Shown here in pieces: positions 1 through 23,906 of a stretch of DNA of 23,906 nucleotides (position 1 is the first letter of the stretch; each line of letters opens with the position of its first letter). The translations under genes were made by a program, and so were the position numbers. Under the pieces are notes generated by a model, which did not search any database, had not been told where the DNA came from, and saw nothing but the letters and a program-made list of their open reading frames with translations. The DNA is taken from positions 1-23,906 of IMG/VR virus record IMGVR_UViG_3300049491_000397; one strand, written 5' to 3'. This DNA is from a virus.

Positions 1-228
1 GGACTTGAGGTCGAGCTGTAGCTTGGTGATCCGCTCGTTCTCGCCGAGGCGGTTGGCGAGAAACGCTTCGCTGACCGCCACGCAATCGGTCCGGGTCTTC
101 GGGTCGCACCGGGCGGTGTCGAGCCCGGGCTGGTCAGGCAGTGGTTTCGCGCAGCCGCTTATGCTCAGCAAGCACGCGATCGTAAGCAGCCCAATCCTTC
201 GCCTGCATCGCTTTGTGTCCTGTGGCAT
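1..228 (-). CDS. Predicted lipoprotein, o-spanin-like, 3' end cut by window edge
   Basis: From ATG at 228, a frame runs to the left edge (76 codons with no stop). CTGGAG lies upstream with about 7 bases of spacing. It begins MPQDTKRCRRRIGLLTIAC, then LLSISGC, a signal peptide with basic residues, a hydrophobic core and a lipobox with Cys26. The mature part has KPLPDQPGLD, two more cysteines (RCDPKTRTDC) and then a helical part (SEAFLANRLGENERITKLQL). The first part lies in the +1 frame inside the 68-residue gene at 134-340. Overlapping out-of-frame outer-membrane lipoproteins in lysis regions are typical of Rz1-type o-spanins. The rest of the gene is outside the window, so length and stop are unknown. 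Confidence 0.65.
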   Translation of the reverse strand, partial: MPQDTKRCRRRIGLLTIACLLSISGCAKPLPDQPGLDTARCDPKTRTDCVAVSEAFLANRLGENERITKLQLDLKS

Positions 229-340
229 GGAGGATCTCCAGTTGTCGTTCGACGCTCTGCCGCTTCCATCCGTCCGGGTCGACGGCGAAATAGCGGAACA
301 GGTCGTCCAGGAAGGTGGCGACGGCGCCGACGTCACCCAT
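134..340 (-). CDS. Small soluble protein of unknown function
   Basis: This 68-residue protein starts at 340, overlapping the previous stop by eight bases (ATGGGTGA). It is helical and charged: FLDDLFRYFAVDPDGWKRQS, RQLEILHATGHKAMQ and AYDRVLAEHKRLRETT. There is no membrane segment. A longer frame to 403 would add a basic, low-complexity N-terminus inside the holin-like gene and has no better start signal. The lipoprotein gene starts out of frame inside its coding sequence at 228. The role is unknown. It is supported mainly by its tight coupling to its neighbours. Confidence 0.5.
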   Translation of the reverse strand: MGDVGAVATFLDDLFRYFAVDPDGWKRQSVERQLEILHATGHKAMQAKDWAAYDRVLAEHKRLRETTA

Positions 341-581
341 TGGCCGGGCCTTGGCCGACGACGACGACCGCGGTGGCCGCTTGCTTGGCGCGCCGGAACG
401 CAAAAAAGGACGTGATCAAGACCCAGAGGGCCATCCCGAGGGTGCCCCACTCGGTGATCGTCGCGCCGTCCGTCATGAGCCCATCGACCGCGCTGAAGAT
501 TTGGTTAAACCCAATCCCGCCGCCGACGACCGAGGTCCCGCTGTCTAAGATTTCTCCGCTGTCGATTTTCGCTAATGCCAT
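333..581 (-). CDS. Small membrane protein, candidate holin
   Basis: This 82-residue protein begins MALAKIDSGEILDSGTSVVG behind AGGAGGACGAG, a strong site. A hydrophobic segment at about 46-62 (GTLGMALWVLITSFFAF) ends in FRRAKQ, a positive-inside signal, so the C-terminus may face the cytoplasm. The last 20 residues include AVVVVGQ, which is weakly hydrophobic. One clear membrane span with this size fits a class III holin-like protein, but no holin family was recognised. It follows the coiled-coil membrane protein and overlaps the next gene by eight bases, consistent with a lysis cassette. Confidence 0.55.
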   Translation of the reverse strand: MALAKIDSGEILDSGTSVVGGGIGFNQIFSAVDGLMTDGATITEWGTLGMALWVLITSFFAFRRAKQAATAVVVVGQGPANG

Positions 582-595
582 CTCGTCCTCCTGGG

Positions 596-853
596 TTAAG
601 GGTGGTTGTGCCGATCTTCCTCTGCTTTATCGATCGCCGCCCGGGCGTCCTTCAATTGGGATTCCAGCACGGAGATCTTCGTGAACATTTTATTGCCCTG
701 TTTTTCCACGGCCGTGATGCGATCGCAAAACTCCCCGATCGATTCTTTGGCCTCGTCCACTTTCCCTTTCACCATGCCGTAGGTGACGGCGATGCCGCTG
801 AAGACCCCAACGACGCCGGCGATCATGGCTTGAATCCAATCTGGACTCGTCAT
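596..853 (-). CDS. Single-span membrane protein with coiled coil (spanin- or holin-like)
   Basis: This 85-residue protein starts at 853, chosen because GAGGAGGGGGCACCC lies just upstream; the longer frame to 913 lies inside the endolysin gene. Residues 7-28 form one membrane segment (IQAMIAGVVGVFSGIAVTYGMV), followed by a helical, charged stretch to the end with heptad-like spacing (EAKESIGEFCDRITAVEKQG, ISVLESQLKDARAAIDKAEE). An N-terminal membrane segment with a periplasmic coiled coil is the layout of an inner-membrane spanin (Rz-like). A small holin or a tail-related membrane protein is also possible. Its stop is 14 bases before the next start. Confidence 0.6.
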   Translation of the reverse strand: MTSPDWIQAMIAGVVGVFSGIAVTYGMVKGKVDEAKESIGEFCDRITAVEKQGNKMFTKISVLESQLKDARAAIDKAEEDRHNHP

Positions 854-867
854 GGGTGCCCCCTCCT

Positions 868-1398
868 CTACACGGTGACGCTGGTCTCGATCGGCATAAA
901 TTGCACATGCCATCGGCGCAGTCCTCCCTCGCGGCGCATCGGTGGTGGATCCAAATAGGGCAGGGTCAGGATCCGGTGCCAGACCTCCTGCCCCATCGCG
1001 GTGAGCTGGTCGTCGTGCTCGATCGGTTCGAGGTCGAACGCGAGCGACGCCGGCGCCGCGCCGATCATGTAGCTGTGCTTAGAAATCAGCCGGCCGTGTG
1101 GGATCACCAACAGCTCGGCATGGAGCGCGTCGGCGAGGGTCTTCTCGTCGGTCTGCTCCGGGTGGGCGTCGACCCAGGCCTGCAGCCTGAGCGCGATCCC
1201 AAAGGACGGCCGGCTCGTCCGCGTGTAGGTCTGCCGGATCCACTGGCGGTTCAGGCGGACGTTCGCCGCCATCGCTTTCGCTTGCGGATACAGGTCTCGG
1301 TACCCGCTCCGCCACACGATCACGCCGCCGAATTCTTTTTCTAAGGCCTCTGCGTTGGTCTGGACGTGTGGGGCCAGTCCCATCTCGTGGATCTTCAT
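868..1398 (-). CDS. Candidate endolysin, M15-like (VanY-type) peptidase
   Basis: This 176-residue protein has a weak M15 (D-Ala-D-Ala carboxypeptidase/endopeptidase) pattern: SGYR at 31-34 followed by Q39, SKH with His108, AFDL with Asp122, and RRWHVQF with His164. These would be the zinc ligands His108, Asp122 and His164. The H-to-D gap is 14 residues, longer than the usual 7, and no clear acidic residue lies just before WH, so catalysis is uncertain. M15 enzymes of phages cut peptidoglycan peptides to lyse the host. Its place before two small membrane proteins and a lipoprotein supports a lysis role. The start codon has only a weak ribosome binding site. A different peptidoglycan-related role is possible. 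Confidence 0.5.
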   Translation of the reverse strand: MKIHEMGLAPHVQTNAEALEKEFGGVIVWRSGYRDLYPQAKAMAANVRLNRQWIRQTYTRTSRPSFGIALRLQAWVDAHPEQTDEKTLADALHAELLVIPHGRLISKHSYMIGAAPASLAFDLEPIEHDDQLTAMGQEVWHRILTLPYLDPPPMRREGGLRRWHVQFMPIETSVTV

Positions 1399-1403
1399 CG
1401 TGC

Positions 1404-2909
1404 TTATTCCCAGCTCACGTTCACGTTGCCCAAGTCGAAGGTGTCGGTGCCGGCGCCGTCTGTCATCAGCTGGAGCTGCGTCAACGGTTGGCTGAGGGCC
1501 TTCGACCCGCTGCCGATCGCGGCCGGTCCGGTGGCCGTGTCGCTGTTGCTGATGTTCGAGGTTTCCACCCAGGTGTTCGTGGCGATGTCGATCAGCTGGA
1601 GGTGCATGATGCCGTGCAGGACGCCGGCGGCCACGCCGGATCCGACGAGCAGAAAGCCGGTGCTATGGTTCGCGGTCGTGCCCGCGCCGTTGCCGCCTGA
1701 GCATTGACCGGAATAGCCGGCCGTCTCGAGGCCGCCGGCGTCACCGAGCTGGACCTGCAATTTCAACGTGCCCGACACCGAGACGCCGTTCAGCATCACG
1801 TAGATGTGCCGGGCCCAGGCCGGGATCCCAGAGAACAATTTCGTCGTGCCCGATGTCGTGGCGACCATCGCGCCGGCGAGGACGCTGCGCTTATTCGAGC
1901 CGATGATTTTCCAATTGGTCCCGTCGCTCAGGATCGTGATCGATTGGTGCCCGGGGAACAAAATCACGGTCAGGTCTCCGTCGATCGTCTCCGACGCGTT
2001 GGCGTCGACGGTGGTCAGGCCGGTCCCGGAATTCCGAATGGTCACATAGAAGCCGCTCCCCAAGGTGGCCGCGGCCGTGAGGCTGATCGTGAAGGTGCCG
2101 CTCGTCACGTCGATCACCGATCCGCGGTCGGCTTCGACGATCGTATAGAGGGCGCTCTTGGCCGTGATGACGAGCGATTTGCCGGCGCATCGCGCGACCG
2201 ATTTCCAGTTGCTGCCGTCGCACACCATAAAAATCGAATCCCCAGGGAACAGCAGGACCGTGGCGGCGCCGTCGATCGTCTCGGCCGCGTTCCCGTCGAC
2301 GGTGATAATGCCGACGCCGGAATTCCGGACCGGCTGTTCAAACCCCTTGCCGGCCGAGGCCGCGGCGAGGAGCGTCAAGGTGAACGTGTTCGCGGTGCAA
2401 TCGATCAGCTGCCCGCGGTCCGTCACGGTGGTCGTGTAGATCGCGGACTTCGAGAGGAGCGGCGCGAAGTCGGCCGACGGGAATCGGGCAATCTCGAGGA
2501 GGACCGTGCCTACCCGCTTCACGAAGAGCCAATGGCGGGCGGTGTCGGCGAGCGTGAAATCGCCGGCGGTCTTCAGGGTGATCTGCCCGGATCCGCCGGC
2601 CGAGTTCTTGATCACGACGGCGCGCGCGCTGCTCGCGCATCGCAGGAGGAGGCATTGCCCGTCGTCCATGTTTGTGAGGGCGATGTTCGTCAGGTCGTCG
2701 GTGGCCGCGGCGCCTTCGGTGTCGACGATCAAGTTGCCGGCGCCGCTCGCCGCCGGCGTGATCACGCCGGTTGCAATCGTGAGGGCCTGCTCCGCCACGC
2801 CGGCGAACGGGATTTGTTTCGCGGTCCGGAGGAGGTCCTCCAGGAAGGTCTTCTGTTCGCCCTCGGTGCGGGCGGCGTTGCTCGGATACCCTGCTGCTGG
2901 AAATGTCAT
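1404..2909 (-). CDS. Tail fibre-like protein with internal duplication
   Basis: This 501-residue protein follows the hub gene, where side-fibre genes usually lie. Residues 1-150 include an N-terminal helical part (FLEDLLRTAKQI) and a strand-rich Thr/Ala section. Two copies of a beta module of about 86 residues follow at 153-238 and 250-336. They share K-S-A-(I/L)-Y, DRG-x-(L/V)-ID, R-NSG-x-G, ETIDG and DG-x-NWK. The C-terminal 150 residues (FSGIPAWARHIYVMLNGVSV, NWV-type strands and FDLGNVNVSWE) resemble a tip domain. The start has AAAGGA upstream, and the stop lies 5 bases before the candidate endolysin. This is probably a receptor-binding fibre; the receptor cannot be told. Confidence 0.72.
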   Translation of the reverse strand: MTFPAAGYPSNAARTEGEQKTFLEDLLRTAKQIPFAGVAEQALTIATGVITPAASGAGNLIVDTEGAAATDDLTNIALTNMDDGQCLLLRCASSARAVVIKNSAGGSGQITLKTAGDFTLADTARHWLFVKRVGTVLLEIARFPSADFAPLLSKSAIYTTTVTDRGQLIDCTANTFTLTLLAAASAGKGFEQPVRNSGVGIITVDGNAAETIDGAATVLLFPGDSIFMVCDGSNWKSVARCAGKSLVITAKSALYTIVEADRGSVIDVTSGTFTISLTAAATLGSGFYVTIRNSGTGLTTVDANASETIDGDLTVILFPGHQSITILSDGTNWKIIGSNKRSVLAGAMVATTSGTTKLFSGIPAWARHIYVMLNGVSVSGTLKLQVQLGDAGGLETAGYSGQCSGGNGAGTTANHSTGFLLVGSGVAAGVLHGIMHLQLIDIATNTWVETSNISNSDTATGPAAIGSGSKALSQPLTQLQLMTDGAGTDTFDLGNVNVSWE

Positions 2910-2924
2910 GGTCGTGTCCTTTCG

Positions 2925-5900
2925 TTAATAGCCATGCGCCACGGCGAGGATGTAGCCGTCGGCCGGCTGCCCCGCGTCATCGCGTCCGACGACCATAGGG
3001 CCGCCGGTGTAGAGATCCATCACCCGCACTTTCGTCATCGGATAGTCCTCATCGAGCACCGTGCACGTGAGGGCTTGGATTAAGAAAAACACCGGGACGC
3101 CGGTGCTGTAGAAGCAGAGAGCGTAGAGGCGCAGGCCGCCGATCGGGATATAGACCCGCGACAATTTCCTGGTCTTGTCCGGCAGGTCGTATTGGATATT
3201 GATCGAGGTGATGATCGCCTGGACGCTGCCGCCGATCGCCGTAATACGGAAATCATATTCATGGTGGCGGGGCGCCTTCACGCCGCCGAGCCAGGGGTAA
3301 TAGACGCCGGTGATCGGCGACCAGAACAGCGTGGGGTCCGTCGACCAGAACGGGGCCGCGTCGGTCGTCCAGAACTTCGCGCTCGCGTGGACCCGGTACT
3401 CGAGCAGGAGCCCTTGGTCGTTCGACGCGACGTTCACAAACATCGTCCCGCCGGCGATCGACACATACATGGGCGGGGTCTCGACGAAGCTATAGTGCAT
3501 TTCCTTCGACGAGCCGTTCCAGAAGAGGGCCGCGTCGGTGGTCCAAAACGGCGGGCTCCAGTTCGGGGTCCCGGTGTTTGTGTCGAGAGGGACGTGCCAA
3601 AATAAGCCGCCGCTACTGTCGGCGACGAGCTGGTTCGAGATCACCGTGCAGTTGGTCTTGGTGCCGCTGAACGTCGGGTGCTGCGGGCGGGTCAGCGTAA
3701 TGTTCCCGACGATCCGGTCGTCGACGTCGAGCGTCACCGACGCAAACCCGGTGCTCTCGTGGCCGGCGGTGTCGATCGCTTTCACCATGACGGTGCGCTG
3801 GGTGCCGTCCGGGACGACCGGGAGTTTATAGAGGGGCGTCGGCCATCGCGTGAGGGGGACCGCATCGGCCCAGATCGCTTGCGCGCCGGATCGCCATCGC
3901 AAATGGAACCCGCGCAGGTCGAGGGGCAGGTCGACCTCGTCTGCCGGGTTGTAGGCCCAATGCACCCCGTCGGCCTGTAGCTCGAGGACGTCCGGGTCTG
4001 GCGGCGGCGTGGTCTTCCCGATCACCGTGTAACTGTCGATGTTGATCCATCCGCTGAAGAGGCCCAGGTCTTCGGAAATCGAGCGGACCCGCACGTCGTA
4101 GTTCCGGCCATCGCGCACGTCGGGAATCGAGACGACGCTCCCGTTGCCGGAAATCGGGGCGTAGATTTGGACATAGTTTTGGGACGAGCCGGTCAACCGA
4201 TACTGGGCCTCGACCTTGCTCACCAATTCCTTGATCGCCGATCCGAAGTGCAGGGTGATTACGATCCGGCTGTGCAGGGTGCCGTCGAGGTCCTTCGTCA
4301 GGACCGCCTCGTCGGATTGGATCAACTCGACGATCGGGACCGGGATCACTTGTTGTGGCGTCGACGCGATGGTGATGTCGCTCTGGTAGGGCGGGATCAC
4401 CTCCTCGGCCGCGTCGAAAATTTCCGGCGCGTAATCCTGCAGGGTGACCGTGGCCGTGAAGTCCTGGCCCATTTCGATGTTCGTCACGATCCCGTCGATG
4501 CTGTCCTGCCCGGCGATGCCGATCGTCACGAGATCGCCGACGCCCGGCGAGCTCTGTTCGTGCATCCGCCAATAGCCCGAGGGCGCGTCGTTCATCACCG
4601 TCTCGTGGTAGCCGGACAGCTGGACCGCGGCGCCAGAGGTGGGGATGTATTGCGTCGGGGCGTAGCCCGGCTCGAGCTGGGCGCCCCACAAGTACAGCCC
4701 GGAGGAACCGTCGCCGTTGTAGGTGACGGAATTGGGCGCGGTCTGCATGATGAGGAGAATGTCCATCACCGGCGCGGCCCCGACGGTCCCGCAATAAATC
4801 CCGGTAATCGAGCAGCGATACGACCCGTTCGCCTCGGCCGTCATCGTGTGGTTCACCAGGACGCCGGTGCCGGACGTCGGGCGTTCCGTCATGAGCCCGG
4901 TGGACAGGTCGTATTCGACCCGGATCAATCCGAGCGTACCGATGCTGCCGTGGTTCATCTGCAAGCGGAGGATGCTGCGCTCGGCCGGCTTGGCGTAGAT
5001 CGAGAAGGTGTAAACCTCCCCGATCGGGATCGCCAGGTTGTTGATGTACATGTAGTGCGAATTCGCGGCGGTCAGGTCGTCGACCATCTTGTCCATCGTC
5101 GTGGTCCCGTTCGGGGCCATCGAGACGTTCAGGGTTTCCGTCGTCCGCGCGTTCAGCCACGTGCCGATCTGGCTCAAGTCTTCCGAATGCTTGAGCAGGT
5201 TCTGCCCGCGGGAACGGGATGCAGCCCAATGCCGGCCGATCTGCGCGGGCGTCAACACGAAGGGGTAATAGGCGACGTCGGTGAAGGCGGCCCCGCATCG
5301 GCCGACGGCCGTGGCGACGTTCTGCCGGCCGGTGATCATCGTCGTCGACGCCGGCAGCCCGGCGGCGTTCGCCCCCTGTGTTGCGAGGTAGTTGTTGATC
5401 GTCAGGGTGACGTTGGTGCCGTCGAAGGTGGCGACGCAATGGTTCCACATATCGGGGAGCATGTCCGCGGATCCGGCGTCCGCGAGCTTGCCCACCAGGA
5501 CGTTCGCCCATTCGACGGTGACGCCGAAGCGGCCGTTGGCGCCGGTTTGCTGGACCATCGTCTGCCAGCTGTTGCTGGCGTCGATGAACTTGCCGGTGTA
5601 GCGTTGCGTCGTCCCACCTTCCCCGACGAAGTTCGGCGCCTTGATCCATTGCTCGATCGTGAAGGCGCCCGCGGTGTCGGTGAATTTGAAATCGTTGACG
5701 CCGCCGAAGAGCAAATAGGCGCCGTTCGGGCCGTCGAGATAGGTGCCGGTCGTGGGATCCGCGACCGCTTGGTGGGGCCCATAGTCGCCGGTCCGGCAGG
5801 GGCCGTTGAACACGCCGTCTGTGCCGTTGCCGCTGTAGTCGGTGATCGCCGGGTAGAACGTCGCGATCGAGGGCTGGGGCGTGAGGATGTTCGTGCTGCC

Positions 5901-8507
5901 GGCAAAGATCGCGAGCGGGTAGAGGGTCTGCAATCCCTGGGCGGACTTCACGCGCATCGTGTAGAACTTGCCGCCGTCAAAGTCGACGAGCTCGTCGAGG
6001 GTGAGGCTCGAAATCACGGCGCTCACGCTCTGGGTCATCGCGATGATCCGGCCCTGGTCGACGCCGGCGAGGATCACGTCGTGCACCAGCTGCACCCGGT
6101 CTCCGCGCGTAAAGGTAATATTTTCCACGTCCATCTGGACCTGGTAATCCTGCGAGCGCCCGAGGGCCTCTTTGAGTTCCCGGCGTTTCAATCGGTAGAC
6201 TTGCCGGTCGCTCGTGACCCCGAGGCCGGCGTCGACCTCTTCAAAGATCGAGGCGTTCGATTGGGTGTAGCCGTCCGCGTAGACGGTGCGTTCGCCCTGC
6301 TCCCAATTGTTGGCCTCGTCCACGAAGCGGACCTTGAAGGCGTGGGGGATCTCGACGAATCGCTTGGTCCATTTGAAGCCCCAGGAATTGCGCGGGGTGA
6401 TCACATCCACCGGCGTCGGTTGGAGCTGCTCCATGATGAGGGAATATTTCATGTCGCGCATGGCGAAGGTGGCGCGGCCGGCCGACAGGATGTCCTGGCG
6501 GAGCTGGCGGACCGTGGTGCGGAAATCGATGACGGCGCTGAAGCCGTACCCTTGCAGCTCGCACTCGTCATAGAAGGCCTGCAGGGTCGGCAGATCCATG
6601 CGGACGTCGTCCTTCGGCTTCCGGTTCGACGTGCCCGTCATGAGGGAAAAGTAGACGCTCGCCGGGTTGTTCGTCGGGCCCGGCGTCCAATTCACGCCGT
6701 CCCACACCGGGAGGATGCTGGTCCCGACACAATTGAATTTGTCGATGATGCCGTTGAGCTGGTCCGTCGATTGGATCCGCATGCCGATCAGGGCGAGCCC
6801 GGCTTTCCGCACGGCCGTGCCCTGCTGGATCGACCGGAGCATGGTCCAGTAGGTCGTGTCCTGAATGATCAGGGTGCCATCGAATCCCGAGACGTAGGCG
6901 CTGGTTTTCATCACCCGGACGTCGTATTCGCCGGCCGGCACTCTGAAGCTGTGGTTGTAGCGCAGGGCGGAATCCGACAGGGCGGTGACGCTGAACAGGG
7001 GGACCGAATCGTCGCCGCCGCTGAGCTGATAGTCGGCGTTGACATAGACCTGCCCGCCGCGCGAGGCGGTCGTCGTGAGGGCGATCGTCCCGGTTCCGTT
7101 GTTCCCGCCGGCGTCCGCCACGGTGACCAGGGCGTTCGCCTGGGCGTTCGCCGCGATCCCGGCCTTGACGTCGTTCGCCGTCGTCACGCCCTGAATGATC
7201 CCGATCTGGATGCTGGGGACCGCGTAGTTCGACCGGGGCGACGGCAGGGGGACGTTCGGGCCGGCTTGAATAAACGGCGTCCATTGCAGGCCGGTCCGGG
7301 TCGAGAGGAGCTGCCGGTGCACGAACCGAATGTGCACGTTGTTGCCGGCGTGGCCGTAAGCCTTCGCGGTAAACACCAGGTCGTTGTTGGCGCCCGAGAA
7401 GGCGGTGGTTGCCGTGGCCTTCACGTCCGTCTTCGTCGTGCTCGTCCAGGCGCCGGGATCGCCGGCGAGCCGATACTCGACCGCCACTTCCCAGGTCCGG
7501 GCGCCGCGGTATTTCGCAATTTGTCGGCCGAGCCCCAGGGGCAGGGCCATGTCGAGGCTGATCTCGACGGTGTTCCGCTGGGTCCGTCGTTGAAACCAGA
7601 CCGTCGACGCACGCTGCCGGGTGGCCAGGAGAATGTTGAGCTGCTCCTCGAAGACATCTTGAGGCATCATCTTCAGGGCCGGGTCATTCGCGTGGCCGCT
7701 CAACACTTCGAGCGTGATGCCGGCGAAGGGGCCGTTCTTGATCGTGAGCGTGCCGTCCTCGAGGACCTCGTTCGCGTTCGTCGGATCGAGGGGCGTCTCG
7801 CCGATCTTCAGGTCGCTCAACTCCAGCGGACCGTAGCCGCAACAAAACACGAGCCGCAGGAATTGTTTGTTCCCTTTGATCTCGGTGAACGGCCGGGCGA
7901 CCAACGGGGGGAAGATCCGGTGTCGTCCGTAGATCCGGGGGATCGGGCCATAGGGGACGAACGCGTTGCTTGATCCGGTCAAGGAGAGCGTCGGGCTGGT
8001 GCTGCCGCTGTTCCCGGACAACTCCGGGAGCTGGGGCCGCGGGGGTGGAATCAAGGCGTTCACGGCGAGCATGCCGCCGATGCCCACGCCGGCGGTCAGC
8101 AAGGTCCCGGCGATCCCGCTGAAGAACACGACGGACGACGCCCCGGCGCCGAGCGCGGCGCCGATCGCCATCGCGGCCCAAGGGGCGGCGAAGGCTAAAG
8201 CCACGACGCCGAGCATGGCGACAATCTGCATCGTGCTCTTGCCGCCGCCGCCGCCGCCGCCGGTCCCCGGGATGCAGCGCATGACGACGGATTGTCCGGC
8301 GCGCGTGATCGTATATTCCCAGAGGGCGGACTCGACGAACCGGCCGTCAATCGACACCCGGGCGTGCATCGTCTTCGGGTCCCATCCGATCCGGCGCATG
8401 TGCTCCGAGACGGTGGACCCGGGGGGCAGGTAGCGGTCGATCCGCCCGCGCTCAATGAAGAGGCTGGGCAGGGCGATCAGTCTGATCGGGTTAGGTTCTG
8501 GCGTCAT
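2925..8507 (-). CDS. gpI/gpJ-like tail hub and central fibre with inserted glycan-binding modules
   Basis: This 1860-residue protein is the host-specificity hub of the tail. Residues 1-80 are a small ubiquitin-like domain, followed by a glycine run at 83-89, a hydrophobic region at 93-153 and PYGPIPRIYGRHRI at 185-198. That arrangement matches a lambda gpI-like part fused to gpJ. The hub core follows (GNKQFLRLVFCCGYGPLELS, later GDRVQLVHDV). From about residue 870 to 1318 it is interrupted by a LamG-like domain (FTIEQWIKAPNF, MWNHCVATFDGTNVTLTIN) and a carbohydrate-binding-like domain (YTFSIYAKPAERS, LYLWGAQLEPGYAPTQYIPT). The hub resumes with GDLVTIG and LQDYAPEIFDAAEEVIPPY, then FN3-like domains. 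FW repeats lie at about 1650-1667 and 1709-1732. The start has GGGAG nine bases upstream. Confidence 0.88.
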   Translation of the reverse strand: MTPEPNPIRLIALPSLFIERGRIDRYLPPGSTVSEHMRRIGWDPKTMHARVSIDGRFVESALWEYTITRAGQSVVMRCIPGTGGGGGGGKSTMQIVAMLGVVALAFAAPWAAMAIGAALGAGASSVVFFSGIAGTLLTAGVGIGGMLAVNALIPPPRPQLPELSGNSGSTSPTLSLTGSSNAFVPYGPIPRIYGRHRIFPPLVARPFTEIKGNKQFLRLVFCCGYGPLELSDLKIGETPLDPTNANEVLEDGTLTIKNGPFAGITLEVLSGHANDPALKMMPQDVFEEQLNILLATRQRASTVWFQRRTQRNTVEISLDMALPLGLGRQIAKYRGARTWEVAVEYRLAGDPGAWTSTTKTDVKATATTAFSGANNDLVFTAKAYGHAGNNVHIRFVHRQLLSTRTGLQWTPFIQAGPNVPLPSPRSNYAVPSIQIGIIQGVTTANDVKAGIAANAQANALVTVADAGGNNGTGTIALTTTASRGGQVYVNADYQLSGGDDSVPLFSVTALSDSALRYNHSFRVPAGEYDVRVMKTSAYVSGFDGTLIIQDTTYWTMLRSIQQGTAVRKAGLALIGMRIQSTDQLNGIIDKFNCVGTSILPVWDGVNWTPGPTNNPASVYFSLMTGTSNRKPKDDVRMDLPTLQAFYDECELQGYGFSAVIDFRTTVRQLRQDILSAGRATFAMRDMKYSLIMEQLQPTPVDVITPRNSWGFKWTKRFVEIPHAFKVRFVDEANNWEQGERTVYADGYTQSNASIFEEVDAGLGVTSDRQVYRLKRRELKEALGRSQDYQVQMDVENITFTRGDRVQLVHDVILAGVDQGRIIAMTQSVSAVISSLTLDELVDFDGGKFYTMRVKSAQGLQTLYPLAIFAGSTNILTPQPSIATFYPAITDYSGNGTDGVFNGPCRTGDYGPHQAVADPTTGTYLDGPNGAYLLFGGVNDFKFTDTAGAFTIEQWIKAPNFVGEGGTTQRYTGKFIDASNSWQTMVQQTGANGRFGVTVEWANVLVGKLADAGSADMLPDMWNHCVATFDGTNVTLTINNYLATQGANAAGLPASTTMITGRQNVATAVGRCGAAFTDVAYYPFVLTPAQIGRHWAASRSRGQNLLKHSEDLSQIGTWLNARTTETLNVSMAPNGTTTMDKMVDDLTAANSHYMYINNLAIPIGEVYTFSIYAKPAERSILRLQMNHGSIGTLGLIRVEYDLSTGLMTERPTSGTGVLVNHTMTAEANGSYRCSITGIYCGTVGAAPVMDILLIMQTAPNSVTYNGDGSSGLYLWGAQLEPGYAPTQYIPTSGAAVQLSGYHETVMNDAPSGYWRMHEQSSPGVGDLVTIGIAGQDSIDGIVTNIEMGQDFTATVTLQDYAPEIFDAAEEVIPPYQSDITIASTPQQVIPVPIVELIQSDEAVLTKDLDGTLHSRIVITLHFGSAIKELVSKVEAQYRLTGSSQNYVQIYAPISGNGSVVSIPDVRDGRNYDVRVRSISEDLGLFSGWINIDSYTVIGKTTPPPDPDVLELQADGVHWAYNPADEVDLPLDLRGFHLRWRSGAQAIWADAVPLTRWPTPLYKLPVVPDGTQRTVMVKAIDTAGHESTGFASVTLDVDDRIVGNITLTRPQHPTFSGTKTNCTVISNQLVADSSGGLFWHVPLDTNTGTPNWSPPFWTTDAALFWNGSSKEMHYSFVETPPMYVSIAGGTMFVNVASNDQGLLLEYRVHASAKFWTTDAAPFWSTDPTLFWSPITGVYYPWLGGVKAPRHHEYDFRITAIGGSVQAIITSINIQYDLPDKTRKLSRVYIPIGGLRLYALCFYSTGVPVFFLIQALTCTVLDEDYPMTKVRVMDLYTGGPMVVGRDDAGQPADGYILAVAHGY

Positions 8508-8904
8508 AGCGTACTGCTCCCACGACTCGGTGTTGCCAGGTGAGGCTCTGCCACCGTTCCATCACGGACCAAATGCCGCGCATCGTATGAATGAAATATT
8601 GCGAATCGAGGACCAGGCCGAAGTGGATCGGCTGGCCGGCGACGCGCAGGATCACCCCGTCGTAGAGCTGGGCCTCCTGGATGGGGATCGTCTTCCAGTG
8701 GGTGGCGATTTCCCCGCGCGCGAGGGCGGCGATCTCGGCCTGGTCGTCGGTGGTCTGATAGCCTTCGGTGTAGCTGGGGAGGACGATCCCACGTTGCTCC
8801 TGGTAAATCAGCCGGACCAACCCGTAGCAATCGAGCCCGGCGCGATCGCGGCCGCGGTCGACGAACGGGAGCTTGAGATATTGTGTGGCCCACGTCGGTC
8901 TCAT
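8491..8904 (-). CDS. NlpC/P60 peptidase of the tail tip (gpK-like)
   Basis: This 137-residue protein has the NlpC/P60 signature. The nucleophile is Cys26 in GLDCYGLVRLIY and the catalytic His is His94 in PIHFGLVL; His106 in YFIHT is a likely third member. The usual DCWGL is DCYGL here. Such enzymes cut peptidoglycan peptides and are carried at the tail tip, where they may open the cell wall during DNA entry; lambda gpK has the same C-terminal domain but also an N-terminal domain that is missing here. The gene follows DUF1833 and overlaps the hub gene by 17 bases. Its start is ATGA-coupled to the previous gene. Confidence 0.88.
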   Translation of the reverse strand: MRPTWATQYLKLPFVDRGRDRAGLDCYGLVRLIYQEQRGIVLPSYTEGYQTTDDQAEIAALARGEIATHWKTIPIQEAQLYDGVILRVAGQPIHFGLVLDSQYFIHTMRGIWSVMERWQSLTWQHRVVGAVRYDART

Positions 8905-9386
8905 ACGAACATTCCCGGAAAATCAAACGGGGTAAAGGAGCCCTCGGGGAATCGCAGGAGGTCCTCCTCATCGATGAACAATTCGCCCTCGATCCGATCG
9001 GCGTCGCCGGTGACGGTCCGCAGGACCATCCCGCTCATCTGCATCTCGATCACGTCGGGCTGGCTCGCCAACACGAGCGAGACGGTAATCGACGGCGGCG
9101 ACCCCGGGGGCAGGCTCCGGATCGCCGTCATGATCGTCTGGTCCACGGCATCGATCGCGAGCTTCACCCGCGGCGTCGATTCCGATCCGTCGTCCGGGAG
9201 GATGATCTCGAAGGGGAACGCGGTGTAGGTGTTGCCGGCGGACACCACCGGCTTCACATCCTGCACCAGGCGCAGCGGGCCGCCGACGATCAGGCTGTGG
9301 GTGATCTCAATCATGGCCAGGAGGACCTGTCCGGATTCCTGGGCGTTGGCGAGTTGGCGGAGGGCGACGGAGGTGGTCCGGCTCAT
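8901..9386 (-). CDS. DUF1833 family tail-tip protein (gpL position)
   Basis: This 161-residue protein holds the position of lambda gpL in the tail tip. It matches my memory of the DUF1833 family: a start with QLANAQESGQVLLAMIEITH, then LRLVQDVKPVVSAGNTYTAF, FEIILPDDGSE with AIDAVDQTIM, and the C-terminal end FPEGSFTPFDFPGMFV. The FPGMF ending is a strong marker of the family. These proteins help form the tail-tip complex between tape measure and central fibre. It is ATGA-coupled on both sides. No cysteine cluster of the kind that binds Fe-S in lambda gpL is visible. Confidence 0.82.
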   Translation of the reverse strand: MSRTTSVALRQLANAQESGQVLLAMIEITHSLIVGGPLRLVQDVKPVVSAGNTYTAFPFEIILPDDGSESTPRVKLAIDAVDQTIMTAIRSLPPGSPPSITVSLVLASQPDVIEMQMSGMVLRTVTGDADRIEGELFIDEEDLLRFPEGSFTPFDFPGMFV

Positions 9387-9748
9387 GGCGGGAACACCTC
9401 GAGCTTCAAGGTGACCGGGATCGTGTCGGGGCCGAGCATCGTGCCAAACACCGGGGGCTCGGTGAACCGATAGCGTTGGGTCAGCAGGGTGAACGGGTCC
9501 GTCATCTCAAATTGCAAGACGCCGCCAAAGAGGGTCGTGACATAAAATTCCTCCAGGAGGAGCCATTGCGCTTTGGTCATGTAGACGATCGGGTGGTCGT
9601 GCCTATCGATCCGGGCGCTCGTCCGCGCGCGGACCTTGGGGGGCCCCACGTCCATCGGGGTCCGGATCTGCGTGTTGCCGATCTCCCGGCGGTAACCTCT
9701 CCAGCTGATTGTGTTCGGTAAGGTGCCGGGCCATTGGATGTAGGCCAT
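9383..9748 (-). CDS. Minor tail protein, gpM-like
   Basis: This 121-residue protein directly follows the tape measure gene, the place of lambda M (109 residues), and begins the tail-tip block M-L-K-I-J. It is beta-rich, with KVRARTSARIDRHDHPIVYM, the helix TKAQWLLLEEFYVTTLFGGV and a C-terminal strand VTLKLEVFPP. A helix of the form LxxFY flanked by strands is characteristic of gpM/DUF2460-like tail-tip proteins that connect the tube to the hub. The start has AGGAGG six bases upstream and the stop overlaps the next start as ATGA. The assignment is by position and general shape. Confidence 0.7.
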   Translation of the reverse strand: MAYIQWPGTLPNTISWRGYRREIGNTQIRTPMDVGPPKVRARTSARIDRHDHPIVYMTKAQWLLLEEFYVTTLFGGVLQFEMTDPFTLLTQRYRFTEPPVFGTMLGPDTIPVTLKLEVFPP

Positions 9749-9750
9749 GT

Positions 9751-12300
9751 CTATCCTCCTGCTTTCGGACTCAGCTTGAAGCGCCCGGACATGGCGCCGT
9801 CGACGTCGCCGCTCGCGATCGCCTGGCGCGTCGCGTCTCGAATCGTGATGTAGAGCTGCCGGGCGCCGTTCGCCCCCATGCCGGCCGAGGTCTTCACGTC
9901 GGCCTTGGCGTAGTTGTTCACGATCACGTTGACGTCGGGGCTCGTCACGGTGATCGGGGTCTCGGTCGGTCTCGTCGCGCGGTCCTCCATGCGCTTGATC
10001 TCGTGGACGTCGCCGCGGGAGAGGACGATCTCGCCGGGCGTCAACATCGCCGGGACCGTGTCCCGGTTGCCGGTGCCCAACACGGGACCGCCGCGGAGGA
10101 AATGCCGGGGGATCATCGGGATCCCGCCGCCGGTCTTGGCGAACACCGAGGGGCCGCCGAAATCGGACCCGCCGCCGGCGAGCTGGGTGCCGGCCGGGAC
10201 GGTGCCGCCGGTGTTCGCAAAGGCGAGCGCCGCCGTGGCGATCGCTTTGGCCGCGGCCATCGCGGCGAGCTGGGCGATGATCTGCCCCACCATGAGCTTG
10301 ACGAAATCGAGGAGGCTCCGCATGACGTCCTTGAAGCTCTTAATCTTGCCGTTCAGGAAATCGTCGAAAAACCGAGCAAAGAAACTTTCCATGGTCTGCA
10401 CCATCCGGCGGGCGATGTCGGCGCCGAGCCCGAAGCCGGACTTCGTGTCGTCCACGTAGCGTTTCATCCCTTTCGCCCACCCGGCGAACACGTCATCCGA
10501 GGCCCGCTCGTTGGCTTCCCCGAGGGCCGTGAGGGATTGCAGCTCGATCGCTTTCTTCGCCTCCTGGGTCATGCTGGTCCGGGTGAGGATCAACTCCGCG
10601 AGCTGGTCCTCGTGGCGCGCCCAATGCTGCAGGAGCTCCCGCGATTCCTCGAGCGTCAGGTCGGTTTGTTTCGCCAGGTTCGCCACCAGCAGGTCGGTTT
10701 CATGGGCATAGCGTTGCGCCGTCGACGCGCCGATCTGGACGTCGTAATTCAGCCGGGCCTGGGCCAGCGCGATCGCCTCGGATTGCCGGGTCTCCCGGTC
10801 CGCCTTAATCGCCGCGGCGCCGGCAAACAGCAGGTCGAGCTGTTGCTTCGCCGTTTGGTTCTGGGCCTCCTGGACCTGGGCTTCGCCTTCGAGCTTCGCG
10901 TTCGTGATTTGCTGGGCGAGCACCAGCCCCTGCTGGGTCAGGTCCGCGACGCGCTTCTGATGATCGGCCTCGATCTTCTGGCGCTCGGTGGCCGTGCCGC
11001 CAAACTTGGCGAGCTGTTCCTTGTGGCCCTGGTCTTCGAGGATGAGCTGGCGTTGCACGTAGCCGGCGGCGGATTCGAGTTCCTGCTGCTTGATCCGGGC
11101 CCGGTCTTCGGCCGCGCGGACGAGCGACGACTGCCCGGCCTGCTCCGCGTTGTCCGCCAGGATCTGCTGGCGCGCGAACCCGAGCTTGGACAGCTCGAGC
11201 TCGTTTTTGATCGCCTGCTCTTTCGCCGCAAACTGGGCCTTGAATTGTTCGATGTCTGCTTTCGCCGGGCCCTGACTGATTTTCTTTTTCTTCGCCGGCT
11301 GCTCGCTCGCGGGCGGAAACGGTTTCACGATCTCGATCGGGACGATCCCTTCGGCGGCCTTGACCTTCATCTCCTCAGCCATCTTGGCGATCCGGTCCAT
11401 CCGGGCGCCCAGTTCCTTGGCCTTCTCTTCGCTGAAAATGTCGAGGATGTTGCTGGCCAGGACGATGATCTGGGCGTTCACCGTGGCGACGCTGATAAAG
11501 AAATCCTTAAAGGCGAACACCAGGCCGCGGATAAAAATGCCGGCGGCCTTCGCGCCTTCGCCCACGCCCATCTCTTTCAGGACGCCGAGGAATTCGTTCA
11601 TGACCGGGATCAGCTCTTTGCCGATCGCGATCGTCATCCCTTTCACGCCGGCCTCGAGGGTCTTCAGCTCGTCGTTGAACTTCTCCGCGGCCTTCGCGTC
11701 CTGCTCCGACATCACGAGCCCGAGGCGCCCGGCCTCGGCCATGAGGGCCTTGATCCCATCCTTGCCCTGGTTCAGGAAGGGGATGAGCTCGAGCCCGGCC
11801 TTGCCGAAGAGCTTGACCGCCGCTTCGGTTTTGCCGGCGTCGTCTTCGGCCGCGGCGAAGGCGGCCGCGACATCGAGGAGGACGTCCTCGGTCGGTCGCA
11901 TCTGTCCGGCGGTGGTGAGGGCGGTGACGCCGAGGCGGCGAAACACGGCCTCACCGTCGCCGACGCCGCGCGCCGCGTCCGTCATGTTTTGGGACAAAAA
12001 CTTCAGGCCCTTGGCGAGCTGGGCATGTTCCACGTCGGCGAGCTTCGCGGCGAACTGCAGCCCGGCCAAGGCCTTGATGTTCACGCCGACCTTCTGGCTG
12101 GTCTTCAGGAGCTCGTCGCCATAGTTGGCCGTACTCTTCGCAATCCCGAAGAGGATCGTGCCGGCGCCGGCGAGCTGGACCCGCCAATCCTTGATGAAGC
12201 TGCCGAAGGATCCGAGGGCGCTCTGCTGTTTCTTGAGCTCGGCATTGAACTGGTCCGCGACCAGTTTCAGCACGAGGGCGAGTTCCCGGTTGTCTACCAT
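9751..12300 (-). CDS. Tape measure protein
   Basis: This 849-residue protein (about the same as lambda gpH, 853) sets tail length. It opens with a helical part containing ALGSFGSFIKDWRVQLAGAG, a hydrophobic pair of segments near residues 250-290, a long charged coiled coil at about 340-560 (rich in Ala, Gln, Glu and Lys), and a conserved C-terminal region. That region has RRMVQTMESFFARFFDDFLNG near residue 635, then a long Ala-rich hydrophobic helix at about 660-694, typical of the lambda-type tape measure C-terminus. The last 120 residues are Gly-rich and beta-like (PRHFLRGGPVLGTGNRDTVP, MLTPGEIVLS). The start overlaps the previous stop as TAATG. The next gene's AGGAGG overlaps its stop. Confidence 0.9.
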   Translation of the reverse strand: MVDNRELALVLKLVADQFNAELKKQQSALGSFGSFIKDWRVQLAGAGTILFGIAKSTANYGDELLKTSQKVGVNIKALAGLQFAAKLADVEHAQLAKGLKFLSQNMTDAARGVGDGEAVFRRLGVTALTTAGQMRPTEDVLLDVAAAFAAAEDDAGKTEAAVKLFGKAGLELIPFLNQGKDGIKALMAEAGRLGLVMSEQDAKAAEKFNDELKTLEAGVKGMTIAIGKELIPVMNEFLGVLKEMGVGEGAKAAGIFIRGLVFAFKDFFISVATVNAQIIVLASNILDIFSEEKAKELGARMDRIAKMAEEMKVKAAEGIVPIEIVKPFPPASEQPAKKKKISQGPAKADIEQFKAQFAAKEQAIKNELELSKLGFARQQILADNAEQAGQSSLVRAAEDRARIKQQELESAAGYVQRQLILEDQGHKEQLAKFGGTATERQKIEADHQKRVADLTQQGLVLAQQITNAKLEGEAQVQEAQNQTAKQQLDLLFAGAAAIKADRETRQSEAIALAQARLNYDVQIGASTAQRYAHETDLLVANLAKQTDLTLEESRELLQHWARHEDQLAELILTRTSMTQEAKKAIELQSLTALGEANERASDDVFAGWAKGMKRYVDDTKSGFGLGADIARRMVQTMESFFARFFDDFLNGKIKSFKDVMRSLLDFVKLMVGQIIAQLAAMAAAKAIATAALAFANTGGTVPAGTQLAGGGSDFGGPSVFAKTGGGIPMIPRHFLRGGPVLGTGNRDTVPAMLTPGEIVLSRGDVHEIKRMEDRATRPTETPITVTSPDVNVIVNNYAKADVKTSAGMGANGARQLYITIRDATRQAIASGDVDGAMSGRFKLSPKAGG

Positions 12301-13385
12301 TATTGCACCCCTACAATGTCTCGGGCGTGTGGTTGTGCGCTATCGAGGAGGACGCCCCGGGGGCAGGCGCCGACGTGTCCGGATCCGGCCGGCAGGAGGC
12401 AGCTCACCCACTGGGTCCCGGGCATCCGTCCGTAGATCGCCTGGGCGCTCGGGGTGGCCCCGCTGATGCCGGTCGAGTAAATAAAATCAACGAGATAGAC
12501 GGTGTAGACGATCGGCTGGGCCGTGTCGGTTTCGCTCGCCTGCCCGATCGCCTTCCGCTTCCGGCTCCCGATCGGCTGGGCCAGGTCGGTTTCCGTCGCC
12601 TGATTCACGGTGACGGTGTGCCCGAGGCCGCTCTTGATCGCCGTCATGGGCTGGGCCAGGTCGGTCTCTGCCCCCAGGCCGAGGAGTTTCGCCTTGGCGT
12701 GGGTCAGCGCCTGGGCCAGGTCGGTTTCGCTCGCCTGGGTCAAAGCACGGCGTTTCTGGGGGGTGATCGGCTGGGCCAGGTCGGTCTCCGCCGGCTGCCC
12801 GATCGCCCGGGTCTTCAGGGACGTGATCGGCTGGGCCAGGTCCGTCTCCGTCACCTGGCCGACGGCGACGGTGTGGCCGCCGCCCGTCAGGATCGCGGTC
12901 ATGGGCTGGGCGGTGTCGGTCTCGGTGGTCTGCCCGAGGAGCTGGGTCTTCCGGGACGTCAGGGCCTGGGCCGTGTCCGTCTCCGCCGTCTGGTTCACGA
13001 GCCGGCGCTTCGGGTTGTTCGTAATCGCCTGGGCCAGATCGGTTTCCGTGGTCTGCCCGACGAGCCGGCGCTTCGGGTTGTTCGTGATCGCCTGGGCGAG
13101 ATCGGTTTCTGTGGTCTGGTTCACCAGCCGGCGCTTCGGCGCCCACGCGATCGGTTGCGCGAGGTCCGTCTCGGTCGTCTGTCCGATCGCCTTCGTCTTC
13201 CGGTGCGTGATCGGCTGGGCGAGCTCGGTCTCGGTGGCCTGGTTGATGAGCCGGCGTTTGGGGTTCCACGCGATGGGCTGGGCGGTGTCGGTTTCGCTCG
13301 CCTGCCCGACGGCGACGGTCTGCGCCCCGGACACCGGCGGATCGAGGTCTTCGTCAAACCATCGCTGGATGATCAGGCTATTCAT
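12300..13385 (-). CDS. Tandem-repeat protein (ETDxAQ repeats)
   Basis: This 361-residue protein consists largely of about 13 consecutive units of roughly 20 residues with the core (G/N)Q-x-x-ETD-x-AQ-(P/A)-(I/L/M), followed by a basic segment such as KRRL or KTKA. A short N-terminal leader precedes (MNSLIIQRWFDEDLDPP), and a non-repeat C-terminal part of about 70 residues follows (VYTVYLVDFIYSTG...). Acidic and basic blocks alternate, so the units may form a fibre-like solenoid. Repeats of this type occur in environmental and actinobacterial phage structural proteins, in my recollection, with no known role. It lies just before the tape measure gene, to which it is coupled by TAATG. Function is unknown; a virion or fibre component is the best guess. 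Confidence 0.7.
   Translation of the reverse strand: MNSLIIQRWFDEDLDPPVSGAQTVAVGQASETDTAQPIAWNPKRRLINQATETELAQPITHRKTKAIGQTTETDLAQPIAWAPKRRLVNQTTETDLAQAITNNPKRRLVGQTTETDLAQAITNNPKRRLVNQTAETDTAQALTSRKTQLLGQTTETDTAQPMTAILTGGGHTVAVGQVTETDLAQPITSLKTRAIGQPAETDLAQPITPQKRRALTQASETDLAQALTHAKAKLLGLGAETDLAQPMTAIKSGLGHTVTVNQATETDLAQPIGSRKRKAIGQASETDTAQPIVYTVYLVDFIYSTGISGATPSAQAIYGRMPGTQWVSCLLPAGSGHVGACPRGVLLDSAQPHARDIVGVQ
12510..13319 (-). repeat. About 13 tandem copies of a 60-base coding repeat
   Basis: The repeat array encodes the ETDxAQ units. DNA copies share runs such as CTGGGCCAGGTCGGT on the plus strand. Most units are about 60 bases, while two are longer (about 75 bases) and carry a GxGHTV linker. 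The units at about 13000-13130 are nearly identical in DNA, which suggests recent duplication. Confidence 0.8.
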
Positions 13386-14119
13386 GCGAAGGCCTCACGC
13401 ATCCAGGCGGCGCTGGTCAGGTCCGGCCATTGGCCTTCGTCGTCTTCGTGGGTCACGATCGGGGGGACCCGCTCGGGGTGGTTCAGCGGGATCCGGTAGA
13501 AGGCCGCGACCGACGCCCAGAGCTGGTCCCCGGTGTCGATCACGCTAAAGGTCGTCTCGATCGTCTGGATGGCATCGATGTCCCGCATCGCGACGCTGAG
13601 CCCGGGGTTCGAGAGGCCTGGGTCGGTAGCCGAAACCACGAAGGCGACCTCGTTGAATCCCTTGCTCCAACTCCGTCCGTCGTTCGCGGCGTCGGCCGAA
13701 TCGGACGCGCAAATCGCGAGGGCGACGGTCTGCGGGTAGGTCGTCGACGCGGTGGTCCCGGTCGAGAGGGAGGTGACGGCGCTCACGCCAGAATCGGCCT
13801 CCTGGGCCACATCGAAGACGCGCCCTTCCTGAATCGCGCCGACCCAGGCCGAGGCCTTTTGCGTCGTGGTCCATTGCCATTGGACGCTGGTCTCGGTGCC
13901 GTCGCTGTATTTGTAGGCCCAGGCGCCCGAGACGTTCGTGGAAGTGTAGTTATGGATCAGGGTCCATCCGCTGGGCGTCGTGATCGTGCTCGAGTCCTTG
14001 TCGATCGCAATGGCCGTGACGAGCACCGTTCCTCGTGGAACAATCCCGAAGTTCACGGTCAAGCTCGTCACCGTGACGTCGTTCGAATCGGCCGGGATGT
14101 TGCGGATCAACGTGGACAT
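13382..14119 (-). CDS. Beta-rich presumed virion protein
   Basis: This 245-residue protein begins MSTLIRNIPADSNDVTVTSL. Its Thr/Ser-rich strands (VLVTAIAIDKDSSTITTPSG, WTLIHNYTSTNVSGAWAYKY, TASTTYPQTVALAICASDSA) look like a jelly-roll or Ig-like surface domain. Similar stretches, with PSGWTLI followed by a YK(Y/V)-type strand, are frequent in phage and bacterial surface proteins. The C-terminal 50 residues (YRIPLNHPERVPPIVTHEDD, WPDLTSAAWMREAFA) appear separate and may be a linker or docking part. The ATG directly follows the previous TAG, and its own stop overlaps the repeat-protein start as ATGA. No specific function is assigned. Confidence 0.6.
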   Translation of the reverse strand: MSTLIRNIPADSNDVTVTSLTVNFGIVPRGTVLVTAIAIDKDSSTITTPSGWTLIHNYTSTNVSGAWAYKYSDGTETSVQWQWTTTQKASAWVGAIQEGRVFDVAQEADSGVSAVTSLSTGTTASTTYPQTVALAICASDSADAANDGRSWSKGFNEVAFVVSATDPGLSNPGLSVAMRDIDAIQTIETTFSVIDTGDQLWASVAAFYRIPLNHPERVPPIVTHEDDEGQWPDLTSAAWMREAFA

Positions 14120-14563
14120 CTAGAGGCCTCTCGCGATCGTCGCGCCCTGCACCTGAACGTGGATGTGGATCCGGTCGATCGGTGCCTGATGGATGACGGT
14201 GTGCGGGTCCCGGTAATTCACTTCATAGAGGTAGCCGGCCTCGAGGTGGACCGCCTCCTGGCTGTCGGGCCAGCACATGAGGATCCGTGGGTCGGTAATG
14301 AGGGGGAGCTGAAACCGGCGCTCATCGCGCGCGCCAAACATCGGGGCGTCCGTGTGGACCGGAATGCCTTGGTAGGCCGGAAGCTTTCGGCAGAGGATGC
14401 GCACGGCTGTCCCTCCTAGCTGTAGCGAAGCGACGAAGCCCGCGAGCCACGGAGGGGACGAGATCCACCCGTTGGTCCCGCCGCTGTCGACAAAGGGTGC
14501 CGACAGAACGGCCTCGCGCGCGGCCCGGATGTCGACCGCCCGGATCTTCCACCAGCAGGCCAT
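14120..14563 (-). CDS. Asp/Asn beta-hydroxylase-like 2-oxoglutarate Fe(II) oxygenase
   Basis: This 147-residue protein is shaped like the catalytic domain of the aspartyl/asparaginyl beta-hydroxylase family. It has HTD at 70-72, RRFQLPLITDP at 82-92, and GYLYEVNYRDPHTVIH at 110-125, followed by DRIHIHV at 130-136. The expected Fe(II) ligands would be His70, Asp72 and His121, with Arg131 as the 2-oxoglutarate-binding residue. Such enzymes hydroxylate side chains using 2-oxoglutarate and oxygen. The start at 14563 lies two bases after the preceding stop; the frame is open further upstream but that part overlaps the preceding gene. Why a tail operon should hold it is unknown: a virion protein could be the substrate, or the fold could be reused structurally. 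Confidence 0.7.
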   Translation of the reverse strand: MACWWKIRAVDIRAAREAVLSAPFVDSGGTNGWISSPPWLAGFVASLQLGGTAVRILCRKLPAYQGIPVHTDAPMFGARDERRFQLPLITDPRILMCWPDSQEAVHLEAGYLYEVNYRDPHTVIHQAPIDRIHIHVQVQGATIARGL

Positions 14564-14565
14564 GA

Positions 14566-15105
14566 TTAGCTCAGGGCGATCTGCTTCAAGTCGTCGAGCG
14601 TCGCCGCGGCGTCGATGCGCGGGTCGTTCATCGTGTCTCGGATGGTTTGCCGCTCGGCCTCGATCGCCTCCGCGTCGGCGGTCTTGCCCTGGGCGGTGGC
14701 GCCGGTCCATTTGCCGTCGAGGATGAGCAGCTGTTCGATGCCTTGGTGGCGAAGCAGTTCCTTGTGGAGGACCCGGGCCTTCTCCATGTTGTGCTCGATC
14801 TTGCCGCCGACGTCCTCGAGCGCGTTCCGGTGGGCCCGGTTCTCGTCGAACATACGGTGCTCGGCATCGGACAGCCGGCGCCAGCTCACCATCGCTGGGT
14901 CTCCCATGCGGGCCCAGTAGCGGGTGATTCGGGACAATTCGAATTCGATGTTGGCGTCCGTGTCCTCGCGCGCCCACAGGCCGGCCTTCGCGTCGACCGG
15001 CAGCCATCCGCCCTGGGGCTGGCGCGGGAATCGCCCGGTGAGCTGCATGGCGACATGGGCGACGGATCCGTCGGCTCGACTCACTCCGAGATAGATTTCG
15101 GCCAT
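14566..15105 (-). CDS. Helical protein of unknown function next to fibre gene
   Basis: This 179-residue protein opens with a short beta part, MAEIYLGVSRADGSVAHVAM, then QLTGRFPRQPQGGWLPVDAK, and then becomes strongly helical and charged from about residue 50 to the end (SDAEHRMFDENRAHRNALED, MEKARVLHKELLRHQGI, EAIEAERQTIRDTMNDP). The helical part could form a coiled coil. It starts two bases after the fibre-like gene stop and ends two bases before the hydroxylase-like gene. A fibre-assembly helper is conceivable because of position, but no known chaperone family was recognised. Confidence 0.6.
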   Translation of the reverse strand: MAEIYLGVSRADGSVAHVAMQLTGRFPRQPQGGWLPVDAKAGLWAREDTDANIEFELSRITRYWARMGDPAMVSWRRLSDAEHRMFDENRAHRNALEDVGGKIEHNMEKARVLHKELLRHQGIEQLLILDGKWTGATAQGKTADAEAIEAERQTIRDTMNDPRIDAAATLDDLKQIALS

Positions 15106-15107
15106 GG

Positions 15108-15905
15108 TTATTGGTCCCCGAAGCAGGCCCAGAAGTAGTTCTGCGGGTCCTGCGCCACAAATGTGATTGCCGTCTGGTCGTAGCTTTCAATCTCGAACAC
15201 GCCGGCCGTCGGGGAGGCGTTCCGGATCGCGTGGTCTTCGACGCCGGTGGCGGTGAGCGCCGTGACCGTCCGCTCGAGGCTGGCGACGACCGAGTAGTTC
15301 GCGCTGGAGAAATCGGTCCCGATATTCACACCCAAGCGTCCGGTCCCGGTGTCGGTGACGCTCGTCGTGTTCCAATTCACGGTGAGGGAGGTGCCGGCGC
15401 CGACCGCCTTGCCCCAGCATTTACAGGCGCCCGGGTGCCAGTTGAATCCCTGGGGCGTCACATATTTATCGGTAGCGGTGCCCGCTTCCATCTCGGCTTG
15501 CGTGGCGGCGTTGCCCACCGAGGGGTAGACGCCGCCGTTCAAGTCGTAGTGAATCCAGACGCCGCTCTGGGTCAGGACCAACGATTCCCCGGCCAGCAAG
15601 ATCACTTTCGCCAGGGTCTCCACGTTGGTGCCGTCGGTATGTTCCACCGTGACGGTGCAGGGCGTCGACGCGTGGTTGTTGTAGATGTTGACGTGCTTGA
15701 CGTTCCGCCGCCGGTTCGAGGTCGTGCAGTCCAGGATCGTCGTCGTCGTGGCCGTCGTGATCGAGGCCGTGTTGGTGCGGACGATGTCCTGGACCACCGG
15801 CGGGGTGGCGTTGTCCGCCTCCATCGCCGACACATGGACTTCGATGTCGGCCGTGGCGCTCGTGACCAAGCGCAGAATGTCGGCCGTGGCTCGCAGGATC
15901 AGCAT
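15108..15905 (-). CDS. Tail fibre-like beta-rich protein
   Basis: This 265-residue protein starts behind AAGGGAG, seven bases upstream, which overlaps the previous stop. The N-terminal half has Thr-rich strands (NTASITTATTTTILDC) and a jelly-roll-like piece NVKHVNIYNNHASTPCTVTV followed by LLAGESLVLTQSGVWIHYD. The middle contains NAATQAEMEAGTATDKYVTP, a linker typical of phage tail fibre and receptor-binding proteins ahead of their tip domain. The C-terminal domain, about 110 residues, has strands ending FWACFGDQ. This makes a fibre or adhesin subunit likely. The exact role in the particle is unknown. Confidence 0.62.
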   Translation of the reverse strand: MLILRATADILRLVTSATADIEVHVSAMEADNATPPVVQDIVRTNTASITTATTTTILDCTTSNRRRNVKHVNIYNNHASTPCTVTVEHTDGTNVETLAKVILLAGESLVLTQSGVWIHYDLNGGVYPSVGNAATQAEMEAGTATDKYVTPQGFNWHPGACKCWGKAVGAGTSLTVNWNTTSVTDTGTGRLGVNIGTDFSSANYSVVASLERTVTALTATGVEDHAIRNASPTAGVFEIESYDQTAITFVAQDPQNYFWACFGDQ

Positions 15906-15917
15906 GGCTCGGCTCCC

Positions 15918-16391
15918 TTATGAGGCCCGGAAGAATCCGGCGGCCGCAATCTGGGCGGTGATGTCGCTGCCGTCCGGGGTCACCACGAAATCGTGCATGG
16001 TGCAGGGGACGACGTTGGCGTCGGTGCCGCCGGTCGTGTCGTTGTCGTAAGCGATAACCAGGTCGTTCCACCCGTCGCCGGCGGCGACCGCAGTCCAGGT
16101 CTGGTCCGGGATGTCGAGATCCACGCGGTCGTTCGCGTCGTCCGGTGCAAAGGCGGTGAGGTCCGCGTCGGTCAGGGTCTTCCGGGCATAGCCGGAATTC
16201 GTGACCTCGTTCGTCGTGCCGGCCACGAGGGCGGTGACCGTGTCGACGTCCCGGAGGGTGGCGTCGGATTCAATCCCGGCCGTGGCCAGAATCAACACAA
16301 TGAAGGCGGAATTCGCCGGGTCGTTGCCGTCGATGCGGACATAGAATTCCGCCACGCGGCCCTTGGCGATGTTAAAGACCTGATCGGCCAT
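15918..16391 (-). CDS. Presumed virion protein of unknown function
   Basis: This 157-residue protein begins MADQVFNIAKGRVAEFYVRI and has an acidic, beta-rich make-up with few basic residues. Segments include SAFIVLILATAGIES, YARKTLTDADLTAFAPDD, DIPDQTWTAVAAGDGWNDLVI and PCTMHDFVVTPDGSDITAQ. Proteins of this style recur in environmental phage tail regions, to my recollection, without an assigned role. The start lies three bases after the previous stop. There is no signal peptide or catalytic motif. It probably contributes to the virion, but this rests on context only. Confidence 0.6.
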   Translation of the reverse strand: MADQVFNIAKGRVAEFYVRIDGNDPANSAFIVLILATAGIESDATLRDVDTVTALVAGTTNEVTNSGYARKTLTDADLTAFAPDDANDRVDLDIPDQTWTAVAAGDGWNDLVIAYDNDTTGGTDANVVPCTMHDFVVTPDGSDITAQIAAAGFFRAS

Positions 16392-16394
16392 GGG

Positions 16395-16781
16395 TTACAC
16401 CTTCCCCTTCTGGACGGAAAACTTGGCATGGTCTGCCTCGTCCAAGACGCAATCAAAATAATGAATGACTTCATAACCGGGATCGTCGGCAGTGGGGATG
16501 CTCGTCGGGTATTTCCCGGGCCCGCGCAGGACCGAGTAATGGAGGGCGCCGTTCGTGCCCTTGAGAATCAGCTGGGCCTTGCCGGCCTCGTCCTTGGTCA
16601 TCTCCATCCAGCCCTCCTGCAGGCCGCGCAACACCAGGCGATCGCTGAAGTGCTGGTCTCGGGAATGCCCGGTGTGCTTCACTTCGACGCCGGTGCACGG
16701 CGGCGGGTTGATGCAATCGCCGGCGGCGTTCACTTCCTTGACCCAGCCCGCGGGGGTGGCATAGATCCGTTTGAGTAACAT
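16395..16781 (-). CDS. Protein of unknown function in tail island
   Basis: This 128-residue protein starts MLLKRIYATPAGWVKEVNAAGDC behind AGAGGAGGCGCCC, one of the strongest ribosome binding sites in the window. It contains a Cys-containing loop CINPPPCTG, then a mixed alpha/beta part with LVLRGLQEGWMEMTKDEAG, AQLILKG and ALHYSVLRGPGKYP, and ends HAKFSVQKGKV. No family was recognised. The arrangement beside other small beta-rich genes suggests an accessory virion protein. It is separated by 28 bases from the lipoprotein stop and by three bases from the next start. Confidence 0.6.
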   Translation of the reverse strand: MLLKRIYATPAGWVKEVNAAGDCINPPPCTGVEVKHTGHSRDQHFSDRLVLRGLQEGWMEMTKDEAGKAQLILKGTNGALHYSVLRGPGKYPTSIPTADDPGYEVIHYFDCVLDEADHAKFSVQKGKV

Positions 16782-16809
16782 GGGCGCCTCCTCTTTCCGT
16801 TGATCGTCG

Positions 16810-17241
16810 TTAGCTCAGGACCTTCCCGGCGCGGTTGCTCCGCGTGGGGCTCGGGGTGCCGTCTCCGTTCACGGCGTCGAGCTCGTAGCACACTTCTGAA
16901 CCCGGGACCGCCGGCACGGTGTTGTCGACATACTGGTTCGCCACATGGCCGTCGGCGTCGAGCTGGACCGCCGCCTGCTCGGGAGGATTGAACGGGTCCT
17001 CCAATGCCGGCAGCGGATCGGGCACGCCGCACACATCGATCCCGCGGTAGATGCGAATCGCGGCGAAGCCGGGCATCGGCTCGTAGGGGGACCACTCAAT
17101 GGTCAGGTGCGTCATCGCCGGGACCGGAACGGGGGCCGGCGCCGGTGGGGCGTTCGGGTCCTGCTGGCATCCCACGACATAGGCGAGGATCGGCCACATG
17201 GCGAGGAAAACGACGAGCGCGGTTTGGCTGTATCTGCTCAT
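16810..17241 (-). CDS. Predicted lipoprotein with a FN3-like domain
   Basis: This 143-residue protein starts at the ATG overlapping the previous stop (ATGA). Its N-terminus, MSRYSQTALVVFLAMWPIL, then AYVVGC at residues 20-25, is a signal peptide ending in a lipobox with Cys25 as the lipidated residue. A Pro/Ala-rich linker follows to about residue 42, and then a domain of about 100 residues with strands HLTIEWSPYEPMPGFAAIRIYRG near the start and SEVCYELDAVNGDGTPSP near the end, which is fibronectin type III-like. Such a protein would be membrane-anchored on the periplasmic side. It lies in a tail operon, where a lipoprotein is unexpected. Superinfection exclusion or an adsorption-related role is possible; neither is shown by the sequence. 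Confidence 0.75.
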   Translation of the reverse strand: MSRYSQTALVVFLAMWPILAYVVGCQQDPNAPPAPAPVPVPAMTHLTIEWSPYEPMPGFAAIRIYRGIDVCGVPDPLPALEDPFNPPEQAAVQLDADGHVANQYVDNTVPAVPGSEVCYELDAVNGDGTPSPTRSNRAGKVLS

Positions 17242-17657
17242 GTGACCTTGTTCAAATTTCGGACGGGGAGATCGATCTCTTGCTTCAGGGCCTTGCTCCC
17301 CGAGTAGCTGATCTCGATCAGGAGCCGGTGCCATTCCAGATCGTTCGTCGCGTTCAGGATCGTGTTATCGGCGGCGGCCAGGAGCAGCGTCAGGAGGCCG
17401 GTCGTCGCGTGGATCGTGCCCTGGTTGGCGTTCTTGATGTTCACGTGGTCCACGGCGTTGACGATCGGCAGGGTCGCTTCGTCGCGCGCGTAGATGGTCA
17501 ACGTCGCCGTCCCGATCGCGGCCAAGGGAACCGGGGCGCCGACTTCGTCGAGCAGCGTCAGGGTGATGAGGGGCCCGGAGGATTTCTCCGGGACGATCAC
17601 CTGGCGGCCGGCCGCGTCTTTCAGGATCACCCGGTTTTCAATGACGAGCAGGGCCAT
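17238..17657 (-). CDS. Beta-rich presumed virion protein of unknown function
   Basis: This 139-residue protein is the first gene after the chaperone pair. It begins MALLVIENRVILKDAAGRQV and continues with alternating strands, including PLITLTLLDEVGAPVPL, TATLTIYARD and TGLLTLLLAAADNTIL. It ends EISYSGSKALKQEIDLPVRNL. The pattern of a Gly-x-x-V-x-L turn followed by a strand T(A/L)T(L/I) resembles N-terminal Ig-like domains of baseplate upper proteins (BppU_N) and similar accessory virion proteins, but the likeness is general. The start has TGAGGA, which includes the previous stop. Its own stop overlaps the next start as ATGA. Function is not known. Confidence 0.6.
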   Translation of the reverse strand: MALLVIENRVILKDAAGRQVIVPEKSSGPLITLTLLDEVGAPVPLAAIGTATLTIYARDEATLPIVNAVDHVNIKNANQGTIHATTGLLTLLLAAADNTILNATNDLEWHRLLIEISYSGSKALKQEIDLPVRNLNKVT

Positions 17658-17663
17658 AGGTCC

Positions 17664-18406
17664 TCAGTTCGGGCATGTGCGACAGGCCTGGGCGAGGCCG
17701 TCGCCAAAGTAGGCCGTGCACTCGGGGAGACAACTTTTTCCGCAAAACTCGCCGATCTGCTGGTCCCGCTTTGTCCGTTTGCCGGGTGTCACAAGCCATG
17801 GGAGCTCAATGCCAAACCATCCGAGGATGGCCTGGTCGACGGTTCGTTTTTCGAGGCATCGCTGGAGGTACGGATCTGAATCAGCGGGGCCCCACTCGGT
17901 GAGGATGGTGCGGACCCGGGTAAGGTCTCCGTCGCTAAGGGCGACAAGGCTCCGCTCGACCCACTGTCCGTAGGTGAGGGGGACGGTTTGCCTTCGCTGG
18001 CCTCCCACTGCTGCCTGAGCTGTTTTCCCGTCAACAACATCACCAGCTGCTTCGGTGGATTGCAGAGAAAAAAACGCATGCAAAACAGGGCGACCTCCTC
18101 TCCGGTCACCGTCCATGAGAATTCTTGCGCGCGGGCCTGGATCTCGATCCAGGGTTTCTTCGCGAGGTCTCGGCTCGTCTCGCCGGCCGCCGACAGGCAG
18201 ATCGCCATGAAGAGCGGGCCGCGGTCTCGGCCGATGTCGTGGATCGCCGGGTAGTCGATCGCGGTCAAATCCATCCCATTGAAGATGTGCTCGCCGAGCC
18301 ACTTGCATTGCTGCCACAGCAAGGGCTCGAGCGTGTAGGGCTTGCCGTCGACGATGAGCCGGCGCAGGCTCTCGATGTCCTGCCCCGGCGTGTCTGTCTG
18401 TTCCAT
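17664..18406 (-). CDS. Tail assembly chaperone, gpGT-like -1 frameshift product
   Basis: A -1 shift out of the frame starting at 18406 enters the frame that ends at 17664. A slip at GGGAAAA (18023-18029) would give a 247-residue fusion: 128 shared residues, then 119 residues beginning TAQAAVGGQRRQTVP. The second-frame part looks like a real domain, with YGQWVERSLVALSDGDLTRV and WFGIELPWLV, and ends in a cysteine cluster of the form C-x3-C-x3-C-x11-C-x2-C. It has no convincing start of its own; the first ATG in that frame (18317) is internal to the G region and has no ribosome binding site. In lambda the GT fusion joins the tube and the tape measure during assembly. The TGA stop is within TGAGGA, the Shine-Dalgarno of the next gene. 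Confidence 0.78.
17789..18406 (-). CDS. Tail assembly chaperone, gpG-like (zero-frame product)
   Basis: This 205-residue zero-frame product is the counterpart of lambda gpG, which coats the tape measure during tail assembly. The start at 18406 (MEQTDTPGQDIESL) is chosen because TAAGAGGAGACGC precedes it; the longer frame to 18460 lies inside the tail tube gene. Residues 1 to about 128 look folded, with helices such as LEPLLWQQCKWLGEHIFNG and PLFMAICLSAAGETSRDLA. After the GGGAAAA site at residues 127-128 the zero frame turns into low-complexity Ser/Pro-rich sequence and ends at 17789. It sits directly after the tail tube gene. Frame and position fit well; the chaperone role is taken from gene order and the frameshift. 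Confidence 0.75.
   Translation of the reverse strand: MEQTDTPGQDIESLRRLIVDGKPYTLEPLLWQQCKWLGEHIFNGMDLTAIDYPAIHDIGRDRGPLFMAICLSAAGETSRDLAKKPWIEIQARAQEFSWTVTGEEVALFCMRFFLCNPPKQLVMLLTGKQLRQQWEASEGKPSPSPTDSGSSGALSPLATETLPGSAPSSPSGAPLIQIRTSSDASKNEPSTRPSSDGLALSSHGL
18023..18029 (-). promoter_or_regulatory. Candidate -1 slippery heptamer GGGAAAA
   Basis: The minus strand reads ACG GGA AAA CAG in the chaperone frame, so the heptamer G GGA AAA has the X XXY YYZ phase needed for a -1 slip. The lambda G-T site is GGGAAAG, one base different. The shift leads straight into the GT-like frame. This is the preferred site. Confidence 0.75.
18068..18074 (-). promoter_or_regulatory. Second candidate -1 slippery heptamer TTTTTTT
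   Basis: The minus strand reads CGT TTT TTT CTC in the chaperone frame. The seven T residues form T TTT TTT in the correct phase for a -1 slip into the same downstream frame, 45 bases upstream of GGGAAAA. It could be a second or alternative site. Confidence 0.45.
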
Positions 18407-18416
18407 GCGTCTCCTC

Positions 18417-19361
18417 TTAGGTGTACGCGATGCTAATTTCATCGTTCCCGCCGGCTGCATTCCTCGGGAGGTTGAAGTCGGCCGTCACCGTGGCCAGGCC
18501 GTTCCGATCGCTTTCGCTGATCTTGGCGAACTGGCAGACCGGCGCGCTTACGATGCAGATGTTGCCGGCGGATCCGGTGTGGCGGAAGGTCAGGACGCCG
18601 GTCGTGCCGGCGACCCAGCGGCCGTAAAAATCGAACGTGGCCACGAGCTCGAGCTCGGGATCGACGCTGCCCTTCGGGTCCCGTCCGGTGAGGAGCGTAC
18701 TGATGAAGCCTTCCGCCTTGTTGATGTCCGCGCGGGGTTCGAGTTTGTTACCCATGTCAAAGCTGACCTGGCTGGCGAAGGCGGAAAAGGCCGCGATGCT
18801 GAAGGTCGCATTGAGCAGGGGAATCGGCACGGTCGTCTCCACGCCGGAGGGCGTGATCAGGGCCACGTCGCTCACGCCGTCGTAGACGCCCACGAATTCA
18901 AATTCCCACATGCCTGGCTCGCCGTTCTTGGCGCTGTATTTCACATTGCCGCGGGCGCCGCGGATCTGTTCCTTGACGCCGTCCCGGTAGACCGCAATGG
19001 TCAGGGAAGGAATCAAGGCGAGGCTGGACTCGGGCGTGTAGGTGACGCTCGTCACGGCGACGACCGTCTCGGTGAACCCGCAGGCCCGCAGGAGCTTGCC
19101 GAAGGCCGGCGCGGTCCCGGCGGTGCCGGACCCCTTGTTCTCGACCTTGAAGTTGATCTTGCCCAGCTTGGTGCCGGGGATGGCCTTGAACCGGGAGAGG
19201 GAGACGTCGAGAATGTCCCGGTCGAACATCGAAATGTCCGCCTCAAACTTGGGCTCCATGATCTGAAAGCTGGCGTCGGCGCCGGCCAGGGCAATGGCGG
19301 TGCCCTCTGTCACTTCGACTTTCGCGGCCACGACCGTTCGATTGCTCAGAATTCTGCCCAT
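18417..19361 (-). CDS. Major tail tube protein
   Basis: This 314-residue protein probably forms the tail tube, the counterpart of lambda gpV. It has the expected length range, sits directly before the G/GT-type chaperone pair, and is dominated by beta strands. Segments consistent with the family are the N-terminal VVAAKVEVTEGTAIAL with FEADISMFDRD, the central LGKINFKVENKGSGTAGTAP followed by FGKLLRACGF, and YTPESSLALIPSLTIAVYRDG. The motif GKLLRACGF after a Gly/Ala/Pro turn is a common marker of phage tail tube proteins. The start has AGGAGG 8 bases upstream. Its TAA stop is part of the Shine-Dalgarno region TAAGAGGAG of the chaperone gene. Confidence 0.85.
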   Translation of the reverse strand: MGRILSNRTVVAAKVEVTEGTAIALAGADASFQIMEPKFEADISMFDRDILDVSLSRFKAIPGTKLGKINFKVENKGSGTAGTAPAFGKLLRACGFTETVVAVTSVTYTPESSLALIPSLTIAVYRDGVKEQIRGARGNVKYSAKNGEPGMWEFEFVGVYDGVSDVALITPSGVETTVPIPLLNATFSIAAFSAFASQVSFDMGNKLEPRADINKAEGFISTLLTGRDPKGSVDPELELVATFDFYGRWVAGTTGVLTFRHTGSAGNICIVSAPVCQFAKISESDRNGLATVTADFNLPRNAAGGNDEISIAYT

Positions 19362-19364
19362 GGC

Positions 19365-19538
19365 TTAATCCTCCTGTGCGCGCTTGCGCTCCGCCCGGCT
19401 TGGTGGTTCGACGACTTCGGCGCTGCCTCCAGTGAGGAGCGGTTTGGCGTCCTCGGGGGAGATCTCGATCTCTTCCCCGGGCTCGCCGCGTTTCTTGCCG
19501 TCCTGATCAAAGTAGTGACAGCCCAGCTTGATTTTCAT
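19365..19538 (-). CDS. Small tail-module protein of unknown function
   Basis: This 57-residue protein (MKIKLGCHYFDQDGKKRG..., then GEEIEISPEDAKPLLTGGSAEVV, then a basic tail PPSRAERKRAQED) starts two bases after the tail terminator stop (TAACTATG). A longer frame reaches 19592, but that part lies inside the terminator gene and has no evident ribosome binding site. The layout, a short N-terminal beta part followed by a G-x-x-x-E/I-x-I acidic turn, a DA/DEA helix and a charged tail, is like the 64-residue protein at 20922-21116. The Shine-Dalgarno of the following tail tube gene lies in its last codons. No function is recognised. Confidence 0.6.
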   Translation of the reverse strand: MKIKLGCHYFDQDGKKRGEPGEEIEISPEDAKPLLTGGSAEVVEPPSRAERKRAQED

Positions 19539-19540
19539 AG

Positions 19541-20023
19541 TTACCCCGCTAGCGTTGGATCGAGTCGGTTGTGTCGGTAGTGCACTTGCCACTCGGAATC
19601 GAGGAACAGCGCCGGCGCGTCGCCGGGCTCCATCTGGACCGGGCTGAGCCCGACCTCTTGGGTGTTAATGGCGAACCCGCCGCGCGTGTAGTCCTCCTGC
19701 ATCTTGCGTTGAATGTCGGCGGCCAGGGCGTTCAAGGCCTCAGACGCGGACCGGGCATCGCTGTCGGTGTCTTGCTGGACGACGGCGCGCACGTAGAGGG
19801 TCAAATACTTCGCGGTGAGGCCGGTGCTTCCGGAGAGCGGGCCGTCCGGCAGGACCTTCTCCTGGCCTTCGCCAATGATCAGCATCGGCGGGATCGTCGA
19901 CTGGCTCTGTTGCATGATCCGTTCGACGGCGTTCAGCGTCGTGTTGTAGCCGTTGGCCACCGTGATCCCCTGCAGGGCGGCCTGGACGTTCTTCATGATC
20001 TTTTCGCGGACGCTGTCGGCCAT
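19541..20023 (-). CDS. Tail terminator protein, lambda gpU-like
   Basis: This 160-residue protein follows the gpZ-like gene and precedes the tail tube gene, the place of lambda U (131 residues). Terminators cap the tail tube, fix its length together with the tape measure, and dock to the head connector. Visible features are an N-terminal helix (VREKIMKNVQAALQGI), strands PPMLIIGEGQE and YLTLYVRAVVQQDTDSDA, a helix SEALNALAADIQRKMQED, and a C-terminal strand LDSEWQVHYRHNRLDPT. The final segment with W, YRH and DP is common in these proteins. It is translationally coupled to its upstream neighbour through TAATG. Confidence 0.72.
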   Translation of the reverse strand: MADSVREKIMKNVQAALQGITVANGYNTTLNAVERIMQQSQSTIPPMLIIGEGQEKVLPDGPLSGSTGLTAKYLTLYVRAVVQQDTDSDARSASEALNALAADIQRKMQEDYTRGGFAINTQEVGLSPVQMEPGDAPALFLDSEWQVHYRHNRLDPTLAG

Positions 20024-20571
20024 TAGATCCCCAGGGCTTTCGTCACGTTGCTCGTCACGGCTTTCATCCGGCGGTCCATCGAATCGCGGAAGGCGCGATG
20101 GAGGGCGTCCATCACCTGGGTCTTCACGACCGGGATCTCCCGTTGCCAGGGCTCGAGGACGTCCACGCGCGCCGGGATCTGGACCGACTTCACGCGCGCG
20201 AAGATCGCGCCGGTGCCCTTGCCGGTCTTCGTGCTCCGCAGGGTGAGGAGGCCGCCGCCGGGGGCGCGAATCGTGGCGCCTTCGATGTGGGTCCGGACGA
20301 TCCGGGAGAAGCGATTGATGGCCTTGAAGGTCTCGATAGAATCCCCGACGGTGATGCCGCGGATGTTCTTGTCCTTCAGGCGTTTCCAGGGGCCGCCGAC
20401 GATCCCCGGCCGGCCGCTCAACGACTCCGTCTTCACGTGCCGGGCGACGCGCCGGGCGAACCGAAACAGGGGCGTCTTCACATACTTCGTGGCGAGGGCC
20501 GGGGCTTCGCCCAGCGCCTGCTTGAGCTCCTCGAAGTTCTGGGCGCTCGTGATGATGCCGTCGCTGGGCAT
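20023..20571 (-). CDS. Tail completion / minor tail protein Z-like (HK97 gp10 type)
   Basis: This 182-residue protein is close in length to lambda gpZ (192) and lies between the joining protein and the tail terminator, as in lambda (FII-Z-U). It has an N-terminal helix with FEELKQALGEAPALATKYV, a basic helix FRFARRVARHVKTESLSGRPG leading to GGPWKRLKDKN, a central beta region, and a C-terminal helix ending MKAVTSNVTKALGI. The pattern of a basic RxARxVK helix, then a Gly/Pro-rich loop and a C-terminal helix, is typical of gpZ and HK97 gp10 proteins at the head-tail interface. Both ends overlap neighbours by one base in TAATG junctions, so translation is likely coupled. Confidence 0.72.
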   Translation of the reverse strand: MPSDGIITSAQNFEELKQALGEAPALATKYVKTPLFRFARRVARHVKTESLSGRPGIVGGPWKRLKDKNIRGITVGDSIETFKAINRFSRIVRTHIEGATIRAPGGGLLTLRSTKTGKGTGAIFARVKSVQIPARVDVLEPWQREIPVVKTQVMDALHRAFRDSMDRRMKAVTSNVTKALGI

Positions 20572-20921
20572 TAGCTCTGCACCTGTAGCCGGTACATGCC
20601 GCCGTCGGCCGACACCAACCCGGCGTCTTCGTCCTGGATCTTCATCACGGTGTAGGTCGTCTCCTGGCTGTCGTTCAGGTGGCGCTTAAAACTCACCCGG
20701 TCCTTCCGGGGCTGGATCGTCGTCACGCCGTTCGTCGCGTCGTTCGGCACGTAGATGTCGACCTGGTTGATCCCGTAGGGGACCGGGCTGCCCTCCTGGA
20801 GCGGCGTCGGCCGTTTGTCGACGAGGATCTTGAAGGTCTTCGGGACCCCACCGAAGGGGAGATAGGTGGCCGTGATGGCCTCCTCTCCCAGGGCCGCGAT
20901 CATGGCGACGGCGTCCGACAT
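20571..20921 (-). CDS. Head-tail joining protein, lambda gpFII-like
   Basis: This 116-residue, beta-rich protein sits between the capsid genes and a gpZ-like gene. Lambda FII has almost the same length (117 residues) and the same position. The sequence has an N-terminal helix (MSDAVAMIAALGEEAITATY), then short strands such as FKILVDKRP and VDIYVPNDA, and a C-terminal TYTVMKIQDEDAGLVSADGG followed by a final strand YRLQVQ. This resembles stopper or joining proteins that form the ring between portal/connector and tail. It starts immediately after the previous stop and its own TAA overlaps the next ATG by one base (TAATG). The assignment depends on size and gene order more than on a diagnostic motif. 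Confidence 0.6.
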   Translation of the reverse strand: MSDAVAMIAALGEEAITATYLPFGGVPKTFKILVDKRPTPLQEGSPVPYGINQVDIYVPNDATNGVTTIQPRKDRVSFKRHLNDSQETTYTVMKIQDEDAGLVSADGGMYRLQVQS

Positions 20922-21116
20922 TTATTTCAGCTTGTCCGGATCGTCGAGGTCCTTCTGCTTCTCTTTCTTTTCGGCGCTGCCCGGCTCGACCTCTTCGACG
21001 AGGTGATGGGCGATCTTGACCGCCTCGTCCTTGTTCATCTCGACCTTGTCGCCGGCGCTGTATTCTTTGCCGTTGTAACGCAGGGTGCCGATCGTCTCTT
21101 TGAGCGTGTATTTCAT
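20922..21116 (-). CDS. Small protein of unknown function in the head module
   Basis: This 64-residue protein begins MKYTLKETIGTLRYNGKEY, then GDKVEMNKDEAVKIAHHLVEEVEPG, and ends in a highly charged tail (KKEKQKDLDDPDKLK). The start at 21116 is chosen because GAGGAG lies 6 bases upstream; the longer frame to 21173 lacks such a site and would cover the capsid-distal hairpin. No enzyme motif is seen. Small genes of this kind are common between the capsid and head-tail connector genes of siphoviruses. Its layout resembles the protein at 19365-19538, so the two may be paralogues. Its stop codon abuts the start of the next gene (TAAATG), which implies translational coupling. Function is not recognised. 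Confidence 0.65.
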   Translation of the reverse strand: MKYTLKETIGTLRYNGKEYSAGDKVEMNKDEAVKIAHHLVEEVEPGSAEKKEKQKDLDDPDKLK

Positions 21117-21150
21117 GGCCTGCTCCTCGTGGGTTCGGTGGAAAGTAACC

Positions 21151-21178
21151 CCGGCGCGGACCGGAGGGTCCACGCCGG
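21151..21178 (-). promoter_or_regulatory. Long hairpin downstream of the major capsid gene
   Basis: The arms CCGGCGTGGACC and GGTCCGCGCCGG (minus strand) pair over 12 bp with one U.G wobble and a 4-base loop. The element lies in the roughly 90-base gap after the capsid stop. Only a weak T-containing stretch (TTACTTTCC) follows, so it may be an inefficient terminator or a 3'-end stabilising or processing element. Confidence 0.5.
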
Positions 21179-21207
21179 ATGTGGTCTGCTCCCGCGCGGG
21201 CGGGGTC

Positions 21208-22149
21208 TTAGGCGACGGCGTTCTCGATCAAATAGGCGATGTCGCTCGCCGTGATCTTCTCGTCGGAATTCCAGCCGGTCTTCAGGTAGATCGCGCCCTT
21301 CATCCCGCGCTTCTCATCGAAGCTGCGGAATGTGAGCTTGCGGGTTTCGCTGAAGGTCTTCGCAAACGAGATCGTGCGGACCCCGACCTGTCCCGGGGGG
21401 ACATAGAGCGCGCCGGCATGCTTGCCCCAGATGCGGGCGTAGGTGTCGGTCTGCCCTTCCTTGGTCGTGATGTACCGGCCGCGGCCGACGACGACTTTCT
21501 CGACATCGAACAGGGCCGCCACTTCCGATTGCGTGGCCAGGCCGCCGGCGTTCGTCTGGAACCGGCTCGCGGCCTTGACGGCGTCCAGCACTTCGGGCAG
21601 CCGGCGGTAGACGAGCCAGGCATCGACCCCAAACCAGAGCGTATTGGCGCGACGAAAGCAGGCCTCGATCGCGTCCTGGATGTCCTTGATCGGATTGTCC
21701 GAGGCGCCGGTCCATTGCGTGGCGCCGGCGAGCGTGACCTTGTTCCCGGAGGGATAGTTCGCCGCGGCCGTGAACAGGTCCGCGACGCGTTTCTCCTGGG
21801 CCACATCGAGCATCATGTTGATGAACTCGTTCGAATCGCGTTCCGGCTCGAGCGGCGTGTCCGCGTTGTCGATCTCTTCCTGGGTCACCCAATCGGCCAG
21901 GGCGTGATCCTTGACCGAGTAGTTGTCCGTCGCGACGTCCCAATCGATCTCATTGGCGAAACTTTTCGGGCCGATCTTGTCATCGAACAACCGGAAGGAG
22001 TTGGCCTTCGCATACTTGAAATATTTGTCGGACCGTTTGCCGACGGGGACGATCGGGGCGAGGGCGGTCCAGATCATCTCCTCGTTGCGATACTGCAACG
22101 AAAAGTTCGTCATGATGGAATCGATGTGCATCGCTCTGGCTTCGGGCAT
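21208..22149 (-). CDS. Major capsid protein, HK97-like fold
   Basis: This 313-residue protein is the main shell subunit. Recognisable features are the N-terminal region with FSLQYRNEEMIWTALAPIVPV, the central helical part with ADTPLEPERDS, the WFGVDAWLVYRRLPEVLDAV segment, and the C-terminal beta region with KLTFRSFDEKRG. These are typical of capsid proteins that follow a decoration gene in lambda-like head operons. The length is a little short of lambda gpE (341 residues). Translation starts at MPEARAMHI behind an AAGGAGAACGACA site. Both flanks carry GC-rich hairpins, suggesting that its message is handled separately from its neighbours, as might be expected for the most abundant virion protein. 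A later in-frame Met at residue 7 is possible but has no better ribosome binding site. Confidence 0.86.
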   Translation of the reverse strand: MPEARAMHIDSIMTNFSLQYRNEEMIWTALAPIVPVGKRSDKYFKYAKANSFRLFDDKIGPKSFANEIDWDVATDNYSVKDHALADWVTQEEIDNADTPLEPERDSNEFINMMLDVAQEKRVADLFTAAANYPSGNKVTLAGATQWTGASDNPIKDIQDAIEACFRRANTLWFGVDAWLVYRRLPEVLDAVKAASRFQTNAGGLATQSEVAALFDVEKVVVGRGRYITTKEGQTDTYARIWGKHAGALYVPPGQVGVRTISFAKTFSETRKLTFRSFDEKRGMKGAIYLKTGWNSDEKITASDIAYLIENAVA

Positions 22150-22187
22150 TGTCGTTCTCCTTGGTCAAGAGGTGAAGGAACGGGAAC

Positions 22188-22211
22188 CCGCCCCGGACTC
22201 GGCCGGGGCGG
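22188..22211 (-). promoter_or_regulatory. GC-rich hairpin upstream of the major capsid gene
   Basis: A perfect 9-bp inverted repeat (CCGCCCCGG and CCGGGGCGG) with a 6-base loop lies in the gap between the decoration and major capsid genes. On the minus-strand transcript it is followed by GTTCCCGTTCC rather than a U tract, so it does not look like a simple intrinsic terminator. An mRNA processing or stabilising role is possible but unproven. Confidence 0.45.
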
Positions 22212-22227
22212 TCCTGGTCATCGTCGG

Positions 22228-22611
22228 TTATCCCTGGACGCGTTGATTCGCCAACAGCACCGGCACAATGTCGCCGCTCACGCCGGACGCGAGGACGCGG
22301 CCGATCGCGTTGTAGTTCGTCCCGCCGACGGCCCCCACGGCCACGGCTTTCCCGGAGGCGTCGCTCGTCACGAGTCCGCCCCTGGTCACGGTCCCGCCGA
22401 GCACGACCCGGCTGATGCCCTCGAGCATCACGCGCACTTCGTCGCCGGCCGTCACCGTCGTGTGCTGCATCACGCCGATCAGGTCTTCGGTCGACGCGGT
22501 GGCGACGCTGACCGTGTCGTCGTCTGCGCCGAATTTGCAGATGGTGAACGCGACGGCGATCGCCGCCGTGCACTTGGCTGATTTCTCGAGGCCGGATGTT
22601 TGTCCCATCAT
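22228..22611 (-). CDS. Capsid decoration (cement) protein
   Basis: This 127-residue protein sits between the protease/scaffold and the major capsid gene, the position of lambda gpD. It is rich in beta-strand residues and contains the run VMLEGISRVVLGG followed by VTRGGLVTSDASGKAV and IGRVLASGVSGDIVPVLL. That pattern is characteristic of small capsid cement proteins of the DUF2190 type, which bind the outside of the capsid and stabilise it. The start is one of two tandem ATG codons (22611 or 22608) behind AGGAGAACACCACC. A GC-rich hairpin lies between this gene and the capsid gene. The role is assigned from context plus overall sequence character; no catalytic motif is expected. Confidence 0.68.
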   Translation of the reverse strand: MMGQTSGLEKSAKCTAAIAVAFTICKFGADDDTVSVATASTEDLIGVMQHTTVTAGDEVRVMLEGISRVVLGGTVTRGGLVTSDASGKAVAVGAVGGTNYNAIGRVLASGVSGDIVPVLLANQRVQG

Positions 22612-22675
22612 GGTGGTGTTCTCCTGGTTAACGATTGAAAGGTTGCCGGCGTCTGCCGCTGTCGCTGTCTGCCTC

Positions 22676-23173
22676 CTACCGATTCTTAAAGAGCGCGGGC
22701 TGTTCCTTCGCGGCCTTCATCGCGGCGTCCTGATAGCTGATGGACTCGCGCGCCTGGATGTCCTGGATCAGCTTGGTGCGCTTCGCCTCTTCGCTCGTCG
22801 GGCCGAGGTCTGCCGGCACGAGCGCGGCGTCGACCGGCTTCGGGGCGTCTGCAAAGAACTCCTCGAGCTTCGTTTCCTTGTTCTTGCGCTCGGCCTGGAG
22901 CACCAGCACGGCGGCCGCCGGGCCGTCGGTCGTCCCGTCAAACATGAGCGTCTGGATTAAGGCCTGATGGCCGGGGAGGAATTGCGCCTGGACCGCCTTC
23001 ACGCGGGCGAGCTCCGCGGCCCGGCCGACCAGGATCCCCTCCTCGTGGCCTTTCTTGTGTCCTTCGACGACGCCGGCGAGCCGGCCGCGTTCGATCGCTT
23101 CGGTCACTTGCGCGTCGTGGTCCGCCTGGCTGATGCCGGTTTCCTTCGTGGGCTGTGGTGCTGTGCTGCTCAT
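22676..23173 (-). CDS. Nu3-like scaffolding protein from an internal in-frame start
   Basis: An in-frame ATG at 23173 (residue 229 counted from the 23857 ATG) is preceded by CAGGAGGACGACGC. This is a full AGGAGG Shine-Dalgarno with a 7-base spacer, inside the protease gene. Starting there gives a 165-residue protein (MSSTAPQPTKETG...) with the shape of a scaffold: an N-terminal disordered stretch, a long charged helical region and a basic C-terminus (ALFKNR). In lambda, Nu3 is made in the same way from the end of gene C, and scaffolds then guide capsid assembly before removal. The ribosome binding site is seen directly; production of a separate scaffold is an inference. The alternative is that the site is fortuitous and the scaffold domain is only released by proteolysis. 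Confidence 0.62.
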   Translation of the reverse strand: MSSTAPQPTKETGISQADHDAQVTEAIERGRLAGVVEGHKKGHEEGILVGRAAELARVKAVQAQFLPGHQALIQTLMFDGTTDGPAAAVLVLQAERKNKETKLEEFFADAPKPVDAALVPADLGPTSEEAKRTKLIQDIQARESISYQDAAMKAAKEQPALFKNR

Positions 23174-23906
23174 GCGTCGTCCTCCTGTGTGTGGGCTCGT
23201 TGCTAATTCACCGAGGACCTGGGCCAGGCTGCGCTGGCCATCTACCAGTCCTCGATCGATTGCCTGTCGGCCGAGAAAAATCCGGCCGTCGGCCATATCC
23301 TTGACGACGTTCTCGGGCGTCGTGCCCCTGAAGGTGGCCACGTCGCTGACAAACACCGAGTAGATGTGATCGACCTGTTCCTGAATCGTGGCGCGCCCGA
23401 TGTCCGACAGCGGGGCGTGGGACGACGTGACGCGCTTGAATTTGCCGGCGACGATCTCGGTGGTCTTCACGCCGGTGGCTTTCTCGCGCTCTGAATAATC
23501 GGTATGCGAGGCCACGACGCCGATGGAGCCGACTTCGACGGTGTCGCCGGAAATGTAGACGCGGTCCGCGGCCGCGCCGAGCCAATAGGCGGCGCTCGCC
23601 ATGAGGCCGTCGGTGTAGGCCACGATCGGTTTCTGCCCGCGCGCGTCGTAGATCATCCGGGCTGCTTCCTGGGTCCCGTCGACGGCGCCGCCGGGGCTGT
23701 CAACGTAGAGCAGAATGGAATGGACCGCCGGGTCTTCGAGGGCCTGGTTCACGGCGAGGGACAACAGCTGGGTGCTCGTCCCGCCTGAAATATCCATAAA
23801 CAAATTCATCTTTTTGCCGATGACGCCCTCGATCGGGATCACGGCGGTGCCGCCCATGTTGCGGTAGGGCTCGGGCTGTCCCTCGGCCGGCGGGCGCTTA
23901 CTGTCG
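22676..23906 (-). CDS. S49 (SppA/ClpP-like) prohead protease with C-terminal scaffold part, 5' end cut by window
   Basis: This is probably the capsid maturation protease, the counterpart of lambda gpC, which cleaves head proteins inside the prohead. The first in-frame ATG is at 23857, but the frame stays open to the window edge, so the true start is likely outside. Counting from that ATG, SPGG lies at residues 54-57 and the likely nucleophile is Ser88 in GLMASAAYW. Candidate dyad lysines are K139 and K141 in AGKFKR, as expected for a Ser-Lys S49 peptidase. After about residue 228 the protein becomes a charged, helical region rich in Glu, Lys and Ala, typical of a scaffolding domain. The gene lies just upstream of the decoration and major capsid genes, the order found in lambda (C-Nu3-D-E). 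The stop is TAG. The peptidase assignment is strong; its exact substrates are inferred. Confidence 0.88.
   Translation of the reverse strand, partial: DSKRPPAEGQPEPYRNMGGTAVIPIEGVIGKKMNLFMDISGGTSTQLLSLAVNQALEDPAVHSILLYVDSPGGAVDGTQEAARMIYDARGQKPIVAYTDGLMASAAYWLGAAADRVYISGDTVEVGSIGVVASHTDYSEREKATGVKTTEIVAGKFKRVTSSHAPLSDIGRATIQEQVDHIYSVFVSDVATFRGTTPENVVKDMADGRIFLGRQAIDRGLVDGQRSLAQVLGELATSPHTGGRRMSSTAPQPTKETGISQADHDAQVTEAIERGRLAGVVEGHKKGHEEGILVGRAAELARVKAVQAQFLPGHQALIQTLMFDGTTDGPAAAVLVLQAERKNKETKLEEFFADAPKPVDAALVPADLGPTSEEAKRTKLIQDIQARESISYQDAAMKAAKEQPALFKNR

Follow-up and report, generated by a model that had tools for sequence, protein, structure and literature searches.

A tandem array of 20-residue units linked to a conserved partner gene in phage late regions, a candidate stalk of a mobile decoration or adhesion cassette

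The window, that is, the whole stretch of DNA analysed here, is an IMG/VR virus record of 23,906 bases. The phage is siphovirus-like, with its late genes encoded on the minus strand: an S49-type head protease, the major capsid protein, the tail tube, the tape measure protein, a minor tail protein and a J-like central fibre. The repeat-array gene (12300-13385, minus strand) encodes 361 residues. Four bases at its start are shared with the stop of the upstream gene, and one base at its stop with the start of the tape measure gene. The latter (9751-12300, minus strand; phrog_8462, E 6e-42) lies directly 3', and the overlapping gene directly 5' is g245 (13382-14119, minus strand), which belongs to no known family. 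Three further genes on the same strand are part of the argument below: the tail-fibre-like g265 (15108-15905; phrog_11355), which lies inside the cassette, g157 (15918-16391; phrog_26662, related to phrog_644), which is the conserved partner of the repeat gene, and g128 (16395-16781), a member of the conserved cassette that usually lies directly 5' of g157.

Elsewhere in the window, the J-like central fibre (2925-8507, 1860 aa) has an extra region at about residues 1031-1296 that matches the phage tail families phrog_5939/34853, and its gene contains a 24-bp tandem repeat at 3314-3375 (FWTTDAA/FWSTDP motif). The 501-residue protein at 1404-2909 is probably a depolymerase or fibre part of the tail end, judging from two stretches that match Phage_depo_C (PF25692). 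Two long open frames run over the repeat array on the plus strand (12303-13499, 398 aa, and 12610-13548, 312 aa); they are likely mirror frames that arise from the GC richness of the repetitive gene.

The initial annotation described thirteen ETDxAQ repeats in blocks of seven, four and two, and both the number and the grouping were recovered. The units occupy 12489-13313 on the minus strand, twelve with ETD and unit 2 with ETE, and the 13 ET[DE]xAQ motifs compare with 0.0025 expected (mean of the shuffled protein). A short N-terminal leader of 24 residues, MNSLIIQRWFDEDLDPPVSGAQTV (13314-13385), precedes the array. Block 1 (12867-13313) consists of units 1-7, with lengths of 21, 20, 21, 21, 21, 20 and 25 residues, and ends in the Gly-rich linker GGGHTV. 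Block 2 (12612-12866) consists of units 8-11 (20, 20, 20 and 25 residues) and ends in a second such linker, GLGHTV, while block 3 (12489-12611) holds units 12-13 (20 and 21 residues). A non-repetitive C-terminal tail of 62 residues (12300-12488) completes the protein. Tandem Repeats Finder reports a 255-bp period over 12510-12972, across units 6-13. As 255 bp corresponds to units of 20, 20, 20 and 25 residues, the composition of block 2, the period supports duplication at the level of blocks.

Neighbouring DNA copies had also been described as nearly identical, which does not hold. The one close pair is units 4 and 5 (87%), and the remaining neighbour pairs share about 49-77% DNA identity over whole units. 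Separation has no effect, the mean identity being 0.645 for adjacent and 0.643 for non-adjacent units. Synonymous differences between adjacent window units amount to 0.29-0.67 per site and pN/pS between window units is 0.54, as for constrained substitutions; together these values indicate an old origin and continued constraint for most units. Apart from units 4 and 5, the window array shows no sign of recent single-unit slippage.

Relatives were collected from IMG/VR, 15 loci with the protein itself as query and 64 with a synthetic unit consensus. The 20-residue unit recurs in over 80 phage proteins of IMG/VR and in the Hiyaavirus gp13 family (phrog_14065), a family with no annotated function that 71 of 80 relatives match. 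In a collection of bacterial and archaeal genomes, only four loci with the repeat were found. Among about 620 unit spacings in 54 proteins, 442 are of 20 residues, 62 of 21 (mostly a WAPK variant) and 54 of 22, and 27 are of 23 or 25. The unit core can be written Φ2 G3 Q4 A/V5 x E7 T8 D9 x A11 Q12 x Φ14 x x x K18, Φ standing for a hydrophobic residue, with column conservation of 95% for E7, 91% for A11, 87% for D9, 84% for Q4, 83% for Q12 and 76% for K18. Units longer than 21 residues have the basic stretch swapped for a linker that is often Gly-rich, and mark the block boundaries. Weak Pfam and NCBIfam matches of the arrays (vWA_Ro60, MIP-1, TRF, CBS and others) were judged to be below cut-off or driven by composition, and were rejected.

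The number of units, estimated with a unit profile, varies from about 2 to 26 among relatives. The proposal that the array expands and contracts thus stands over evolutionary time, but no recent change was seen among groups of near-identical contigs, where counts are equal (11 in each of L053, L054, L055 and L057, 7 in each of L033, L034 and L035, 12 in both L063 and L064).

The initial annotation further suggested a fibre or bundle held by charge pairing between repeats. The charged patches themselves are real: acidic residues at columns 7 and 9 and basic residues at columns 16-20 hold over 441 units from the window and its relatives. However, 557 units have two acidic residues in columns 7-9, and 79 of these are devoid of basic residues at column 15 and beyond. 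Units at block boundaries have lost K18 and kept E7 and D9, and relatives in Streptomyces phages retain the basic patch and have mostly lost the acidic one. As the acidic columns persist where the basic partner is missing, charge pairing looks unnecessary; it is weakened as a holding force and rejected as a requirement.

The arrays end near the C-terminus, and the parts before them reach up to 566 residues. According to Pfam, LamG domains precede the array in 7 of 80 proteins, with single cases of Ig, beta-helix and BNR domains. About half of the proteins, including that of the window, have a short leader only and no obvious fused head, and the others carry one or more larger domains N-terminal to the array; in many relatives a large beta domain takes the place of the leader. 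A WFD motif occurs in the leader of only a few relatives. We also considered g245 as a split-off version of the head domain fused in relatives, a candidate dropped as no profile supported it. In L078 and in the Streptomyces phages Keanu and Galactica (L017, L081) the C-terminal tail consists of short TSGPxLTxSTSGPxLT-type repeats of about 10 residues each, distinct from the 20-residue units.

To measure the linkage between the two genes, 80 loci were drawn by g157 alone, near-duplicates were removed, and the downstream count was restricted to loci with at least 5 kb downstream. A repeat gene lies downstream of g157 on the same strand in 27 of 31 non-redundant loci, at a distance of 423-4588 nt, and upstream in 1 of 41. 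A more sensitive seven-unit profile adds one upstream (L120) and two downstream cases (L123, L161) and leaves a single locus, L114, with no repeat gene. The linkage is near-obligate, whereas the position of the pair changes. In the window, L084 and L086 the cassette is placed between tail tube and tape measure; it precedes the tail tube in L094, L106, L113 and L156, follows the tape measure or J in L093, L103, L104, L112 and L115, and precedes the major capsid gene in L158 and L159. The pair is also seen between capsid and tail tube genes and, in Hiyaavirus, between the major capsid protein and the head-tail adaptor. These changing positions favour a self-contained module over a role tied to the tape measure.

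The genes between g157 and the repeat gene vary, and include polysaccharide-lyase-14-like (below Pfam's cut-off) and virion-structural relatives; LamG relatives are also among the neighbours in the cassette. Homologues of g265 occupy this place in L008, L021 and L025. The close syntenic relative L084 has a different gene set there (9339-12254), so that the slot looks like a hotspot of gene exchange. In Pam4, where the repeat family is absent, the g157 homologue adjoins a gene annotated as polysaccharide lyase and a large hub-like gene. No solved structural relative of g157 was found. The family of g157 (phrog_26662/644) is highly conserved in environmental phages, almost always with a repeat gene nearby, and of the two genes g157 may matter more.

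The reading that we prefer, and to which we give about an even chance, is that the array protein acts as a spacer or stalk of variable length within a mobile cassette for virion decoration or adhesion. This cassette would comprise g128, g157, lectin-like or beta-sandwich genes and the repeat protein, the last being a virion-associated stalk of strict 20-residue, beta-rich units. The array would set the reach from the attachment point to a variable binding head, with stalk length and kinks given by the number of units and the block boundaries, and g157, the constant partner, would probably be the adaptor to the particle. In many relatives the binding head would be fused at the N-terminus of the repeat protein; in the window phage the head is missing from it and the neighbours g265 and g245 may supply one. 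Architecture and neighbourhood thus make a fibre or stalk plausible, although a confident fold was not obtained. The N-terminal position of the variable heads counts against a stalk, as this is the end by which many tail fibres are anchored, and so does the lack of an obvious fused head in about half of the relatives. A literature search of partial coverage returned no published description of the array and no virion proteomics or image of the repeat protein.

The same cassette could instead serve as a head fibre or capsid decoration, with g157 binding the capsid and the repeat protein projecting from it. The position in Hiyaavirus fits this proposal, and in L132 and L156 the pair follows S49 protease, decoration-like and major capsid genes. 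On the other hand, the positions 5' of the tape measure in the window, L084 and L086, those after the tape measure or J elsewhere, and the baseplate and hub genes beside g157 in Pam4 speak against it. Gene order alone cannot decide between head and tail; on balance we consider placement on the head rather unlikely, if still the strongest of the alternatives.

The fold was approached by structure prediction. AlphaFold2 gave a pLDDT of 37 for the whole protein from a single sequence, and 47 for a monomer of units 1-7 from a 49-row alignment of seven-unit stretches. The latter model is all-beta with long strands, at low confidence, and it had no Foldseek match in the PDB at E<=0.001; the matches obtained, mostly pore proteins at E>0.08, were disregarded. 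A PDB sequence search with the array found no match at E<=1 and no related solved fibre. Centred on T8, the column profile of the unit resembles its own mirror image (mean cosine 0.65; no other centre exceeds 0.36), which could reflect a hairpin. The unconfident predictions, with or without an alignment, and a residue coupling analysis of the units that shows no clear strand pairing would also suit an intrinsically disordered charged linker, kept for length and solubility only. However, the exact 20-residue period, the near-invariant Q4, E7, D9, A11 and Q12, the conserved hydrophobic columns 2 and 14 and the mirror-like profile exceed the needs of a random linker, and repeat and trimeric fibres are often poorly modelled as monomers. 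We therefore regard disorder as improbable. An oligomeric beta fibre is the putative fold.

A tail-assembly or tail-length accessory of the tape measure, encoded directly 5' and translationally coupled to it, would explain the overlap with the tape measure start and the same order in L084 and L086, but is very unlikely because in most relatives the gene is not beside the tape measure but is found after g157 whatever the position of the cassette, and because large LamG-type heads are ill-suited to an assembly chaperone.

If the pairing can be taken at face value, g157 would serve as a marker of an adhesion or decoration cassette in many uncultured phages, and the genes that follow it would be candidates for host or surface binding. 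PHROGs assigns a function neither to the g157 family nor to the repeat family. A strict and modular unit of 20 residues would, in addition, lend itself to a graded series of protein spacers. A bolder extension of the stalk reading, which we hold only tentatively, is that the mirror-symmetric unit adopts a beta-fibre fold not described before. Together with g157 it would then constitute a portable two-part anchor and stalk, inserted into heads or tails by phages of unrelated hosts so as to display changing adhesins.

The proposed stalk would work like the trimeric beta fibre shafts of adenovirus, reovirus and phage (triple beta-spiral, beta-helix), in which a short, beta-rich repeated unit of variable number lies between an anchor and a binding head. 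The comparison is one of working only: unlike these shafts, the window array has no sequence or fold match in the PDB, and its unit length and consensus differ from those of the trimeric beta fibre repeats known to us. The closest known counterparts are the cultured members of PHROG 14065, gp13 of the Streptomyces phages Hiyaa and Keanu and gp11 of Galactica, labelled minor tail or hypothetical protein; the label "minor tail protein" in Hiyaa and Galactica is an annotation, not a test. The Hiyaavirus proteins have large N-terminal LamG-like regions (profile 1-405 matched), unlike the 24 residues before the window array, and their units are diverged, with the ETD core mostly lost. Nevertheless, residues 168-290 of the window protein match positions 654-771 of the 1152 in the profile (E 5.6e-19), and in Hiyaavirus, as in the window, a g157-type gene lies upstream.

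Follow-up and report, generated by a model that had tools for sequence, protein, structure and literature searches.

Genetic organization of the locus

The analysed window is the whole of a 23,906-base IMG/VR record of an uncultured bacterial virus, with a G+C content of 64%. Its gene order is that of a lambda-like siphovirus, the recognised genes lying on the minus strand: a head protease, a small head gene (phrog_673), the major capsid protein, a tail terminator, a probable tail-tube gene (18417–19361, minus strand, matching phrog_290 'minor tail protein'), the cassette described here, the tape measure gene (9751–12300, minus strand), minor tail proteins, and a homologue of the central tail fibre J. 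A first-pass annotation had placed a 2-oxoglutarate (2OG) hydroxylase-like gene at 14120–14563, inside a tail operon. The coordinates are right, except that the gene is read from the minus strand, and the operon setting is borne out, the gene being situated between the probable tail-tube and tape measure genes, all three on the same strand. A plus-strand reading of 14120–14563 is ruled out by stop codons interrupting the frame. The lambda-like gene order around it places the hydroxylase gene among the late structural genes.

The hydroxylase open reading frame is intact, running on the minus strand from an ATG at 14563 to a TAG ending at 14120, and codes for a 147-aa protein which sequence, profile, and structure model identify as a stand-alone, PF05118-like Fe(II)/2OG oxygenase of putative activity. 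Upstream, the stop codon of a gene for a 179-aa tail-assembly-chaperone-like protein (14566–15105, minus strand, phrog_20196) ends 2 nucleotides before the hydroxylase ATG; the homologue of this protein in locus L045 weakly matches PF16778 (Phage_tail_APC) and the PHROGs category 'tail fiber assembly'. Next to it lies the gene for a 265-aa tail-fibre-like protein (15108–15905, minus strand), the C-terminal domain of which matches phrog_11355 'tail fiber protein'. Downstream, the ATG of a gene for a 245-aa beta-rich protein (13382–14119, minus strand) directly follows the hydroxylase stop, and a gene for a 361-aa protein (12300–13385, minus strand) comes next. The 265-, 245-, and 361-aa proteins are candidate substrates of the enzyme.

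The 361-aa protein has an N-terminal 'SLIIQRWFDEDL' tag followed by 'TETDLAQPI' repeats of ca. 21 aa, with a period of 63 nucleotides. In the homologous position in L042, L045, L079, and L081 the same tag is followed by entirely different short repeats, which suggests that the 361-aa protein is a candidate rapidly diversifying adhesin. The 245-aa protein ends in 'DDEGQWPDLTSAAW', its C-terminal 'DDEGQWPDL..W' tag being common to cassette homologues; the otherwise dissimilar homologues in L041 and L042 end in similar 'DD(E/D)GH(W/F)N(D/E)L...W' tags, possibly forming a shared docking tail.

With 188 matching stretches, the viral family of the 265-aa protein is a large one. Many of its members have only the first ca. 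130–145 residues in common, joined to other C-terminal regions, a mosaic resembling that of modular tail fibres. Genes of this type also occur in tandem, in two or three copies (L090, 4419–6789; L094, 5998–7583). The cyanophage Mel-JY33 of Microcystis (L070, 2308–4318) carries weakly similar C-terminal domains together with a chaperone-like gene, and may be an isolate suited to work on the cassette proteins. Elsewhere in the window, after the gene for the central tail fibre J, a 501-aa protein (1404–2909, minus strand) matches Phage_depo_C (PF25692, E=6.6e-6) and, weakly, Gp5_C repeats, making it a possible depolymerase or tail spike.

Assignment to the 2OG oxygenases

The residues singled out in the first-pass annotation, i.e. 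H70-T71-D72, H121, and R131, as well as the stretches RRFQLPLITDP and GYLYEVNYRDPHTVIH, are all found in the minus-strand frame. The pattern is more than chance: in a tblastn search the window protein matched gp4 of the mycobacteriophage LilMcDreamy (E=5e-7), itself a PF05118 protein (E=1.5e-10), and the sole invariant residues in an alignment of 19 viral sequences are H70, D72, R83, P87, L88, T90, H121, R131, and H133, a set which includes those to be expected of an iron and 2OG site. Weaker matches to other mycobacteriophages (Tiffany, AugsMagnumOpus, and others; E=0.05) were discarded as chance, the one that was checked being antisense to the annotated gene.

Against PF05118 (Asp_Arg_Hydrox) the window protein scores 12 bits, which is under the Pfam gathering cut-off of 22.6 bits. 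Five stand-alone members, the window protein included, were scanned in this way, and the cut-off was passed by three (L004, 24.4; L041, 26.6; L069, 25.2), while the L072 protein had no match at E<=0.1. Neither PHROGs nor NCBIfam has a family for the stand-alone hydroxylase, and a search of PDB sequences with the single window protein gave no match. A profile of the viral alignment did match PDB entries, namely the L-proline cis-4-hydroxylase (cis-P4H; 4p7w, 8e-9), Cpz10 (7v4f, 8e-7), and proline 3-hydroxylase (P3H; 1e5r, 3e-4); in 4p7w and 1e5r the equivalent triad residues fall opposite H70, D72, and H121. The assignment of the window protein as a divergent Fe(II)/2OG oxygenase of the Asp/Asn/Pro-hydroxylase type (PF05118-like) is thus well supported, and so is the enzyme class first proposed, by homology, by a double-stranded beta helix model, and by a triad aligned with known iron ligands. 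The narrower name 'Asp/Asn beta-hydroxylase' is too specific, as the closest solved relatives act on L-proline or on a nucleoside-antibiotic precursor.

Structure model and active site

AlphaFold2 run with the alignment gave a confident model (pLDDT 91.2, pTM 0.86), whose eight core strands form a double-stranded beta helix; that alignment contained recognised hydroxylases, which could favour this fold. The lack of a double-stranded beta helix had been named beforehand as grounds for rejecting the assignment, and the model has one. A single-sequence AlphaFold model was set aside (pLDDT 36). The top-ranked PDB chains for the model are 2OG oxygenases with Z scores of 12–15, the best being the beta-hydroxylase Cpz10 (Z 14.6, rmsd 2.2 A over 128 residues), followed by several others, including P3H (Z 13.2) and cis-P4H (Z 12.7). 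Human AspH (6yyu, E=9e-5) and a prolyl hydroxylase complexed with the translation factor EF-Tu (4iw3) are also among the fold matches.

In P3H the iron ligands are H107, D109, and H158, and the 2OG-binding arginine is R168 (PMC9968057). The window protein has the same spacing, with an HxD motif, a His 51 residues after the first one, and an Arg 10 residues later; the 10-residue step is also found in Cpz10, whose site comprises H115, D117, H160, and R170 (PMC9814697). Alignment and model thus support a match of H70, D72, H121, and R131 to the published iron and 2OG ligands, with the metal triad apparently intact. H124 of P3H, which also helps to hold 2OG, corresponds by position to residue 85, which is Gln (codon CAG) in the window; the remaining 18 aligned sequences have His here, as do the five further stand-alone members. 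P3H binds the substrate carboxylate through three basic residues, R95, R97, and R122, of which R97 and R122 are among the 'handlebar' residues (PMC9968057); in a sequence alignment K60 and R83 of the window protein fall near R97 and R122, and plausibly match these two. R83, Q85 (His in the relatives), and K60 are probable contacts of 2OG or of the substrate.

Distribution of the hydroxylase gene

Alignment-based scans of viral contigs revealed a stand-alone subfamily of ca. 140–148 aa in six phage lineages including the window; a scan with the single protein had given no relatives. Identity to the window protein is 46% for L004/L005, 46% for L041 and its copies, 41% for L069, 48% for L072, and 46% for L074. 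At this divergence (41–48% identity for the other five) the catalytic residues H70, D72, H121, and R131 are invariant in all six. No relatives were detected in the genomes of 84,980 species in two scans of pattern-level sensitivity.

In all six lineages the hydroxylase gene adjoins, or lies within two genes of, homologues of the 265-aa and chaperone-like 179-aa genes. The neighbours are 40–85% (265-aa protein) and 46–50% (chaperone-like protein in L004 and L041) identical to those of the window. The linkage persists in L069, where the hydroxylase gene precedes the 265-aa gene rather than following the chaperone-like one. Patterns of the hydroxylase alone recovered every lineage but L074, so the gene context of those lineages was not selected for.

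A scan for the 265-aa protein yielded 80 loci. This protein occurs in each of 29 distinct full-length cassettes and the hydroxylase in six of them, a fraction that is approximate, as contig ends truncate some of the 23 negative cassettes (L078, L090, L095, L096, L099, and L105). On the tree of the 265-aa protein the presence of the hydroxylase needs at least five changes, three of them forced by well-supported branches. The hydroxylase is therefore an optional part of the cassette, with at least three to five gains or losses, and because of this patchiness its linkage to the cassette is not one of simple inheritance. In cassettes lacking it, genes for small or beta-rich proteins come directly, or almost directly, after the chaperone-like gene, and there is often a repeat protein with a 'WFDEDL'-type N-terminus. 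The absence of the hydroxylase from 23 of the 29 indicates that these tails can do without hydroxylation. Among the columns of the 265-aa protein only one, I247, is conserved solely in the presence of the hydroxylase; it is uninformative, and none convincingly separates carriers from non-carriers.

Proposed function

Judging from homology, the fold model, and the published relatives, the enzyme is probably catalytically active. H70, D72, and H121 would hold the iron, and R131, with R83 and Q85 nearby, would hold 2OG; O2 would be activated and 2OG decarboxylated to succinate and CO2, giving an Fe(IV)-oxo species that would insert one oxygen atom into a C–H bond. The target would be a residue of a beta-rich virion protein of the cassette, e.g. 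the 265-aa tail-fibre-like protein or the variable adjoining ones, with a gain of 16 Da. The modification would take place during late gene expression and may tune adhesin stability or receptor binding. Against catalysis speaks Q85, in place of the His whose equivalent helps to hold 2OG in P3H.

The main argument for hydroxylation of a cassette protein is that the linkage survives sequence divergence, re-ordering of genes, and repeated gain and loss. The first-pass annotation had suggested a virion protein as a target, and this suggestion stands as far as genomic association goes, the gene being retained in one and the same tail-fibre cassette by all six lineages. Against it speak the small-molecule substrates of the nearest solved enzymes, the lack of a hydroxylase gene in most cassettes, and the columns of the 265-aa protein, which gave no substrate signature. 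We give about even chances to the reading in which the gene encodes a competent Fe(II)/2OG hydroxylase, optional in a tail-fibre/adhesin cassette and most likely hydroxylating a beta-rich virion protein.

An unlikely alternative is that the enzyme acts on a small molecule (free proline, Asp/Asn, or a host metabolite, for example) and occupies a cargo position in the cassette by chance. Its best fold and profile matches, Cpz10, cis-P4H, and P3H, are all small-molecule hydroxylases, K60 and R83 may by alignment take the place of the P3H 'handlebar', and the gene is optional. However, one would not expect a metabolic gene to follow virion proteins around; this gene stays in the late tail cassette in six lineages out of six, even where the gene order differs, and the window protein does not have the extra C-terminal region of the ca. 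290-aa P3H and cis-P4H chains.

The chances are somewhat poorer that the enzyme modifies a host target, either aiding infection or excluding superinfecting phages. That target might be a surface protein, a translation factor, as the EF-Tu complex among the fold matches would allow, or lipid A, which is hydroxylated by LpxO, a membrane-associated member of PF05118. The patchy distribution would fit a host-interaction gene, but the position among late tail genes suggests expression together with virion parts, and the window protein sequence, unlike LpxO, shows no evident membrane segment. Still less probable is a structural role, in which the jelly-roll fold would serve as a virion component (an adhesin or a chaperone partner) and catalysis would be weak or lost: the gene is surrounded by virion genes and Q85 replaces the conserved 2OG-anchoring His, yet invariance of H70, D72, H121, and R131 over six lineages at ca. 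45% identity would be expected only if catalysis were selected. DNA repair and nitrogen signalling are the usual explanations for phage 2OG oxygenases; a role in DNA modification or repair is not preferred here, because inspection of the cassettes turned up no recognisable gene of DNA metabolism.

Returning to the modification of virion proteins, the conserved linkage suggests that a tail protein is chemically modified by the virus that encodes it. More tentatively, phage-specific protein hydroxylases might modify tail-fibre/adhesin proteins and be exchanged as an optional cassette module, virion hydroxylation being a switchable trait that affects receptor binding. To our knowledge, enzymatic hydroxylation is not generally considered for phage tail proteins, and a literature search in which subscription journals were under-represented found no report of hydroxylated phage virion proteins. 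A single adhesin cassette with a repeatedly gained or lost dedicated hydroxylase offers a concrete case for testing. Its candidate substrates lie within three genes, and the expected +16 Da shift, which would require both 2OG and O2, can be measured easily. Some of the many phage 2OG oxygenases that are still unassigned would also gain a function in this way.

Comparison with known systems

A close relative in UniProt is A0A6J5T9Y0 of an uncultured Caudovirales phage, which is of the same length (141 aa) and fold (TM 0.89), 42% identical, and evidently a member of the same stand-alone subfamily; it exists only as a database record under the automatic name 'Aspartyl/asparaginy/proline hydroxylase'. 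Human AspH belongs to the same fold superfamily and Pfam family. It has TPR domains and two His iron ligands without a carboxylate, and acts on Asp/Asn of EGF-like domains. The window protein is a single domain with an HTD motif, lacking both the TPR region and the His/His site, and since it differs from AspH in size, in the HxD motif, and in the absence of TPR, it should not be called AspH. The carboxylate of its HxD motif is as in the L-proline hydroxylases and Cpz10.

Cpz10, the caprazamycin beta-hydroxylase (PDB 7v4f/m/n/o/p), is the best structural match and shares HxD...H with an Arg ten residues later (PMC9814697), but is only 22% identical, with chains of 182–197 residues, a nucleoside-antibiotic precursor as substrate, and a second iron site. 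P3H and cis-P4H share the HxD/H triad and the 2OG-binding Arg; they are free-proline enzymes of ca. 290 aa, 12–13% identical, with an additional C-terminal region, a two-part architecture absent from the 147-aa window protein.

Among viruses, a gene annotated as Asp/Asn hydroxylase belongs to the core of pelagimyophages (PMC7029224) and is present in the cyanophages P-HM1/P-HM2 (PMC3037559) and in a Limnohabitans phage (PMC12195039). The pelagimyophage and cyanophage PF05118 genes and LilMcDreamy gp4 share RFH(I/L)PLIT and the HxD...H...R core with the window protein, but these longer relatives code for 211–433 aa where the start is clear, and that of L006 has a second 2OG-oxygenase domain. 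LilMcDreamy gp4 lies near the terminase genes, in contrast to the tail-cassette position of the stand-alone hydroxylases. The window enzyme is thus a divergent, previously undescribed variant of the PF05118-type phage hydroxylases; such genes were known before, whereas the repeated, specific tie of the stand-alone form to a tail-fibre cassette appears to be new and unreported.

Follow-up and report, generated by a model that had tools for sequence, protein, structure and literature searches.

A conserved T_TTT_TTT heptamer as the probable -1 frameshift site of a G/GT tail assembly chaperone gene in a Nitrospira-linked phage family

The tail assembly chaperone gene examined here is very probably a G/GT gene whose decoding involves programmed -1 ribosomal frameshifting of the lambda type, with T_TTT_TTT (hereafter T7; 18074-18068, minus strand) as the shift site. 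It lies in an IMG/VR virus record (IMGVR_UViG_3300049491_000397), and the whole stretch of 23,906 nucleotides that was analysed is called the window. Most ribosomes would stay in the zero frame and yield G, a protein of 205 aa with a Ser/Pro-rich tail at its end, and a minority would slip back one base at the T run, two tRNA-Phe re-pairing from UUU to UUU, to produce a GT protein of 247 aa in which G residues 1-113 are followed by the T part. If the roles are those known from lambda, the tape measure protein would be coated by G, and the tail tube protein would be recruited by the T part of GT. The slip may be helped by an upstream GGAGGT and a small downstream hairpin.

Reading frames and slippery heptamers in the window

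The frame arrangement is directly observed. The zero-frame G-like gene spans 17789..18406 on the minus strand (ATG 18406-18404, preceded by AGGAG), has relatives in 17 other contigs and gives a confident helical model, and the T-like extension (17664..18074, minus strand) runs in the -1 frame from FFSLQST to CRTCPN, with its stop at 17666-17664. An earlier note on this DNA had placed two slippery heptamers in the zero frame of the G-like gene, both directed to the same -1 frame and with the T run upstream, and its coordinates and frames proved right: counted on the minus strand in the ORF from ATG 18406, TTTTTTT (codons CGT TTT TTT) and GGGAAAA (18029-18023; codons ACG GGA AAA) are both in X_XXY_YYZ phase, the -1 frame common to them is open to 17664, and the T run lies 5' of GGGAAAA in the mRNA.

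No homopolymer of at least 7 bases other than T7 occurs in the window, and the 23 other genes (7,129 codons) contain a single zero-frame heptamer with A or T as Y, where about 3-4 would be expected by synonymous resampling. Neither heptamer is compelling from the window sequence alone, because a six-T run at the place of T7 has a probability of about 0.048 given the amino acids, and GGGAAA at its own place one of about 0.049.

Relatives and their comparison

The comparison set comprised 18 distinct sequences including the window, the 17 relatives being IMG/VR contigs and Nitrospirota genomes, with near-identical copies removed. Searches with the G part retrieved viral contigs, and those with the T part one Nitrospira MAG (JAFEBI010000007.1); more distant members came from a profile search of 395 genomes of the phylum of that MAG, and a wider T profile gave further viral contigs. 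One sequence, L053, was retrieved through the T C-terminus only, its G having no clear similarity to the other Gs. Four further hits (L032, L037, L038 and L039) did not have the gene arrangement and were treated as chance profile matches. Among the contigs and genomes searched there was no near-identical relative of the window, and tblastn against a collection of named phages returned no match to the G or T of the window, nor to the T of L051 or L053. The host of the phage is probably a Nitrospira-type bacterium.

Conservation of the T run

The conservation of the six-T run and of the -1 frame is directly observed. T_TTT_TTN stands at the corresponding codons in 18/18 sequences, N being T in 10, C in six and G in two, and the amino acids encoded there vary (HFF, RFF, DFF, DFL, NFL) while the heptamer stays. 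The preceding codon has T in its third position, be it a codon for His, Arg, Asp or Asn; L036 and L053 have Leu in place of the second Phe and still keep the six T. The persistence of T6 across amino-acid changes therefore points to selection acting on the nucleotides of the run, not merely on the Phe-Phe pair. The chance of the T run in nine contigs, computed from the codon usage of each contig and assuming independence, is about 10^-7, shared ancestry making the true chance larger. At the level of sequence comparison, it is this conservation that settles the T run as real.

In all 17 relatives, as in the window, the slippery zero-frame heptamer leads to a conserved protein domain with invariant cysteines encoded in the -1 frame, and a pseudogene or indel error is very unlikely because the -1 product is of this kind. 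A -1 frame stop is found immediately before the T run in L031 and L036, so that T can be entered there only at the run or later. As T_TTT_TTN occurs in 17/17 relatives and GGGAAAA in 0/17, we infer that T7 is the main and ancestral shift site, which reverses the ranking of the earlier note, where T7 came second, as a possible weaker site behind GGGAAAA.

GGGAAAA and other explanations

The lambda G-T fusion depends on a shift at GGGAAAG, and the GGGAAAA of the window (18023..18029, minus strand) is a lambda-like look-alike, taken for the main site until the relatives were compared. It is in phase in the window only; at its place the relatives have AGC GGG AAA, GAG GGG AAG, CCG GGC CGC or similar codons, none of which forms an in-phase heptamer, and the gene family has no conserved shift site of the lambda type GGGAAAR. 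GGGAAAA is thus most likely incidental, at most a minor extra shift site, and may add slight slippage.

Joint use of the two heptamers, with GGGAAAA as a real second site raising total GT, appears rather unlikely. GGGAAAA is in phase and has the same target frame as T7, shift-prone heptamers are scarce in the rest of the window, as counted above, and G_GGA_AAA has features of the classes that are shift-prone in E. coli (PMC4066793). On the other hand, it is present in none of the relatives and has a probability of about 0.05 given the amino acids, the sequence upstream of it pairs weakly with the anti-SD (-3.5 kcal/mol), the fold downstream of it is unremarkable, and nothing points to selection for the use of both sites. 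According to the sequence, a shift at GGGAAAA would give a GT of the same length as the shift at T7, with a different 13-residue junction: LCNPPKQLVMLLT would be retained in the GGGAAAA product, as against SLQSTEAAGDVVD in the T7 product, and the fusion peptide would run through RFF-SLQSTEAAGDVVDGK after a T7 shift and through NPPKQLVMLLTGK-TAQ after a GGGAAAA shift. That both sites are used and generate two GT isoforms, each of 247 aa and differing only in this junction, is a doubtful proposition; if true, the fusion made at GGGAAAA would still contain the final, conserved portion of the G fold, and the second site would represent a recently gained tuning of the G:GT dose and of the GT type. 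The reading of GGGAAAA as the main site and T7 as a weaker accessory, suggested by its resemblance to the lambda-type heptamer and by the use of GGGAAAG in TP901-1 (PMC4493119), is very improbable in view of the distribution of the two heptamers among the relatives.

Slippage of RNA polymerase on the T run, which the earlier note had also proposed as a source of mixed mRNAs, would fuse G to T through a one-base insertion and with no ribosomal slippage. The depletion of TTTTTTT in all E. coli frames, possibly caused by slippage or indels (PMC4066793), lends some weight to this idea, but the heptamer phase of the run is kept in every case and eight sequences have only six T (T6C in six and T6G in two); these runs are shorter than the A/T runs of about nine on which bacterial cases are documented (PMC5009743), and for this reason transcriptional slippage is very unlikely. 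It is hardly probable that T is made from a start codon of its own in the -1 frame and not fused to G: the window does offer candidate -1 starts, among them GTG (+66) and TTG (-9), but none is conserved, the -1 frame of L002, L004 and L010 is free of ATG, GTG and TTG as far as +120, and the conservation of the T run would go unexplained. A sequencing error or disabling indel, with one T missing from the run and G and T in truth forming a single ORF, can practically be dismissed, since homopolymers are error-prone in principle but 18 distinct sequences, drawn from many assemblies and in several cases with T6C or T6G, show the same frame relation.

Candidate stimulators of the shift

Ribosomal frameshifting at the T run, the explanation that we favor, could be assisted by two nearby elements. 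The first is an internal Shine-Dalgarno-like GGAGGT (18093..18098, minus strand), located upstream of the T run at 18 nt in the window and the eight relatives closest to it, and at 9 nt in L031 and L051. At the 18-nt spacing its computed anti-SD pairing is about -11 to -13 kcal/mol, and of the codons in the single-coding part that precedes the T run, those bearing GGAGGT rank with the best conserved at the synonymous level. Shine-Dalgarno stimulation of -1 frameshifting has its optimum 9-14 nt upstream of the site (PMC5009743), and because the known stimulation needs this distance the 18-nt spacing is marginal; GGAGGT may have a role as frameshift helper. GGAGGT was also considered as an initiation site and rejected, as no conserved start codon follows it.

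The second element is a weak, bulged hairpin of 7 bp (18039..18060, minus strand), obtained with RNAalifold from nine sequences and starting 7 nt after the T run. In this hairpin 88.9% of the cells are paired and two pairs show a compensatory change, with 19/500 shuffles as good, and the window sequence taken alone has an unremarkable fold downstream of the T run (z -0.8). A strong downstream hairpin common to the sequences was searched for by single-sequence folding and rejected (z from -1.9 to +1.7), the weak shared hairpin being all that emerged from folding without pseudoknots. Clear hairpins do occur in certain distant relatives: L031 (z -3.4), L051 (z -2.7) and L048 (-21.6 kcal/mol, z -1.8).

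With respect to the ranges of stimulated sites (Shine-Dalgarno at 9-14 nt and/or a structure at 4-10 nt), L031 and L051 have both elements, with the stable hairpin 6-8 nt downstream of T7, and L048 and L050 have the hairpin only, in the window GGAGGT being at 18 nt and the weak hairpin at 7 nt. The helpers thus differ by lineage at the same T run, from a Shine-Dalgarno-like motif at 9 nt plus hairpin to a strong hairpin with no such motif, and it appears from these sequences that the slip site is fixed and the helpers variable. A search of Rfam around the shift site gave no match. What counts against the T run as the explanation is that in E. coli U_UUU_UUU was less prone to shifting than A_AAA_AAG (PMC5009743), together with the 18-nt distance of GGAGGT, the weakness of the hairpin and the absence of a match to a curated chaperone family.

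Gene order and protein evidence

The gene order, like the frames, is directly observed. The tail tube (major tail) protein gene (18417..19361, minus strand; Pfam Phage_tube_2 above cut-off, PHROG 290) lies directly upstream of G and is the same neighbor in the relatives, and the tape measure protein gene (9751..12300, minus strand; PHROG 8462 with E 6e-42, and others) is found about 5.4 kb from T in the window and directly after T in L031, L040 and L041. Five relatives (L031, L035, L036, L040 and L041) have tail tube, G and T in this order, followed by the tape measure gene or a long tape-measure-like ORF. The pair therefore occupies the place expected of G/GT genes, with the tail tube gene ahead of it and the tape measure gene beyond it, and the earlier identification of a G/GT-type -1 frameshift gene is borne out by the adjoining tail tube gene and by the conservation of the T-like domain in the -1 frame.

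The interval between T and the tape measure gene in the window (12300-17657) holds about nine genes, some of them tail-fibre-like (15108-15905 corresponds to PHROG 11355). One gene in it (12300-13385), for which Pfam gave no match, is made up of a degenerate repeat unit about 21 codons long ([QT]xTETDLAQPI...), and a similar repeat protein is encoded in L016. Elsewhere in the window, 2925-8507 encodes a tail tip (J-like) protein of 1,860 aa; the Laminin_G_3 domain in its interior may be an insertion that binds sugars.

The G and T of the window had no match in PHROG, Pfam or NCBIfam, and PDB sequence profiles searched with both returned nothing relevant. The structure model of G is helical and confident (pLDDT 88.6); compared with the PDB, it gave a single chain with Z of at least 2, the HK97 tail assembly chaperone 2ob9 (Z 3.1, a weak though suggestive match), and Foldseek against the PDB and BFVD gave no match at E <= 0.001. 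The AlphaFold model of T (pLDDT 64) was too poor for a structure search. Protein homology links the family to the chaperones only indirectly, through L053, which matches PHROG 313 "Tail assembly chaperone" with its G and Pfam Phage_TAC_18 with its T; this sequence has T_TTT_TTG near the end of G and shares only the T C-terminus with the window family. L053 carries overlapping A_AAT_TTT and T_TTT_TTG heptamers (3683-3692) at the very end of its PHROG 313 G, and thus combines a related T C-terminus with another kind of G.

The end of the T-like domain (17664-17790 in the window) has almost invariant cysteines (FCG..C..EC...FG..L...C.TCP), a pattern that looks like a metal site. Such a cysteine motif is not known to have a role in GT.

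Comparison with known systems and significance

In the light of the sites assigned to P2 (TTTTTTG), SPP1 (UUUUUUC) and TP901-1 and lambda (GGGAAAG), the window gene would work like P2, SPP1 and lambda GT. In P2 the -1 shift that gives E+E' takes place at TTTTTTG with no strong downstream structure (PMC3091744), and the window shares with it the T_TTT_TTN site, the position of the pair between the tail tube and tape measure genes and the lack of a strong downstream structure; however, no sequence relation was found and the zero-frame product of the window runs about 94 codons past the site. A putative -1 frameshift in SPP1 17.5/17.5* was assigned to UUUUUUC (PMC6316719), a heptamer of the same type in the same functional pair of tail chaperones, although the host group is another and no homology was found, the phage collection giving no match. 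The likeness to lambda G/GT and TP901-1 lies in the -1 fusion of G-like and T-like domains and in their assumed roles on the tape measure and tail tube (PMC5009743; PMC4493119), whereas GGGAAAG is close to the end of G in those phages and the conserved T run of the window is about 94 codons before it. The cassette of E. coli dnaX (Shine-Dalgarno, heptamer and hairpin) is resembled by L031 and L051, in which T7 stands between a GGAGGT at 9 nt and a stable hairpin; in the window the Shine-Dalgarno-like motif is at 18 nt, the hairpin is weak, and the shift would make a longer, not a shorter, protein.

The gene is a member of a new, unannotated family of the known G/GT frameshift system, which is thereby extended to a Nitrospira-linked phage family unnamed in the family libraries used. 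The succession of a tail tube gene, T_TTT_TTN and a -1 ORF ending in C..TCP provides an anchor for the annotation of such genes. With one fixed slip site, Shine-Dalgarno-like spacings of 18 vs. 9 nt and varied hairpins, the family also constitutes a natural series in which the needs of bacterial -1 frameshifting for stimulators could be tested.
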